Shown here in pieces: positions 1 through 61,970 of a stretch of DNA of 61,970 nt (within the stretch, counting starts at the first letter, position 1; each line of letters begins with the position of its first letter). This DNA is from Planctomyces sp. SH-PL62. Lineage in GTDB: Bacteria > Planctomycetota > Planctomycetia > Planctomycetales > Planctomycetaceae. The stretch lies in NCBI GenBank assembly GCA_945905295.1, contig CAMDPX010000009.1, forward strand, positions 1-61,970, given 5' to 3'. The position numbers and the translations under genes are program-made. Under the pieces are notes generated by a model, which saw nothing but the letters and a program-made list of their open reading frames with translations, made no database searches and was not told the origin of the DNA.

Positions 1-64
1 TGATCACAAGCTGAAGCTCTCCCCGTTCCTCGTCCGTCAATCGAACTACATATTTCTTGTGCAT
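1..64 (-). CDS. IS630-type transposase, N-terminal fragment cut by the window edge
   Basis: The complement strand reads MHKKYVVRLTDEERGELQLV from an ATG at 64-62, preceded by a strong AGGAGGTGG ribosome binding site at about 70-78. This matches the usual opening of IS630/Tc1-mariner-like transposases, where a short KKYxVxLTxEER segment leads into the helix-turn-helix DNA-binding domain. Only 21 codons are present, so the catalytic DDE domain and the terminal inverted repeats lie outside the window. It could be a complete element or a remnant. The identification rests on remembered family resemblance of a short stretch and is moderate. Confidence 0.6.
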   Translation of the reverse strand, partial: MHKKYVVRLTDEERGELQLVI

Positions 65-238
65 AGACCACCTCCTTGTGGTACACGCAGAGTCGTCGAA
101 TTCTCGATAAACTCCAACCCGAAGTTTTAGTCGTGACGCGGCACTAGGAATACGCGAGCGGCACGGTAGGATCATTGGGCCATTCGACCGTCCGAATCCT
201 GTCCTCCGGCCGCTTCCAGGCCATCACGAAAACTTGGC

Positions 239-3200
239 ATGAGCATCGCCCCACCTCTGCGTCTGTCTGTCGGCGTCGTTGATGCGAATGGGATTCCCGA
301 TCGCCGAATGATTGCTGGTCGCTACCAAGTTCTGCGTTCTCTGAAGCATGGCGATGACACGGAAACTCTGCTGGCCACCGATCTCACACGCGATACGAGC
401 GTGGTCATCAAGACGGCGGCGGCGGCCTCGTTCTCCGCTTCGGCTCGGATGCGGCTGGAGCATGAAGCCCACGTCCTCTCGCAAATTAAAAATGGGCTGT
501 TCTCGCCCTTGCTCGATTCCGGCACCGATGGGGATCAAGTCTTCCTGATCATGCCCTTCATTCCGGGCATCACGTTGCAGTCGCGCTTGCAGCGAGGTCC
601 GCTGCCGGTGATGGACACGATCACGCTGGGCCGTGCGCTGTTGAAATCGCTGAGTGCGGCCCATGCCAAGGACGTGCTGCACCGCGATGTCAAACCGGCC
701 AATGTGATCGTGAATGAAGAGTCTCCACTGCGCGAGGCGACGCTCATCGACTTTGGTCTGGCGCGGAGCACGAATCTGGATGCGAGTATTCGAGACCATT
801 GGGTCGGGACGGCGCAGTATCTGTCGCCCGAGGGGGCGGGTCTGCTCGATCAGGAAGTCACCGCATGTTCCGACTTGTACTCCGCGGGAATTGTGTTGTT
901 TGAGTGCCTCGCCGGCCGGCCACCGTTTCAGGGCAAGAGCGTCGGCGAAGTTTTGCGGCAGCACATGACAGTGCAAGTTCCCGAATTGCGGAGCATGGGA
1001 CTGCCGGTGCCGCGCGTGTTGGATGAAGTCATCCAGCGATTGCTGCGCAAAGATCCGCGCGACCGCTACCAAACGGCAGAGGCGGTGGTTGCGGACCTGA
1101 CCGTGATTGCGGAGGCGCTCGAACAAGGGGAGTCTGAACCGGCACTCGTCGTCGGATTGCACGATCGCCGTCAAACACTCACCGAACCTGCGTTCGTTGG
1201 CCGAGGCCAGGAATTGGCGGTGCTGAATTCTCAATTGAAACGGACGCAGGCGGGGCAAGGCGGACTGGTTCTGCTGGAAGCCGAATCAGGCGGCGGAAAA
1301 TCTCGTTTGCTCGCCGAATTTGCATTGCGCGGGACACAACAGGGAGCGTGGATTTTGCGAGGACAGGGCCTCGACCAAGCCGCTCAGCGCCCGTTCCAAC
1401 TGCTGACGGGAGTGGCCGAAGGATTGCTCGCAACAGCGCGCATGGAACCTGGACTCGATGAAAAAATCCGATTCGGATTGGGGGACCAACGGGAAGCTGC
1501 CTGCTCCGCTCTTCCGGAGTTGGCCAAGGTGTTTGGTTCCGCTGCCTTGGGTCATCTTGGCCCTGAGTCATTCGCGGAAACGCGCAGTGTGCAGGCGTTG
1601 GCCGCCTTTCTCGATGCGTTGGGAGCGACGAGTCGCCCTGTGCTCGTGTTGCTGGATGACTGCCAATGGGCGGACCAATTGACGCTCAAAGTCCTGAGCA
1701 ACTGGCAGCGCCGAACGACGACCGCCGAGCGTCCAGTTCTCCTGGTCGCAGCCTTCCGATCGGAGGAGGTTCCTGCAAACCATCTCCTGCGCACGCTGCA
1801 ATCGCTTGCTCATTTGAAGCTACCTGCGTTTCAGGCGGCCAACGTTCGCAAGCTGGTCGAATCGATGGCAGGACCGCTTCCCGATGAGGCGGTGGATGTC
1901 ATCGAACGCTTGGCCGAAGGCAGTCCGTTCATGGCATCGGCAGCGCTGCGCGGACTGGTGGAGTCGGGTGCCTTGGTTTCGGTGCCGTCGGGTTGGCGCG
2001 TCGAATCGCTGGCCATGACTGGTGTGCAGTCTTCCCGGCATGCCGCCGCGTTCCTCGTGCGCCGTATCGAATTGTTGCCAGAGACGACAATCAAGCTGCT
2101 CTCCGTCGGAGCGGTTTTGGGCAAGGAGTTTGATCTATTCACCGCGTCGAAGCTGGCTCGGCAAACTTCGGCGCAGGCGATTGCCGCGCTGCGCGAGGCT
2201 CAACAGCGCCACATCGTCTGGGCCAAAGCAACGGACGATCGATGCGCCTTCATTCACGACAAGCTCCGCCAGACTTTGCTGGATCGCTTGCCAGAGGACG
2301 AGCGCAGAGAATTGCATTTACTCGCAGCGCTCGACCTGGAAGCTCAGGCTCCTGAGCGCGTCTTCGATTTGGCTTACCATTTCGACGCCGCCGGAGAAAA
2401 CCAGCGAGCCTTATCCTACGCACTGTCTGCCGCTGAACAGGCAAGAACACAACACGCGCTGGAAGTTGCCGAAGAGCAGTATCGCATCGCAGAGCGTGGC
2501 GATTCCTCCGATGGGGCCATCCGTTATCGGATTGCTGAAGGGCTCGGAGATGCGCTGATGTTGCGCGGCCGCTATGTGGATGCCACCTCGCAGACCGAGG
2601 CAGCGCGCGAGCTGGCTGTTGGAGACGTCGCCAAAGCCCAAGTCGAAGGCAAGCTGGGTGAGTTGGCCTTCAAACGCGGCGATATGAAAACGGCGATGGA
2701 GGCCATCGAACGTGCTCTCGAACTGCTTGGTCACAAAGTGCCACGATGGTCGGTGTGGGTGCTGGTTCAATTGGGAAGAGAAGCGGTCGTGCAAGTTCTT
2801 CACACACTTTTTCCTGGCCTCTTCATGGCCCGGAAACCACTCAAAGGTGTGGAGAAGGAACTGTTGGTCCTGCGGCTCCACAATCGCCTCACCTACGCCT
2901 ATTGGTTCGGGCGGGGTCAGATCCCATGCCTTTGGACTCACTTGCGCGGCATGAATCTGGCGGAGCGTTATCCGGCCACATTGGAACTGGCACAGGCCTA
3001 TTCGACCCATGCTCCGGTGATGAGCTTGGTGGGATACTACAGCCGGGGGATCGCCTATGCCGGAAAATCGTTGGCCATTTGCAAGTCGATGGGAGATTTA
3101 TGGGGCCAGGGGCAAGCGTTTCATTTTGATGGCCTGGTTCTGTTTGTGGCCTCGCGATTCGCGGAATGTATTGAGAAGTGCCGAGAGGCCGTGCGACTGC

Positions 3201-6200
3201 TGCAACGAACGGGGGATGTCTGGGAAGTCAACATCGCGAGCGCTCATATTGCGAACTCGCTTTATCGCATGGGAGATCTCTCCGGTGCCGTTTCCGAGGC
3301 CAGGCGAATTCATGAATCGGGATTGGAACTGGGCGACATCCAGGCGATGGCAATCTGTCTCGACGTCTGGACGCTCGCATCGGGGGGCCAAGTCAACCCG
3401 GAGAAGTTGCAAGCCGAACTCCAACGACCACGCGCCGACGTTCAAGTGAGCGCCCAGGTGAGATTAGCCGAGGGCGTGCGGCTCTTCAGACTGGATCGCG
3501 TCGAAGAGGCTGCGGCCGCTTTCGAGGAAGGCTACCAACTCGCGGCCAAAGCGGGCGTCATCAACGCCTGGGTTCTTCCTCTGCGCTCGTGGCTCGCTTC
3601 GGCGTTGCGCAGGCAGGCTGAGAAGACTTCCCACTGGACGCCAAAACGTCGGGCCAAACTGTTAAGACACGCGAGCGCGGTTGCCAACAAGGCGGTCAAA
3701 GTCGCCCGCACGTTTCAAAACGACTTGCCGCATGCGCTGCGCGAAGCCGGACTCATCGCGGCGATGCAAGGCTCGCTCGGCCGGGCACGGCAATGTCTGG
3801 ACGAAAGCCTGGCGGTCGCGGAGCGCCAAGGAGCACGCTTTGAACATGCTCAGACATTGTTGGCTCGCGGGCGTGTCGGCATCGAAGTCGGTTGGCCGGG
3901 TGCTCAGGAAGAAGTGACGACTGCTCGCCAAGCCCTGCGTGCGCTGGGAGCGGATTTCGCTCTCGATGAGAAACAGACAACACAAGCCGCGCCCGCCAAG
4001 ACGGCGACGCTCTCGTTGGTCGATCGGTTCGACACTGTGCTCGATGCCGGCCGCAAGATCGCTTCGGCGTTGACTCGCAAGGCGATCTTCAAGGAAGTGC
4101 GTGAAGCGGCGTTTCGGCTGTTGCGCGGGGAACGCTGTCTGTTGCTGCAACTCCAGGGAGACGATGCCACCGAAGACCTCACGATGGTCTCTGGGGAGAT
4201 CGAAGCGGAATACAGCCGAGCGATGGCCGATCGGGCGCTCGCCACGGGAGAAGTCATCGTCTTCACCGACGGCCAGGCGGACGAGGAAGGCGCTCTATTG
4301 GCCGGCGTCCGCTCGGCTTTGTGCGCGCCGGTGTTTGTGCGCGGCAAGCCGGCGGGTTGCTTCTATGTGGATCACCGGCAGGTGAGTGGCTTGTTCCGAG
4401 AGGACGAGGAACGCTTGGCCGAGTTCATCGCCACCATTGCCGGTGCCGCTCTGGAGAACGCGGAAGGCTTCGCCGAGCTGCGGCTGTTGAATGAGACGTT
4501 GGAACAGCGCGTGGCAGAACGCACCGCGGCAGCCGAGGCACGAGCAAAGGAGCTCGCCGTTTCCAACGACGAATTGGAGCGGACCGCTGCCGAGCTGCGA
4601 CGATCCGAAGACGAACTGCGAGTCGCGAAGGACGCTGCCGAGAAAGCCAACCGGGCGAAGAGCGATTTCCTGGCCAATATGAGCCATGAAATCCGCACTC
4701 CGATGAATGGCATCATGGGGATGGCGGAGTTGGCGCTGCAAACTTCGCTGACGCACCAGCAGCACGAGTATCTGACTATCGTCATGCAATCGGCCGACGC
4801 GCTGCTGCGGTTGCTCAATGACATCCTCGACTTCTCCAAGGTGGAAGCCGGCAAGCTGGAGTTGGAGACGATCGACTTTCCGTTGCGCGACAGCCTGGGC
4901 GACGCCATGCACACGTTCGGGTTGCGGGCCGCTGAGAAGGGAGTGGAACTCACGTACCTCGTTCCGCCGGACGTGCCTGAAAACCTCGTCGGCGATCCGG
5001 GGCGGCTCCGTCAGATCATCATCAATCTGGTGGGCAATTCGCTGAAGTTCACCGAGCAGGGGGAGATCGTTGTCGCTGTCACCGTCGACCAACTTGATGA
5101 ATCGCAAGTCGATCTGCACTTCGTGGTCACGGACACCGGCATCGGGATTCCGATTGAGAAGCAGAAACAGATTTTTGAAGCGTTTAGCCAAGCCGACAGC
5201 TCGACGACGCGCCGTTACGGTGGCACCGGTTTGGGACTCACCATCTCGATGCAGTTGGTGAAACTCATGGGCGGACACCTTTGGGTCGAGAGCGAAGCTG
5301 GCAAGGGGAGCGAGTTTCATTTCACGGTTCGATTTGGACTCTCTCCAGACGCGCCGGCGCATTCGTGGCTGCGGCTCGAGAGTTTGGCTGACATGCCGGT
5401 GCTCGTGGTCGATGACAATCGCACCAACCGGCGCATCCTGGAAGACACGCTTACGAATTGGGGAATGCGTCCAATGATGGCCGACGATGGGCTCGTTGCG
5501 CTGGTTCAGTTAAACGACGCCTTGAATCGTGGCAAGCCGTTCCGGCTGGCGCTGTTGGACGTGATGATGCCGGACATGGATGGCTTCGAGGTTGCGGAGC
5601 GAATTCGGCAAGACTCGCGGTTGAACGATTGCGTGCTGGTCATGCTCTCGTCGGCTGGGCAGACGGAGAATTCGGTGCGTTGCCAAGAGCTGGGTGTCTC
5701 TCGATACCTCATCAAGCCGGTCAAGCAATCCGATCTGCGTGAAACGATTCTGCGAGTCCTCAGCGAGCAGGGAGAGCCGGGCCGAGCGACCCAAGCGACG
5801 ACGACACAGGCTGCCGAACCTCGACGATCACGGCGCATTCTGCTGGCCGAGGACGGGCTGGTGAACCAGCAAGTCGCGCGCGAGTTGCTGGAGTCGCGTG
5901 GGCATCAGGTCGTGGTGGTCAGCAACGGTCGCGAAGCGGTCGAGACGCTCGAGCGTGGGTCGTTTGATCTGGTGCTGATGGACGTGCAGATGCCCGAAAT
6001 GGATGGCTTCGAGGCGACCGCGGCCATTCGCAAAAAGGAACAAACCACCGGCAACCACCTGCAAATCGTCGCCATGACGGCACATGCCATGAAAGGGGAT
6101 CGCGAGCGCTGCCTGAAGGCGGGGATGGATGCCTATCTCTCCAAGCCGATCCAGTCCAAAACCCTGTATGAAATGGTCGAAGGCATCGCGGTTGTCGCCC

Positions 6201-6613
6201 GATCTGATCAGGAAGAATCGGTCGAATCCAGACCGTCCGAAGCGGCTGTGGAGTCGATCATGGACTGGAATGCCGCCGTGGACCGGGTCGGTGGGCGCGA
6301 GGATTTGCTCAAGCAGATGGCGGCGATCTTCTTCAAGGAAACCGACAAGCTGGTCCCGGCACTGCGCGAGGCGATCGACCAGCGGGACATGGTCAAAGTG
6401 CGGCGATTGGCCCATTCCATCAAAGGCTCGGCGTCTTGTTTTGCCGCCCCGTCGGCTGTGTCAGCGGCTGTGCGACTAGAATTCATGGGCCGGGACGACG
6501 ATCTGACGGGCGCGGACGAAGCCTACTCCGTGCTGGAACACGAGCTCAAAAGACTCAAACAAGCTTTGACGAAATTCGTGCCCAACGCGCAGCTTTCGGT
6601 GACGCCTAGGTAG
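239..6613 (+). CDS. Giant hybrid Ser/Thr kinase - AAA ATPase - TPR - GAF - histidine kinase - REC - REC - HPt
   Basis: This 2124-aa protein is predicted to combine eukaryotic-type and two-component signalling. Order seen: Ser/Thr kinase domain about residues 25-290 (Lys58, HRD 148-150, DFG 171-173, but no clear Gly-rich loop); an AAA/STAND-type ATPase with Walker A GGGKS near 350 and Walker B LLDD near 475; a helical TPR-like region about 750-1250; a GAF domain about 1290-1430; a coiled coil; a HisKA/HATPase histidine kinase with phospho-acceptor His1483; two receiver domains with Asp1774 and Asp1915; and an HPt domain with His2059. The kinase-ATPase-GAF front end resembles cyanobacterial and planctomycete multi-sensor kinases. 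There is no membrane segment, so it is probably cytoplasmic. The next gene (6776) encodes a REC-HATPase protein that is a plausible phosphorelay partner. The ligand is unknown. Confidence 0.95.
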
Positions 6614-6662
6614 TGATAGAGTGTTGGTGTGAATGGTGAGCGTTTTTTGCACGCATGTTTTG

Positions 6663-6730
6663 GCGAGCGGGGCGGCGTCAGCCCCCGGTGGATCGACCCC
6701 AGACCGGGGGGCTGACGCCGCTCCGCTCGC
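6663..6730. repeat. Palindromic intergenic repeat (GCGAGCGG...CCGCTCGC type)
   Basis: Two near-perfect inverted arms of about 27 nt surround a short centre between two co-directional genes. No T-run follows, so it is not a standard intrinsic terminator. A single degenerate arm of the same sequence type lies at 61811-61840, exactly where the alpha-2-macroglobulin gene breaks. Confidence 0.85.
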
Positions 6731-6775
6731 CTGTAACGTTTTGGGTGGTGGCTTCGCCGTCTTAGGAATCGCAAC

Positions 6776-7663
6776 ATGCAAACCGTCTTGGTAGTCGATG
6801 ACGTCACGCTAGACCGGCACCTGGTGGGTGCTCTGATCGAAGAGCATGCCGGCTGGTCGGCTGTGTTTGCCGAGGATGGCCGGGATGCTCTGGCGCTGAT
6901 CAAGTTGCAGGTTCCCGATGTGGTCCTGACCGACTTGCAGATGCCGGAAATGAACGGCCTGGAGTTGGTCGAGGCGATTCGCCGCGACTACTCGTATCTG
7001 CCGGTCATCCTGATGACCGCACACGGCAGCGAGGAGATTGCCGTCACCGCGCTCAAAGCGGGTGCCGCCAGTTACGTCCCCAAACGAGATCTGGCGCGCG
7101 ACTTGATCCCGACCACTCAAAAAGTGCTCGACATGGCCCGGACCACCCGGAACCAGCAGCAGATTTTGGAATGCCTGATCGAAACCGAATTTCGCTTTCT
7201 GTTGTCCAATGACCCGCATCGCGTTCAGCCGCTCATCAATCATCTTCAGGATCACCTGACGATGATGAACCTGGTGGATAAGGCCGGCCTGATCCGCGTG
7301 GGGACCGCTCTGCACGAGTGCCTCATCAATGCGATGGAGCACGGCAACCTCGAACTCACTTCTGACTTGCGCGAGAGCGAGCACTCGAAGGCCTACCGGA
7401 ACCTCGTCGACGAACGCCGCCAACTGCAACCCTATCGCGATCGGCATGTGCTCGTCACCGCCCGCTTCTCCCGCGAGCAAGCGGCGTTTGTGATTCGTGA
7501 CGACGGCCGCGGCTTCGATCCCTCCAAGTTGCCCGATCCGAGGGATCCGGCCAACTTGCAAAAGTGCAGCGGGCGCGGCCTGTTCTTGATCCGCACTTTT
7601 ATGGACGAGGTGCGTTTCAACGACACCGGTAACGAAATCACGATGATCAAGCGGCGTCACTGA
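6776..7663 (+). CDS. Response regulator with C-terminal HATPase (anti-sigma-factor-kinase-like) domain
   Basis: The 295-aa protein has an N-terminal receiver domain (about 1-120; acidic pocket Asp8-Asp9, phospho-acceptor Asp53, Thr-Ala and Lys downstream). Its C-terminal GHKL ATPase domain (about 150-295) shows an N-box ECLINAMEHG, a DDGRGFDP G1 box and a GRGLFLI G2 box. That form of HATPase, without a HisKA domain, is typical of RsbW/SpoIIAB-like serine kinases rather than histidine kinases. It follows the giant kinase by 162 bp, separated by a palindromic repeat, and could take phosphate from its HPt domain. Output through partner-switching on an anti-sigma antagonist is an inference; no STAS protein is seen nearby. 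Confidence 0.93.
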   Translation: MQTVLVVDDVTLDRHLVGALIEEHAGWSAVFAEDGRDALALIKLQVPDVVLTDLQMPEMNGLELVEAIRRDYSYLPVILMTAHGSEEIAVTALKAGAASYVPKRDLARDLIPTTQKVLDMARTTRNQQQILECLIETEFRFLLSNDPHRVQPLINHLQDHLTMMNLVDKAGLIRVGTALHECLINAMEHGNLELTSDLRESEHSKAYRNLVDERRQLQPYRDRHVLVTARFSREQAAFVIRDDGRGFDPSKLPDPRDPANLQKCSGRGLFLIRTFMDEVRFNDTGNEITMIKRRH

Positions 7664-7685
7664 GATCGTGAGCCGTGCTCATTTT

Positions 7686-7745
7686 GTAGGACGGACAATC
7701 CTGTCCGTCATGAGCCTTGAGGACGGACAGGATTGTCCGTCCTAC
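7686..7745. repeat. Palindromic repeat (GTAGGACGGACAATCC type)
   Basis: Arms of about 25 nt, GTAGGACGGACAATCCTGTC and its reverse complement, flank a 12-nt centre. It occupies the gap between the convergent genes ending at 7663 and 7776. It may act as a bidirectional hairpin, but there is no T-tract. Confidence 0.9.
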
Positions 7746-7775
7746 GTTTATTTGGTCGCGAGCACCGGTCTGGCG

Positions 7776-8768
7776 TTACCGCTTATTCTTCTCATTGCGA
7801 CCCTTTGGCCAGGCGATCTCGTAGAGAGAGCGGTCTTCGCTGACCAACAGCAGACGATCGCCGTCCCACTCGCAGCCTTCGATTTGTGTTGGTGCGAAGC
7901 GGACCATGCGGGCGAGCCGGCGGTCGAGCTGTTGGAAGTCTTCGTCGGCGCGAAGTTCAAACAGCCACGCTCGGTCATAGGTGCAGAGCGCGAGCCGGTC
8001 GCGATCAGGTGTCAGAGCCGCGCCGGTGATGCGCGTGGCGGAAACCGTCCCCAGAGTCCGCAGCGGCACGGGCTTCGAGCTCCGTGCGGTTTCATTCGCT
8101 TTCAACGGCAGAGCAAAAACTGGTGCGGGCGATTCGCGAACTTTGCCGAACAGCAACAGCGTGTCCTTCGTGTGGACAACACCTTCGACGTCGTGCGCTT
8201 GATCGGGAAACAGGAAGTGCTGCTGGCGTTCGATGGCGAGTTCACGCGGTTCGTCCGGCTCAGTCACCGGTTTTGCGCGCGGATCGGGTTCGCGCACGAT
8301 GTCGATCCAGCGCGTCTTCAGCGGTCCGCCGGGCAAGTTGTTGCCGACGTCGCAGACATACAACCGGCCGCTGTCGTCCGTCTCAATGGATTCCCAATCG
8401 AGATTGACTGCTCCCTTCACGCGATACGTCGCCAGCAGTTCGCCGGTACGCGTGATCGCAAACAAGAGCGGCGCGTTGCCGGAATCGGAGTGCGTCCAGA
8501 ACACACCCTCATGCTGCCGGCTTTTGCAGAGACCAGAGGCTTCACGAATCGACTCCGGCAATCGCCCGACGACTTTGAGCGCGGGGGCGGGTTCCTCGGC
8601 TTGGATCACGCCACCAACCGCCATGAAGAGCGAGATGGCCAGAAGCGGTTTGAATCGCGTAGCCACGTTCGCCAGAACGTGGGCTAACCGGCGGAAACCC
8701 CACGTTCTGGCGAACGTGGCTACGACGCAACCGGGTTTTGAAACTGTCTCTGATCCCATGCGTTTCAC
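7776..8768 (-). CDS. Secreted hypothetical beta-propeller-like protein
   Basis: I do not recognise a named family with certainty. The mature part ([20 protein letters not shown], then [20 protein letters not shown] and [19 protein letters not shown]) resembles SdiA-regulated/esterase-like propeller proteins that report strand-wise DxxGxLY motifs. A hydrophobic stretch ending [10 protein letters not shown], about residues 42-58, looks like a signal peptide. The GTG start at 8768 has a GGAG site 7 nt upstream and overlaps the TGA of the upstream kinase gene, implying translational coupling. About 22 codons between this start and the signal core are encoded by the palindromic repeat at 8658-8724, giving an unusually long n-region; an internal ATG (MAVGG) is the alternative start but lacks a visible ribosome binding site. 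Confidence 0.75.
8658..8724. repeat. Palindromic repeat inside a coding 5' end (CGTAGCCACGTTCGCC type)
   Basis: Perfect 25-nt arms, CGTAGCCACGTTCGCCAGAA... and the reverse complement, surround a 17-nt centre. The element lies in frame within the predicted N-terminal leader of the 7776-8768 gene. Confidence 0.9.
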
Positions 8769-11700
8769 TTGGCCGCTCCAGACTTCACGAGTTGGTCGAA
8801 TTCAGCGACGGACAGCGTGCGCCACGAGCCGTCGGGTTGCTCGACGGTGTAGCGCAATTGATTTTCCAAATCGGGTGACAACAGCGAACGCTGGCCGCCG
8901 GCGGTGAAGGCCACCGTGCCGAAGTCGCCGGTGGTGCTCAGGCTTCCCAACTGGCGGCCATCGGGGAACGAGCACAGGCGGATGATGCCGTCGTCGTTAG
9001 CAAGGGCGATGCGTTGTCCATCGGGAGACCACGCCACGTAATTCGGCGGGCTGCGACCGTGCGACCATTCGTGGTCCAGACGGTCTCCGGTCCAGACGCG
9101 AATGCGCTGGTCCCACGCACTCGTGAGAAGTTGCCGGCCGTCGCGGCTCCACGCCAAGTCTTGGATGCCGGAGGGTTGCTTTGGCTCCGGCAGGCGACGC
9201 CCGGTCTCGTCGAACAGCACCAGCATGTCGTCACTCCGCACCGCCAACCGATCGCCATTCGACGACCAACGGACGCGCAGGCTGTACGAGGAGGCCGGCA
9301 GCGGAATCTCACGTGAGTCGCCCGTTTCGAGATTCCACAGCACGAGCTGCGGCTGCCGGCCGACCGCTGCGATTTGTCTTCCATCGGGAGACCAATCGAG
9401 CGCCAGGAGTTGTCGCGGTTCCTTCGGCGACAGCATCGCACCGGCGCGGCCGTCGAGATTCCACAAGCGGATGCTGCCATCTTCACCGCATGAGGCCAGT
9501 TGTGAGCCGTCTGGTTTCCAAGTCACGCCGCGAACATCGGCCGTGTGGCCCGGCAGTTCGAGTCCCACGCGGCCGTCGGGCTTCCAGAGCCGCACGATCC
9601 GATCGGTGGACGCCGCCGCCAGCCAATCTCCTTTCGGCGACCAGCAAACGTGAGCGTTCCAACCGACCCTGCGTTCGCCGCGCTGGACCGCGTTCGAGTC
9701 CGGACGCCACCACAACAGTGTTCGATCGCCGGTCGCCGCCGCCAGCGTTTGGCCATCGGGACTCCAATGCAGTGACGAGACCCACCCGTGCGTTTGTGAG
9801 ATCATGCGGACCCGCTGCGAATCCACCTCCACCATTCGCATCTGCAAGTCGTGGCCGCGAGTCACCCAGTGTTTGCCATCCGCGGTGATCGACATTCGAT
9901 TTGCGTCCAACGCCGGGATCGTACCGTTCTTCTCCAGCCGGCCATCGCGTAGCGTGAAGAGGTGTCCGGTGTTGAAATCAATTGCCGCCAGTCCACCGCC
10001 GCGCGTCGCGAACTTCACATCGAAGTAAGTGACCGGCTCGGCCGGGCCGTCGAAGGTTTGTTCCCACGTCGTCGTGTCCCACACGCGGAGCAAGCCGTTG
10101 GTTCCGACGGCCACCAGCCAGCGACCATCGGGACTGACGGCAAGCTGACTCAAACGCTGCGGGTCGAGATCCAACGTGCGTTGTGGTTCGAGTGCGGGGA
10201 GCGACCAGATATGGATGCTCGGCTGATCCCACACGGCCGTGGCGAGCCAACGATTCTGCCCGTCCCACGCCGTGATCGCCGGGGGATGGGCCATCGTCTT
10301 GCGGAGCACCAACTTCCCATCGGCCCGCAGCAGCAACACGTCTGACCAAGAGTCGCGAACCAGCAGTTGTTGGCTGTCGGGGCTCCAGGTGACCAACATC
10401 AAGTCGATGCCGAGACGACGTGACCAGAGTTTGCGGCGTGTGGCCACATCGAACACGGTGACGCGACGATCCCAGCCGCCAACCGCCAGCTTGGTTCCAT
10501 CCGGAGACAGCGCCAGCGCGGCCGCCGGTCGTTCATTCAACGGCGTCAGCGCGAGCACTTCGCCCGACTTGCCATCGAGCCACCGCAGCGCGCCGTCCAC
10601 GCCCGCATACACGACGACGTTTCCATCGGGCGTGATCGCCGGCCCGGCCATGACGGAGCTATGTGCCCACCACGCCTGCCAGCGTCCCGCGCCAGGTAGC
10701 GGCGCGGGATGACCCACTAAGCCATGACGAAACGGCTCGACGCTCGGCTTCCACGGCCAAATGATTTTGGCGGTCAGCCGCGATAACGGCGCGACGTTGA
10801 GCTGCGCCGGTTCGATGCGCAACGATGGCTCGTCCGTTTCCAAGCGCAGCCGAATCGTTGCGGCGGGCAGCGTCAGTTCTTGAGAGGCTTCGATCGACAC
10901 GGTTTCCGGAGGTTGACCGTCTCTTTCCAAGATGACTTTCAGCGGTTGAGGCCATTCGGATTCGATGCGCACAATTCCTTGCTTCTCGTCCAACAGTTTG
11001 AGGTCGGCCGTCGCGCGTTCGGCGACTTTCGGATTCGCCTCGCGCAAGCTGGCGGCGAGCTTCAGCAAGTCTGTGGCTGGGCCGGGCTGATTCAATCGCA
11101 GCGCGCGGTGACCCATGATGTAGGCCGATGACGCGCGCAGTTCCGGCGGCAGCGTGGGAGCCAGCGCGCCCCAGCCGAGGAACCCAAAGCTCCCTTTCCA
11201 CGTCAGCCCGAACTGCACCAATTGCGCCGAAGTGAACGTGCCGTCGAAGACCGCGCCAAGCAACACCTTGCGAGCCACATCCGCGGCGATCTCACCTTGT
11301 CCGTCTTCATACACCTCACCGAACGCGTTGCGGCGGATGAACTCGCCGCCGCAAAGCACAGCGGGTGATTGCACCCGCTCGCGCATCGTGATGAGATCGA
11401 AGGCGTACCGCTTGGCCCATTCGCGGCCGCTTGGCGTGCGCCAAGCGTTGCGAAGAGCGGCCTCCATCGACACCGGATTGACCGCCGCACGCACAAACGT
11501 GCCGATCGGTCCCAAGCCTCCCAGTGAATCGAGTGCCTTCATGATTCGGTCGACCTCCGGCTGCATCGGCTGATCCGTCAGTGAGCCAAGGACCACAAAA
11601 TCATTGAAGCCGGAAGTCGTCACGGGCATGTCCACAAATGCGGTTCGCAAGCGATGAAAGGCTTCCGTCCAGAGTCGCAGAGCTTCACCCGGAGCGCCAC

Positions 11701-14700
11701 GCTGCTCCAGCAAAAAACCTTTGATCAAACTCGTGGCCGCATAGGCGGTATTCGCCGTGCGCCCCGACTCCCCCGCGAGGATCTTGTCCGCCATCTCCTC
11801 CGCCTCTTGCCACTGTTCCGATCGCAGCAAGCTGCGCAACATCTCGTGCCAGAGCTCTTCGATCGCGGCTTGCTGAACGACCCCTGTGTTCCGCTCGATC
11901 CATTTCGAAGAGAGGGCCAGCGCCTCCTTCGTGCGGCCGAGCTGTCGCAGCACGCGCGCATGATGTCGCGCCAGGAGAGGATTCGCCGAGTTAGCCGGAT
12001 GCGCCGAGGCGATCTCGCAAACGCGCAGCGCGTCTTCGAGTCGGTCCTCGTAACGATACGCTCGCAGCAGCGTCAGTTGGACCGGGAGCGTCCCCTGGCC
12101 ATCCAGGCTCAACAGCCGATCCACCGCTGCGGTCCGTTCGATATTTTGCAGGCGTTCCGGGTCGCGGCGCAACATCTTCTCAATCTTGTCGAAGTCCATG
12201 AGCGAACTTTCGACAATGCGATCGCGAGTCTGCGTCGGGACCAGCCGCGCCAACTGCTCAGGGCGATAGCGGGTTTGCAGGATTTCAAACACCGCATCCG
12301 CTTCGGCTCCTTTTTTCCGGGTCAAACAGGAAAGCCACAACTGGCATCCCGCCGCCGGAGACCAACGCTCGTCCTCCAACAGAAGCAATTGTTGAAACAA
12401 CTCCCCCGCTTCGTCCTCGCGCTGCAACGCCGTCAGACACAAGCCACGCTTGAACCGCGCTTCGCGCTGCACGGTTTCGGAAAACTCACCACGCGACGAT
12501 TCTTCAAACAGCCGTTCCGCCTCGGACCATTCGCCCGCCAGCAAGTGCTCGTCCGCGCGTTGCAACGGACTAAGCGAATCGCCGAGCAACCGCTTCGAGA
12601 CGCGCAGGCTGACCAGCCCCGCAGTACTCGGCCATTCCAGCATCAGCGTCGGCGAACCAGAGGTCGGAGGCGGCAAGACGTCATCAAACCGCAGCGGTTC
12701 AAAATCGTGAACTTGGAGCGACAGCCGTGTTCCATCACGCTCGCACAACACGCGCAACGTTCCTTTCGGCAATCGCGCGATCGGAATCTCTTGCCGCTGC
12801 AACAGCACCTCGCCACGACGCAATTCCAGCCACACGCGACCGCCGCCACCCCGCACCTCCGCGAACGTGGCTTGCGCCGCTGAGTGACTTCCGTCCGCTT
12901 TCGGATTGGCCGATGGAATCAACCCGCCCTCATCTTCCGAGACCGCTGCGGCCGCCGACACCGACAGACGAAACGCATGCGCCGTCGAACCAAGATTGCC
13001 GAAGGCGACACCCAGCCGCTGCGCCGCGTCCCATCCTTCGTCGAACAACAACTCGCACCGGATGCTGCCGACGCTGGCGATCCGCGTCTCAATCGGCAGT
13101 TCTTCAGACGCAGTCTCCTGTGGTGTTGCGGCGGGCTTCAGCATGCGTGCGGCTTTCAACCGATCGTTGGCAATCGTCACTCGTCCGCTGTTGAAGACCT
13201 TGCCGATGCCGTCGAACGACTTCGCGAGGTCTGTCACGACTTCCCAGCCGCCGAGCCGTTTCTTGAGTTCGCCGCGCAATCGTTCCGCCGTCGCCGCGTC
13301 GCGCGCTTCCAAAAGAGCGAGCGCCGTTTCGATCCGTCCACGCTCTTCGTCACTGAGCTTCGGTTGCTTGATCGCACGCTCGATGAGTGCGAGATGCCGC
13401 TCTGCGAGCTTGAGTCGCGCTTCGCGGGCCGAGGCGACGTAAAACGTTTCCATCATCGCCAGCGACGCTTCCAACTGACGCAAGCCGCTGGTCTCCAGCT
13501 TCAATTCTTCCAGTCCATCCGCGAAGGCATGTTGCAGTTCTGCGAGTTTTTTGGTTTGCACAGCCGCTTGTCTCGCGGACCACGCGATGCTCACGGCTGC
13601 GAGCGCCAGCAATGTCGCCGCGATCGAGCCGACCACCAGCGGCTTTCGTTTGCACCACCGCCACGCTCGCGACAGCGGCCCAACCGGCCGAGCCAGCACC
13701 GGCTCGCCGTTCAGATAGCGCCGCAGATCGTCCGCCACTTCGCCGGCCGTCGCGTATCGGCGGCTCTGCGTTTTCTCCAGACACTTCAGGCAGATTGTTT
13801 CCAAGTCGCGGTCGATGTTCGGGTCGAGCAAGCGCGGCTTGACCGGCTCTTGTTCGAGCACTTGTTTCAGCGTCAGCATCACATTCGCGCCGCGAAACGG
13901 TGGCCGACCGCAGAGCATCTCGTACAAGATCGCTCCCAACGAATACACGTCGCTGGTCGCGTTGATGACATGCACTTGCCCGGCTGCTTGCTCCGGAGGC
14001 ATGTAGCTCGGCGTGCCGATGATCGCGCCGCTGGCAGTCATCCCGCTGGCATCTTCGCTGACTCGCTTCGCCAACCCAAAGTCGGTGACCTTCGGAATCC
14101 AATTCGGAGAGGCAGACGAATCTTTGCTGCGGACGGAACTGGTCGAAGAACGCGACCGATTCGCGGACGACACGGAAGAGATCGACCCCGCTCGAATCGC
14201 CGCAGTCGATCCGCCCGACGTGGAACCGGTGCGCCGCGCGACGGAACCGCTCGACGCCAAGAGCACATTGGCGGGCTTCAGGTCGCGGTGAATGATCCCT
14301 TGCTCGTGAGCGTACTGCACCGCTTCGGCAATCGTGGCCAGCAACTCGGCTGCCTCGCGCGCGATCAACGGGCCATCGTGCAGCCGCTTTTGCAAACTGG
14401 GACCATCCACGAAACCCATCGAAAAATAATGCTGACCGTTGTGCTCGCCGACTTCGTAGATCGGCACGATGCAGGGATGTTCGAGCTTCGCGGCGGCCTC
14501 GGCCTCTCCATGAAACCGCCGCACTTCGTCACCGGAGGCCAACTGCCCGGACAAGATCATCTTCAAAGCGACGAGCCGATTGAGCCGGCGCTGCCGAGCC
14601 AGATACACGACTCCCATTCCGCCGCGAGCAATCTCGCGCACCAAGTTGTAATCCCCGACTCGGCCGATCACCGGTTCGTCCGCCAGCAACTCGGAGAAGC

Positions 14701-14914
14701 CGCTTTGCGAGCCGATGGAATCTGGCGAGCGCGGCGGCTCCACCATCGTGAGTTGATCCGCGCCCAGCGGATTCTCAGCAGTGTCGTTTCCCGATCCTCC
14801 CGCGCGTGGTGTCGGAGCCGTGTCGTTCGGCGGCGGGGCATTCACCGTCGGCATCAACGCCTCGTCGTTCGCGGGAACGTTGTCCGGCAGAGTGTGATCC
14901 GAAGGGTCCGTCAT
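8765..14914 (-). CDS. WD40-repeat Ser/Thr protein kinase, membrane-anchored
   Basis: This 2049-aa Hanks-type kinase has a Gly-rich loop ([11 protein letters not shown], 97-107), the catalytic Lys118, HRDLKPAN (209-216), DFG (278-280) and an APE-like PPEQ. A transmembrane helix (about 427-445) separates the cytoplasmic kinase from a large extracytoplasmic part. That part has a TPR-like middle region (about 800-1200) and WD40-type beta-propeller repeats (about 1420-2030, recurring LAWSPDG, LRVWD and RLW motifs). The domain order is common in planctomycete kinases. A Ser/Arg-rich insertion of about 50 residues (222-271) lies between the catalytic loop and DFG, which is unusual. The gene is coupled to the downstream secreted protein. 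Substrates are unknown. Confidence 0.95.
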
Positions 14915-14944
14915 CAGTGCCTCGTGAGGTTCGTCTCGGAATTC

Positions 14945-15005
14945 GTAGGTTGGGACTCCGTCCCGACTCTTCCGCGAAGAATGTCGGGAAAGAGTCCCAA
15001 CCTAC
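14945..15005. repeat. Palindromic repeat (GTAGGTTGGGACTC type)
   Basis: Imperfect arms GTAGGTTGGGACTCCGTCCC / GGGAAAGAGTCCCAACCTAC face each other between the HEAT-repeat gene and the kinase gene. It fills most of this 118-bp intergenic gap. Confidence 0.85.
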
Positions 15006-15032
15006 TTTTCGTCGTCACGTTGTATGACCGAC

Positions 15033-16550
15033 TTACAACTGCGCTTGCCACCACAATCGCCAGGCCCGTTTGTCGTAACCGAAATCCTGTTGCGAGAGAG
15101 TTCGCAAGGCTTCGAGTGCTTCCGCGTTTTGCAACGGCAGTCGCACCGTGACCCATTTGACCGGCGGCGCACGGACGTTGGAATTGTCGATGACCACGCC
15201 GTAAGGAAGCTGTCCGGCGCGCATGGCCGCCTCGATCTCCGGCGGCAGAGCGCTTCCCGAACCGGCCATCGAGCCGTTGCGATTGAAGCTGGCGGCGTAA
15301 GCCGGTCCCTGCGGCACACGGATTTTGTGCGACGTCGCCAGCGCTTCGATCAGCGTGGGGATCGCCTGACGGACTCCGCAACGGCCGAGCAAGATGGAGG
15401 CCCGACGCACGATTAAGTTCGATTCGTCTCGCAACGCGCGCTGGAAGAAGGGAACGGCTGCGGGACGTTGCTCATCCGACAAGGCCTGGAATGCGCTGCT
15501 CTGCAATGACTGATCCGCGTCCGACAATGCGACTCGTGCGAGCGCGGGCACCGCGACATTCCCCTCCATCTGCGAGAGCGTCTGCACTGCCAGTCGACGG
15601 AGTTCGACATTTGCATCACCGAGCAAGAAATCGACGATGGCCGGAATGGCGTCGGGGTCGCGCAGCTCGCGGAACTTCACCACCGCATCCGCTCGCCGCG
15701 CCGCGTCGCGGCCGTTCAACCAGCCTACCCAAAGCCGAATTTTCGGCCACCACTCTTTCTGTTCTTGTTGGCGCGTCGCACCGTTTTCCAACAGCTCGCG
15801 TTCGAGCGTCGTGATCAGCCGGCCTTTGTAGCGCACGTAACCGGCGGCGAGCAGTTCGGCATCCGCTTCTTCCGGCGTGACCCAAGTGTTCCCCTGCCGG
15901 CGATGACTGAGACCATAATGCGCCGGCTTGTGTTCGGGATCCAGTTCGAGGATGTGGCTGAGTTGTTCCTTGCGAGCGTCGGCTAGTCCGTGCTTGCGGC
16001 ACCATTCCGCAAGTTCCCAGCGCGCCTCGACCGTATCGGCTACGCGGCGTGCGAGCGATTCGTATTCCTCGACGTTGCGCGGCCGCTTGGTGATGAAGAC
16101 GACCTCTTCGCGAGCGACAACGATCTCCGCGCCCGTGAGCGATTCGATGACGAGTTCCACCGGTTCCGCGCCCTTCTCGCGGCGAGCTTTCGGATCGGCC
16201 GGCTTCACGGTTCCACGAATCTCGCCGCCGTCCTTGAGCTTGATGACGTCGGCGAAAAGTCGAGCCGGAAAGATTCCACAAAGGATGAAGAGTCCGCACA
16301 CAATGGAACTGAGACAGATCAAATTGGGCGATTCCCAATTCGTGCGTCGGGCTGCGGCGACTCGCGAAGCAAACGTTGCAGATCGCCTGATTCTCGAAAC
16401 CGGTACTCGTGAAACGTGCTGACTCACGACTTGAGCCTGTTTTGGAGAAATAGATTCGGCCGTAAGAACTCGCCGCTGGGGATTCAAAGCGGGAGCATCG
16501 TAGCCGTCGCGCGGGTCAAATCGACAGCACAGGATTCGCGAATTTCGCAC
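15033..16550 (-). CDS. HEAT-repeat protein with secretion signal
   Basis: The reading frame gives 505 aa. A hydrophobic segment LICLSSIVCGLFILCGIFPA (about 77-97) resembles a signal peptide. It is followed by DVIKLKDGGEIRGTVK, a small beta motif common in planctomycete secreted proteins. HEAT repeats occupy about 300-430 (AIPAIVDFLLGDANVELRRL, NVAVPALARVALSDAD, AVPFFQRALRDESNLIVRRA). The GTG at 16550 has no visible ribosome binding site; a TTG at 16322, just before the hydrophobic segment, would give 429 aa and places the signal peptide at the true N-terminus, so the start is uncertain. The gene lies upstream of the WD40 kinase, separated by a repeat, and may be co-transcribed with it. A scaffold-like role is inferred from the HEAT repeats only. 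Confidence 0.85.
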   Translation of the reverse strand: MRNSRILCCRFDPRDGYDAPALNPQRRVLTAESISPKQAQVVSQHVSRVPVSRIRRSATFASRVAAARRTNWESPNLICLSSIVCGLFILCGIFPARLFADVIKLKDGGEIRGTVKPADPKARREKGAEPVELVIESLTGAEIVVAREEVVFITKRPRNVEEYESLARRVADTVEARWELAEWCRKHGLADARKEQLSHILELDPEHKPAHYGLSHRRQGNTWVTPEEADAELLAAGYVRYKGRLITTLERELLENGATRQQEQKEWWPKIRLWVGWLNGRDAARRADAVVKFRELRDPDAIPAIVDFLLGDANVELRRLAVQTLSQMEGNVAVPALARVALSDADQSLQSSAFQALSDEQRPAAVPFFQRALRDESNLIVRRASILLGRCGVRQAIPTLIEALATSHKIRVPQGPAYAASFNRNGSMAGSGSALPPEIEAAMRAGQLPYGVVIDNSNVRAPPVKWVTVRLPLQNAEALEALRTLSQQDFGYDKRAWRLWWQAQL

Positions 16551-16738
16551 GGGCTTGACGACGGCTTGGCGGCACGAGCAATCTGCACTCGCCGCACCTT
16601 CGGCAGTTCGAGCCGCTTTCCACGAAGAAGCCGGCGTGGTGACTCACGAATCGGCTGACGGATTCAATCGCGAGGTTAGACTCGCAGACCAACCCGATCG
16701 TCTTCTTCGTCTGCCGAATGCTGCGACACGAGGTACTC

Positions 16739-18007
16739 ATGAAAACTTTCCGTGATCTCTGTTTTGTCTGTCTGGCGTTCGGCGCGACGCAACTGCTGGA
16801 GTCCGCGCCCGCGCAGGCTCAGTCCTCTTCGGTCAGCGTTTCCTCGGAGTTGCCCTCCTCGCGAATGCTCAGCCGCTATGGGCTGGAACGGGCTTGGTGG
16901 AGTCAGGCCACGCTCAATCCCAAACGGGACAAAGTGAAGTATCTGGTGCTCGACGAGGAAAACGTCTACGTGCAATCCACCGGCGGGACGGTGACGGCTT
17001 ATGAAGCGGACTCCGGCAAACGATTGTGGACGGTGCAACTCGGCAATCGCGATGAGCCGATTTTCCCCGGCGTATCCAACGACAAGCACTTCCTGGCGGT
17101 CAACGGCATGTCGCTGTACTGCATCGAGCGGTTTGGTGGGAAAGTGCTGTGGGAATTGACTCTGCCCGCGATGCCGTCGGTCGGCCCGTCCGTCGATGAT
17201 CAGCACATCTATATTGGGACGCTCGACGGCAGCATCTATTCGTTCGAGTTGAAGAAGATTGACGAACTCTATCGCAATCGCTTGCTGCCGAAGTGGTCGT
17301 TTGAAGCTCTGCGTTGGCGCTATCGCACCGGCAAAGAGATCACGACGACGGCGTATTCCACCGGTCGCCTGGTGAACTTCGCCAGCCGCGACGGTTCGCT
17401 GTATGCCGTCGGTACTTTGGAGCGAGACCTCAACTGGCAATTCGAAACCAACGCGCCGATCATCGCGCCGCTGGCCACGACCGAGGATTCGCTGATCCTG
17501 GCCTCCGAAGACAATTTTGTTTACTGCTTGGACCGCAACAATGGTCTGACTCGCTGGGAGTTCGCGTCGGGCAATCCCATTCGCAAAGCTCCCGTCGTGA
17601 TTGAAGAAGACCTCTACATTATGCCCGATCGTGGTGGCATCTTTAATTTGTCGGTCCGCACAGGAACCGAAAAGTGGGAACGGGCTGGCATCTCCGATTT
17701 CCTGGGTGCGACGAAGAGCCGGCTGTTTACCTCCGACGTGACCGGCAACATCGTCTTGTTGCAACGCAGCACCGGCCGACCGCTGGGGACTCTGCCGCTG
17801 CGGCCGTTCAGCGTGCGGCTGGAAAACGATCGCACCGACCGGCTGTTCCTGTCGACGCCGTCTGGCTTGGTCGTATGCCTGCGCGAACAAGGCTCTGAGT
17901 TCGCTCACTTCCACAAATACCCGGATCGCGCACCCATCGTTCCGGACGTCGAACCGGACGAACCCACCCCTCCGGTGCCGATGCCAGACGCCCCGGCCAA
18001 TCAATAA
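16739..18007 (+). CDS. PQQ-type beta-propeller repeat protein, secreted
   Basis: The 422-aa protein starts at ATG 16739 (MKTFRDLCFVCL), with GAGGT 6 nt upstream; an in-frame ATG 21 nt earlier is less likely. A signal peptide ends near APAQAQ. The body contains repeated outer-membrane-assembly/PQQ propeller blades: VYVQSTGGTVTAYEADSGKRLW, LYCIERFGGKVLWEL, VYCLDRNNGLTRWEF and RTGTEKWERA. The C-terminus is a Pro/Asp-rich tail. It resembles BamB-like and PQQ-repeat proteins, but no PQQ-binding residues or dehydrogenase features are evident. A terminator follows 33 bp after the stop, so it is probably monocistronic. Confidence 0.9.
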   Translation: MKTFRDLCFVCLAFGATQLLESAPAQAQSSSVSVSSELPSSRMLSRYGLERAWWSQATLNPKRDKVKYLVLDEENVYVQSTGGTVTAYEADSGKRLWTVQLGNRDEPIFPGVSNDKHFLAVNGMSLYCIERFGGKVLWELTLPAMPSVGPSVDDQHIYIGTLDGSIYSFELKKIDELYRNRLLPKWSFEALRWRYRTGKEITTTAYSTGRLVNFASRDGSLYAVGTLERDLNWQFETNAPIIAPLATTEDSLILASEDNFVYCLDRNNGLTRWEFASGNPIRKAPVVIEEDLYIMPDRGGIFNLSVRTGTEKWERAGISDFLGATKSRLFTSDVTGNIVLLQRSTGRPLGTLPLRPFSVRLENDRTDRLFLSTPSGLVVCLREQGSEFAHFHKYPDRAPIVPDVEPDEPTPPVPMPDAPANQ

Positions 18008-18040
18008 TTGAGTTTGCGTCGCTGAAATTTCGCGGATCGA

Positions 18041-18075
18041 CAGCCTGATCGCCTTTGGGTGATCAGGCTGTTTTC
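18041..18075 (+). terminator. Rho-independent terminator after the PQQ-repeat gene
   Basis: CAGCCTGATC and GATCAGGCTG form a perfect 10-bp stem with a 10-nt loop, followed directly by TTTTCGTTG. It lies 33 bp after the stop codon. Confidence 0.9.
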
Positions 18076-18172
18076 GTTGATACGACTTCGTTGTCGAGTC
18101 AAAAACACGCCGATAGGATGCCCGCCTCTTTGAAAGTCTGGTTTTTCTTTGGCACGCAACGAAAAGGGCATC

Positions 18173-19729
18173 ATGAGCGACACAGCACAAGGTCAGGCTC
18201 CGGCAGCAAACGCACAACGATTGTTGTGGGCTGGCTTCATGGCGATTCTCGCCGCAGGCGTCGGGTTCTCCATTCGAGGTGGCATTCTCGGACAATGGGC
18301 CGAGAAATTCGGCTTTACGATGACCGACCTCGGTAACATCACCGGAGGTGGTTTGACTGGATTCGGCATCATCATCCTGGCCGGTGCGTTCATCGCCGAT
18401 AAGGTCGGCTATGGCAAACTGATGGCCTTGGCATTCGTCACGCACTTGATCTCGGCGATCCTCACGCTCGCGGCCGGAGCGGCCTTCACCGCAGGCGGCA
18501 AAGACGCCGCGTTCCAGTGCTTGTACTGGGGCATGTTTCTGTTCGCCGTCGGCAACGGCTTCTGCGAAGCGGTCGTGAACCCGCTGGTGGCGACGCTCTT
18601 CCCGACGAACAAGACGCACTATCTCAACATCCTCCATGCTGGTTGGCCCGGTGGATTAATCATCGGCGGCTTGATGTCGTACTTCATGAATCCGGATGGA
18701 TCGAAGCCGGTGACCTGGGAAATCCAAATGTCGTTGTTCATGGTTCCCGTCGTGTTGTACGGCGTGATGTTAATCGGCCAACGCTTTCCGAGATCCGAAG
18801 CCAGCCAAGCCGGTGTCAGCTACGGCAAGATGTTCTCGCAACTGGTGGCACCGATCATGATCGCGTTGCTGTTGATCCACGCTCTGGTCGGTTATGTCGA
18901 ACTCGGCACTGACTCGTGGATTGGAAAAATCACCGGTGCGATCATGGCCTCGAAGCAGAAGGGTCTGCTGCTCTTCGTTTACACCTCCGGCCTGATGTTC
19001 GCATTGCGATTCTTCGCCGGTCCGATCGTGGAAAAGATCTCGCCGCTGGGACTGTTGTTTATCAGCGGACTATTGGGCTTCGGTGGCCTGCAACTGTTGG
19101 GAGATGCCACGACAGTTGCGATGTGCATTACCGCCGCCACCGTTTATGCCTGCGGTAAGACGTTCCTGTGGCCGACCATGTTGGCTGTCGTTTCTGAGCA
19201 ATTCCCGAAGGGTGGCGCGATCACCATTGGAGCCATCGGTGGCGCGGGAATGCTTTCGGCCGGTCTGCTCGGTGGTCCAGGCATCGGTTTCAAGCAGGAC
19301 TACAACGCCTCAAACAAATTGCAAGCGAGTTCTCCGGCCGTCTACGAGCGCTACAAGTCGGACGAAGAAAATCATTTCGTGGGATACAAAGTTGTCGGTC
19401 TCGACGGTGCCAAGGTGGGCGTGTTGGATGATGGCGGCAAGGAACTGGCGCGTGCGGCTGAGATCCTGAAGAAAGAAGGGAAGTCGGACAAGAACACCGA
19501 TGCTCTCGTGAAGTGGTGGGATGAGGCGAAGACTACGGCTGATGCCGACAAGCAGTTGGTGGATGAAGCCGGACTGCACGGTGGCAAGGTGGCGTTGAAG
19601 CTGACGTCGTATGTGCCTCTGACAATGGCTGGCCTCTATTTGTTACTGATTCTCTATTTCAAAGCACGTGGCGGTTACAAAGCGGTACATGTCGGCAGCG
19701 AACCCGAAACGGGTGCCGACATGGCTTGA
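18173..19729 (+). CDS. MFS transporter with large C-terminal loop insertion
   Basis: A 518-aa integral membrane protein is predicted from ATG 18173 (MSDTAQG), with an AAAAGGG site upstream; an in-frame ATG at 18149 is a weaker alternative. It has the hydrophobic pattern of a 12-helix major facilitator: ILAAGVGFSIRGGILGQWA, GGLTGFGIIILAGAFIADKVG (loop 2-3 DKxGxxK-like) and WGMFLFAVGNGFCEAVVNPL. Between the last two helices lies a hydrophilic segment of about 100 residues (about 375-475, Lys/Asp/Glu-rich, including EENHFVGYKVVGLDGAKVG) that standard MFS proteins lack. The family resembles sugar/nucleoside-type MFS carriers, but the substrate cannot be told. It is flanked by two terminators, so it is a single transcription unit. 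Confidence 0.88.
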   Translation: MSDTAQGQAPAANAQRLLWAGFMAILAAGVGFSIRGGILGQWAEKFGFTMTDLGNITGGGLTGFGIIILAGAFIADKVGYGKLMALAFVTHLISAILTLAAGAAFTAGGKDAAFQCLYWGMFLFAVGNGFCEAVVNPLVATLFPTNKTHYLNILHAGWPGGLIIGGLMSYFMNPDGSKPVTWEIQMSLFMVPVVLYGVMLIGQRFPRSEASQAGVSYGKMFSQLVAPIMIALLLIHALVGYVELGTDSWIGKITGAIMASKQKGLLLFVYTSGLMFALRFFAGPIVEKISPLGLLFISGLLGFGGLQLLGDATTVAMCITAATVYACGKTFLWPTMLAVVSEQFPKGGAITIGAIGGAGMLSAGLLGGPGIGFKQDYNASNKLQASSPAVYERYKSDEENHFVGYKVVGLDGAKVGVLDDGGKELARAAEILKKEGKSDKNTDALVKWWDEAKTTADADKQLVDEAGLHGGKVALKLTSYVPLTMAGLYLLLILYFKARGGYKAVHVGSEPETGADMA

Positions 19730-19772
19730 TTGCTTGCCGGCCCTTCAAAGACGCTTTCGTTCTCAACACAGA

Positions 19773-19795
19773 CCCCGCCTTACAAGCGGGGTTTT
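19773..19795 (+). terminator. Rho-independent terminator after the MFS gene
   Basis: A CCCCGC/GCGGGG 6-bp stem with a 7-nt loop is followed by TTTTGTTTG. It is 44 bp after the MFS stop codon. Confidence 0.88.
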
Positions 19796-19825
19796 GTTTG
19801 GTACAGTGATTCGCGGAGGTTGCTC

Positions 19826-20608
19826 ATGTCTCAAGCTGTGGCCACTCGACGAACTGCCGCTCGCGGTGCCAACGGGCAGCGTGTGGTGGTGATTCCGGCC
19901 AAACCCCGCGGCACCAAGCCGACCGCTGTCGCAACACGAGCGACACATCGCTTCATCGTCGACAATGTGTCGATTGGAATTCCCGGCTGGGTGGTCGATC
20001 ACGCTTCGTTCCGCCAATGGTTTCAGTCGGACCATTTCCCGGAAGAGGGTCGCGTCAGCTTTCTCAATGGCGAGGTGATGTTTGACATGAGCCGAGAACA
20101 GATCTACTCACACGTCGCTCTGAAAACGGAAATCGGTCGCGTCTTGGCAAACCTTGCTAAGCGAGAATTGTCAGGTGAGTACTTTGCCGATGGTTTGCTA
20201 ATCAGCCATCTCGGTGCAGAAGTTTCGAACAATCCAGATGGCGTGTATGTGACGAACGCAAGCTTTGATGACGGAACCGTGCGATTGGTCGAAGGTGCCA
20301 AGCAAGGCTACATCGAACTGGAAGGCTCACCCGACATGGTATTGGAAGTCGTCAGTGACAGTTCGGTAAAGAAGGATTACGAACTGCTGCGCGAGGCGTA
20401 TTGGAAAGCTGGCATCCGCGAGTATTGGCTCGTGGACGCTCGCGGTGATCGGCTCGACTTTCAGATTCTGAAACACGCGAGTAAAGGCTATTCACCAATC
20501 CGCCTGGTCGGTGGCTGGCTCAAGTCGTCCGTCTTCCGAAAGTCATTCCGCTTGCAGCGTTCGACGAACAAGCGTGGCAACCCAGAATTCACGCTCGAAG
20601 TCCGTTGA
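19826..20608 (+). CDS. Uma2-family (DUF820) restriction-endonuclease-fold protein
   Basis: The 260-aa protein begins at ATG 19826 (MSQAVATRR), with CGGAGGT 7 nt upstream. A TTG at 19730 extends the frame, but that extension covers the preceding terminator and is rejected. The core shows the Uma2 signature: HASFRQWFQSDHFPEEGRVS, FLNGEVMFDMS, SPDMVLEVVSDSS, then a conserved Lys and Tyr region and AGIREYWLVDAR. These correspond to the PD-(D/E)xK catalytic pattern of the family. Uma2 proteins are abundant in cyanobacteria and planctomycetes; their cellular role is unproven. The first 50 residues are basic and low-complexity. No partner gene is evident. Confidence 0.88.
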   Translation: MSQAVATRRTAARGANGQRVVVIPAKPRGTKPTAVATRATHRFIVDNVSIGIPGWVVDHASFRQWFQSDHFPEEGRVSFLNGEVMFDMSREQIYSHVALKTEIGRVLANLAKRELSGEYFADGLLISHLGAEVSNNPDGVYVTNASFDDGTVRLVEGAKQGYIELEGSPDMVLEVVSDSSVKKDYELLREAYWKAGIREYWLVDARGDRLDFQILKHASKGYSPIRLVGGWLKSSVFRKSFRLQRSTNKRGNPEFTLEVR

Positions 20609-20680
20609 ACGATGTTCCCATCAGCCACAAGCATTCGCAAATCGGTCAGTCCCATTGTCGACATTTAAGGAGAGCCTCTC

Positions 20681-21952
20681 ATGTCTCGCACCACTCGTCG
20701 CCAGTTTCTCAGTCAAACAGCCGCCGGGACCGCGACAGCGGTCGCTGCTCCGTGGGTCATCCCGGCTTCGTGCTTCGGAGCGAACGAGCGGGTCGTCACC
20801 GGACACATCGGCGTCGGAGGACAGGGGGGAAGTAACCTCGGCGCGTTTCTAAAGCTCGCATCGCCGGCAGCGGTCTGTGATGTCGACAAGACCCACTTGG
20901 CGAAAGCGGTGGAGCGAGTTGAAAAGGACACGCAGAAGAAATGCGAAGGTTTCGGCGACTACCGCAAGCTGCTCGATCGGAAGGACATCGACGCCATCGT
21001 AATTTCGACGCCGGATCATTGGCACGCGCTGACCACGATTCATGCCTGTCAGGCCGGCAAGGACGTGTACTGCGAAAAGCCGCTGAGCCTGACGATCCTC
21101 GAAGGTCGCAAGATGGTCGAAGCCGCGCGCAAGCATCAACGCATCGTGCAGACTGGTTCGCAGCAGCGATCGGACAATCGCTTTCGGCAAGCGTGTGAAC
21201 TCGTCCGCAACGGGCGGCTCGGCAAACTGGAGCGAGTGATGGTCGGACTCCCCGGCTCGAACTTCAATGCGAAGCCGGTGCCGGACAGCGACCCGCCGCC
21301 GGAACTCGATTACGACATGTGGCTCGGCCCCGCGCCGCTGCGGCCGTACAACGTCAACCGAGTCCATTACAAGTTCCGCTTCTTCTGGGATTACTCCGGC
21401 GGACAGATGACGAACTTCGGAGCCCACCACATCGACATCGCGCAGTGGGGGCTCGGCATGGACGACTCCGGCCCCGTCGCCACCGAGGGAACCGCGACAT
21501 TCCATCCGGAGAAGCACTATGAAGTCACGCAATCGTGCCGAGTGACTCACACCTATGCCAACGGAGTCATCCTGGTCGTCGGCCAGGGAGAGAAGGACTG
21601 TCCCGGCGGAGTCACGTTCATCGGCAGCGAAGGGACGATCTTCGTCGATCGCGGCAAGATCACGAGCACTCCCGAAGACATTGTCAAACAACCAATGACC
21701 GCCAGCGACGAGCGGCTCTACGTCAGCGCGAATCACCATCAGAATTTCATGGACTGCCTCAAGAGCCGCAAGCTGCCGATCTGCGATGTCGAGATCGGCC
21801 ACCGCGCCGCGACGATCTGTCATCTCGGCAACATCGCCGTGCGACTTGGACGTCGCATTCAATGGAACCCAGCCACCGAACAAATCGTCGGCGACGACGA
21901 CGCAGCGAAATGGGTCTCGCGACCGTATCGCGCTCCGTGGACGCTGGGGTAG
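20681..21952 (+). CDS. Gfo/Idh/MocA family oxidoreductase with twin-arginine signal
   Basis: This 423-aa NAD(P)-dependent oxidoreductase starts with MSRTTRRQFLSQTAAG, a Tat leader, so it is likely exported folded. A Rossmann nucleotide-binding segment (GHIGVGGQGGSN) and the family motif CEKPLSLTI (Glu-Lys-Pro) are present. The C-terminal substrate domain is typical (GGQMTNFGAHHIDIAQWGLG). Secreted Gfo/Idh proteins are greatly expanded in planctomycetes and probably act on sugars or polysaccharide-derived substrates. An AAGGAGAG site lies 8 nt upstream of the ATG. It is followed by a cysteine desulfurase-like gene after an 86-bp palindrome. The substrate is unknown. Confidence 0.93.
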   Translation: MSRTTRRQFLSQTAAGTATAVAAPWVIPASCFGANERVVTGHIGVGGQGGSNLGAFLKLASPAAVCDVDKTHLAKAVERVEKDTQKKCEGFGDYRKLLDRKDIDAIVISTPDHWHALTTIHACQAGKDVYCEKPLSLTILEGRKMVEAARKHQRIVQTGSQQRSDNRFRQACELVRNGRLGKLERVMVGLPGSNFNAKPVPDSDPPPELDYDMWLGPAPLRPYNVNRVHYKFRFFWDYSGGQMTNFGAHHIDIAQWGLGMDDSGPVATEGTATFHPEKHYEVTQSCRVTHTYANGVILVVGQGEKDCPGGVTFIGSEGTIFVDRGKITSTPEDIVKQPMTASDERLYVSANHHQNFMDCLKSRKLPICDVEIGHRAATICHLGNIAVRLGRRIQWNPATEQIVGDDDAAKWVSRPYRAPWTLG

Positions 21953-21956
21953 CACG

Positions 21957-22042
21957 CGCTCGTAGTGACCGCATTCATGCGGTCGTCGCGAAACTTTGTA
22001 ATCGCCAAGACTTCGACCCGATCAATCGGGTCACTACGAGCG
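21957..22042. repeat. Palindromic repeat (CGCTCGTAGTGACC type)
   Basis: CGCTCGTAGTGACCGCATT... and its inverted terminal arm ...GGGTCACTACGAGCG enclose a longer, imperfect centre (ATTCATGCGGT, then a second GACCCGAT...ATCGGGTC hairpin). It occupies the gap before the cysteine desulfurase-like gene. Confidence 0.8.
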
Positions 22043-22048
22043 CATGCC

Positions 22049-23200
22049 ATGCAACGCTGCTATCTCGACAACGCCGCAACCAGTTGGCCGAAGCCGGAGG
22101 GCGTTCTGGCGGCGATGGATCGTTATCACCGCGAACTCGGCGTTGCCGCCGGTCGTGGCGCGACGCGAGCCGCCAGCGAAGTTGATGCGACGATCGCTCG
22201 CTGCCGGCAGCGAGCGGCTCGGCTGTTCAACGCCGAGTCGTCCGACCGGATCATCTTCACGTTCAACGGCACCGACAGTTTGAACGTGGCGATTCACGGA
22301 TGCCTCAAGCCCGGCGATCACGTCATCGCTTCCACGCTGGAGCACAACTCCGTCCTGCGACCGCTCAGCGAGCTGCGACAGCGAATCGGTATCGAGATGA
22401 CACTCATCGAGCCGGAAGCCAACGGTCGCGTCGAGCCGACGAGATTCCGTGACGCTCTGCGGCCCAACACGAAACTGATCGCGCTGCTGCACGCCTCGAA
22501 TGTGACGGGCGTTGGTCAACCGATCGAAGACGTCGGCACGATCGCGAGAGAAGCCGGAGCGTTCATGCTGGTCGATGCCGCGCAGACGGCGGGGCATCTG
22601 CCGATCGACGTGCGCCGCAGTCCAATTGACATGCTGGCCTGTCCGGGACACAAAGGCTTGCTCGGCCCGCTGGGGACAGGGTTGCTGTATCTGCGACCGG
22701 ACATCGAACAGCACGTCGCTAGCTTCCGGCAGGGAGGGACCGGATCGCTCAGCGAGGATGACCGGCAACCCGAACGCTTGCCCGACAAATACGAGTCCGG
22801 CAATCACAATGTTCCCGGCCTGTTCGGCCTGGAAGCAGCGCTGGATTGGCTGGAGCAACACCACATCGCCGAACGGCATGCTCACGAATTGAGGCTGCGT
22901 CGCCGCTTGATCGACGGGATCGCAAGCTCGAAGTCCGTGAGACTCTTCGCGGCCGATCTGCCGGACGAACTTGTTGTCGGAGTGGTCAGCTTCGTCGTGG
23001 CTGGCTTTGATCCGCAGGAGATGGCGGCGATCCTGGATCAGGACTTTCAGATTCAAGTGCGTGCCGGTTTGCACTGTGCTCCCGGAGCCCATCGCAGCCT
23101 CGGCACGCTGGAAGGTGGCGGTACGATTCGCGTCAGCTTCGGGCCGACGACGAATGAGGACGAAGTGGATCGGTTGCTGGATGCGATGCGTCAGTTTTGA
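22049..23200 (+). CDS. Class V aminotransferase, cysteine desulfurase-like (EF2568-type)
   Basis: The 383-aa PLP-dependent enzyme starts at ATG 22049 (MQRCYLDNAATSWPKP); the frame extends upstream only through a palindromic repeat. NifS/IscS-like features are present: the YLDNAATS opening, LEHNSVLRP, DAAQTAGHLPIDV, the PLP-binding Lys202 in CPGHKGLLGPLGTG, and a Cys in RAGLHCAPGAHRSLGT near the C-terminus with GTIRVSFG. This pattern resembles the desulfurase subfamily described for EF2568-like proteins, predicted to mobilise sulfur or selenium from cysteine/selenocysteine. No IscU or Suf partner genes are adjacent. Selenocysteine lyase activity cannot be separated from cysteine desulfurase activity by sequence inspection alone. 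Confidence 0.88.
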   Translation: MQRCYLDNAATSWPKPEGVLAAMDRYHRELGVAAGRGATRAASEVDATIARCRQRAARLFNAESSDRIIFTFNGTDSLNVAIHGCLKPGDHVIASTLEHNSVLRPLSELRQRIGIEMTLIEPEANGRVEPTRFRDALRPNTKLIALLHASNVTGVGQPIEDVGTIAREAGAFMLVDAAQTAGHLPIDVRRSPIDMLACPGHKGLLGPLGTGLLYLRPDIEQHVASFRQGGTGSLSEDDRQPERLPDKYESGNHNVPGLFGLEAALDWLEQHHIAERHAHELRLRRRLIDGIASSKSVRLFAADLPDELVVGVVSFVVAGFDPQEMAAILDQDFQIQVRAGLHCAPGAHRSLGTLEGGGTIRVSFGPTTNEDEVDRLLDAMRQF

Positions 23201-23204
23201 AAAG

Positions 23205-23292
23205 AGCGGCTGGCGGAAAATGAAGGGCAGAAAATGAAGACGGCCATTTCATGTTGCGGTTCATTTTTCGCCCTTCATTTTCCGCCAGCTCT
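23205..23292. repeat. Palindromic repeat at the 5' end of the DUF1549 gene (GCGGAAAATGAAGGGC type)
   Basis: Arms AGCTGGCGGAAAATGAAGGG-type and GCCCTTCATTTTCCGCCAGC flank a centre that includes ATG 23234. A second copy of the same type is at 56451-56531. Confidence 0.85.
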
Positions 23293-26065
23293 GCGTTTGA
23301 TGAGCGTTGTCACCCTCATCCTGCTCAGCCTCCCAACCATTCGCGCGGCGGATGAGCAACGCGACTTTGAATCCAAGGTGCGACCGATCCTCGTCGCGAG
23401 ATGTCAGTCCTGTCACGGAGCGAAGAAACAAGAATCGAACTTGCGGCTCGACACGAAGGCTGGCTTCAAGAAGGGTGGCGACAACGGCGCGGTCATCGAC
23501 TCGAAGCAGCTCGATCAAAGCGAGTTGCTGTTGGCGATCCGCAGGGAAAGTGGCCGCAAGATGCCTCCCGACAAGCCGCTGCCGGCCGAGGAACTCGATG
23601 TGCTGGCCGAGTGGATTCGTCGCGGTGCCTTCTGGCCGGACGATGCAGCCGCGCCGACAACCGACACGGCTGCGAGGCATTGGGCGTTTCAACCGATTAC
23701 TGCGCCGCCTGTGCCTCGGTTGCCGACCGACGATTGGTCCAGCACGTCACTCGATCGGTTCGTCCTCGCGAAACTGCGCGCGGCCGGACTGTCGCCGTCA
23801 CCTTCGGCCGACAAACGAACGTTGTTGCGCCGGGTCTCCTTCGATTTGATCGGGCTGCCGCCGACGCCGGATGAGCTGGAAGACTTCCTCGCCGATGATC
23901 GTCCAGATGCGTTCGAGAAGGTCGTCGATCGGTTGCTCTCCTCGCCGCATTACGGCGAGCGTTGGGGACGGCATTGGCTGGATGTGGCTCGGTATGCCGA
24001 CACGAAGGGATACGTCTTCTTTGAGGAGAAGAAATTCCCGTGGGCTTGGACGTACCGCGATTACGTCATCCGTTCGTTCAACGACGACCTGCCGTTTGAT
24101 CGGTTCGTGATCGAGCAACTCGCGGCCGACCAGCTTGAGCTGGGCGATGACAAGCGACCGCTCACGGCGATGGGATTCCTGACGCTCGGCGGGCGGTTCA
24201 TGAACAACTTGCACGACGTGCTTGATGACCGGATTGATGTCGTCTCGCGCGGACTGTTGGGACTGACGGCGACGTGTGCTCGCTGTCACGACCACAAGTT
24301 CGATCCGATTCCGCAGGCGGATTACTACTCGCTGTACGGTGTCTTCCGCAGTTCGATCGAGCCGGCGCTGCCTCCGGAATTCCTGCCTCCACCGCAGACA
24401 GAGGAATACACGAAGTTCTCGACCGAGATGGCCGCTCGCCAGAAGAAGCTGACCGACTTCGTGGCCGGCAAGCATTCGGCATTGGTCACTTCCGCTCGCA
24501 CCCGCGCGACAGAGTATTTGCTGGCGGCTCAAGCGCAAACGGAAAAACCTCCGACCGACGACTTCATGCTGCTGGCCGACACGAACGACATCAATCCCAC
24601 GATGACGCTCCGCTGGCAAGTCGCCCTGGAAGCGGCTCGCAAGAAGCCGCATCCGGTGTGGCAACCGTGGACCGAGTTCGCCGCATTACCCGCCGACCAG
24701 TTCGCAGCCAAAGCCGCCGAAGTCTGCGACCACCTGAAGTCCGGCCGAGAGCCGATGGCCGATGGGCGAAAGCCGTTATCCGTTTCCTGCAATCCATTGG
24801 TTCTCGCGTCTGTCTGCGAGCCGCCACCGAAATCGCTGGCCGACGTCGCGACGCGATACGGCGAACTGCTCAAACGGGTCGACGCGAAGTGGCAGCAGTC
24901 GAAACCGACTCCGCTGCCCGATCCGCACGAAGAAGAAATCCGCCGAGTTCTGTACGGCCCGGACGCACCGCCCGATGTGCCATTGGCAATGGGCTGGGGG
25001 TTTCTATCGCTGTTCCCCGACCGGCCAACGCAGGGCGAATATCAAAAGCTGATCAAGGAACTCGAACAGTGGAGCATGACCACCGCCGGCGCGCCGGCTC
25101 GCGCGATGGTCTTGGTCGATGACGCGATGCCGTTCGATCCACAGATTTTCCTGCGCGGCAATCCGAACCGGCTCGGGGCGCAGGTGCCGAGACAACCGCT
25201 TGCGATCACGACTTCCGATCGCAAGCCGTTCGCGTCTGGCAGCGGACGATTGGAGCTTGCGCGTTCGATTGTCGATCCGCGCAATCCGCTGACGGCGCGT
25301 GTGTTCGTCAATCGAGTTTGGATGCACCACTTCGGCACCGGCTTGGTGACGACTCCCAGCGACTTCGGTCTGCGCAGCGATCCGCCGTCGCATCCGGAGT
25401 TGCTCGATTGGCTGGCGGCGAACTTCGTGAAGTCCGGTTGGTCGGTGAAGTGGTTGCATCGGCAGATTCTGTTGTCGGCGACGTGGCGGTCGTCGAGCCA
25501 ATCGGGGATGGGATTACCGCCATCAGCCATCGGCCAACAGCCATCAGCCGATCCCGACAACCGCTGGTTGTCGCATGCGAACCGACGACGATTGGAATGG
25601 GAATCTCTGCGTGACTCGCTGCTGCTTGTGTCCGGAGAGCTGAATCGTCGCGTCGGCGGTGAGTCAGTCGAATTGCTCGGCGGGTTCAATCCGCGGCGGA
25701 CGCTGTATGGCACGCTCGATCGGCTGGACGTTCCGAATCTGCTGACGACGTTCGACTTCCCAACTCCCGCCGCGACGAACCCGCAGCGGGACTCAACGAC
25801 CGTCGCCCCGCAGGCGCTCTTCCTGATGAACGGCGAACTGTCGTATGAGGCCGCCAGACGTCTGCAGTTTCGGCCCGAGGTCGTGGCTGCGGTCGATCCA
25901 CCGTCGCGCGTGAGCCAACTCTTTCTGATCTGCTTCCAACGAACACCAACCGACGCCGAGCAACAAGCCGCTCGCGAGTTTCTCGGCGACACCCCGACGA
26001 CCGAACGCTGGACGGCGTTCGCTCAATCGCTGCTCTTGGCGAACGAGTTTGCGTTCGTCGATTGA
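23234..26065 (+). CDS. Planctomycete cytochrome C / DUF1549 / DUF1553 protein
   Basis: The 943-aa secreted protein has a class I heme motif CQSCH (Cys57-His61) in a planctomycete-type cytochrome C domain. It is followed by DUF1549 (about 150-370: RFVLAKLRAAGLSPSP, RWGRHWLDVARYADT) and DUF1553 (about 670-930: FVNRVWMHHFGTGLV, NRRRLEWESLRDSLL, LFLMNGELSYEAARRL). The family is predicted to act in periplasmic catabolism and is often next to DUF1501 genes, which is not the case here. The first 22 codons derive from the palindromic repeat at 23205-23292; ATG 23300 (MSVVTLILLSLPTIRA) gives a compact signal peptide and may be the true start. Two short in-frame stretches (about 24755-24780 and 25505-25550) look like imperfect copies of another repeat type. 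Confidence 0.92.
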   Translation: MKTAISCCGSFFALHFPPALRLMSVVTLILLSLPTIRAADEQRDFESKVRPILVARCQSCHGAKKQESNLRLDTKAGFKKGGDNGAVIDSKQLDQSELLLAIRRESGRKMPPDKPLPAEELDVLAEWIRRGAFWPDDAAAPTTDTAARHWAFQPITAPPVPRLPTDDWSSTSLDRFVLAKLRAAGLSPSPSADKRTLLRRVSFDLIGLPPTPDELEDFLADDRPDAFEKVVDRLLSSPHYGERWGRHWLDVARYADTKGYVFFEEKKFPWAWTYRDYVIRSFNDDLPFDRFVIEQLAADQLELGDDKRPLTAMGFLTLGGRFMNNLHDVLDDRIDVVSRGLLGLTATCARCHDHKFDPIPQADYYSLYGVFRSSIEPALPPEFLPPPQTEEYTKFSTEMAARQKKLTDFVAGKHSALVTSARTRATEYLLAAQAQTEKPPTDDFMLLADTNDINPTMTLRWQVALEAARKKPHPVWQPWTEFAALPADQFAAKAAEVCDHLKSGREPMADGRKPLSVSCNPLVLASVCEPPPKSLADVATRYGELLKRVDAKWQQSKPTPLPDPHEEEIRRVLYGPDAPPDVPLAMGWGFLSLFPDRPTQGEYQKLIKELEQWSMTTAGAPARAMVLVDDAMPFDPQIFLRGNPNRLGAQVPRQPLAITTSDRKPFASGSGRLELARSIVDPRNPLTARVFVNRVWMHHFGTGLVTTPSDFGLRSDPPSHPELLDWLAANFVKSGWSVKWLHRQILLSATWRSSSQSGMGLPPSAIGQQPSADPDNRWLSHANRRRLEWESLRDSLLLVSGELNRRVGGESVELLGGFNPRRTLYGTLDRLDVPNLLTTFDFPTPAATNPQRDSTTVAPQALFLMNGELSYEAARRLQFRPEVVAAVDPPSRVSQLFLICFQRTPTDAEQQAAREFLGDTPTTERWTAFAQSLLLANEFAFVD

Positions 26066-26298
26066 TCCATGCTGCGCTGACATTGTGCCACTCAGCGACC
26101 AATCGAAGCCCTTTCCTGGCGTGAGCACCGGGCCTTGTTCTATCTTGCCGATCGTCTCTTTCATGGTCGAGAACGCGAGAATGAATTCGTGGCCGATGCT
26201 CGTCGGCTGACCTACAGAAATGCCCGTCGCAGCGACGACGGGCAAGAGTACACGTCCTACGACAAGCCCCAATCCTTTCTTTTTGCGAGAACCAAACG

Positions 26299-27600
26299 AT
26301 GAACACGCCCAACAACACCACACGTCGTGAATTCCTCGTGAGCGCTGCGACAGCAACTGCAGTGGCGACGATCGTGCCGGCCAGCGTGCTGGGTCGCGAG
26401 GGCAAGGTGGCCCCCAGCGAGAAGATCACGCTCGGAGTCATCGGCATCGGTCCGCGTTGCACGTATGACCTGACCGCGATGCTGAAACACGACGACATCC
26501 GTTGCGTGGCCATTGCCGAGGTGCAGGCTAAGCGGCGCGAGGCTGGCAAGCTGCTCGTTGACAAGCATTACGGCAACAGCGACTGCGTGGTGCTGCGCGA
26601 TTTTCGAGAACTGCTCGACCGCAAGGACATCGACGCCGTGCTCGTGGCGACGGGAGACCGCTGGCACGCCGCCGCGTCGATGCTCGCGGCCAAGGCGGGC
26701 AAAGACGTGTACAGCGAAAAGCCGTGCGGCATCACCATCGCCGCCTGTCAGGAACTCGCCAAAACCATGCACGCTCAGAAGCGTGTCTTTCAGGCCGGTA
26801 CGCAGCGGCGCAGCATTCCGAACTTTCAAAAGGCGATCGAGTTCGCTCACAGTGGAAAGCTCGGCAAGCTCCACACGTTGCATGCCTCGGTTTATATCCC
26901 CACGCTCGACAACACTTGGCTCCCCAGCGAACCGCAGCCGGCGCGCGACGTCGTGGATTGGAACCTGTGGCTGGGCCCCGCCGCGTGGCGTCCGTTCAAT
27001 CAGCAATACGTGAATGGCAAGTGGCGCGGGCAATGGGATTTTGATTCCGGAGCCCGATTGCTCGACTGGGGTGCCCACACGGTCGATCTCTGCCAGTGGG
27101 CCAATCAGGCCGACGACACGATGCCGATCGAGTACGAGCCGACGGAGAAAAACATCGTGTGCCGCTACGCCAACGGCGTGAAGATCATCATCGACTTCCT
27201 GGCCGAACCGTTCGGCAATCGCGATCCGCACTACATCACGCGGCTTGGCACCTGCCCGGTCCGGTTCATCGGCGACGAAGGCTCGGTCGAAACGGGCGAC
27301 GAAGGGGAAATCGTCGCCTCCTCACCAGCGCTCCAGAAGGAACTGCCCGATCCGACGAAACGAGTTCGTGGCCTCGATGTCGGTGCGCACTCGCGCAACT
27401 TTTTCGACTGCATCCGTTCGCGAAAGGCGACGGCGGCGAATCCCGACGTCATGCGACGTTCCCACATCGCCTGCCATGCGGCCGCCATCGCCTGGATTCT
27501 GAATCGCAAACTGAAGCTCGACCCGGTGAAGGAAGAATTCATTGGCGACGAAGAAGCCAACCGCCTGCGCTCCCGCCCCTCACGCGACTGGGCGACCTAA
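26299..27600 (+). CDS. Gfo/Idh/MocA family oxidoreductase with twin-arginine signal
   Basis: The 433-aa protein has a Tat leader (NNTTRREFLVSAATATAVA), a Rossmann fold start (ITLGVIGIGPRCTYD) and the Glu-Lys-Pro motif in VYSEKPCGITIA. The substrate domain includes DFDSGARLLDWGAHTVDLCQW. It is a distant paralogue of the oxidoreductase at 20681, with the same architecture but low identity. It lies 12 bp upstream of an aldo/keto reductase gene, so the two are probably co-transcribed and may act on the same carbohydrate. The start ATG 26299 has an upstream GAGAACC, a weak ribosome binding site. Confidence 0.93.
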   Translation: MNTPNNTTRREFLVSAATATAVATIVPASVLGREGKVAPSEKITLGVIGIGPRCTYDLTAMLKHDDIRCVAIAEVQAKRREAGKLLVDKHYGNSDCVVLRDFRELLDRKDIDAVLVATGDRWHAAASMLAAKAGKDVYSEKPCGITIAACQELAKTMHAQKRVFQAGTQRRSIPNFQKAIEFAHSGKLGKLHTLHASVYIPTLDNTWLPSEPQPARDVVDWNLWLGPAAWRPFNQQYVNGKWRGQWDFDSGARLLDWGAHTVDLCQWANQADDTMPIEYEPTEKNIVCRYANGVKIIIDFLAEPFGNRDPHYITRLGTCPVRFIGDEGSVETGDEGEIVASSPALQKELPDPTKRVRGLDVGAHSRNFFDCIRSRKATAANPDVMRRSHIACHAAAIAWILNRKLKLDPVKEEFIGDEEANRLRSRPSRDWAT

Positions 27601-27612
27601 GGATTTCTCGGC

Positions 27613-28443
27613 ATGAAATCACGGCCCCGCGTCCGCTTCCTGTATGGGACCGCCTGGAAGGAAAACGAGACGCAACGTCTGACCGAACTGGCTCTGCAGC
27701 AGGGCTTTCGCGGGATCGATACTGCCAATCAACGGCGGCATTACCACGAGGCTGCGGTTGGGCAGGCCATCTCGGCGGCGATCGCGCGGGGCTTCGTGAC
27801 CCGCGATGATTTGTTCTTGCAAACCAAATTCACATTCCAGCGCGGGCAGGACCATCGACTGCCGTACGATCCCGCGGCTCCCGTCTCGATACAGGTGGAG
27901 CAGTCATTCGCCAGCTCGCTCAAGCATCTGGGCACCGAGGTCATCGACTCCTACCTGATGCACGGTCCCTCGCAGCGAGTGGGTCTCGCTGCCGATGATT
28001 GGGCGGCCTGGCGTGCGATGGAAGCCATCCACGACAGCGGCCGGGCATACCTGCTCGGAGTAAGCAACGTCTCGCTCGAACAGCTCCAGTTATTGTGTCG
28101 CGAGGCACGAGTCCAACCGCGCTTCGTCCAGAACCGTTGCTACGCAGTTCAGAGTTGGGATCGCCGCATTCGTGAGTTCTGCTCCGCTCATGAAATCGTC
28201 TACCAGGGCTTTTCGCTGCTGACTGCCAATCGCGAAGTGCTGGCTCGACCCGAATTGATCAAGATCGCCAAACGCCACGATCGAACCGTCAGTCAGATTG
28301 CCTTCCGGTTCACGCTTGATGTCGGCATGCTGCCGCTGACCGGGACCAACGACGCCGATCACATGCGAGCGGATCTCGATGTCTTGAGTTTCCGCCTGGA
28401 ACCCGATGAAGTCGAGCAGATCGAGCAACTGGCAGTCCGCTGA
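27613..28443 (+). CDS. Aldo/keto reductase
   Basis: This 276-aa protein has the AKR (beta/alpha)8 signature: GFRGIDTANQRRHYHEAAVG (catalytic Asp and Tyr positions), LFLQTKFTFQ (Lys) and VIDSYLMHGP (His), giving the full Asp-Tyr-Lys-His tetrad. An NADPH-binding C-terminal part follows (FTLDVGMLPLTGTNDADHM). There is no signal peptide, so it is cytoplasmic. The length is near the family norm (270-320). The gene starts 12 bp after the oxidoreductase at 26299, suggesting a two-gene operon. It acts on carbonyl or sugar substrates, not further defined. Confidence 0.92.
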   Translation: MKSRPRVRFLYGTAWKENETQRLTELALQQGFRGIDTANQRRHYHEAAVGQAISAAIARGFVTRDDLFLQTKFTFQRGQDHRLPYDPAAPVSIQVEQSFASSLKHLGTEVIDSYLMHGPSQRVGLAADDWAAWRAMEAIHDSGRAYLLGVSNVSLEQLQLLCREARVQPRFVQNRCYAVQSWDRRIREFCSAHEIVYQGFSLLTANREVLARPELIKIAKRHDRTVSQIAFRFTLDVGMLPLTGTNDADHMRADLDVLSFRLEPDEVEQIEQLAVR

Positions 28444-28678
28444 AGTACGCGGGCGGCACAGCGTGCCGTCGCGGCAAGCTGTGTGCGAAGCACAAGAAGC
28501 CTGAGTTTGGGGATCAATCAAAAGAACGGGCTCTACTTCGGAATCATCGTCCTTATCCAGTTTCTTGTGCCTGCGGCACCCAGGTTCTGCGAACCTGGGC
28601 CAACCGACATGTGCAATGGAACTTTCGCGCGCACTTCGTTTGTCGATGAACCTGAAAGATCAGTTCGAGGGACAGCCA

Positions 28679-30094
28679 ATGAGCGCCACGCTGGAATACA
28701 CCTATCGCTACCCGTTTGCCTCGCGGTTGGAGCGTGAGGGGTCGGCGTGGGGGCTGCGGCTAGCGACGTTTGGCGGTTCGTTGGCGAGTGGTCTTGCGGG
28801 GACGCGGTCGCCGGTTGTTGAAGCACCTCGTCCCGTCGCCGTGCCGCATCCGTTTTTCTTCGAGGGGCGGTGCCGATCACCGCGCGTGGTGGCGGATCTG
28901 TTGCTGGCTCTCGCCCACACGGTGAATAGCCGGTTCTATCTTCCCGGTGCGTGGAGGATGCTCGACCCGGTTGTGACCAGCAGCGAAGAGTTGCTGCGGC
29001 TGGAGGGCTTCAGTTCGTGCTGCGGCGTTTACGCGCGAGTCGATCTGTCGGCCGAGGCGTTCGACAGCGAGATTCAGGGACGCGGGACGACGAACGTCGA
29101 CTTCAACGCTCCGATGCGGGCGGCTCTGACGCAGGTGCGCGACCATGACGAGATCAAGTTCTCGGTCGGGGCCGACCAGTTTCGGCTGACTCAGGCGGCG
29201 GGCGAGGTGATCGAGAAGAAGGTCGCGCTGCCGATGCGCTGGATCAAGGGTTTCACCAACGTGCAGGCGTATCTGCCGGCGTTGCAGCGGCGGTTCGAGG
29301 TCAACACGATCGAAGCCCGTCGCTTCATCCGATCGCTGCCGCGCGGAGTCGCTCCCAAATCGCCGTCGTTCGTGCAGTCGCTCGGAGCCGGCCTGCGGTT
29401 GAGTCAGCGCGAAGCCAAGGGGACCGTGCGCGTGATGGGGACCGACCGATTGAAGCTGCTCGAACCATTGCTCAATCAAGCCAAACAACTTTGCGTCTGG
29501 TCCGACGACGCCTCGGGGACGAGTGCGTGGGAAGTGATCTTCGAGCACGGTCGGTTTCTGTTGTTCCTCAGCCCCGAAATCTGGCGAGGCTTCTCCGGCG
29601 AGGGGCAACAACTCGAACGACTCGCGGGGAACGAGTGGGAGACCGCCCTCCCCTATGTGCGTGACGCCCTGCGTGGCAAGAGCCGCATCGACGCCGCGCG
29701 GCTCGCCAGCCAGCTCGAACTGAAGCTGCCCGAGGTTGAGGCCGCGTTGGCCGTGCTCGGCGCGAGGGGCCTCGTTGGCTACGACATCGTCAGCGGCTGC
29801 TACTTCCACCGCGAGCTGCCGTTCGACATGGAGAAAATCGAATCACTGCAACCGCGACTGAAGGCCGCGAGAAAACTGCTGGCCGAGAACAAGGCCCGCG
29901 TCATCCAGCGAACGGGATCAGACGACACGCTCATCGCAGAAGTGATGGTCCAGGGAACCGACGTTGAACACCGCGTCAGGCTCCTCCCCGACGGAGACAA
30001 ATGCACCTGCCCGTGGTACAGCAAACATCAAAACGAACGCGGCCCGTGCAAACACATTCTGGCAGCTCGCTTGTTGGTCGAGGGCGATGAATGA
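28679..30094 (+). CDS. SWIM zinc-finger protein
   Basis: The 471-aa protein starts at ATG 28679 (MSATLEYTYRYPF), with GAGGGAC about 7 nt upstream; the frame runs upstream through a GTG at 28565, but that region lacks conservation features. The C-terminus carries a SWIM zinc-binding motif CTCPWYSKHQNERGPCKH (near residues 440-460; CxCx11-CxH). The middle contains a winged-helix-like region (DAARLASQLELKLPEVEAALAVLGARGLVGYDIVSG). SWIM domains bind nucleic acid or protein. The next gene encodes a DUF6493 protein; the two families are neighbours in several bacterial genomes, from memory, so they probably act together. A palindromic repeat and 171 bp separate them. The molecular function is unknown. 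Confidence 0.88.
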   Translation: MSATLEYTYRYPFASRLEREGSAWGLRLATFGGSLASGLAGTRSPVVEAPRPVAVPHPFFFEGRCRSPRVVADLLLALAHTVNSRFYLPGAWRMLDPVVTSSEELLRLEGFSSCCGVYARVDLSAEAFDSEIQGRGTTNVDFNAPMRAALTQVRDHDEIKFSVGADQFRLTQAAGEVIEKKVALPMRWIKGFTNVQAYLPALQRRFEVNTIEARRFIRSLPRGVAPKSPSFVQSLGAGLRLSQREAKGTVRVMGTDRLKLLEPLLNQAKQLCVWSDDASGTSAWEVIFEHGRFLLFLSPEIWRGFSGEGQQLERLAGNEWETALPYVRDALRGKSRIDAARLASQLELKLPEVEAALAVLGARGLVGYDIVSGCYFHRELPFDMEKIESLQPRLKAARKLLAENKARVIQRTGSDDTLIAEVMVQGTDVEHRVRLLPDGDKCTCPWYSKHQNERGPCKHILAARLLVEGDE

Positions 30095-30108
30095 CTGTGA
30101 TGAATTTC

Positions 30109-30181
30109 GTACGACGGAATTCCAGTCCGTCGCTTCAGACTCAACAACGCTTTTGTGCGACGGACTGGAAGTCCGTCGTAC
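30109..30181. repeat. Palindromic repeat (GTACGACGGAATTCC type)
   Basis: GTACGACGGAATTCCAGTCC and CGGACTGGAAGTCCGTCGTAC arms flank a 24-nt centre between the SWIM and DUF6493 genes. Confidence 0.88.
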
Positions 30182-30265
30182 AGCCGAAGAGTTGTCGCCT
30201 TCCAATAAATCACAGCCTTTCCGATAAAGCACGCCCTACGTTTCTTGTCCATTTAAGGGGGAATC

Positions 30266-33200
30266 ATGACGGAAGAAGAACTCCAGACGCTGATCATTGC
30301 GGGCGATGCCCAGCCGTTGCTCGATGCGCTGGCGGGCGTGACGGAATCAGAGCGACCGAAACTCGGCAAGTTTGCCGCGTCACTGATCAAACCGGAGGGG
30401 AAGGGTCAGCCTTGGAAAAACGGCCGTACCTACTGCTGTGCTCATCTCGCCGTGTTTGGGCTGGGCTCGTGGGAACAGGTCACGAAACTGAATCGCGAGC
30501 TAAAACACCTCGCAACCAACGACATCAGGTTCTACGACTGGCTTCCCGAGTTCTTGAAGGTCCGCCGTCCCGAGTGGATCGCACAATGGGCCAGCCATCA
30601 ACTCGCTGACGAATTCAACCCGCAGTGGGGCACGGTGCGCAAGCTGGTCCGCGCGGGACTCTGCCCGACGCCGACCGACGACAACTACATCGTCAAGATG
30701 GTCCACGGTTACTGGGACGAAAGACTTGCCGACAAGAAATGGCAGCTCGTCGACAGCCTGCGCGCGGACTCCGGATTGCTCGAAGACGAAATCTGGAAAC
30801 TCTTCGAGGTCGAGCCTCCCGGTAAGGGCGTGCTCTTATTCACGAACGATCTGGAAGACCACCCCATGTCGTGGAGCCGGGCGCTGAAAGTTCTGTCGGC
30901 GTCGGGTGAGATTGATCGCGGTCGGCTGCTGACGGAATCGTTGGAGGCGCTGCGGCGCGGTCGCCGCGCGGCGGGCGCGACCTGGTTCTTCAAGTTCCAC
31001 GAGTACCTCGACCCGACGCTCGACGAGCGTGCCGAGCGACAATCCTTGTACCTCGGCCTGCTCAGCAACGCCGTCCCGGCTGTCGTTACGTTCTCACTCG
31101 ACGCGCTCAGTTTGCTCGCCAAGGAAAAACGACTCGACGCCAAGAGCTATCTCCACGCGGTGCCGCGCGTGTTCGAGGTTGCCCCCAAGGGACCGCCCGT
31201 GACGGCGATCAAGCTGCTCGGCCCGTTGGTCAAGCAGCAGCCGGACCTCACCGAGACGGCAGCCGTCGCGGTCTGTCGCGCTCTCGGGCACGAAGCGCCC
31301 GACGTGCAGAAGGCCGCCATCACATGGCTCGAATCACTCAAGCTGGGACCGAACGATGCGGTGGCTGGCGAACTCGACAACCGCATCAAGTCGGTCGCCG
31401 CCTCGCTGCGCGACCGAGTCGAACAGTTGCGACAACGAGTGCAGCCGAGCGGCTCGGCGGATGCGGTGGGTAAGACTGGCAAGAATGTGAAAGTCCAACG
31501 TGCGTCTGACACGAGTGTGGCTGAGGTCGAGTCTTCGATCCCCCAGCGCACCAAGTCCTCGCCGGGGACGGCGAAGTCGCCGACTCCAGCCACACGTTCT
31601 TCCGGTTCATCCGCAGTGGCGAAGGAAGTCACACCGGAGGAGACCGCGCTGCGGGACGAGATCGCCGCTCTGACCAAAGCGCAGCGAGCCGCCTGCGGAA
31701 TCGACGCCGGCCTGCGAGTCCTCGATCACGGTGGTGATTTGGTCGCGGTGTCGGTCGATCCGCTGAAGATGATCCACTTGTTGCCCGAGCACGAACTGAC
31801 GCCGATTGGTTCGCTCGACGAACTGATCGAAGAACTGTCATCCGCCATCGAACGTCCGTGTGACGCGGACCAGTTCGAGCGACTCCTGGACGGAGTCAGT
31901 CGTCTGTGCGATCAGCGGCCTCCCGACTTCGCCACTCGCACTGCGCCTCTGCTGAAGCGAGCGACCAAGCTGTTGGGCGAGTTCAAGCCAGCGCTGCAAT
32001 ATGAACTGGGCCTGCGTGGTTTGTCGTGCTTTCTGCCGGAATCGTGGTGTCAACCCGATGCCAACTTCCGCATTGACACATTGGAGGTGCAGCAGCGCAC
32101 CGGCTTCGAGTTTCTGGTCGATCGTGTTCGCGAGTTGTTCCGTCGAATCGCCGTTGGCTTGGCGGCACCGCTTCTTTCCGCACCGACTCATCGCGGCGGA
32201 TGGTTGTCGTCGGTCGCGTTCGTGAACCGGTTGCTCGAATGGCAGAGGCGGGACCGCGAAACTTACAACTTGGATGTCGTTCAAGCGCTGCTGCGACTGG
32301 CACCGGACGATCGCAAGGCGGCTGCCGTTGCCGCTCGCAAGTTGAAATCGCCGCTCGGTGACGTCGTCCGCTTCGCGCTCGGTGGCCCTCTCGACGAAGC
32401 TGCGGCCCTTGCGACCGCTCAACCCGCGTTGTGGATTGCGGCCCTGCGCGGACGCGATCCGTCACAGTTCCTTCCGACGCACCAAGCAGTTTTGGATGGT
32501 CCGGATGTTTGGACGCCCGTGTCGCGAGAATGGCACGCCGTCCGTCGCCCTGAATCTCTTCCTGCTAAAGCGGACTGGCCGCTGAAGATCAAGATTGCCG
32601 TCAAACCGGGTTGCGCCCCGAAGACGTTTCGAAGCGATCTACCAACGCTGAAACTCAACTATGAACCGCGTCTGGATGAGGAGTGGGTCGCCAACGAAAT
32701 GCGTCTCCTCAGACAGCAGCTTCCATGGGCAAGCTTGGAGGGCCTCGAATCGCAAATGCGCTGGAGCGACATGGTCTGGGGACCAGGCTCGGCCGCAGCC
32801 GTTTTCCGAATCTGGCCAATCAATCCCGACCCAACGTTTGTGACCGGAGCCATCTCCATCGTCTCTGTGCTCGATGCACCCGCCTCGACCTTGCGGCGGA
32901 CGGCCGAGTTTCTGGAGCCGCTGTTCGCACCGCAGACGCGATTCTCGGAGATGGCCCAGTTGCTCGTGGCCGTGTCGCTGCTGGCGAAAGACTCCGGATT
33001 GAAGGGCTACGCGGTCGATGCGCTGATCGCCCTGATCGAAGATGGACGCTGTGTCGGCGATGAATTGGGGAGCGTCTTCCGCAGGTTGCTCATCAGCGAC
33101 GCGGTCAAATGCAACCGGCTGGCCGAGCAACTCGGCGAGGTGGTCCGAGTCTCGCCGCTGCACAAGCACGTCTGCTCCCGCATCGTGCAGACGATGTTCG

Positions 33201-33469
33201 GCGAGGCGTCCGCGCTGCCGAACGGATTGTTGCCGAACGACGCTCATCATCTGCTCGCCCCGCTGCACGAATGGCTCGTCGAACTGAACGAACCGCTGCG
33301 CGAGGCGACGCGCGCTGTGCTCGCGACGGTGACAGGGTCGAGTAAGACCGCGAAGCTCGCCAAGGGACTGCTGGCTCGCACGTCGCCCGCCGACCCGGTG
33401 CAGTGGCGTCAAGTTGTCCTCGTCTCGCTCCGCGGCCGTCTGCCCCGCGCGATGCTCTGCCAATCGTGA
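30266..33469 (+). CDS. DUF6493 family protein
   Basis: The 1067-aa protein opens [19 protein letters not shown], with an AAGGGGGA ribosome binding site 5 nt upstream. It shows the DUF6493-like N-terminal part ([20 protein letters not shown], then [20 protein letters not shown]). It is a mostly helical, HEAT-like protein: the middle (about 270-380) resembles armadillo/HEAT helices, a Ser/Thr/Pro-rich linker spans about 395-455, and the C-terminus is again helical (about 860-1050). There is no signal peptide or catalytic motif. It is probably a cytoplasmic scaffold partner of the SWIM protein upstream. No MoxR ATPase or VWA gene, which can accompany SWIM proteins elsewhere, is present here. The function is not known. 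Confidence 0.82.
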
Positions 33470-33474
33470 CGCGG

Positions 33475-33725
33475 GCGTAACTCGTGGTCGTGCTGGATGG
33501 ATTCCGAAATGAAGTGATCCCTGTGTTGCTCGCCAAACACCACGTAGTCATCCCGCACTTCCTGCTGCAAAGTCTGAATGAACCGCTCGATGCAGGGACG
33601 GGGAAATACGGCATTTCCTGCGATCAGGTGAGTGCCGATGCCCTGAGCAGCCAGACACGCATTCCCGAGCATTATTCTCACCGCATTGCCGCAGTCAAAT
33701 TCACGCGTCGTCGCCACGCGAGAAC
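33475..33725 (-). pseudogene. Remnant of an integrase-core (rve) transposase
   Basis: On the complement strand the frame reads ...[32 protein letters not shown]-type sequence. It matches the C-terminal part of IS481/IS3-type integrase cores (xERFIQTLKQECLDxFVVFG, then HxxHLxxEYxxHYHxxRPHQ). The catalytic Glu context and the RPH motif are recognisable (HDHELRPRH), but no DDE front half is present. The upstream part is degenerate and terminal inverted repeats are not obvious. The 373-bp gap between 33470 and 33842 is therefore mostly decayed mobile-element sequence. The plus-strand frame across the same bases is its antisense shadow. Confidence 0.6.
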
Positions 33726-33842
33726 GAGAAGGAAGGTTGCCGAACTTGGAAACTCGACTGCCTCGCAGCGATCTACGACACTTGTTGCCGACACTCAAAC
33801 GATCCATCTTGAAGATCTTCACCGTCGAAAGGTAATCACACC

Positions 33843-36800
33843 GTGAAACTTTCCCACATGGGCACGGCCCGTTGTCTCCGTGCTTGCAGCAGACTCTGCG
33901 TCGCGGCTTGTCTTTGGCTCCTGACTTCTCCCGCGAGCAGGGGAGCGGATGAGCTACCAATCAGCACCGCCCCGTCAAACCTGCATTGGATTTGGGCGGA
34001 TCAAGTCGATGCCAAAGCGGAGACGGTCATCTTCGAGAAGACGTTTGCCTTGGAGAAGAAGCCGACGGGCGGGCGGATCCGTGTGATGGCTCACGCGGGT
34101 TGCGCGGTCGCGATCAATGGCGAGATGATCGGCGACCAGACGGACTTGAAGCGACCGAAGGATTTGCAGATCAAAGGGCAGCTTGTTGCAGGCGAAAACA
34201 AAGTTCGCATCGAAGCGAAACGTGGTGGCAACGCCGACGCGGTCGCGTTCAGCATGTTCGTCACCGAAGCAGACGGCCTCCGGCGACGACTCGAAACCGA
34301 CGGCTCATGGCAAGTCGTGCCTGCGAGCGGAAAGGCGGTCGCAGCGAAATCACTGCACTCGTATGACAAGTCACCGTGGGGCGATGTGTTCGCAGTGTTG
34401 CGACCGTCGGTGACGAAGGCGGACGCGATCAAAGTGCCGGACGGATTCCAAGTGGAACTGCTGCACTCGCTCGATGAAGCCGAAGGTTCGTGGGTTGCGA
34501 TGTGTGTGGACGGCAAGGGGCGGCTGATTGCATCCGATGCCGGAGGCCGCATGGTGCGGATCACTCCGCCGCCGATCGGTGGTGACCTGAAGCTGATGAA
34601 GATGGAACCGATCGCGCTGCCGGTCGGGCATGCGAACGGGCTGCTGTGGGCATTCGACAGCCTCTATGTGATGGTCTGCCAGGAAGGGGTCTATGAAGCC
34701 GGCTCCGGCGTCTATCGAGTGCGTGACACCGATGGCGACGATGTGTTCGATAAGGTCGAACTGCTTCGCAAGATTCATGGCAGCGGCGATCACGGGCCGC
34801 ATGCGCTGTTGCTCTCTCCGGACGGGAAGTCGATCACCGTGGTCTGCGGCAACTCGACCCGCATGACCGAGATTCAGCAGCACCAAGTGCCGCCGATTTG
34901 GAAGGATGACCTCGCTCTGCCCAAGTTGGTCGGGCATGGATTCATGCTCGGAGCCGGAGCACCGGCGGGATACATCGCTCGCATGTCACCGGACGGGAAG
35001 GAATGGACGCTGGCCGCGACCGGTCTGCGTAATCAATACGACGCGGCGTTCAATCGGCACGGTGAGCTGTTTACCTATGACGCCGATATGGAATGGGATC
35101 TCGGCACTCCGTGGTATCGGCCAACGCGCGTCTGTCATGTCGTGGACGGTGCCGAGTTCGGATGGCGCAGCGTTTCGGGGAAGTGGCCGGAGTACTACGT
35201 CGATTCGCTCCCGCCGGTCATCAACGTCGGCCGCGGCAGTCCGACGGGAGTCGCGTTTGGTTACGGAGCGAAGTTTCCCGCGCGGTATCAGGATGCTCTC
35301 TTCCTCGCCGATTGGACCTACGGCAAGTTGTACGCGGTCCACTTGAAGGAAGCCGGCGCCACCTACGCTGCTCGGCAGGAAGTGTTCTTGGAAGGGAACG
35401 GCACGAAGCCAACCGACATCGTGATCGCACCGGACGGAGCGTTGTATTTCGCCGGAGGGAGCCGGAACTCGAACAGTGCTCTCTATCGCGTGACCTACAC
35501 CGGCTCCGAAAGCACCGCGGCATCTCCGCTGGTCGAAGACCCGAAAGCGAAGTCGCTGCGGACGCTCCGGCACAAACTGGAAGACGCTTATCACGCGACC
35601 GATGACGCATCGCTGGCGCTGGCTCTCGAATGTTTGTCGCACGACGACCGCTTCATTCGCTTCGCCGCGCGGACGCTGCTGGAGTTCCGCCCGGTCGATG
35701 CGTGGAAGGACAAGGCACTGGCTCTGACTCATCCGCGAGCGATTGTGCAGACGACGCTGGCGTTGGCTCGGCTGGAGAAGATGGACGCGAAAGAACTGGT
35801 GCTGCAACGTTGGGAGAGTTTGACGTTACCGAAGCTCGATGCGGAAACGCGGCTCGACGCCGTTCGCGCATTGCAGGTCATCGCCGTGCGGTTCGGCGAT
35901 CCGGATGGAGAACTGAAAACGAAGCTGCTCGACAAACTGCATCGCTCGTTGCCTTCGAACGATGATCGCTTCAATGCCGAAGCGGGACAGTTGCTCGCGC
36001 GTTGGAAGTCGCCGTTGGCGGCAAAATTGATCTTCCCGCTGTTTGAAAAGGCGGCCAGTCAGGAAGAGCTGTTGGCCTATGCGGTCAGCCTGCGATTCGT
36101 TTCTGAAGGTTGGCCGAAGGGGGCGAAAGAAAAATTCTTCCGTTGGTTCTTGCTCGACAAGTTTCAGAAGGCCGCGCACCTCTCAAAATTCATTGCCGAC
36201 ATTCGCAAGGATGCGGTGGCCTCTCTGTCCGACGCCGAGAAAGCCACGCTCCAGCCGATCCTCGACGCGGCTCCCGAAGTTCGCCCCGAGCCGCCGTTGG
36301 CCTCACGACTGTTCGTCAAGAACTGGGACACCGAAGAGTTGTTCCTCGAAGTCGAGCCGTTACTGAAGAGCAAACGCGATCTGGCACGCGGCAAGACGAT
36401 CTATCGCGAGACCGGTTGCGCCGCCTGCCATCTGTTCCGAGGCGAAGGGGGAGTCACCGGCCCGGACCTCACGCTGGCCGCCAATAAGTTCGCCGCACGC
36501 GAACTGCTGATGCACATCACCGAACCGAGCAAAGTGGTCAGCGATCAATACGCCGCCACGCTCATCGAACTGGAGGACGGCACCGTCATTACCGGGCGGC
36601 TGATCAACAACGATCCGCAGAAGGTGCAGATCCAACCGAATCTCTACGTCCCTTCGGACGTGCGCGAGTTCGCTCGCAAGGACATTGCCGAGATGCGTCC
36701 CTCACCCGTCTCGCTGATGGCCGCCGGTCTGCTCAACACCTGCCACTCCGATGAAGCCGCCGACTTGATCGCCTGGATTCAATCCGGTCTGCGAGCAACA

Positions 36801-37475
36801 AGTGCCACGCCTTCGGCCCCGATCAAAGGCGTACCAATGCCCATCGCACACTGGAAGCTCGATGACGACATCGAGGCCCGCGACAGCGCGGGCGCGCATC
36901 ACGGCACGATTCATGGAGCGGTGTCACACGAAGGGAAGTTTGGTAAAGCACTGCTCTTCGACCGTGCGAAAGAGCAGCACATCGCCATCCCGCATTCCCC
37001 CGATTTCGAGATCGGCACGTTCACAGTCTCCGCCTGGGTCTGGCTCACGAAGGAGCCGACCTTCTCCGGAGTCCTCGGCACGCGAGCCGGCGGCGAATTC
37101 ACGTTCGACATGAAAGTGAACGCCGACAAAGTCCACGGCGACATCGGCGACGGCACTCGTTGGATCGACACAGCGATCAACTTCTACAAAGACGACGTCG
37201 GCACCAACGGCCAAGGAGGCGATCTCGAAACAAAACGCTGGTCTCTGATCACGTTCGTCATCGACAACGAACACAAGGAATGCCGGCTGTATCTCGATGC
37301 CGATCGCAAGAAGACAATCCCGTTCAAAGGGGAGCCTCGCCTGATGCGATCCGGCCAAACCATGCGGATCGGCAGCACGGGGAATGGTGAGTTCATGGAT
37401 GGCGTGATCGACGACGTCCGCATCTGGAAACAGGCTCTGACCGATCAACAGGTTCTAAGCCTGATCGCCCCCTGA
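33843..37475 (+). CDS. PVC-type CxxCH heme-binding membrane-bound dehydrogenase-like protein with LamG domain
   Basis: This 1210-aa secreted protein has an N-terminal signal region ([20 protein letters not shown]) and then a beta-sandwich-like segment (about 35-145). A dehydrogenase-type beta-propeller follows (about 190-560; [34 protein letters not shown]). Next are HEAT-like helices (about 575-800) and a heme-binding domain with CAACH (Cys859-His863) and [13 protein letters not shown]-terminal LamG/concanavalin-like domain follows (about 1000-1210; [20 protein letters not shown]). This matches the PVC 'membrane-bound dehydrogenase/heme-binding' family, whose substrates are unknown but are thought to be extracellular carbohydrates. 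The LamG fusion suggests carbohydrate binding. The family is usually 900-1100 aa without LamG. Confidence 0.92.
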
Positions 37476-37493
37476 TACGCATCCCGACAATTA

Positions 37494-37550
37494 GCCGCGC
37501 GGCGCTAGCCCCGGTTACACCGCATGAACCGGCGCTAGCGCCGCGCGGCG
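37494..37550. repeat. Palindromic repeat (GCCGCGCGGCGCTAGC type)
   Basis: Arms of about 23 nt, GCCGCGCGGCGCTAGCCCCG and the matching inverted arm, surround an 11-nt centre between the heme/LamG gene and the CBS gene. Confidence 0.9.
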
Positions 37551-37639
37551 AATTCCTGCGATCCGGATAACTTCCAACCAACAGATGTCTGCGAAAGCTG
37601 TTGCGCGGGATTGACTCATCTGATCAAGGAGAACGGCAA

Positions 37640-38287
37640 ATGATTGTCAGCATGTGGATGAGTCGGGAATTGGTGACGATCGAGCCGCAGGCATCCGTCA
37701 TGGATGCTGCGGCCCTCATGGCTCGAAGACATATTCGGCGCTTGCCAGTCGTTGAGCAGCGAGCTGCGGGGCCGCATCTCGCGGGGTTCGTTTCCAAATC
37801 GGACATTTATCACTCATTCGCGCCGGACGTGAACCCCTTCGCGGCCGTTGTCCCCGTTTCAGGCCGTCCCACGATTGCTGTCTGCGAGATTATGAGCCGA
37901 CATCTGCGGACCACGACGCCAGAAACTCCCCTCGAAGAGGCGGCCAAAGTGATGCGTGAGGAAAAAATCGGCGCGCTGTTGGTGCTCCGAAACGAAGCAC
38001 TCGTGGGGCTCGTCACCGAGTCGGATATCTTTCGAGCGTTCGTCAGTCTGTTCGATTCATCCAAGAAGTCGGTGCGCATCACATTCGACGTGTCGAAAGG
38101 CGAGGACATCTTGGCCGTGATTGCCTCACTCGCCGCTCAACATCGCATCCGTGTGACGAGTTTGTTTTCGTGCCAACAAGAGGATCGTCCCGTCTGCGTG
38201 GTCAGAGTCACTGGCGAGAAGTTTGACCCATTCATGGAGGCCCTTTGGAAATCTGGTCACCCCGTCCTCAGCATTCTGCACTCTTAA
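37640..38287 (+). CDS. CBS-domain pair protein with C-terminal ACT-like region
   Basis: The 215-aa protein starts at ATG 37640 (MIVSMWMSRELVTIEPQ), with AAGGAG 8 nt upstream. Two CBS motifs (VSMWMSRELVTIEPQASVMDA; CEIMSRHLRTTTPETPLEEA) form a Bateman module that usually binds adenosine nucleotides. The segment after residue 150 (VRITFDVSKGEDILAVIASLA, then RPVCVVRVTG) looks like an ACT-type small-molecule domain. No catalytic domain is fused. It is similar to AcuB/CBS-ACT regulators. It lies downstream of a palindrome and transcribes toward the DUF1501 pseudogene, with no shared operon evident. Confidence 0.88.
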   Translation: MIVSMWMSRELVTIEPQASVMDAAALMARRHIRRLPVVEQRAAGPHLAGFVSKSDIYHSFAPDVNPFAAVVPVSGRPTIAVCEIMSRHLRTTTPETPLEEAAKVMREEKIGALLVLRNEALVGLVTESDIFRAFVSLFDSSKKSVRITFDVSKGEDILAVIASLAAQHRIRVTSLFSCQQEDRPVCVVRVTGEKFDPFMEALWKSGHPVLSILHS

Positions 38288-38408
38288 CTCGACGAGGAGG
38301 AATCGCTGTGGTTGTGGCGCGAGCGATTTTCGTCGGTTTTGCCAGCAGATGGCCGAGCCACGTTTAGCGAGACCGAAGTCGCACAAGAACGCGCCCCCTT
38401 TTCGCTCC

Positions 38409-38874
38409 TTAGAGCAGTTCCTTGATGGGTTCTCGCTCTTCCACCAATGCGATCGGACGTCCGCTGTGGTCTGGGAGGGACGTCGCGGGATCGATGCCGA
38501 AGAGCTCACAGGTTGCGAATGATCGTCAGCTTGTCCGCAATCTTCGCCTGCAGCGGCATCAGCTCGCAAATTTCCATTCCGGAGACGTTGGTCTGAATCG
38601 GCTTGAACTCGCCTCGGTACTCCGCCGGGGCCAGCGGCTTCATGTCGTACAGGTCGACGTGCGAAGGAGCTCCGCACAAATAAATCATGATCAGAGACTT
38701 GTGAGAGGACTTCGTCTGCTGCGCCCCCTGTGCCTTGAGCCGCAGTAAATCGGCCAGCGTCAGGCCGCCAAGCCCCAGAGTTCCCACTTGCAGAAAGTCG
38801 CGGCGCGAGAGGCCGTCACACAGCCGCTTCTGTTTCTTTCCCCAAACGTTGAGCATGAACAGATCCTTAAACAA
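38409..38874 (-). pseudogene. DUF1501 gene with large internal deletion
   Basis: From ATG 38874 the frame gives a normal DUF1501 N-terminus: a Tat leader (GLSRRDFLQVGTLGLGGLTL), then IMIYLCGAPSHVDLYDMKPL and EYRGEFKPIQTNVSGM. It stops at TGA 38508-38506 after 122 aa, whereas the intact paralogue in this window has 469 aa. Immediately downstream, shifted by one base, the sequence reads ELFGIDPATSLPDHSGRPIA and ends PIKELL-stop at 38409, which is the family's C-terminal signature. The start and end of the gene are thus joined, with about 300 codons missing and the frame lost. The neighbouring intact copy lies at 40116-41525. Confidence 0.85.
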
Positions 38875-38891
38875 CTCGTTTCTGGAAACGG

Positions 38892-40019
38892 TCAGCGCTC
38901 GCTGCGAAGGTAACCATCGACCCAGCCGCGCGAGGCTTGCGGACGAACCTTGTCCGCCTCGTCCTTGCCGTCAGACAGCGTCATGGCCACCGCGAACGGG
39001 AACTTCCCTTTGGGAGCGCCGCCGGTAAACGTCCCTTCGCCCCAATACTCACCGCGAGCGACAACGTCGAAACGCTTCACTTGTTTGTTCTCCGTCTCGA
39101 CGAACCCCACCACGTCCCCCTTGAAGCCTCGTTTGCCGTCGGCGGTTTCCAGATGGAACGTGCCCGACATCCGGCCGTCGGCGAGCGTCAGCTTGAGGGA
39201 CTTAACGTCCGCCTGTTCCCACATCGGAGGTTCGCCGCGAGTGTTGTCCACCAAATGAAACCGGGCGATCCGATTGGCCAGAGAGCTTGAGAGCTTTCCG
39301 GCGACCAAGGCTTTGTGCTCGTCGGCGGTCACCCACAAGTTGTCTCGCGATAGAGATTCCTGGAATGCCTTCCGCCACATGTCGTCGGTTGGCTCGTAGC
39401 CGCCGAGCACCTTGGCTGTAACGCGCACGACGAGACCATCCTTGGGAGGCTGATACGTCCATCGCGGATCGAACCGCTTGGCCTCGGGGGGCGTGAAGTC
39501 GGCTGGCTTAAACTTCTCCAGTGCCTGGGTCAGAGTCTGTTTCACGCGATCCGGACCACGATGATTCGTGAAGCCCAGCAACTTGCCGTCGGCCGTTCCG
39601 ACATAGAGACCCTGCGTCGTGCCGTTGAAGTTGTTGCGCGGACTCTGGCTGGCGAGCTGACGATAGAAGTCCCCTTCATCGTCTTGCTGCCGACGTTGAT
39701 AAGCCTGATCGATGGCGACGTTGATGAACCGAGACTTGAGCAGTTCGATGATTTCGGGATTGGCGAAGGTCGACACACGGTCGATGACTCCGTTGTTTCA
39801 GGTGCAGCCCAACGGGTGCCCGTCCATGGCCCAGATGAAAATCGGCTTCTGCTGCTTGGCCGCTTCCTGCCGAGCCTCCAACAACGAGACACGCCACGGG
39901 ATCGTCCGCCACGGCGCATCGGCTTCCGGCTGCAGAGCGGCGTGAAGCCGCTCAAATTCGGCGGTCGATAGACCAGGGTCGGCCCCCAACAGAGCCAAGG
40001 TCAGCAGGGCTGCGAACAT
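38892..40019 (-). CDS. Thioredoxin-like secreted protein, candidate selenoprotein (in-frame TGA at codon 74)
   Basis: The gene begins at ATG 40019 with GGAGGC 7 nt upstream and encodes a signal-peptide-like start (MFAALLTLALLGADPG). The thioredoxin-like core reads KQQKPIFIWAMDGHPLGCT, then TGA at 39800-39798, and continues in the same frame without another stop: NNGVIDRVSTFANPEIIELL, ending at 38892. With the TGA read through, the product is 375 aa with Cys72-Thr-X74; as selenocysteine this would make a CTU redox centre at the place where thioredoxins carry Cys-x-x-Cys. Both flanking halves look continuous in fold and composition, with no gap or overlap at the TGA. The alternative is a simple nonsense mutation. 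No selA, selB, selC or selD lies in this window. A possible SECIS hairpin follows the TGA. Confidence 0.65.
39765..39791 (-). promoter_or_regulatory. Candidate bacterial SECIS hairpin downstream of the in-frame TGA
   Basis: On the coding (minus) strand, GGAGTCATCGACCGTGTGTC and the following GACCTTC can fold with a TCGAC/GTCGA stem and a CGTGT loop. The loop begins 18 nt after the TGA, within the 16-37-nt spacing reported for bacterial SECIS elements, and contains a GU. The fold was done by eye and is not proof. Confidence 0.35.
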
Positions 40020-40037
40020 CGAAGAGCCTCCGGTGAA

Positions 40038-40119
40038 GTAGGTCAGCCTTTCCAGGCTGACCCGATGAAGAAGCGACGCCGTTTTGTCACATTGAGTCAG
40101 GCTAGAAAGCCTGACCTAC
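40038..40119. repeat. Palindromic repeat (GTAGGTCAGCCTTTCC type)
   Basis: GTAGGTCAGCCTTTCCAGGC and the inverted GCTAGAAAGCCTGACCTAC arm flank a 36-nt centre between the candidate selenoprotein gene and the intact DUF1501 gene. Confidence 0.85.
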
Positions 40120-41525
40120 GCCAGAATCTCCTCGATCGCCCTGCCGCCGTGCGCCACGGCGACCGGGCGGTCGTTGTCGTAAACCTTCATGTCGGGATCG
40201 ATTCCCAGCAGATGATAGATCGTCGCGCAGATGTCGCTGGTGCTGACGGGATGGGATTTCACATAGGCGGCGTGAGCGTCGGTGGATCCGTGGATGGTGC
40301 CGCCACGGATGCCAGCTCCGGCGAAGAGGACGCTGTAACCGTAGCTCCAGTGGTCACGGCCGGCGTTTTTGTTGACCTGCGGCGTGCGGCCCATGTCGCT
40401 CATGACGACCACCAGTGTTTCATCCAACAGACCGTGCGAGTTCAGGTCATCCAGGAGCGCGCTGTACGTGAGATCCAGCGACGGCAGCGCGCCGCGGAGC
40501 CAGTCGAAATTCGCGGCGTGAGTGTCCCACGAATTGTCGCCGGGGAAGTCCCAGGTGACGTTCACAAATCGGACACCCGCCTCGACCAGTCGGCGAGCGA
40601 TGAGCGCGCTGGAGCCGAACAGCGTGCGGTCGTAGCGGTCGCGCAGTTTTGGATCGGCGGTGCTCAGATCGAACGCGCTCTTGAGCGTCGTGGACGTCAA
40701 CAGACCGAACGCTCGCTGCTGGATGCGGTCCACGTCGTCGAGCGCGCCTCGTGCTTCGACACGCTTCTGGTTTCGATTGAACTGCTGCAGCAGACCCTCG
40801 CGCGCCTGCAAGGCGTCGAGCGTAATGCCGTCCGCCAGCCGAGTGTTTCGAGAGAGGAACGGCTCGCCGTCGAGCACCTTCATCTTCCCGATCGTGCGGT
40901 CCTTCTTCTTGTCGAATTCCGAGAACAGCGGGTCATAGCGCTTGCCAAGAAAGCCGGCGTACGGCCCCGGATAGCGGACGGTGCCGCCGGCATTGCCTGC
41001 TCCGGCGTAGTCGGGCAGGTAAACGTAATCCGGCAGAGGCTTCGTCGCCGGGCGAAGGTACTCGCAGACCGAGCCCATGCTGGGAGGATACGTGTCCTTG
41101 GTGCTGGTGATGTCGGCCAAGGCGATCTCGTAACCGGTATAGCTCGGCAGCGGATTGTGGCAGCCGGCCTTGTGATTGACCGAGCGGACGATGGCCGTCT
41201 TGTGCATCCACTGAGCCGACAGCGGCAGCAATTCTCCGATCTGGATGCCGGGCACGTTTGTGTCGATGGGCTTGAACTCGCCGCGGATTTTTTCGGGAGC
41301 GTTCGGTTTCAAATCGTACATGTCCTGCGTCGGCGCGCCGCCAAGCAAATAAAGCAGGATCACGCTCTTGGCCTTCGCTGGCCGCACTCGGTTGCTCTCT
41401 TCGAGCGCCAGCAGGCTCGGCAAGTTGAAGGCTCCGCCCAAGAGGGAAAGCGCTCCGGCCTTCAAAGTTTCGCGACGGGTCAGGCCGTCACACAGACGTC
41501 GTCGGCTGCCTAACAGTGTGATCAT
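40116..41525 (-). CDS. DUF1501 family protein, Tat-exported
   Basis: The 469-aa protein is read from ATG 41525 (MITLLGSRRRLCDGLTRRE), with AGGAG 8 nt upstream; the frame extends to 41591 without a better start. A Tat-type leader (LCDGLTRRETLKAGALSLLG) is followed by the DUF1501 body: SVILLYLLGGAPTQDMYDLK, HKTAIVRSVNHKAGCHNPLP, VVMSDMGRTPQV and the C-terminal HLLGIDPDMKVYDNDRPVAV. The family has a sulfatase/alkaline-phosphatase-like fold and is usually co-encoded with DUF1549/DUF1553 proteins; here such a gene lies upstream (41917-44496, same strand). Its activity is not established. It is the intact paralogue of the deleted copy at 38409-38874. Confidence 0.92.
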   Translation of the reverse strand: MITLLGSRRRLCDGLTRRETLKAGALSLLGGAFNLPSLLALEESNRVRPAKAKSVILLYLLGGAPTQDMYDLKPNAPEKIRGEFKPIDTNVPGIQIGELLPLSAQWMHKTAIVRSVNHKAGCHNPLPSYTGYEIALADITSTKDTYPPSMGSVCEYLRPATKPLPDYVYLPDYAGAGNAGGTVRYPGPYAGFLGKRYDPLFSEFDKKKDRTIGKMKVLDGEPFLSRNTRLADGITLDALQAREGLLQQFNRNQKRVEARGALDDVDRIQQRAFGLLTSTTLKSAFDLSTADPKLRDRYDRTLFGSSALIARRLVEAGVRFVNVTWDFPGDNSWDTHAANFDWLRGALPSLDLTYSALLDDLNSHGLLDETLVVVMSDMGRTPQVNKNAGRDHWSYGYSVLFAGAGIRGGTIHGSTDAHAAYVKSHPVSTSDICATIYHLLGIDPDMKVYDNDRPVAVAHGGRAIEEILA

Positions 41526-41580
41526 GGCAAATCTCCTGATGCGGTCGCTGATGTACCGAGGGCTGCGTTTCAATGTTTCG

Positions 41581-41859
41581 TTAAGTAACAAACCGATGCC
41601 ACTTTACTCGCGTCGCGTCATAGTTCATTGGAATCGATGCTTTCGCTTGGTCTTCAGTGTTGCAGTCGGCATCGTTCACTACTTCCCAATGCTTGTTGCA
41701 ACTGAATCGGTAAATCGCCCCGCTCTTTTCATACTGGCACACCGCGAATCCATGCACCCATCGTTCGTCACCTTCCGTGCCGTGTTCGCCATACGGCACT
41801 TCTCCTGACCAAGACCACCAAAGCACACGTGCACCGTCAAGTTCAGGGGGTGGTTTCAT
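41581..41859 (-). CDS. Small hypothetical protein
   Basis: A 92-aa ORF lies between the DUF1501 and DUF1549 genes on the same strand. It reads MKPPPELDGARVLWWSWSGE and contains HGFAVCQYEKSGAIYRFSCN and WEVVNDADCNTEDQAKASIP. Its Trp/Cys-rich composition, three Cys, and codon use look protein-like rather than random. I do not recognise a family. No strong ribosome binding site is visible before the ATG. Placement inside an otherwise conserved gene pair suggests insertion. It could be a cargo gene or a remnant. Confidence 0.5.
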   Translation of the reverse strand: MKPPPELDGARVLWWSWSGEVPYGEHGTEGDERWVHGFAVCQYEKSGAIYRFSCNKHWEVVNDADCNTEDQAKASIPMNYDATRVKWHRFVT

Positions 41860-41916
41860 TGAACTTATCTTTCACCATAATTTGCCCGAGCCCTCTTTGG
41901 CTTCCCTTCGTTGGTT

Positions 41917-44496
41917 TCAATGTCGAAACAAAAATTCGTTGGTATTGAGCAGCGCCCATTGGATGTCCTCCCAAGCCGTGCGCTTGTTGTCGGACTTGGC
42001 GACATGGTCGAGCACCGAGCGGGCTTCATCGGGCAGCGGCGGTCGTGAGAGTGTTGCGAGGAACAACTCCGTCACAAGATCGGCATCCGGCAAGCCCTTC
42101 GCCAGAAGACGACCGAGTCGGTTATTAGTCGCGCGGAGCTTGCCGAGAACAAAGGAGCCGTTTTTCATCTCCAGCGCGCGGGCCACGTTGAGGTCGCTTT
42201 CCCGTTCGCATTCGCAGACCGCTTCGCGCGCCGGTTGGCCTAATGCTTTCAAGAACGGATGGCGGTCCCATGAGGCGTACCGACCGCCGGTGTAGATGAC
42301 CTGCCCATCGGGAAGCTGCACGGCACGAGTCCCCTCGGGCATTCCGGTGAACGACTCCGGCTCGCCGGTCGCGGAACAAATCGCGTCGAGCAGCAGTTCC
42401 GCCGTCAGTCGCTTCCGCCGGACCAGCGCGTGTGAAAAGTATTTCTCGTCCTCTTGATTGCCGGCTTTGGCGTGAGAGCTGAGCTGATACGTCCGCGAGT
42501 TGGCGATCGTGCGCACAACGTGCTTGACGTCGTAGTTGCTCTTCACGAACTCTTGGGCCAGAGCCTCCAGCAGCGCGTCATTGGCCGACGGGTTCGAGTC
42601 GCGGAAGTCATCGGGCGGATCGACGATGCCTCGGCCGAGCAGGTGGAACCAAATGCGATTGACGGTCGCTCGCGCGAAGTACGGGTTCTCGGGCGAGGTG
42701 ACCAGCTTGGCCAGCACGGTGCGACGATCCGCGTCTGGCGAAATCACCGGCGCGGGCAGACCCAGCACCTTGGGAGCCATCGTTTTCCCGGACTGCGGAT
42801 GAGTGACTTCCCCGCTGACGGCCGAGTAAATCACGAGCGCGTTCTCGCGCAACTGCCACGGATAGGGCTGCGGGGGGCTGCCCGGATTCTCGCCATCCGG
42901 CTCCGCCTTGAGCCGCGAGAACCAGGCCGCCATGTGGTAATAGTCGTCCTGAGTCCAACGCTCGAACGGATGGTTGTGGCACTTCGCGCATTGCAGTCGA
43001 ATGCCGAAGAAAAGTTGCGCGGTGTTTTCGGCCAAATGATGTGCGTCTTGGACGACGGGTGCTCCGTTGCTGTACGGCCCGCGGAAATAATTCGCCGGAG
43101 GGTTGGTGAACGTGCTGCCGCTGGCGGTCAACAACTCCGAGACGACTTCGTTCCACGGCGTGTTCCGTTCGATGTGGCTGCGCAGCCACTGCCGATACGC
43201 ATGGCTCCCCTTGATCTGAATGGTCAACCGGTTCGCGCGTAAAACGTCGAGCCACTTGTAAGCGAGGTAGTCAGCGAACTCAGGTCGCTCCAGCAACTGA
43301 TCGATCAGCCGAGCACGTTTGTCGGATGCCTTATCGGCCAGAAAGACACGGCACTCGTCCGGCGTTGGCAAGATGGCGCAGAGATCGAGGTACGCCCGTC
43401 GCACGAATTCCTCGTCGGTACAGAGATCGGCCGGGAGCAGGTTGAGCGCCTTGAGTTTCGCAAAGACGTGCCGATCGACGTCGTTGTGCTCGGGCGGATT
43501 AGGCCAGACGAAGCTGGGCTGCGGTTCGAGATACGTGAGGCGGGCGCACTCGATGATGCTGAGATAACGGCACAAGATGGCCGCCTCACCCGTCTGCTTC
43601 ATCTCCACCAGCCCATTGGCATCGACGCCGGCGATGCTGTCATCGCTGCTGCTGAACGCGGTCAATCGGGTGACGTCGCGCACGCTGCCGTCGGCGAAGT
43701 GGGCCAACACTGCCAGTTGTTGCCAACGAGCCGGTGCGGTCTGCACTCGGCTGCCGGGAAGAACCTCGATCTTGGTCATGGCCGGTAAGTCAGCCGAGTC
43801 GTCATGCACACCCTCGGCCAACCAGCCGCGAACGATCTCTTGCGGAACCGGATTGACCGACAACAACCGAGGCCCTCCCGCGTGAGGGATCTGCCCCAGT
43901 CCCTTCTTCAGAATCAAGCTCGCGTCCGCATCGAACCGATTGATGCGGCGGCCTTGAGCGGAGTTCGACAACTCGATGAAGTCGGCCGCCGGATCGTAGC
44001 CTCGCAGACTCAGCTTGAACCCACCCCGCCCGCTGGGAATGCCGTGACAAGCCCCCGCGTTGCAACCGGCCACATTGAGCGCCGCGATGAACTCATGCCG
44101 GAAACTGACCGGCTGCGGCTTGTCGAAGTCGGTGACGATGATCGGCACGCGCGCCGTCCGCTCTCCTGCCTGAATCACCAACACCGTCTCGCCCACTTTT
44201 TGAGGACGCAGCAATCCACCGCGGCTGATTTTCACGAGGTCGGGTGCTTCCACCTTCAGTTCGCAGAAGTGCGTTAAGTCTCGCTCGCTGCCATCGCTGT
44301 ATCGTCCGGTCACCAGAATCTGTCGCATGCCGCGCGGCCCGGCCAGCCGGATCGTTTCGGGCTGAACCACCAGAGAAACCGGATGCCCCACGAAGGCAGC
44401 CTTGTCGGATTGTTTCTCGGGTGAGTCGGCGGCCACCGCGATGGCCGTCGCCAACCAAGCGATTACGAATACGAGCTTGCTCGTTAGAGGCTTCAT
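41917..44496 (-). CDS. DUF1549/DUF1553 protein with N-terminal Ig-like (BIG2) domain
   Basis: The 859-aa secreted protein is read from ATG 44496 (MKPLTSKLVFVIAWLATAIA, signal peptide), with AGGA 8 nt upstream. An Ig-like BIG2 domain lies at about 35-125 (ILVTGRYSDGSERDLTHFCE) and a second similar segment at about 260-330 (LAVLAHFADGSVRDVTRLTA). DUF1549 follows (about 340-540: HVFAKLKALNLLPADLCTDE, FADYLAYKWLDVLRANRLTI) and then DUF1553 (about 590-840: ARATVNRIWFHLLGRGIVDP, RRKRLTAELLLDAICSATG). A CAKCHNHPFERW motif near residue 500 is a heme-like CxxCH. Its usual partner DUF1501 is downstream. The proteins are thought to work together in periplasmic polymer degradation. Confidence 0.92.
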   Translation of the reverse strand: MKPLTSKLVFVIAWLATAIAVAADSPEKQSDKAAFVGHPVSLVVQPETIRLAGPRGMRQILVTGRYSDGSERDLTHFCELKVEAPDLVKISRGGLLRPQKVGETVLVIQAGERTARVPIIVTDFDKPQPVSFRHEFIAALNVAGCNAGACHGIPSGRGGFKLSLRGYDPAADFIELSNSAQGRRINRFDADASLILKKGLGQIPHAGGPRLLSVNPVPQEIVRGWLAEGVHDDSADLPAMTKIEVLPGSRVQTAPARWQQLAVLAHFADGSVRDVTRLTAFSSSDDSIAGVDANGLVEMKQTGEAAILCRYLSIIECARLTYLEPQPSFVWPNPPEHNDVDRHVFAKLKALNLLPADLCTDEEFVRRAYLDLCAILPTPDECRVFLADKASDKRARLIDQLLERPEFADYLAYKWLDVLRANRLTIQIKGSHAYRQWLRSHIERNTPWNEVVSELLTASGSTFTNPPANYFRGPYSNGAPVVQDAHHLAENTAQLFFGIRLQCAKCHNHPFERWTQDDYYHMAAWFSRLKAEPDGENPGSPPQPYPWQLRENALVIYSAVSGEVTHPQSGKTMAPKVLGLPAPVISPDADRRTVLAKLVTSPENPYFARATVNRIWFHLLGRGIVDPPDDFRDSNPSANDALLEALAQEFVKSNYDVKHVVRTIANSRTYQLSSHAKAGNQEDEKYFSHALVRRKRLTAELLLDAICSATGEPESFTGMPEGTRAVQLPDGQVIYTGGRYASWDRHPFLKALGQPAREAVCECERESDLNVARALEMKNGSFVLGKLRATNNRLGRLLAKGLPDADLVTELFLATLSRPPLPDEARSVLDHVAKSDNKRTAWEDIQWALLNTNEFLFRH

Positions 44497-44818
44497 TGCG
44501 CATTCCTGCTCGGGCGCAAAAGATTCCGCCGGAGTCAATCATCCTGGGCCGATTGCTGCATCTCCGGCGCGTGAGGGGCACGAAATCGATGGTAGTCGTC
44601 GATGGAAGTTGCGTCGAGCAACGAGCGGAACGGTGAGTGTCACCGTCAAGGTCTGTGCGATCCGTGACAACCGCAACGATCACACATGCTGGGCGTAATG
44701 CTGACGGAGACGCTCAACAGCACCAGCGTTGAAGGTCACATGTCTTACAACGGCGAACCACCGCGACGAGTTTCCACGCGACATGCAGGCCGAGTCGGAT
44801 TTGGTGAGCCTCGTGCGG
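44497..44818. other. Intergenic region without recognisable genes
   Basis: This 322-bp gap separates the DUF1549 gene from the NtrC-like gene. I saw no convincing ORF, repeat pair or RNA. It should contain the promoter for the minus-strand DUF1549 gene. Confidence 0.5.
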
Positions 44819-46234
44819 TTATTCCTTCAACTGGTATTCCTTGATCTTGCGGTACAGCGTCCGTTCGCCGATTCCCAGTAGCGTCGCGGCTTCTTCGCGG
44901 TTGCCTTTGGTCACTTCCAATGCACGCTGCATGTAGTACTTCTCGACCTCGTCCAGCTTCTTGCCGATGAGTTGATCGGCTCCGAAAACCATCTCGCCGA
45001 ACTCGGCTTCGGGGATTGAGCCGGGGGCGGGGCGGATCTCTTCCGGCAGATCATCGAGATCCAGCAGGCCGTCGATGTCGCTGACCAACATGCTTTCGAG
45101 AGTGTTCTTCAATTGCCGGATGTTGCCCGGCCAGTCGTAGGTGACCAGCGCGTGGCGGGCGGCTCGCGAGATGTTCGGGACTTCGCGGCCATGATTGTCC
45201 GACAGCAGCTTGCGGAAGTGGTCGATCAGCAGCGGGATGTCGGCAACTCGTTCGCGCAGCGGCGGCAGCGTGATGCGGACGACGTTCAATCGGAAATAAA
45301 GGTCTTCGCGAAACTTTCCGCTGGAGACCGACTCTTTGAGATCAGCGTTCGTGGCGGCGACGAGTCGCACGTTGACGTCGACTTCATCGTTGCTGCCGAC
45401 ACGCGTGATCCGACGGTTTTCGAGCACGCGCAGCAGTTTGATCTGCGTATCGACCGGCATCTCGCCCACTTCGTCGAGGAACAGCGTGCCGCCGTTGGCG
45501 TACTCGAATTTTCCGATCCGCTTGCTCATCGCGCCAGTGAATGAGCCCGCTTCATGGCCGAACAGCTCGCTTTCGAGAATACTTTCCGGCAGGGCCGAGA
45601 TATTCACGGGGACGAACGGCTTGTTCTTGCGATCGCTGTTTTGGTGCAACGCGCGGGCGACCAGTTCTTTACCGGTGCCGCTCTCGCCGAGGATCAGCAC
45701 GGTCGTGTTCATGTTCGAGACATGCTTGAGCTGATCGATGACCTTCCGCATCGACGGGCTGTTGCCGATGACTCCCTCGAAGCCGAACTTCTCGTTGAGC
45801 CGCCGCGCGAGTTCCGTGTTCTGCCGAATCAGACGCACGCGAGTCGAAGCTTTCTCGACCGACGCGCGCAGCTCGCTGATGTCGAGCGGCTTCGTCAGAT
45901 ACATCGACGCTCCCGCCTGTCCCGCCGCGAGCGCGGACTGCACTGAGGCGTGACCGGTCAGCAGGATGACTTCCGCATCGGGCAGTTCTTCCTTCGTGCG
46001 ACGGAGCAGCGTCAGTCCGTCGATCTCCCCCATCCGCAGGTCGGTGACGACGACATCGTAGTTTTCTTTCTCGATCAGCTTGAGTCCGGATTCGCCGGAA
46101 CCAGCGACGGTGCATTCGTAACCGACACGTTCCAGGCTTTCGCCGACCGCCTGCGCGTGGGCTTCGTCGTCATCCACGATCAAGACGCGGATGCCAGTGC
46201 CGGGGAGTTCGGGTTTGTCAGCGGGTTGCGTCAT
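44819..46234 (-). CDS. Sigma-54-dependent response regulator (NtrC family)
   Basis: The 471-aa protein starts at ATG 46234 ([12 protein letters not shown]); the frame continues upstream only through a palindromic repeat. The domains are a receiver (Asp21-Asp22, phospho-acceptor Asp65, Lys117), a sigma-54 AAA+ domain with Walker A GESGTGKE (183-190) and Walker [11 protein letters not shown], and a C-terminal Fis-type helix-turn-helix ([20 protein letters not shown]). The sigma-54 contact loop reads GSFTGA (230-235) instead of the usual GAFTGA. The NtrB-like histidine kinase is encoded 231 bp upstream on the same strand. Together they form a two-component system; the target genes are unknown. 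A palindrome pair lies between them. Confidence 0.95.
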
Positions 46235-46245
46235 AGTGGAGCGAC

Positions 46246-46330
46246 GGGGTCGGGAGTCTTTTTCTGGCCGCCGAGTGTCGTGAGTCTTTCGGCGGTCAAA
46301 CGACGCGGCCAGAAAAAGACTCCCGACCCC
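46246..46330. repeat. Palindromic repeat (GGGGTCGGGAGTCTTTTT type)
   Basis: GGGGTCGGGAGTCTTTTTCT and its inverted AGAAAAAGACTCCCGACCCC arm enclose an internal second inverted arm (GGCCGCCGA/TCGGCGG). The same type occurs inside the alpha-2-macroglobulin gene at 59701-59792. Confidence 0.9.
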
Positions 46331-46382
46331 TTGGCGTGGAACGGCAACAAACCATATCGGCAACGACGACTCGCCCGCAAAC

Positions 46383-46465
46383 TAACCCGCAGCGTCAGCG
46401 AGGGCGGACGCTTCTGACGATCATTAAACCGGTGAAGCATTCGCCCTCGCTGACGCTTCGGGTTA
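46383..46465. repeat. Palindromic repeat (AGCGTCAGCGAGGG type)
   Basis: Arms TAACCCGCAGCGTCAGCGAG and CTCGCTGACGCTTCGGGTTA flank a 35-nt centre directly after the histidine kinase stop. It matches the repeat at 47297-47356. Confidence 0.9.
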
Positions 46466-47182
46466 CTACGCGGGTGGCAGCGAGATCGTGAACCGCGTCC
46501 CGCGCCCCAGTTCGCTCTCGCAGGTGATCGAGCCGCGATGGGCATCGACAATCTTGCGGACTGTTGGCAGGCCCAGGCCGTTGCCATTCGGTTTCGTCGA
46601 AAAGAACACCTCGAACAATCGCGAGCGAGTCTTCTCGTCCATGCCCTGGCCATTGTCGATCACCGCCAAGTGTACGCGACCGTCCCGAGCGAACGTCTGC
46701 AATTCCAGCAACCCGCCGTTCGGCATCGCCTGCTGAGCGTTGAGCGCGAGATTCATCAGCACCTGCCGCACCAGCGAGACATCCAACGCGACACGCGGCA
46801 GGTCGGTGGCCAAATGCGGGCTGATCTCGACGCGATGTTCTTTGGCCTCGGCAGCAAAGAAGTCGATGAACTCCGTCACGACGAAGTTCAAATCGGCCGG
46901 CGTCAGCGTCAACTCGCCGACGCGAGCGAATTTGAGGAACGCATTCAGAATGTCTTCGAGATGCCGGCACTCCTTCTGGATCGTCTGCACCTTGGTCAGC
47001 ATCCGCCGCTCGCGCTGAGCCTCACTGCCAGTCATGTCCTCGGCCAGCAGTTCCAGCAACATGCTCATCGTCGAAAGCGGGTTCTTGATCTCGTGCGCGA
47101 GACCACCGGCCAGCGTCGCGATCTCCGCATACTGCCGCTGCAAGCGCTGGCGTTCGTCGTTCTCAAAGCGGGCGGCGGTCAT
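46466..47182 (-). CDS. NtrB-like sensor histidine kinase
   Basis: The 238-aa kinase is read from ATG 47182 (MTAARFENDERQ); the longer frame extends through the palindrome at 47297-47356 and is probably not translated. It has a HisKA dimerisation segment with phospho-acceptor His30 (GGLAHEIKNPLSTMS) and a HATPase domain with N-box NLALNAQQAMPNGG, G1 DNGQGMDE and G2 GNGLGLPTVRKI. It has no sensor domain or membrane segment, so it is a cytoplasmic minimal NtrB-type kinase. It pairs with the NtrC-like regulator downstream on the same strand. The signal it senses cannot be deduced. Confidence 0.93.
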   Translation of the reverse strand: MTAARFENDERQRLQRQYAEIATLAGGLAHEIKNPLSTMSMLLELLAEDMTGSEAQRERRMLTKVQTIQKECRHLEDILNAFLKFARVGELTLTPADLNFVVTEFIDFFAAEAKEHRVEISPHLATDLPRVALDVSLVRQVLMNLALNAQQAMPNGGLLELQTFARDGRVHLAVIDNGQGMDEKTRSRLFEVFFSTKPNGNGLGLPTVRKIVDAHRGSITCESELGRGTRFTISLPPA

Positions 47183-47536
47183 GGCTGTTGGCTCGTTGCG
47201 TCTACCGGATGCGAAGGATGGTACAGAGCCATTCCCGCCGATCACAGGTTGTCCAATTCCAGTCGCACGGCTGGCTAATTCTCCGGCCCCGGGTATGTAA
47301 TCCGAAGCGTCAGCGAGGGATTGTCTCGTGATTCCCTCGCTGACGCTTCGGGTTACATGGCGGAGCATCTTTCGCAATTTGAACATTAGCCTGCCGTGAT
47401 TCCAGTCGTTCCGTCTGCGGAGATCCGGCTGCAATCTGGAGGATCAGCCGGACACGGCATTTGGCTGCCGCAGACTCGCATAGGCAACATTGCACTGGTA
47501 TGTTCACTGCGAGACTAGCGCAATGAGGAGACCACC
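47183..47536. other. Intergenic region holding divergent promoters and one palindrome
   Basis: This 354-bp gap separates the divergent histidine kinase (minus) and TIR-SLOG gene (plus). Apart from the palindrome at 47297-47356 I see no gene. The GAGGAG site before ATG 47537 is the TIR gene's ribosome binding site. Confidence 0.5.
47297..47356. repeat. Palindromic repeat (AGCGTCAGCGAGGG type, second copy)
   Basis: GTAATCCGAAGCGTCAGCGA and TCGCTGACGCTTCGGGTTAC arms surround a short centre. It shares its core with the 46383-46465 copy. Confidence 0.9.
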
Positions 47537-49792
47537 ATGAGCGTTGAGCAATCTGTTGCGAAGCCGATTCCATTACGGCTCTTCTTGCTGGCGCATCCGA
47601 AGTCGGAGTCCGCAGCGCTGCTGGCGCAGGAGTTGATGCGGCGGTTTGTCGATCCGCCGGCGAGCGGCGGGCTGCGGTTGCCAGTCTTCTTCACGCCAGA
47701 TCGCGGCGATGGCAAGCCTCCGGAATGGGGCGGCGATGACGGCATCAATCTCGATGCAGCGGCACACACGCTGGTGGTCGTGTTGGCGGATGCGGTCATG
47801 GCTCAAACCGTGGATGGCGGCACGGGAGATGAATGGACCGCATTCCTCGAAGAAGGAATTCAACACGCTCAACCAAGCCGAGCGCACATGGTCTTCGGAG
47901 TTGCGATCGGCAAAGAAGGCTATTTGCTTTCCGGCAACAGGCACATGGTCGGAGTGAGCGAAGCGCCCGACGGTCTGAATCCAGGGGAATCGCCCACAGA
48001 CTTCAAGACCCGAATTCAGCCGTGGCTCGACAGTGCTGCCGATGATGCCGCCCTGCACATCACCATTCGAGCGCTTCAACTCTTGGAACCCAAGGCTCAG
48101 GAAGCCACACCCGGCTCTCCCAAGAAGCTGCCGGTGCAACTCTTCCTCAGTCATGCGAAAGCGGACCTCAAGCCGGGTGAAGAGGATCCGGTCCGCGATG
48201 TCGAAGACAGCATCAAGGAACTGCCGATCCAGCATTGGTTCGATGCTCAGGACATTCCGCCCGCCGATGAGTTCGAGAAGGTCATCGGCGACGGAATCCG
48301 AGATTGCTCGATCGTGGTGGCGTTCTTGACGGACCACTACGCGTCGCGGTTCTACTGCCAGTGGGAGATTCTGAAGGCCAAGGAAATGGACGTCCCGATT
48401 CTCGTCGTCGATGCATTGGCGACCGGTGAGACGCGCAACTTTCCGTACCTCGGCAACCTGCCGACGCTGCGTTGGGACAGTGCCGATCGTCCGAGGTCCG
48501 CTCGCCGAATCGTGCAGCAAGCCGTCCGCGAGGCCCTGCGATTCATGCACAACCGAGCCAGCTTGACGGCCCTGGCGGCGAATGCTCCGAAAGACGATCC
48601 GCCGGTCGACAAGATTCTGGCATCGGCTCCAGAGGCACTTACCTTGCATTGGTCTCCGGCCGACGCGGCATCGCGCGTGTTCTTGTATCCGGACCCGCCG
48701 CTGCCGAAACACGAGTTGGACGTGCTGAAGTCATTGCGCCGTCAGGCTGACTTCGTAACTCCGCTCACCAAGGTCGCTCGACGAATGCGATCTCAACCCG
48801 CGCGGACGATCGCCGTGTCGATCTCCGAAAGCGGCGACTTGGCACGCTACGGCCTGGGGAAACTGCACGAGCAGACGCTGTCTGACGAAATCTATCTCGA
48901 CTTGCTGATGGCCGGGCAAAGCATCGCCTACGGAGGCCTGTTGAAGCCCAAACTCAAAGCACAGCCCGGCCAGCCATCGACCACCGATTCCACGACGAAC
49001 TTCACCGAGCGGTTGTTCGACCTCGTTCGAGGCTATTCGCAACTGGCGAGTAACACGAACGCCACGCTGGCTCCGATCTTGAACATTCCCCCGTGGCCCG
49101 TCTGGCTGGCTTACAACGCGAATGTTCTGAAACTGTTCGGCAAAACCGCCAAGCTGAAGAAAGGAGCTCGTCCCTCCGCAACGGAAGTCCCCGAATCCGA
49201 CGACGTGCTGTTCCCCTCCGGCAATCCATTCAACAAGGAACTGCCCGACACCCCCGAGCGCCGCTTGGCGTGGACTCGCGGTCTCACGCTGATGCGGCAA
49301 CAGATGACCGATCTCAAAGAATGCCAAGCGCGAGTCATCATCGGCGGCAAGCTCGCCGGATTTTCCGGCCTCTATCCCGGAGTCGTCGAAGAGGCGTGGA
49401 TGTCGATCGTCGCGAAGCAGCCGCTGTACCTGGTCGGCTTCCTCGGCGGAGCCGCGCGAGCCGTCATCGACCTCCTCGAAGGCCGAGACCGCCCAGAAGT
49501 TCGCCAGCCCAATCTCGGCAAGAACGCCCCGCCGATCACCGACATCCTCAAACTCGCCGAGCAGCGGGGCCTCACCGTGATCGGCCCAGGCGACGAGTTG
49601 CCGAACCCACTGGACCTGACTGGCAAACTCATCCACCCCGACCGCATCGCCACCGACATCCAATCCGCCTGCCGCAACGGTCTCAAGGCCGCTCTCAACA
49701 ACGGCCTCGAAGAAGACGAGAATAAAGAACTCTTCCGCTCCACCGACCCACCGCGAATCGCGGAGTTGATTCTGACGGGACTCTCGCGCTGA
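47537..49792 (+). CDS. TIR-domain protein with SLOG-like C-terminal domain (putative defence effector)
   Basis: The 751-aa protein starts at ATG 47537, with GAGGAG 7 nt upstream. Residues about 10-140 form a degenerate TIR-like domain (RLFLLAHPKSESAALLAQEL, then AAHTLVVVLADAV). Residues about 198-330 form a second, canonical TIR domain (VQLFLSHAKADLK, HWFDAQDIPPADEF, CSIVVAFLTDHYASRFYCQW followed by Glu277, the likely NAD-hydrolase Glu). Residues about 424-660 (RTIAVSISESGDLARYGLGK, DLLMAGQSIAYGG, RVIIGGKLAGFSGLYPGVVE) look like a SLOG/LOG-family nucleotide-binding domain of the kind fused to TIR in immune and nucleotide-signalling systems. There are no membrane segments. It lies beside a type III restriction system, suggesting an antiphage role. 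The SLOG call is from pattern recall. Confidence 0.8.
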   Translation: MSVEQSVAKPIPLRLFLLAHPKSESAALLAQELMRRFVDPPASGGLRLPVFFTPDRGDGKPPEWGGDDGINLDAAAHTLVVVLADAVMAQTVDGGTGDEWTAFLEEGIQHAQPSRAHMVFGVAIGKEGYLLSGNRHMVGVSEAPDGLNPGESPTDFKTRIQPWLDSAADDAALHITIRALQLLEPKAQEATPGSPKKLPVQLFLSHAKADLKPGEEDPVRDVEDSIKELPIQHWFDAQDIPPADEFEKVIGDGIRDCSIVVAFLTDHYASRFYCQWEILKAKEMDVPILVVDALATGETRNFPYLGNLPTLRWDSADRPRSARRIVQQAVREALRFMHNRASLTALAANAPKDDPPVDKILASAPEALTLHWSPADAASRVFLYPDPPLPKHELDVLKSLRRQADFVTPLTKVARRMRSQPARTIAVSISESGDLARYGLGKLHEQTLSDEIYLDLLMAGQSIAYGGLLKPKLKAQPGQPSTTDSTTNFTERLFDLVRGYSQLASNTNATLAPILNIPPWPVWLAYNANVLKLFGKTAKLKKGARPSATEVPESDDVLFPSGNPFNKELPDTPERRLAWTRGLTLMRQQMTDLKECQARVIIGGKLAGFSGLYPGVVEEAWMSIVAKQPLYLVGFLGGAARAVIDLLEGRDRPEVRQPNLGKNAPPITDILKLAEQRGLTVIGPGDELPNPLDLTGKLIHPDRIATDIQSACRNGLKAALNNGLEEDENKELFRSTDPPRIAELILTGLSR

Positions 49793-49863
49793 TGACTTCC
49801 ATTCCGGAATCCTTCGTCGGCCAATGACATCCCGGTTTGACAATCCCCAAGGAGCCAGCGCCC

Positions 49864-50013
49864 ATGCCTGCCTCTCTGGACGACATCACGGCCCCCGGCA
49901 TTCCCATGCTCTTCATCGGCCAAGAGTTTCTCGAAGACAAACAATGCTCCGACGCCGCCGACCGAGTGCTCGTTTTTCAGCGCTGGATTCCGGGTGCAGG
50001 AGACGACGTCTAA
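49864..50013 (+). pseudogene. Fragment of a 1,4-alpha-glucan branching enzyme-like gene
   Basis: A 49-codon stretch reads TAPGIPMLFIGQEFLEDKQC, which matches the late catalytic-domain signature of GlgB-type branching enzymes (TAPGIPMLFMGQEFLEDKxW). It then loses the family pattern and ends at TAA 50011-50013. After the stop the same frame continues WVPPPVAGNGGQIFANPQ, which I do not recognise, across a run of nine C (50035-50043) that could carry a length error. Full family genes have more than 600 codons, so this is a remnant. It separates the TIR gene from the convergent restriction operon. Confidence 0.6.
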
Positions 50014-50128
50014 GAGAACTGGGTGCCCCCCCCCGTCGCCGGCAACGGCGGCCAAATCTTTGCCAATCCGCAATCACTCTACGAATTCACCCACTCCACA
50101 GCGCTCGTCTTTGGTCTGGATCAGATCA

Positions 50129-52111
50129 TTAAGCCACAAACGTTACGAGCACTTCTTCGCCGAGCATATCGATGAGTTTGACTGCAACCGTTGTTTCGCC
50201 GGATGGCGCGGCGAGGGTGTACTTGCCAGTAACAAAGTCGGTTTTCCGTTCGGGGATATCGGCGAGGCCGACGTTGAAGACTTGGGCGTCGTAGGCGGCG
50301 TCGATGTAGAGGCAATCGACCATCGCGCGCCAGTCGTCAATTTTGGGTGACAGCAAATTGGCTTGACCTTTGAGGCGTTCGAGGACTGTCGGCGAGACGA
50401 AGTCTTGAATCTCGACGAGCAATTGGTCGGCTTTGCGGGTGACTTTAATGCGGGCGGTCGCGGGTTGGTGGGCGAGGAAGCGGCCATACTTGGGGTCGGT
50501 GCGGAGTTCGATGACTTCGATCTTGTTGACGGCGTGCTTGCCTTTGCGGAGCCGGTTCCAGTCGTCGATCCAGGACTTGGCCGCCAGTTCGCAACCGAGG
50601 CAGACCACCGTGACGGGGCGGTCCTCGTCGGGGCGGGATTCGAGTTCGCGTTTGAGTTCTTCCAGGTCGAGCGGCGTTAGCGGGTGGCCGAAGGGGGTGA
50701 TCTTCACCAGCGATTGGCCGCGTGTGCCGTCGAAGAAAGAATCGGAGCGAGTCCGCTCGACGCCGATGTGTTCGCAGGCGAGGTTGACCGCTTCGTTGTG
50801 TTGAATCTGCAAGTCGTAGTCGTTGACGCGCCAAGTGGTGAACCCGAATTGCGCTGGGTTGAGCGGCTCGTCGATGTGTTCGTCGCCAGCATCGAGCAAC
50901 TGCTTCTGTCGTCCATTTCCGTTGGCCTTGCGAGCGGCGTCAATCTGCTCGGCGACGATTCCGCGCAAGCGTTTGACCGTGGTTTGAATCGCCCCCTTGT
51001 TGATGTCGCACCCAATCCACCGCCGTCCCAACTTTTGAGCGACTGCCGCAGTTGTGCCAGAACCGAGAAAGCAGTCCAGCACCAAGTCACCTGGACGAGA
51101 TGACGCGACCACGATTCGTTCAATGAGTTCCTCCGGCTTTTGTGTTGGGTATTCCGCTCGCTCTGCGCCAGCGGGATTCACCATTGGAACATCCCACATT
51201 GAGCCGATCAGTCGTTCTGTTGAGTCCCGATAGACGACGTTGCCTTCTTCGTCTCTCTTTGAAACTCGCCTCTTTTGCTCTGCATCCCAAACGACGACGT
51301 TCTGCTTTCGGACTCGTTTGTTCGCGACATATTGATGTGAGAAATGATGCGAGCCGAGCTTCTTCGCGTAGATGTGAATGGTTTGGATATCGCGGGGAAA
51401 ATACGAGACGAAACTGAATTGCGGCTTGTTTGCAAAGAACCAACAAACTGAGTTCAGGAAATTATCTGCCCCGAAGACTTCGTCGAGAAGGCATCGCAGG
51501 TGATGCGATTTCGACTCATCACAATGCACACAGAGCGTGCCATCTTCTGCGAGCAATTCCTTGAGCAGCATGAGCCGCTCGAACATGAATTGGAGGTAGT
51601 TGTCGTTGGCCCAGATGTCGGTGTATTGGATTTGCTCGCCGAGGGTGTAGGTTTCACCATCGAGCTTGGCGGTCCCTTTCGGGCCGCGCAGGCTGACCTT
51701 GCGGACGTAGTCGGCTCCCGAATCGAACGGCGGGTCGATGTAGATCAGGTTCACCTTCCCGCGAAAGCCGTTGGCCAACAGATGGGCGAGCACTTCCTTG
51801 TTGTCGCCGTGAAACAACTGCCCGCCATATTCCGGGACATGGGCTTGGTAATACGGCGCGTCTTCCCAGCAGTCGCGGTTCCACTGCTTGCCCAGCATCT
51901 TCAAAAACTGTCGCGGTTGGTTCGGTTTATCGTCGTCCTCCGCGCGGGAGATGCCGGCGATGCTGAGCGCGTCGTGAACCTCGACGCACTGCGCGGGAAA
52001 CGCGGTGACATGCGAGAGCGGTCGTTTCCCAACCCACGTCAGCATCGGCCGCCCTTTCGCGGCGGTGATTTTGACTTGAGCGGGTGTCGTGGTGGATTTC
52101 TTTTTGCTCAC
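50129..52111 (-). CDS. mod: Type III restriction-modification system methyltransferase (Mod)
   Basis: This 660-aa DNA methyltransferase (N6-adenine or N4-cytosine class) transfers a methyl group from S-adenosylmethionine to the recognition site. Motif IV DPPF (Asp126-Phe129, in NLIYIDPPFDSGADYV) precedes motif I (FLGSGTTAAVAQKLG, near residue 350), the beta-class order typical of Mod. The region between them, encoded at about 51130-51530, is AT-richer than its surroundings and is where a target-recognition domain is expected. The start ATG at 52111 overlaps the 3' end of the upstream Res gene by 4 bp, so the pair is translationally coupled. An unusually long C-terminal region (about 430-660) follows the catalytic part. 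Confidence 0.92.
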   Translation of the reverse strand: MSKKKSTTTPAQVKITAAKGRPMLTWVGKRPLSHVTAFPAQCVEVHDALSIAGISRAEDDDKPNQPRQFLKMLGKQWNRDCWEDAPYYQAHVPEYGGQLFHGDNKEVLAHLLANGFRGKVNLIYIDPPFDSGADYVRKVSLRGPKGTAKLDGETYTLGEQIQYTDIWANDNYLQFMFERLMLLKELLAEDGTLCVHCDESKSHHLRCLLDEVFGADNFLNSVCWFFANKPQFSFVSYFPRDIQTIHIYAKKLGSHHFSHQYVANKRVRKQNVVVWDAEQKRRVSKRDEEGNVVYRDSTERLIGSMWDVPMVNPAGAERAEYPTQKPEELIERIVVASSRPGDLVLDCFLGSGTTAAVAQKLGRRWIGCDINKGAIQTTVKRLRGIVAEQIDAARKANGNGRQKQLLDAGDEHIDEPLNPAQFGFTTWRVNDYDLQIQHNEAVNLACEHIGVERTRSDSFFDGTRGQSLVKITPFGHPLTPLDLEELKRELESRPDEDRPVTVVCLGCELAAKSWIDDWNRLRKGKHAVNKIEVIELRTDPKYGRFLAHQPATARIKVTRKADQLLVEIQDFVSPTVLERLKGQANLLSPKIDDWRAMVDCLYIDAAYDAQVFNVGLADIPERKTDFVTGKYTLAAPSGETTVAVKLIDMLGEEVLVTFVA

Positions 52112-54750
52112 GCGATCGGTTCCTGAATGAGACGGCGGACCTCTTGCAGGTTCTCACTGCTCAGACTCTCTTCTTTGGCGAAGATCATTTCGTACTTAAG
52201 CCGATCGGGGTTGAGTGTTTCCCAGCGTTTCACGGCGAGCGACTTCAAGCCGTTCTCGCCGTCGATAGCATGACCGCGATCACGCTCCGCTTTGATTTCC
52301 ACGATCAGCACTCGGCCGGTGCCGCGTTTGCGTCCCTTGCCCGGCTTCTTGCGGATGATGAAGTCGGGGGTGTATCGCCGCCAGTGTCCCGTGGCGTCTT
52401 TGTATTCCACGAAGAAATCGGTCTTTGCGGGATCGGTGATCGCGCCGGTGAAAAAGATGTCCTCAATGTCGTCCGGTTTCAGATTCAAATCGGTCAGCAT
52501 CTGCTCGAAGAAACTGACCTCCGGCCGCGAGTCGAAGTTGTACGGCGTGTAATGGAATCCAAAGTCGGCTGGATTCGTGTCCCGCATCTTTGCCCACGAC
52601 ATCAGCAGATATTCCTTGCCTCGCTGATAAACGATGTCGGCGGTGTAGCAGTCCGTGCCGTCGTCCGCGACTTCGTGCTGAAAACCGTTCGGCTTCACCA
52701 GAGCCAACGCCTTTTCAACGGTTTCCTCACGAACTTCGTAGTCGTGCGTTTGCTCTTCGATCTGCCGGGCGAGGCCGTCGAGATCGTTCAGCGGGATGTC
52801 GTCGTCGTACAGCCGACGCAGTTCGTCGTAGATCGTCCACAAGTCGAGCCGATATCTGGCGGCCAAATCGACGGCGGCGGAGTAGCAATCCATGTTGTCC
52901 AGCGCGGTTTCGATTTCGACCGTGTCGCCCAATTGCCTGAGCACGCGCCGCGAAGCTTGATGCTCGGTGAGAGTCAACGTTCGCTTTCGCAACTTGGCGG
53001 CAGGGATCGGCGCGGGACGAGTCAACTTGATCGACGGCGGCAACGCTCCTTCCCTCCGCACCACGGATCGCACGGTCTGCCGAACCACCAGCGGCGGGAT
53101 GTCGAGCTTCTTCAGCACGATCTTGTCTCGCTTGCTGTTCGTCAGGGCGCGGTTGAGTTCCATCAAGTCCTCGCCATAGGTCTCCTGCAACTGCCGGTCG
53201 AGAATCGAGTAGTTGTCGGTCGAAAGATAAACCCGCGCCTTCTTCACGTTTCCCGGCACTTGCCGCAAACAGCGGGTCGCCGCTTGCAACACGAAGTTGT
53301 TCGACGTGCGCAGTTTGCGAGCCAACGCACAGGCAAAGAGGCTGGGACAGTTCCAGCCTTCGGTCCCTTTGTTGACCAGCAGGACGACGCGATGCAGCGA
53401 GTCGGGCCGATTCAGCGAGTTGAACGCCGTGATGTCTGCGGGCTTGGTCAGTTCGGTATCGGACGTGTTGACGATGCACACCGAAGGGCTCTGCCCGCAT
53501 TCGGCGAGCGCCTTGTCGATTGCTGGCCGCAGTTCCTTGAGATCGTCGGTTTGCGGAAAGTAGATCGCCAACTTGGCCGCCGCGCCATTCGGAAGTCGCA
53601 CGTCGCCATACAGCTTGAAGAAATCCTGAACGACGTGATCGAGATACGCCGCCGTGTTGCCGTCAAAGTGAAACGACAGGATGTTGTCCGACAAGTCCTT
53701 CAAGTAGCCGTCTCGAATTCCCTGAGCCAACCCGTACCAGAAGACAACATCCTTGAGCGGCTGCCGTTGAAAATACGGCGTGCCGGTGGTGTTCACGACC
53801 GCGATGACGTTCGTGTTGGCCGCGAGATAATCGACCGTCAGCCGAACCTTCTTCAATTCCGTATCGAGCGACTGCCCGTAGGTGTGATGGGCTTCATCCG
53901 AGAACACGGCCAAGTGCGGCAGGCTCGCGATGGCTTGCAGTCGTCGGTTGGCGATGTCGCGCCGAGCATCTTCCTCACCCGGTCCAAATAGTCCGCCGAT
54001 GTCTGCCTTGCGGATCGTCTCTTTTTGAATCCGAATCTTTTCGGTGTTGGTGACCACGACGTTGAACGACGAACCCGCGATAACGGGGATGTCCTTTTCG
54101 CCGTCGCGCGTGAATGTCAGTTTGACTGATGCTGAGAATTGCTTGTGCAATCTCGGGGGCAGAATGCGGTCGTAAGGAATTTCGACAAGTTCGCGAAGCG
54201 ATTCGATGATGGTCGTCCCCGGCGCAAAGACGAGCGCATTTTGCACGAACGGTCCATCCGGATATTCCAGCGCCATCGCGAACTCGGTGGCGATAATCGC
54301 CCCGATCAGCACCGTCTTTCCAGCTCCCATCGCCAACGCGAGGATGTAGCTGGGATAGTCGAGCGTCAGCGATTCACGGAGCGCTTCGAGTTTGTTCTCG
54401 CGAACGAATTCATCGTCGGCTTGAATGTGGCCCCACAATGACTCCATGCCGTGGTCAGCGACGAAGTCCCGAATGGCATCTCGCTCCAGTCCGAGCACTT
54501 CACGGAGTTCTCGAAAGCTCGGAAAGAACTCGCGGTAAAGGTCAAAGACGTGCGGCGTGTTTTTTACGAGCCGCAAGTACCAATAGGTTTCCAACGCTCG
54601 CAATTGCGGACGCCGCAAAAAGCGCAACGGTTCGCCGTCATCCAGCCGAGACCAGTTGATGATCTCGTCAATGGCCGGAAATGCCTCGCTCGGATGTCCG
54701 TCCGCACGCCAAGTATCAACCTCACGTTGAATCGAATCGTGCAGCGACAA
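52108..54750 (-). CDS. res: Type III restriction-modification system helicase-nuclease subunit (Res)
   Basis: The 880-aa protein is the restriction subunit partnered with Mod. It shows an SF2 helicase core with Walker A AMGAGKT (140-146), DEAH-box FSDEAHHTYGQ near 285, and helicase C motifs (LVNKGTEGWNCPSLFACALA, FVLQAATRCLRQVPGN). The C-terminal PD-(D/E)xK endonuclease motif is PDFIIRKK followed by VLIVEIKAE (about 800-840). The complex translocates on DNA and cleaves near unmethylated sites. The gene is the first of the two-gene operon, ending in a 4-bp overlap with mod. No separate specificity gene is needed for type III systems. All key motifs look intact, so the system is probably active. 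Confidence 0.93.
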   Translation of the reverse strand: MSLHDSIQREVDTWRADGHPSEAFPAIDEIINWSRLDDGEPLRFLRRPQLRALETYWYLRLVKNTPHVFDLYREFFPSFRELREVLGLERDAIRDFVADHGMESLWGHIQADDEFVRENKLEALRESLTLDYPSYILALAMGAGKTVLIGAIIATEFAMALEYPDGPFVQNALVFAPGTTIIESLRELVEIPYDRILPPRLHKQFSASVKLTFTRDGEKDIPVIAGSSFNVVVTNTEKIRIQKETIRKADIGGLFGPGEEDARRDIANRRLQAIASLPHLAVFSDEAHHTYGQSLDTELKKVRLTVDYLAANTNVIAVVNTTGTPYFQRQPLKDVVFWYGLAQGIRDGYLKDLSDNILSFHFDGNTAAYLDHVVQDFFKLYGDVRLPNGAAAKLAIYFPQTDDLKELRPAIDKALAECGQSPSVCIVNTSDTELTKPADITAFNSLNRPDSLHRVVLLVNKGTEGWNCPSLFACALARKLRTSNNFVLQAATRCLRQVPGNVKKARVYLSTDNYSILDRQLQETYGEDLMELNRALTNSKRDKIVLKKLDIPPLVVRQTVRSVVRREGALPPSIKLTRPAPIPAAKLRKRTLTLTEHQASRRVLRQLGDTVEIETALDNMDCYSAAVDLAARYRLDLWTIYDELRRLYDDDIPLNDLDGLARQIEEQTHDYEVREETVEKALALVKPNGFQHEVADDGTDCYTADIVYQRGKEYLLMSWAKMRDTNPADFGFHYTPYNFDSRPEVSFFEQMLTDLNLKPDDIEDIFFTGAITDPAKTDFFVEYKDATGHWRRYTPDFIIRKKPGKGRKRGTGRVLIVEIKAERDRGHAIDGENGLKSLAVKRWETLNPDRLKYEMIFAKEESLSSENLQEVRRLIQEPIA

Positions 54751-54914
54751 GCTCCGTCTCCCATTTCAATCCCAAACGAGTTTTCCCATAACCGTTAAGC
54801 ATTCTGGGCCGACCATCCTCGCCTGTCTATCAACCGGTTGAGACTATTGATTCCGACCGACGACGTCATCGGCGGACGCATCTTCCTGATGAAGACGGCA
54901 CATCACGAGCGGGT

Positions 54915-56447
54915 TCATCGCACCAGAGGCGACAACGTCTTGACGACCGCCACGATCACGACCGTGCCGACAATGTCGAGCAGAGCTCCGTAGCGGATCA
55001 TGCGGCTCAGCGGGACCAGGCCGGAGCCGTAGACGATGGCGTTGCAGGGAGTGCTCACTGGGAGCATGAAGCCGAGGCTGCATCCGAACGTCGCGCCGAG
55101 CGCTGGCTCCAGCGGATCGACGCCGGCGGCGAGTGCCATGCTGATCACGACTGGCACGACGATGTTGGCCGATGCCGTGTTGGAGGTCGCTTCGGAGACC
55201 AGGGTCGCGACGAGAGTTGCCGCGACGAGGAACCCGAAACTGCCCGCGTTCGGCAGCAACGTGATCATGTTTTTGCCGATCACATTCGCGAGCTCCGTCT
55301 CTTGAGCCAACATGCCGAAGGCAAAGCCGCCGCCGTACAGCAGCACGACGCCCCAATCAATCTGCGTCGCTTCGGGCCACATCAACGCGGGTCGGCCGCG
55401 CTCGCCCGGCAGCAGAAACAGCAGCCCCGCGCCGAGCAACGCCGGCACCGCTTCGGGAAGGCTCAGCTTGCACCATTTGTAGGCGTCGCTGGTCTCGCCC
55501 CAGCCGAGTGCGACGACTCCGGGAGCGATCCACAGCACCACCATCACCAGGAACGCGACCAGCGTGCTGATTTGCCCGCGCGTCCACGGGCCAAGCTGCT
55601 GACGCTGACGTTCGAGGTACTCGCGACCGCCGGCGAGTTCACGAACCCCCGCTGGGCAGAGCCAATTCAGGTATGCAAACAAGAAGAGGAACAGCACCAC
55701 GACCACCGGCACGCCGATCAGACACCACTCGAAGAAGGTGATCTCGGCCGGTGCGCCGTTGATCGTGATTTGCTGCCGAATGAAGTTCAGTCCAATCACG
55801 TTCGGCGGAGTTCCAATCGGCGTCGCCAGTCCGCCGATCGACGCCGCGAACGACGTCATCAGCATCAACCCCGTCGCGTATCGCGGATCAAGCTGCTTCC
55901 GTTCGGTCCCCACTTCCTCCGGGAGAGGGGAAGACGGTGACTCATCGCGCAGCACCTTCAGGATCGACAGGCCGATGGCGAACATCATCGCGGTCGTCGC
56001 CGTGTTGCTGATCCAGGCGGAGATGAATGCCGTCGTGGCTCCGAATGCGAAGAGCACTCGCGACGGACTGCCGCCGACCGCTTTGAGCGTCAGCACGCTC
56101 AGCGCCAATCTTCGGTCGAGGCCGTGCAGTTCGATGGCTCGCGCCAGCATGAATGAGCCGATGAAGAGGAACATCAATTGATCGGCGAATGGAGCGAACA
56201 CGTTCTTCGCCGGTGCCACCTGCAACATGACGCACGCGGTCGCGCCGAGCAGCGCGGTCAGCGCCATCGGGATCGCTTCCGTTACCCATAGCACGACGAC
56301 CGCCGCCATCACCGCCGCCAACCGATGCGCTGTGGGCTTGTCGGCCAGACTCTCAAAGTTCGCCGAAAGAACAAACGCAAATAACAACGGCGCGAGCACC
56401 AGCCCGGTGCGGCGTCGCAGGAGATCAATTCGTGATTCAAGACTCAT
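54915..56447 (-). CDS. SLC13/DASS-family anion transporter
   Basis: The 510-aa integral membrane protein starts at ATG 56447 (MSLESRIDLLRRR); the frame upstream is repeat-derived. It has about 12 hydrophobic segments. Family patterns include AVVVLWVTEAIPMALTALLG at the start, GGLATPIGTPPNVIGLNFI in the middle (SNTATTAMM-like and GTPPN hairpin motifs) and TSNTASANIVVPVVISMAL near the end (the second SNT-type Na+/substrate site). These mark the divalent anion/Na+ symporter family, which moves dicarboxylates, citrate or sulfate. It lies downstream of the ceramidase-like gene, separated by a palindrome. The exact substrate is not predictable. Confidence 0.92.
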   Translation of the reverse strand: MSLESRIDLLRRRTGLVLAPLLFAFVLSANFESLADKPTAHRLAAVMAAVVVLWVTEAIPMALTALLGATACVMLQVAPAKNVFAPFADQLMFLFIGSFMLARAIELHGLDRRLALSVLTLKAVGGSPSRVLFAFGATTAFISAWISNTATTAMMFAIGLSILKVLRDESPSSPLPEEVGTERKQLDPRYATGLMLMTSFAASIGGLATPIGTPPNVIGLNFIRQQITINGAPAEITFFEWCLIGVPVVVVLFLFLFAYLNWLCPAGVRELAGGREYLERQRQQLGPWTRGQISTLVAFLVMVVLWIAPGVVALGWGETSDAYKWCKLSLPEAVPALLGAGLLFLLPGERGRPALMWPEATQIDWGVVLLYGGGFAFGMLAQETELANVIGKNMITLLPNAGSFGFLVAATLVATLVSEATSNTASANIVVPVVISMALAAGVDPLEPALGATFGCSLGFMLPVSTPCNAIVYGSGLVPLSRMIRYGALLDIVGTVVIVAVVKTLSPLVR

Positions 56448-56450
56448 GTT

Positions 56451-56531
56451 TTCATTTTCCGCCCTCCATTTTCCGCCAGCTTGTTCCAATTTCCGAAGAG
56501 AGCTGGCGGAAAATGAAGGGCGAAAAATGAA
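56451..56531. repeat. Palindromic repeat (GCGGAAAATGAAGGGC type, second copy)
   Basis: TTCATTTTCCGCCCTCCATT... and ...AATGAAGGGCGAAAAATGAA arms surround a short centre just upstream of the transporter start. The same type lies at 23205-23292. Confidence 0.9.
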
Positions 56532-56546
56532 GGCCACAAGACGAAC

Positions 56547-57911
56547 TCATTTTGAACGCAATCGTTCCGTGAGTTCGCGAACCGTCGTGGTGATGCGATC
56601 CTCGACACCCGACCGCCATGACGATGGCAGATTGCTGTAGCGCATCGCTCCGACCCCTTCGTAGCCACCCTCTTTGAGCACTCGTTCCGAGGGGATGTAT
56701 GCCATCACGTCGTTGCTGTAGCCGGCGACCCAGACCGGGCCGTCGCCGAGTTCCCGCTTCAGCCGCAGTGCGTAGTCGATAACGACTTCGCCACCGAGCG
56801 TGACCAGCGTCAGATCGCCGCCGAATTGCAGAACTTGAATCGGATACGGATAGCTCTCGCGGACTTTGCCGTTCTTCTCGTGTTCCGCGAGCAACGCTTC
56901 CGTGCGGCGTTTCTCGTAGCCGTCTTTCGATTCACGCCGGGCGAGCAACTCGTCACGAGTCACCGGTTCGAACGGCAGATCAACTTCCTTCAAATCGAAC
57001 TTCAGCGGCCCGCGAATCGGTTTCGGCACTGGTAACAGCGCGGCCTCGACAGCGGTCGCGAGCGTTTTGCCGTGAGTCATGGCCCACTCAATCTGTCCGC
57101 GCGGGTACGGATTCTGATCGCCTCCGCAGCCCATCACGAACAGCGCGGTCGCGCCGGGATGAGCCTTCTCGATCTCGGTCTGAGCGTAGCCGGCGTAGTC
57201 CGCGTTGATCTGCATCAACCCGGTTGTCGTGTTATGGCAAGCGTAGCCAAACGCGACCGCTCGCAGCGTTTTGCCGTCGAGCGATTCGATGCGCAGCACC
57301 GGCACGTCGTGATCGACCGGGCCGTCGGGATACGGGCTGTTCTGGAATCCGTCTTTCGTCGGCAGCCGGCGATTCATCGCGACGCTGCACCGAGCGTGGC
57401 TGTACGACAACTTGGCTGGTTGCAGATCTTCCACCGCCGCTCCGATCACGCCGACCAGCTTGTCGGTCAGTGAGACGAAGTACGACTCGACCCGCTGCCG
57501 CTGTTCGGGATCGAGCGGATACATCACCGACATCTCAAGATCGTCTTTCACGACCGGTCCGCAATGGGTGTGCGAGCAGTTCAGCAACAAGCCTTTCGGA
57601 TCGACTTTGTATTTCTCCGCGACACCCTTCACGACTTGCAGCCGCAGCGGACGCGGAATACTGATGAGATCAGTCGTGACGATGACAGCCCGCGTTCCGG
57701 CCGAATCCTCTATCGCCAGCGCCTTCGCGTGCAGTTCGGAGAGGACTCCCTCGGACGGTTTTGTGCGTCCGGCATAGCCGGCCATCCACATTGGCTGACG
57801 TGGCGTGATCGCGACGGTGGCCACGCCTACTTTCCATTCCGCGTCTTCGGCTTGGCACGTGGCCGACGCGGCGACAATGATCAACAGCGAATTCAACAAC
57901 CAACGCGACAT
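56547..57911 (-). CDS. Neutral/alkaline ceramidase-like secreted hydrolase
   Basis: The 454-aa protein starts at ATG 57911 (MSRWLLNSLLIIVAASATCQ, a signal peptide), with a GGGGGAG ribosome binding site 8 nt upstream; the longer upstream frame is repeat-coded. The mature part begins WKVGVATVAITPRQPMWMAG. It contains LLLNCSHTHCGPVV, the conserved His-rich zinc motif of neutral ceramidase N-terminal domains, plus MGCGGDQNPYPRG and TLGGEVVIDYALRLKRELG. These are hallmarks of the planctomycete 'neutral/alkaline non-lysosomal ceramidase' homologues, which probably hydrolyse N-acyl amides; ceramide itself is not proven as substrate. It sits in an apparent two-gene unit with the SLC13 transporter. 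Confidence 0.88.
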   Translation of the reverse strand: MSRWLLNSLLIIVAASATCQAEDAEWKVGVATVAITPRQPMWMAGYAGRTKPSEGVLSELHAKALAIEDSAGTRAVIVTTDLISIPRPLRLQVVKGVAEKYKVDPKGLLLNCSHTHCGPVVKDDLEMSVMYPLDPEQRQRVESYFVSLTDKLVGVIGAAVEDLQPAKLSYSHARCSVAMNRRLPTKDGFQNSPYPDGPVDHDVPVLRIESLDGKTLRAVAFGYACHNTTTGLMQINADYAGYAQTEIEKAHPGATALFVMGCGGDQNPYPRGQIEWAMTHGKTLATAVEAALLPVPKPIRGPLKFDLKEVDLPFEPVTRDELLARRESKDGYEKRRTEALLAEHEKNGKVRESYPYPIQVLQFGGDLTLVTLGGEVVIDYALRLKRELGDGPVWVAGYSNDVMAYIPSERVLKEGGYEGVGAMRYSNLPSSWRSGVEDRITTTVRELTERLRSK

Positions 57912-57934
57912 GTTGTGCTCCCCCAAGTGTGGCC

Positions 57935-58050
57935 GACAGCCGATCGCCGTCTGCCGAAAGCCGTGATACCGTTTTTGATTTGCGGTGTTCGCGAGTCGAA
58001 GGAAAAGGATAACGGCTATCGGCCGACGGCTCACGGCTATCGGCCGGGCA
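57935..58050. repeat. Imperfect repeat cluster (GGCCGATAGCCGT type)
   Basis: Repeated GGCCGACAGCCGATCGCCGT and, inverted, ATCGGCCGACGGCTCACGGC units lie upstream of the ceramidase start. Shorter relatives appear within the DUF1549 coding region at about 24755-24780 and 25520-25550. Confidence 0.65.
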
Positions 58051-58199
58051 GGAAGCCCAACGGTCGGTGCGATGATGGCGTATCGAGGCCACACTTCTGC
58101 CGAACTTTCGCATTTCTTTGCTCGGCATCGAAAATCCCTTCAACGAATTGGCCCGTTCGCGCCAAGAGTTCTACGTAGTGTCTCGGTGGCAGAGGCACC

Positions 58200-61100
58200 A
58201 TGGACTTGCAGCAGCAATCTGACGAGCGGCTGATCCAACTGGTGGCGAATGACCAGCGCGAGCCGCTCACGCTTTTGCTGCGGCGACATGCGAATTCCGT
58301 GTTGACGTTTTTGGTGCGGATGGTGGGAGATCGGGCTCGCGGGGAAGAGTTGTTTCAAGAGGTCTTCCTGGCGGTGTGGACGGGCCGGCAGACGTATCGG
58401 TTTCCTCGGCCGTTTCGAGCGTGGCTGTTAGGCACCTTCGCGTTGGTCGGAGCGGTTCTGCTCGCGTTGACGATTCGTGCGGAGAACCTTGGTCCGACGC
58501 CGTATGACTTGCGCGTGCTCGGGCAATCGGAACTGCGGCCGGGGACGGATGCCTCGTTGCGTGTGTTGTTGGTCAATCGTCCGAATCAGCGGCGGCCGGT
58601 GGCGAACGTGCCGGTCTCGATTGAGTTGCTGCGTAACTCGACCAAGCAGCGCGTGCAGCTCGTCAGCTTTCGGACGGACGGGCAGGGGACTGGTCGGCTG
58701 AGATTCCGCATCCCCGATTGGTCCGACGGCGAATGCCAATTGCGAGTCGTCGCCGATGTCGGTTGGGGCTTTTGGAATGACGACGAAGTACTCGAACGAC
58801 CGGTGACGCTCAAGCGGTCGTGGCGGCTGATGCTCAGCAGCGACAAGCCGGTGTATCAGCCGGCTCAGACCATCCACATGCGCAGTCTCGCGCTGCGACG
58901 CCCCGATCGCCGACCAGTCGCGGGGGAGCGTGCGGTCTTCTCGGTGAGCGATCCGAAAGGGAACGTGATCTTCAAGCAAGCGGGAGTGACGAGTTCCTTC
59001 GGCATCGCCTCCGCCGACTGCCCGCTGGCCGACGAGATCCTTCACGGCGAGTACCGGCTCGAATGCCAGCTCGGCGACACGACTTCGCGTGAGACGGTCG
59101 AGGTCAAGCCGTATGTGCTGCCGAAGTTCGCGGTCTCGGTGGAGTTCAATCAACCCTATTACCTGCCGGGCGAGGTCGTGCGCGGCGTTGTGTCGGCGAA
59201 GTATTTCTTCGGGAAGCCGGTGGCGGATGCAGAAGTCAGCGTCACGATCGCGACGCATTCGCCTTTCGGGAAGATGAAAGCAGATGCGTTGGAACCCAAG
59301 TCGCCAACGAAGGTCGAGCTTTCACGAGTCGCTTCAAAGTTGTTGCTTCACACCGACTCATCCGGCCGAACCGAGTTCGTATTTCCGTTGCCGGAATCGC
59401 TCATCGTTCGCCCTCAAGAGAATGGCTCGGCGCGCGTGACGTTTGACGTGAACGTCACCGATCGTGCCGAGCAATCGCAGTCGAAGTCGTTGACCTGCCT
59501 GGTTGCTTCACAGCCGATTCAGATCGAGGTGATTCCGGAAGCGGGACAGCTCGTGCCGGGTGTGTCGAATCGCATTTACGTCTGGACGACGTATCCCGAC
59601 GGACGATCGGCCAAAACGCGAGTCGCGATCGCTGGACTGTCGCACGAATTGGCGACGAACGAACTCGGCGTTGCGGTGTTCGAGACCGGGGCCACGGAAA
59701 GGGGTCGGGAGTCTTTTCTTCCGGTCGGCGAATCAGACTCTCTTAACACCGAACGAACTCTTCGCCGACCGGAAAAAAAGACTCCCGACCCCGTCGCGTC
59801 GCTCACCGTTTCCGCGACCGATGCCGAAGGCCGAGTCGGTCGTCGCGACGTCGTACTGAACCAGCGCGGCCCCGGCAGCTTCCTGCTGCGAACCGACAAG
59901 GGGATCTACAACGGTGGCGACACGCTGCGGATCGTGACGCTCGGTGGCGGTATCGAGCCGGTCTTTGTCGATCTGCTCAAGGAAGGTCAAACGCTGTTGA
60001 CCGAAACGATCGCGATGCGCGATGGGCATGGCGAATATCAATTCGATTTGCCGTCGGACCTCAGTGGCACGTTGGAGTTGGTCGCGTATCGCTTCAACGG
60101 CGAGGGTTTCCCCGTGCGGCAATCGCGGGTGATCCAAGTTCAACAAGCGAATGATCTCTCATTGGATGTCACGACGGACCGTCCCGAATATCGACCGGGA
60201 GAAACCGCGAAGCTGTCGCTGCAACTGCGCGGGCGCGACGGCAAACCTCAGCCGGGAGCGATCAGTTTGTCGGCCGTCGATGAAGCAGTCTTCGCAGTCA
60301 TGTCCGCGAAGCCGGGGCGCGAGCAGGATTTCTTCAACGTCGAACAAGAGCTGCTGCAGCCGGTGCTCACGGCATACCCGTGGATGTCGGGAGGTTCGCC
60401 GAACGTCGCTCCGAAAGATCGCGAACTCTTTGAGCAAGCGATGTTCGCTCAAGCGGGACGCGGCCGAGCCACCGGCGGGCGAGCCGCTTTGCTCGAACAA
60501 CTGCAACCGTTCTTGGAGGGGGCCGAAGCGAACTTCACGGAAGTCTTCGAGCGACCGGACTGGGATCAGCTCGTCTCCGATGACATTCTCCCGGCGAACA
60601 TCAAGCAGCAGTTGAAGAACAACGGTTCGCAGCACTCGTTGGATTTGGATTCGTTTCCTCAGAAGCAAGAGCGGGCGACTCGCGACAAGCAGTGGTGGAA
60701 TGAGACGCTGGGGCCAAGCTGGTTCTTGTACCTCGTGATGTTGGGAGTCGGCGGATTCATGTCGCTGTTGCGATCGGCATCGGGATGCGTAGTGCGAATC
60801 TCTGAGATTTTGGTGACCAGCGCGATCATCGCCGTTCTCATCGCGATGCTGTTGCCGGCGGTGCAACAAGCTCGCGAGGCAGCGCGGCGCAGCCAGGTGA
60901 AGAACGATCTCAAGCAAATCGGGCTGGCACTGCATAACTTCCGCGACGTTCACGGCGAGTTCCCGGAGGCCGCGAACGATGTTGCCGGCGGCAGTGACTC
61001 GGTGCGCGTGCGACAGTGGTTCCCGGAGACGCTGCTGTGGCGGCCGGAGGTCGTCACCGATGACGCGGGCCGAGCGACGCTCGACGTGCCGCTGGCTGAT

Positions 61101-61847
61101 TCGATCACGACATGGAGACTGTCGGCCAGCGCGGTCACGTCGGAAGGGAAGCTCGCTGCGAAGCTGGCGGATCTGCGTGTCTTTCAACCGTTCTTCGTGG
61201 ATCTCAACCTGCCGATCGCGTTGACTCGCGGTGATGAGATTTCGGTGCCGGCGGTTGTCTACAGCTATCTCGATCAGCCGCAGACGGTGAAGCTGACGCT
61301 CGACCAAGCCGATTGGTTCGAGCCGCTCGGCGAAGACCTCGGTAGCCGAAGTCGTGAGACTTCGGACCGAACACTCACGAGTTCGGCTACATCGAAGACC
61401 GCCACCGAACTGACGCTGGAACTCGCCCCACGCGAAGTGCGATCGGTGCGCTTCCGGCTGCGAGCAAAACGAGTGGGCTCACACAAGCTGCTCGTCACCG
61501 CGCGAGCGGCCGACATTGCGGACGCCATTCAACGGGACATCACCGTCGAACCAGAAGGGGAGCGGATCGAGACCGTCTTCAACGGCACGCTCGATCAACA
61601 GGACAGTGTCGTCGTCGATGTTCCGTCTGCCGCGATCGACGGCAGTGCGAAGACGATCTTGAAGCTGTACCCGTCGAGCTTCAGCCAAGTCGTCGAAGGC
61701 TTGGATGCGATCTTCCAAATGCCGCACGGCTGCTTCGAGCAGACTTCGTCGACAACGTACCCAAACATCCTCGCGCTGGATTATCTGATGAGTACTGCCT
61801 CCGCGAACAATTTGGCGAGCCGGGTGGCGTCAGCCCAATGGTGCTGA
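58200..61847 (+). CDS. Alpha-2-macroglobulin-like protein fused to an ECF sigma-factor fragment, C-terminally truncated
   Basis: Residues 1-75 ([40 protein letters not shown]) are the sigma-70 region 2 part of an ECF sigma factor, ending at FPRPFRAWL without region 4. A membrane segment follows ([18 protein letters not shown], 76-93), then MG-type domains of an alpha-2-macroglobulin. These include a glycine-rich run, a 92-bp in-frame palindrome (59701-59792), and a DUF1559/pilin-like segment (about 860-925; [20 protein letters not shown]). The A2M domain ([20 protein letters not shown]) is followed by a thioester-type motif GCFEQ near residue 1177. The frame then ends abruptly at 1215 in repeat sequence, so the remaining thioester and receptor-binding region is missing. 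The chimera is probably a product of deletion. Confidence 0.8.
59701..59792. repeat. Palindromic repeat inside the alpha-2-macroglobulin gene (GGGGTCGGGAGTC type)
   Basis: GGGGTCGGGAGTCTTTTCTT and AAAAAAAGACTCCCGACCCC arms, with inner CCGGTCGGCG/CGCCGACCGG arms, lie fully within the frame and add about 31 residues. Confidence 0.9.
61342..61390. repeat. Short palindromic repeat inside the alpha-2-macroglobulin gene (GTAGCCGAAGTCGTGAG type)
   Basis: GTAGCCGAAGTCGTGAG and CTCACGAGTTCGGCTAC arms, one mismatch apart, enclose ACTTCGGACCGAACA. It encodes a low-complexity [14 protein letters not shown] segment between MG domains. Confidence 0.8.
61811..61840. repeat. Half palindrome at the broken end of the alpha-2-macroglobulin gene
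   Basis: GGCGAGCCGGGTGGCGTCAG resembles one arm of the 6663-6730 repeat (GGCGAGCGGGGCGGCGTCAG). Its opposite arm is absent and the frame stops at 61845-61847. Confidence 0.6.
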
Positions 61848-61931
61848 CTTTGATTTTGCGTTGGAATTGTCCGGACCACGGCATGGGGTTTGCGCGTAGC
61901 TGTCAGATTTCCTCACGGAGGTCATTCTGGC

Positions 61932-61970
61932 ATGGTCAAGCACGGTAACGCGGGGGTTTCGGGTGATTCT
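61932..61970 (+). CDS. Possible partial ORF at the right edge
   Basis: ATG 61932 follows a CGGAGGTC site at 61916-61923, at suitable spacing. Thirteen codons (MVKHGNAGVSGDS) are visible before the window ends. No family can be assigned. Confidence 0.3.
   Translation, partial: MVKHGNAGVSGDS

Follow-up and report, generated by a model that had tools for sequence, protein, structure and literature searches.

A Candidate Selenoprotein Gene Encoding a Predicted Thioredoxin-Fold Protein with a C-T-U Motif in a Planctomycete Genome

The candidate gene and its surroundings

The window analyzed here, by which we mean the whole stretch of 61,970 nucleotides, corresponds to contig 9 of an 8.6-Mb genome assembled in 476 contigs and judged to be 97.2% complete. 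Its minus strand harbors a candidate selenoprotein gene (38892..40019) of 376 codons, encoding 375 residues with a putative selenocysteine (Sec) at position 74 and closed by a TGA stop codon. The first-pass annotation had described this frame as open from a good ATG to the stop except at one codon, and translation from 40019 to 38892 on the minus strand bears this out, with TGA at codon 74 the sole interruption; a GGAGG ribosome binding site (40027..40031, minus strand), read from the sequence, lies 7 nt 5′ of the ATG. The same annotation had left the terminal codon as a stop of the TAA or TGA type, of which the TGA part is right and the TAA part is not. The internal TGA (39798..39800, minus strand), which translation and conservation in homologues mark as a probable Sec codon, falls inside a GHPLGC-T-U-NNG motif and, as had been noticed, directly after Gly-Cys-Thr, the preceding residues being MDGHPLGCT. 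Cys72 of this C-T-U motif (39804..39806, minus strand) is the likely partner of Sec. The worry that such genes would be annotated as two short proteins is a fair one, because the mechanical open reading frame list splits this gene: the half after the TGA stands alone as a separate frame starting from a GTG (38892-39776), and the 73 codons 5′ of the TGA fall below the 100-residue limit of the list and so go unlisted.

Immediately upstream on the same strand is a DUF1501 gene (40116..41591, minus strand; PF07394), itself preceded by a DUF1549/DUF1553 gene (41917..44538, minus strand; PF07583 and PF07587). On the downstream side, a minus-strand frame at 38506-38874 matches the first 66 of 390 positions of the DUF1501 profile and then meets a TGA, after which a DUF1501-like C-terminal tail continues in another frame (about 38420-38507, minus strand); this is probably a DUF1501 relic, and no such fragment is found downstream of the gene in five same-genus loci. 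Elsewhere in the window, the plus strand encodes a protein (47537-49792) that combines TIR and SLOG cluster 2 domains (Pfam TIR_2 and LD_cluster2), a type of protein that occurs in nucleotide-signalling defence systems. Among the neighbors of the best 80 of 144 related loci (see below), no partner is kept everywhere near the gene; DUF1501, sulfatase-like and oxidoreductase-like genes (the latter two named by eye) are each found nearby in nine of the 80, counts that are lower bounds since many of these loci end at contig ends.

Conservation of the TGA codon and of the hairpin that follows it

To place the gene among its homologues, a query protein in which X stands for codon 74 was compared with 59 genomes, comprising its own and those of relatives. 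This search returned 35 match rows in 19 of the 59 genomes, and the TGA is more than a chance event because 28 of these rows, with identities down to 26%, harbor an internal TGA; in 24 of the 28, inspection by eye placed it at the corresponding motif, and in locus L017 a second TGA is present, which is its stop. The TGA is found in five same-genus orthologues that are 94-96% identical (the one from genome G010 being partial) and also in homologues at 62, 59, 45, 45, 43 and 39% identity. The seven rows that lack it comprise three pieces that fall short of the position, one with Arg and three members of other thioredoxin families with a CxxC motif. The row with Arg is a paralogue in genome G043 (locus L036), which has CGC at the Sec position in a frame that is still open.

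A scan of contigs from one genome per species retrieved 144 relatives, the best 80 of which were aligned. The scan used the patterns KPI[LF][LI]W[EA]M and PLGC[TG]CNN, and Cys versions were not selected against because the second pattern looks for Cys codons. The check called for by the first-pass annotation, namely whether homologues carry Cys or TGA at this column, gives a clear outcome among these best 80 of 144: 79 have TGA there and one has TGC, the sole Cys version being a locus labelled Gemmatimonadaceae (L169), and the residue two before the Sec column is Cys in 80 of 80. Counted by eye from record titles, the 80 loci comprise 50 from Planctomycetota, 24 from Verrucomicrobiota, one each from Kiritimatiellia, Gemmatimonadaceae and Bacillota, and three with no phylum given; most of these records are metagenome-assembled genomes, and some titles (two "Kuenenia" and one "Bacillota") may be wrong. 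One locus (L174) harbors the family motif GCT-TGA-NNG twice. Constraint on the coding sequence after the TGA is similar to that before it, with purifying selection on both sides: in ten pairwise comparisons of five same-genus genes, dN/dS is 0.033-0.198 on the 5′ side of the TGA and 0.067-0.139 on the 3′ side, where the pair formed by the present genome (G000) and G002 gives 0.067.

The hairpin that the first-pass annotation proposed as a possible SECIS element proves to be real. It consists of a 5-bp stem, TCGAC/GTCGA, closed by a CGTGT loop (39770..39784, minus strand) and separated from the TGA by 13 nt, such that, numbering the T of the TGA as 1, positions 17-21 pair with 27-31 around a loop at 22-26. 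Conservation and covariation were evaluated on a set derived from 97 TGA sites, 86 of which have an ungapped CxUNN motif and yield 75 distinct sequences over 39 bases; 11 gapped or paralogous sites, the Cys version L169 and locus L183 (which reads PLSC and was missed by the filter) lie outside this set. Over the 75 distinct sequences, 98.7% of cells are paired, a value that drops to 14-40% when the partner strand is slid by one to three positions. Three of the five stem pairs show two-sided changes, in 55 cells, counts that do not represent independent events given that the sequences are related, and the stem variants include TCGAC/GTCGA, TTGAC/GTCAA, CGGAC/GTTCG, TGGGC/GCTCA and CGGGC/GCTCG, among others. 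Genes that encode the same peptide, LDREST, use TCGAC/GTCGA in 17 cases and TTGAC/GTCAA in three, a purely synonymous compensation. When synonymous codons are permuted within columns, core pairing averages 93% and reaches at most 95.7% in 2000 permutations; a six-pair version of the stem gives 0.891 observed vs at most 0.864 in 2000 within-column permutations, and codons drawn from nearby usage give a six-pair mean of 0.647 and a maximum of 0.709. The sixth pair (16-32) is mostly unpaired when tested, which leaves a stem of 5 bp. The family loop is CGTGN, and its Arg codon is CGT in 73 of the 75 sequences and CGG in two, as compared to CGT in 12 of 66 Arg codons of the flanking stretches. No Rfam family matched the window at its gathering score. 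The loop, the spacing and the position within the coding region fit a bacterial SECIS element.

These data bear on the simplest reading of an in-frame TGA, that a common nonsense mutation has turned the window gene into a recent pseudogene. The neighboring DUF1501 fragment at 38506-38874, which looks like a relic, and the failure to find tRNA-Sec in the genome's own 476-contig assembly (see below) would be in keeping with gene decay; a TGA shared by 79 of the 80 loci across many genera, purifying selection after it and a conserved hairpin are not, and we consider this reading extremely unlikely.

Selenocysteine machinery and the missing tRNA-Sec

The genome encodes SelA (435 bits; cut-off 22.8), with a second, weaker SelA match of 40.3 bits on another contig, SelB over nearly the full model (342 bits; cut-off 242) and SelD in a 797-residue open frame (292 bits; cut-off 125). 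Each of selA, selB and selD exceeds its cut-off in just two of 14 control genomes. A search of the same genome for the sel genes had been suggested at the outset as a check, and it succeeds in part, with selA, selB and selD all over curated cut-offs and no selC recovered from the 476-contig assembly. A selD-type gene lies adjacent to the family gene in six loci labelled Rubripirellula, Rhodopirellula or Planctomycetaceae (L149, L153, L155, L158, L159 and L161). These selD-type genes form one cluster and are oriented toward the family gene from its downstream side, with one short frame in between in L149 and L161, and are followed by a selA-type gene in five of the six loci and by selB-type pieces in four. 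The selD-type proteins of L149 and L155 score 239 and 247 bits against TIGR00476 (cut-off 125), and by E-value they rank TIGR04369 first, a model for an oxidoreductase/SelD-related fusion whose cut-off of 700 they do not reach. In L149 and L161, SelA exceeds the NCBIfam cut-off; the SelB pieces of L149 and L158, which cover just an end of each gene, reach 34 and 43 bits where the cut-off is 242, and the remaining sel-type neighbors were assigned by BLAST clustering.

Several approaches returned no tRNA-Sec from the present 476-contig assembly. The best site for Rfam model RF01852 scores 46.7 bits against a cut-off of 47; ARAGORN calls this site tRNA-Ser, and weak matches to the model are also found in all 14 control genomes. 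Neither ARAGORN nor Rfam found one on the stretches that carry selA, selB and selD, and the most tRNA-Sec-like match to a tRNA pattern is a tRNA-Arg according to ARAGORN. Searches with the DNA flanking the tRNA-Sec genes of G003 and G010, with a 23-nt pattern allowing three mismatches and with a model built from the genes of 12 relatives were likewise negative in this genome. Among 22 relatives hand-picked from 58 (15 that have a family match and seven that lack one), 17 harbor a tRNA-Sec over the cut-off, all 17 with anticodon TCA; 16 of these are complete, and that of G010 is split over two contig ends. The cut-off was not reached by any match in G000, G002 and G005, which all harbor the gene, or in G012, G014 and G024, for which the 59-genome search gave no family member. 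Four genomes (G001, G004, G007 and G008) have a tRNA-Sec and no family match in the 59-genome search, and thus the tRNA does not imply this gene.

The surroundings of the tRNA gene were compared among the close relatives. In G005, the first 46 nt of a tRNA-Sec (locus L211 on contig 190, 2577-2622, minus strand) are followed by unrelated sequence, and a match to the 3′ flank of the G003 tRNA-Sec lies on a different contig. The G010 tRNA-Sec spans the ends of two loci (L109 and L110) whose contig ends share an overlapping part of the gene, a hint that this tRNA-Sec is repeated or mobile. The sequences of G000 and G002 part from that of G010 just ahead of its tRNA-Sec and have repeat-bearing sequence there instead; for the other G010 flank, a single weak match was obtained in G000, and G002 and G005 gave no match. 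The repeat-bearing sequence of the present genome at this place (locus L199, 1-2162, on contig 146) contains segments of about 60-195 bases that match several places of G002 contig 173.

One reading of this gap is that the gene formerly encoded a selenoprotein and that the sub-lineage of G000, G002 and G005 has lost tRNA-Sec, leaving the gene stranded or its product ending at codon 73. The lack of an intact copy in these three assemblies by Rfam model, relatives' model, pattern or flank DNA, together with the G005 tRNA-Sec cut at nt 46, would be expected if this were so. We nonetheless judge a loss very unlikely in view of the retention of selA, selB and selD in G000, the dN/dS of the G000-G002 pair after the TGA given above and the split of the G010 tRNA-Sec across two contig ends, which marks a place where assemblies break. 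The missing tRNA-Sec of G000 is thus read as a problem of assembly or mobility and not as a loss, because selA, selB, selD and selection on the gene are kept; it is the weakest link of the selenoprotein reading.

That UGA is read through as another amino acid, with no involvement of selenium, has in its favor that UGA readthrough does occur in general. The SECIS-type hairpin, the sel genes in the genome, the natural Cys version and the Cys at position -2 all argue against it, and its probability seems to us vanishingly small. Both the pseudogene and plain readthrough were rejected on the conserved TGA, the hairpin, selection and the sel genes. The gene is almost certainly that of a selenoprotein in which UGA 74 is read as Sec, a reading strongly supported because the TGA is conserved in 79 of the 80 aligned loci and Cys72 in all 80, purifying selection acts on the gene, a hairpin follows the TGA and selA, selB and selD are present.

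Predicted structure, family relations and a possible redox role

A structure model built from 57 sequences of the window and related loci has a mean pLDDT of 92.8 and a pTM of 0.89. In this model, residues 34-173 (39501..39920, minus strand) form a predicted thioredoxin-fold domain, with a strand at 60-65 and Sec74 placed directly before helix 75-82. Fold comparison of this domain gives as its best match 3f9u_B (Z 13.1, 121 residues, rmsd 2.9), with lower-ranking matches that include AGR3 (3ph9_A; Z 12.4, 116 residues, rmsd 2.3), ERp19, DsbH (2ju5; Z 10.5, 122 residues, rmsd 4.0) and the C-terminal domain of DsbD (2fwh; Z 9.4, 109 residues, rmsd 3.1); Foldseek alone, run on the whole model, gives no match at E < 0.001, the best being 1.1e-3. 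Read by eye from sequence and secondary structure, the place of the thioredoxin cis-Pro has no Pro and reads T-T-Q-G-L-Y. Residues 190-375 (38895..39452, minus strand) form a predicted beta-rich C-terminal domain with no clear known fold: the C-terminal 196 residues predicted alone reach a pLDDT of 93.3, and a fold search with this domain gives nothing at E < 0.001 and a best Z of 5.6 (133 residues, rmsd 4.7). A sequence-profile search of the PDB returned no matches.

Against Pfam, the window protein gives just sub-threshold matches to Thioredoxin_7 (PF13899; 16.7 bits, below the gathering cut-off of 27) and Thioredox_DsbH, each of which matches one of 57 members at E 0.001; against NCBIfam, it gives one unrelated match only (E 0.22). 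NF041383 (VPGUxxT type 2) shows weak N-terminal similarity in two of 57 members (best E 0.00038), does not match the window protein at E up to 1 and scores 11.9-12.5 bits in three of 10 relatives vs a cut-off of 275. PF13192 matches neither the window protein at E up to 1 nor the 57 members at E 0.001. A 2026 catalogue lists 119 selenoprotein families and subfamilies (PMC13188914, Table 1), none of which is described in that table with this motif and architecture; the groundwater survey of metagenome-assembled genomes that it cites may hold members, as may the supplementary list (S9 Table) of a report of selenoproteins in two planctomycetes (PMC4807772). The safe statement is that the family is absent from the libraries and catalogue searched.

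With selenoproteins decoded by SelA, SelB, SelC and SelD, such as Sec-containing thioredoxin and thiol:disulfide interchange protein, the gene shares an in-frame UGA and a coding-region hairpin directly 3′ of it, as well as selA, selB and selD in the genome and a predicted thioredoxin fold; it differs from them in a C-T-U motif with Cys before Sec and a C-terminal domain of about 190 residues. The predicted fold is also that of Thioredoxin_7, DsbH-like and DsbD C-terminal thioredoxin domains, which carry CxxC in place of the CxUxxG of the window protein, and the Pfam score lies below the cut-off. NF041383 is by its name a thioredoxin-like (seleno)protein with a different motif. Compared by its description in Table 1 of the catalogue, Sec.1 (PF13192, CxU) has the CxU motif and the thioredoxin-like label in common with the window protein, which differs in having no PF13192 domain match.

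At UGA 74, ribosomes would insert selenocysteine through the SelB pathway of bacteria, directed by the hairpin with its apical CGUGN loop that starts 13 nt after the UGA. The predicted fold and the Cys two residues upstream suggest that C-T-U is a redox centre, in which Sec74, at the start of the active-site helix of the predicted thioredoxin-fold domain, would be the attacking selenolate, and the resolving thiol would come from Cys72 to form a C-T-U selenenylsulfide. We lean toward this Cys72-Sec74 mechanism with moderate confidence. Distant paralogues with Cys at position -1 (GGC-U, GAC-U) or none (TFT-U) show that the partner position varies across the wider group, and Sec might instead work by itself or together with a small thiol, in the manner of peroxidases, with the C-terminal domain setting the substrate; set against the Cys72 kept in 80 of 80 family loci, this version of the selenoprotein is a lesser possibility, yet a substantial one. 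In the Cys72-Sec74 scheme, the beta-rich C-terminal domain probably binds a substrate or partner. The N-terminus of the window protein is hydrophobic but short, and hydrophobic N-termini read by eye indicate that the protein is probably exported; its likeliest job would be thiol/disulfide or peroxide reduction in the cell envelope.

Distant relatives in this and other genera have Cys directly before Sec (PLGGC-U, GIGAC-U, PRGGC-U and PVGRC-U) and predicted hairpins after the TGA. A second candidate in the present genome (locus L039 on contig 163, match 1501-1731) reads TFT-TGA-NNAEAYR, with a predicted hairpin and no neighboring Cys. These relatives suggest that the Sec proteins form a wider set in which the redox partner varies. 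We tentatively suggest, at somewhat less than even confidence, a large family of near-obligate Sec proteins, that is, thioredoxin-fold proteins of the C-T-U type in Planctomycetota and Verrucomicrobiota that are exported, have a C-terminal domain dedicated to them and almost never use Cys, with side branches of the xC-U or TFT-U type, and lying in some lineages beside selenium genes, where the family may keep the selenocysteine trait alive. Because a gene caller for which TGA is always a stop would split each of these genes into two parts, a widespread selenium-dependent protein is probably hidden in planctomycete and verrucomicrobial genomes. The analysis yields a clean set of 75 distinct bacterial SECIS-type hairpins with compensatory changes and provides a concrete protein for testing selenium use in these aquatic bacteria; how rarely Cys takes the place of Sec in the loci examined is relevant to the question of why certain lineages have kept selenocysteine.
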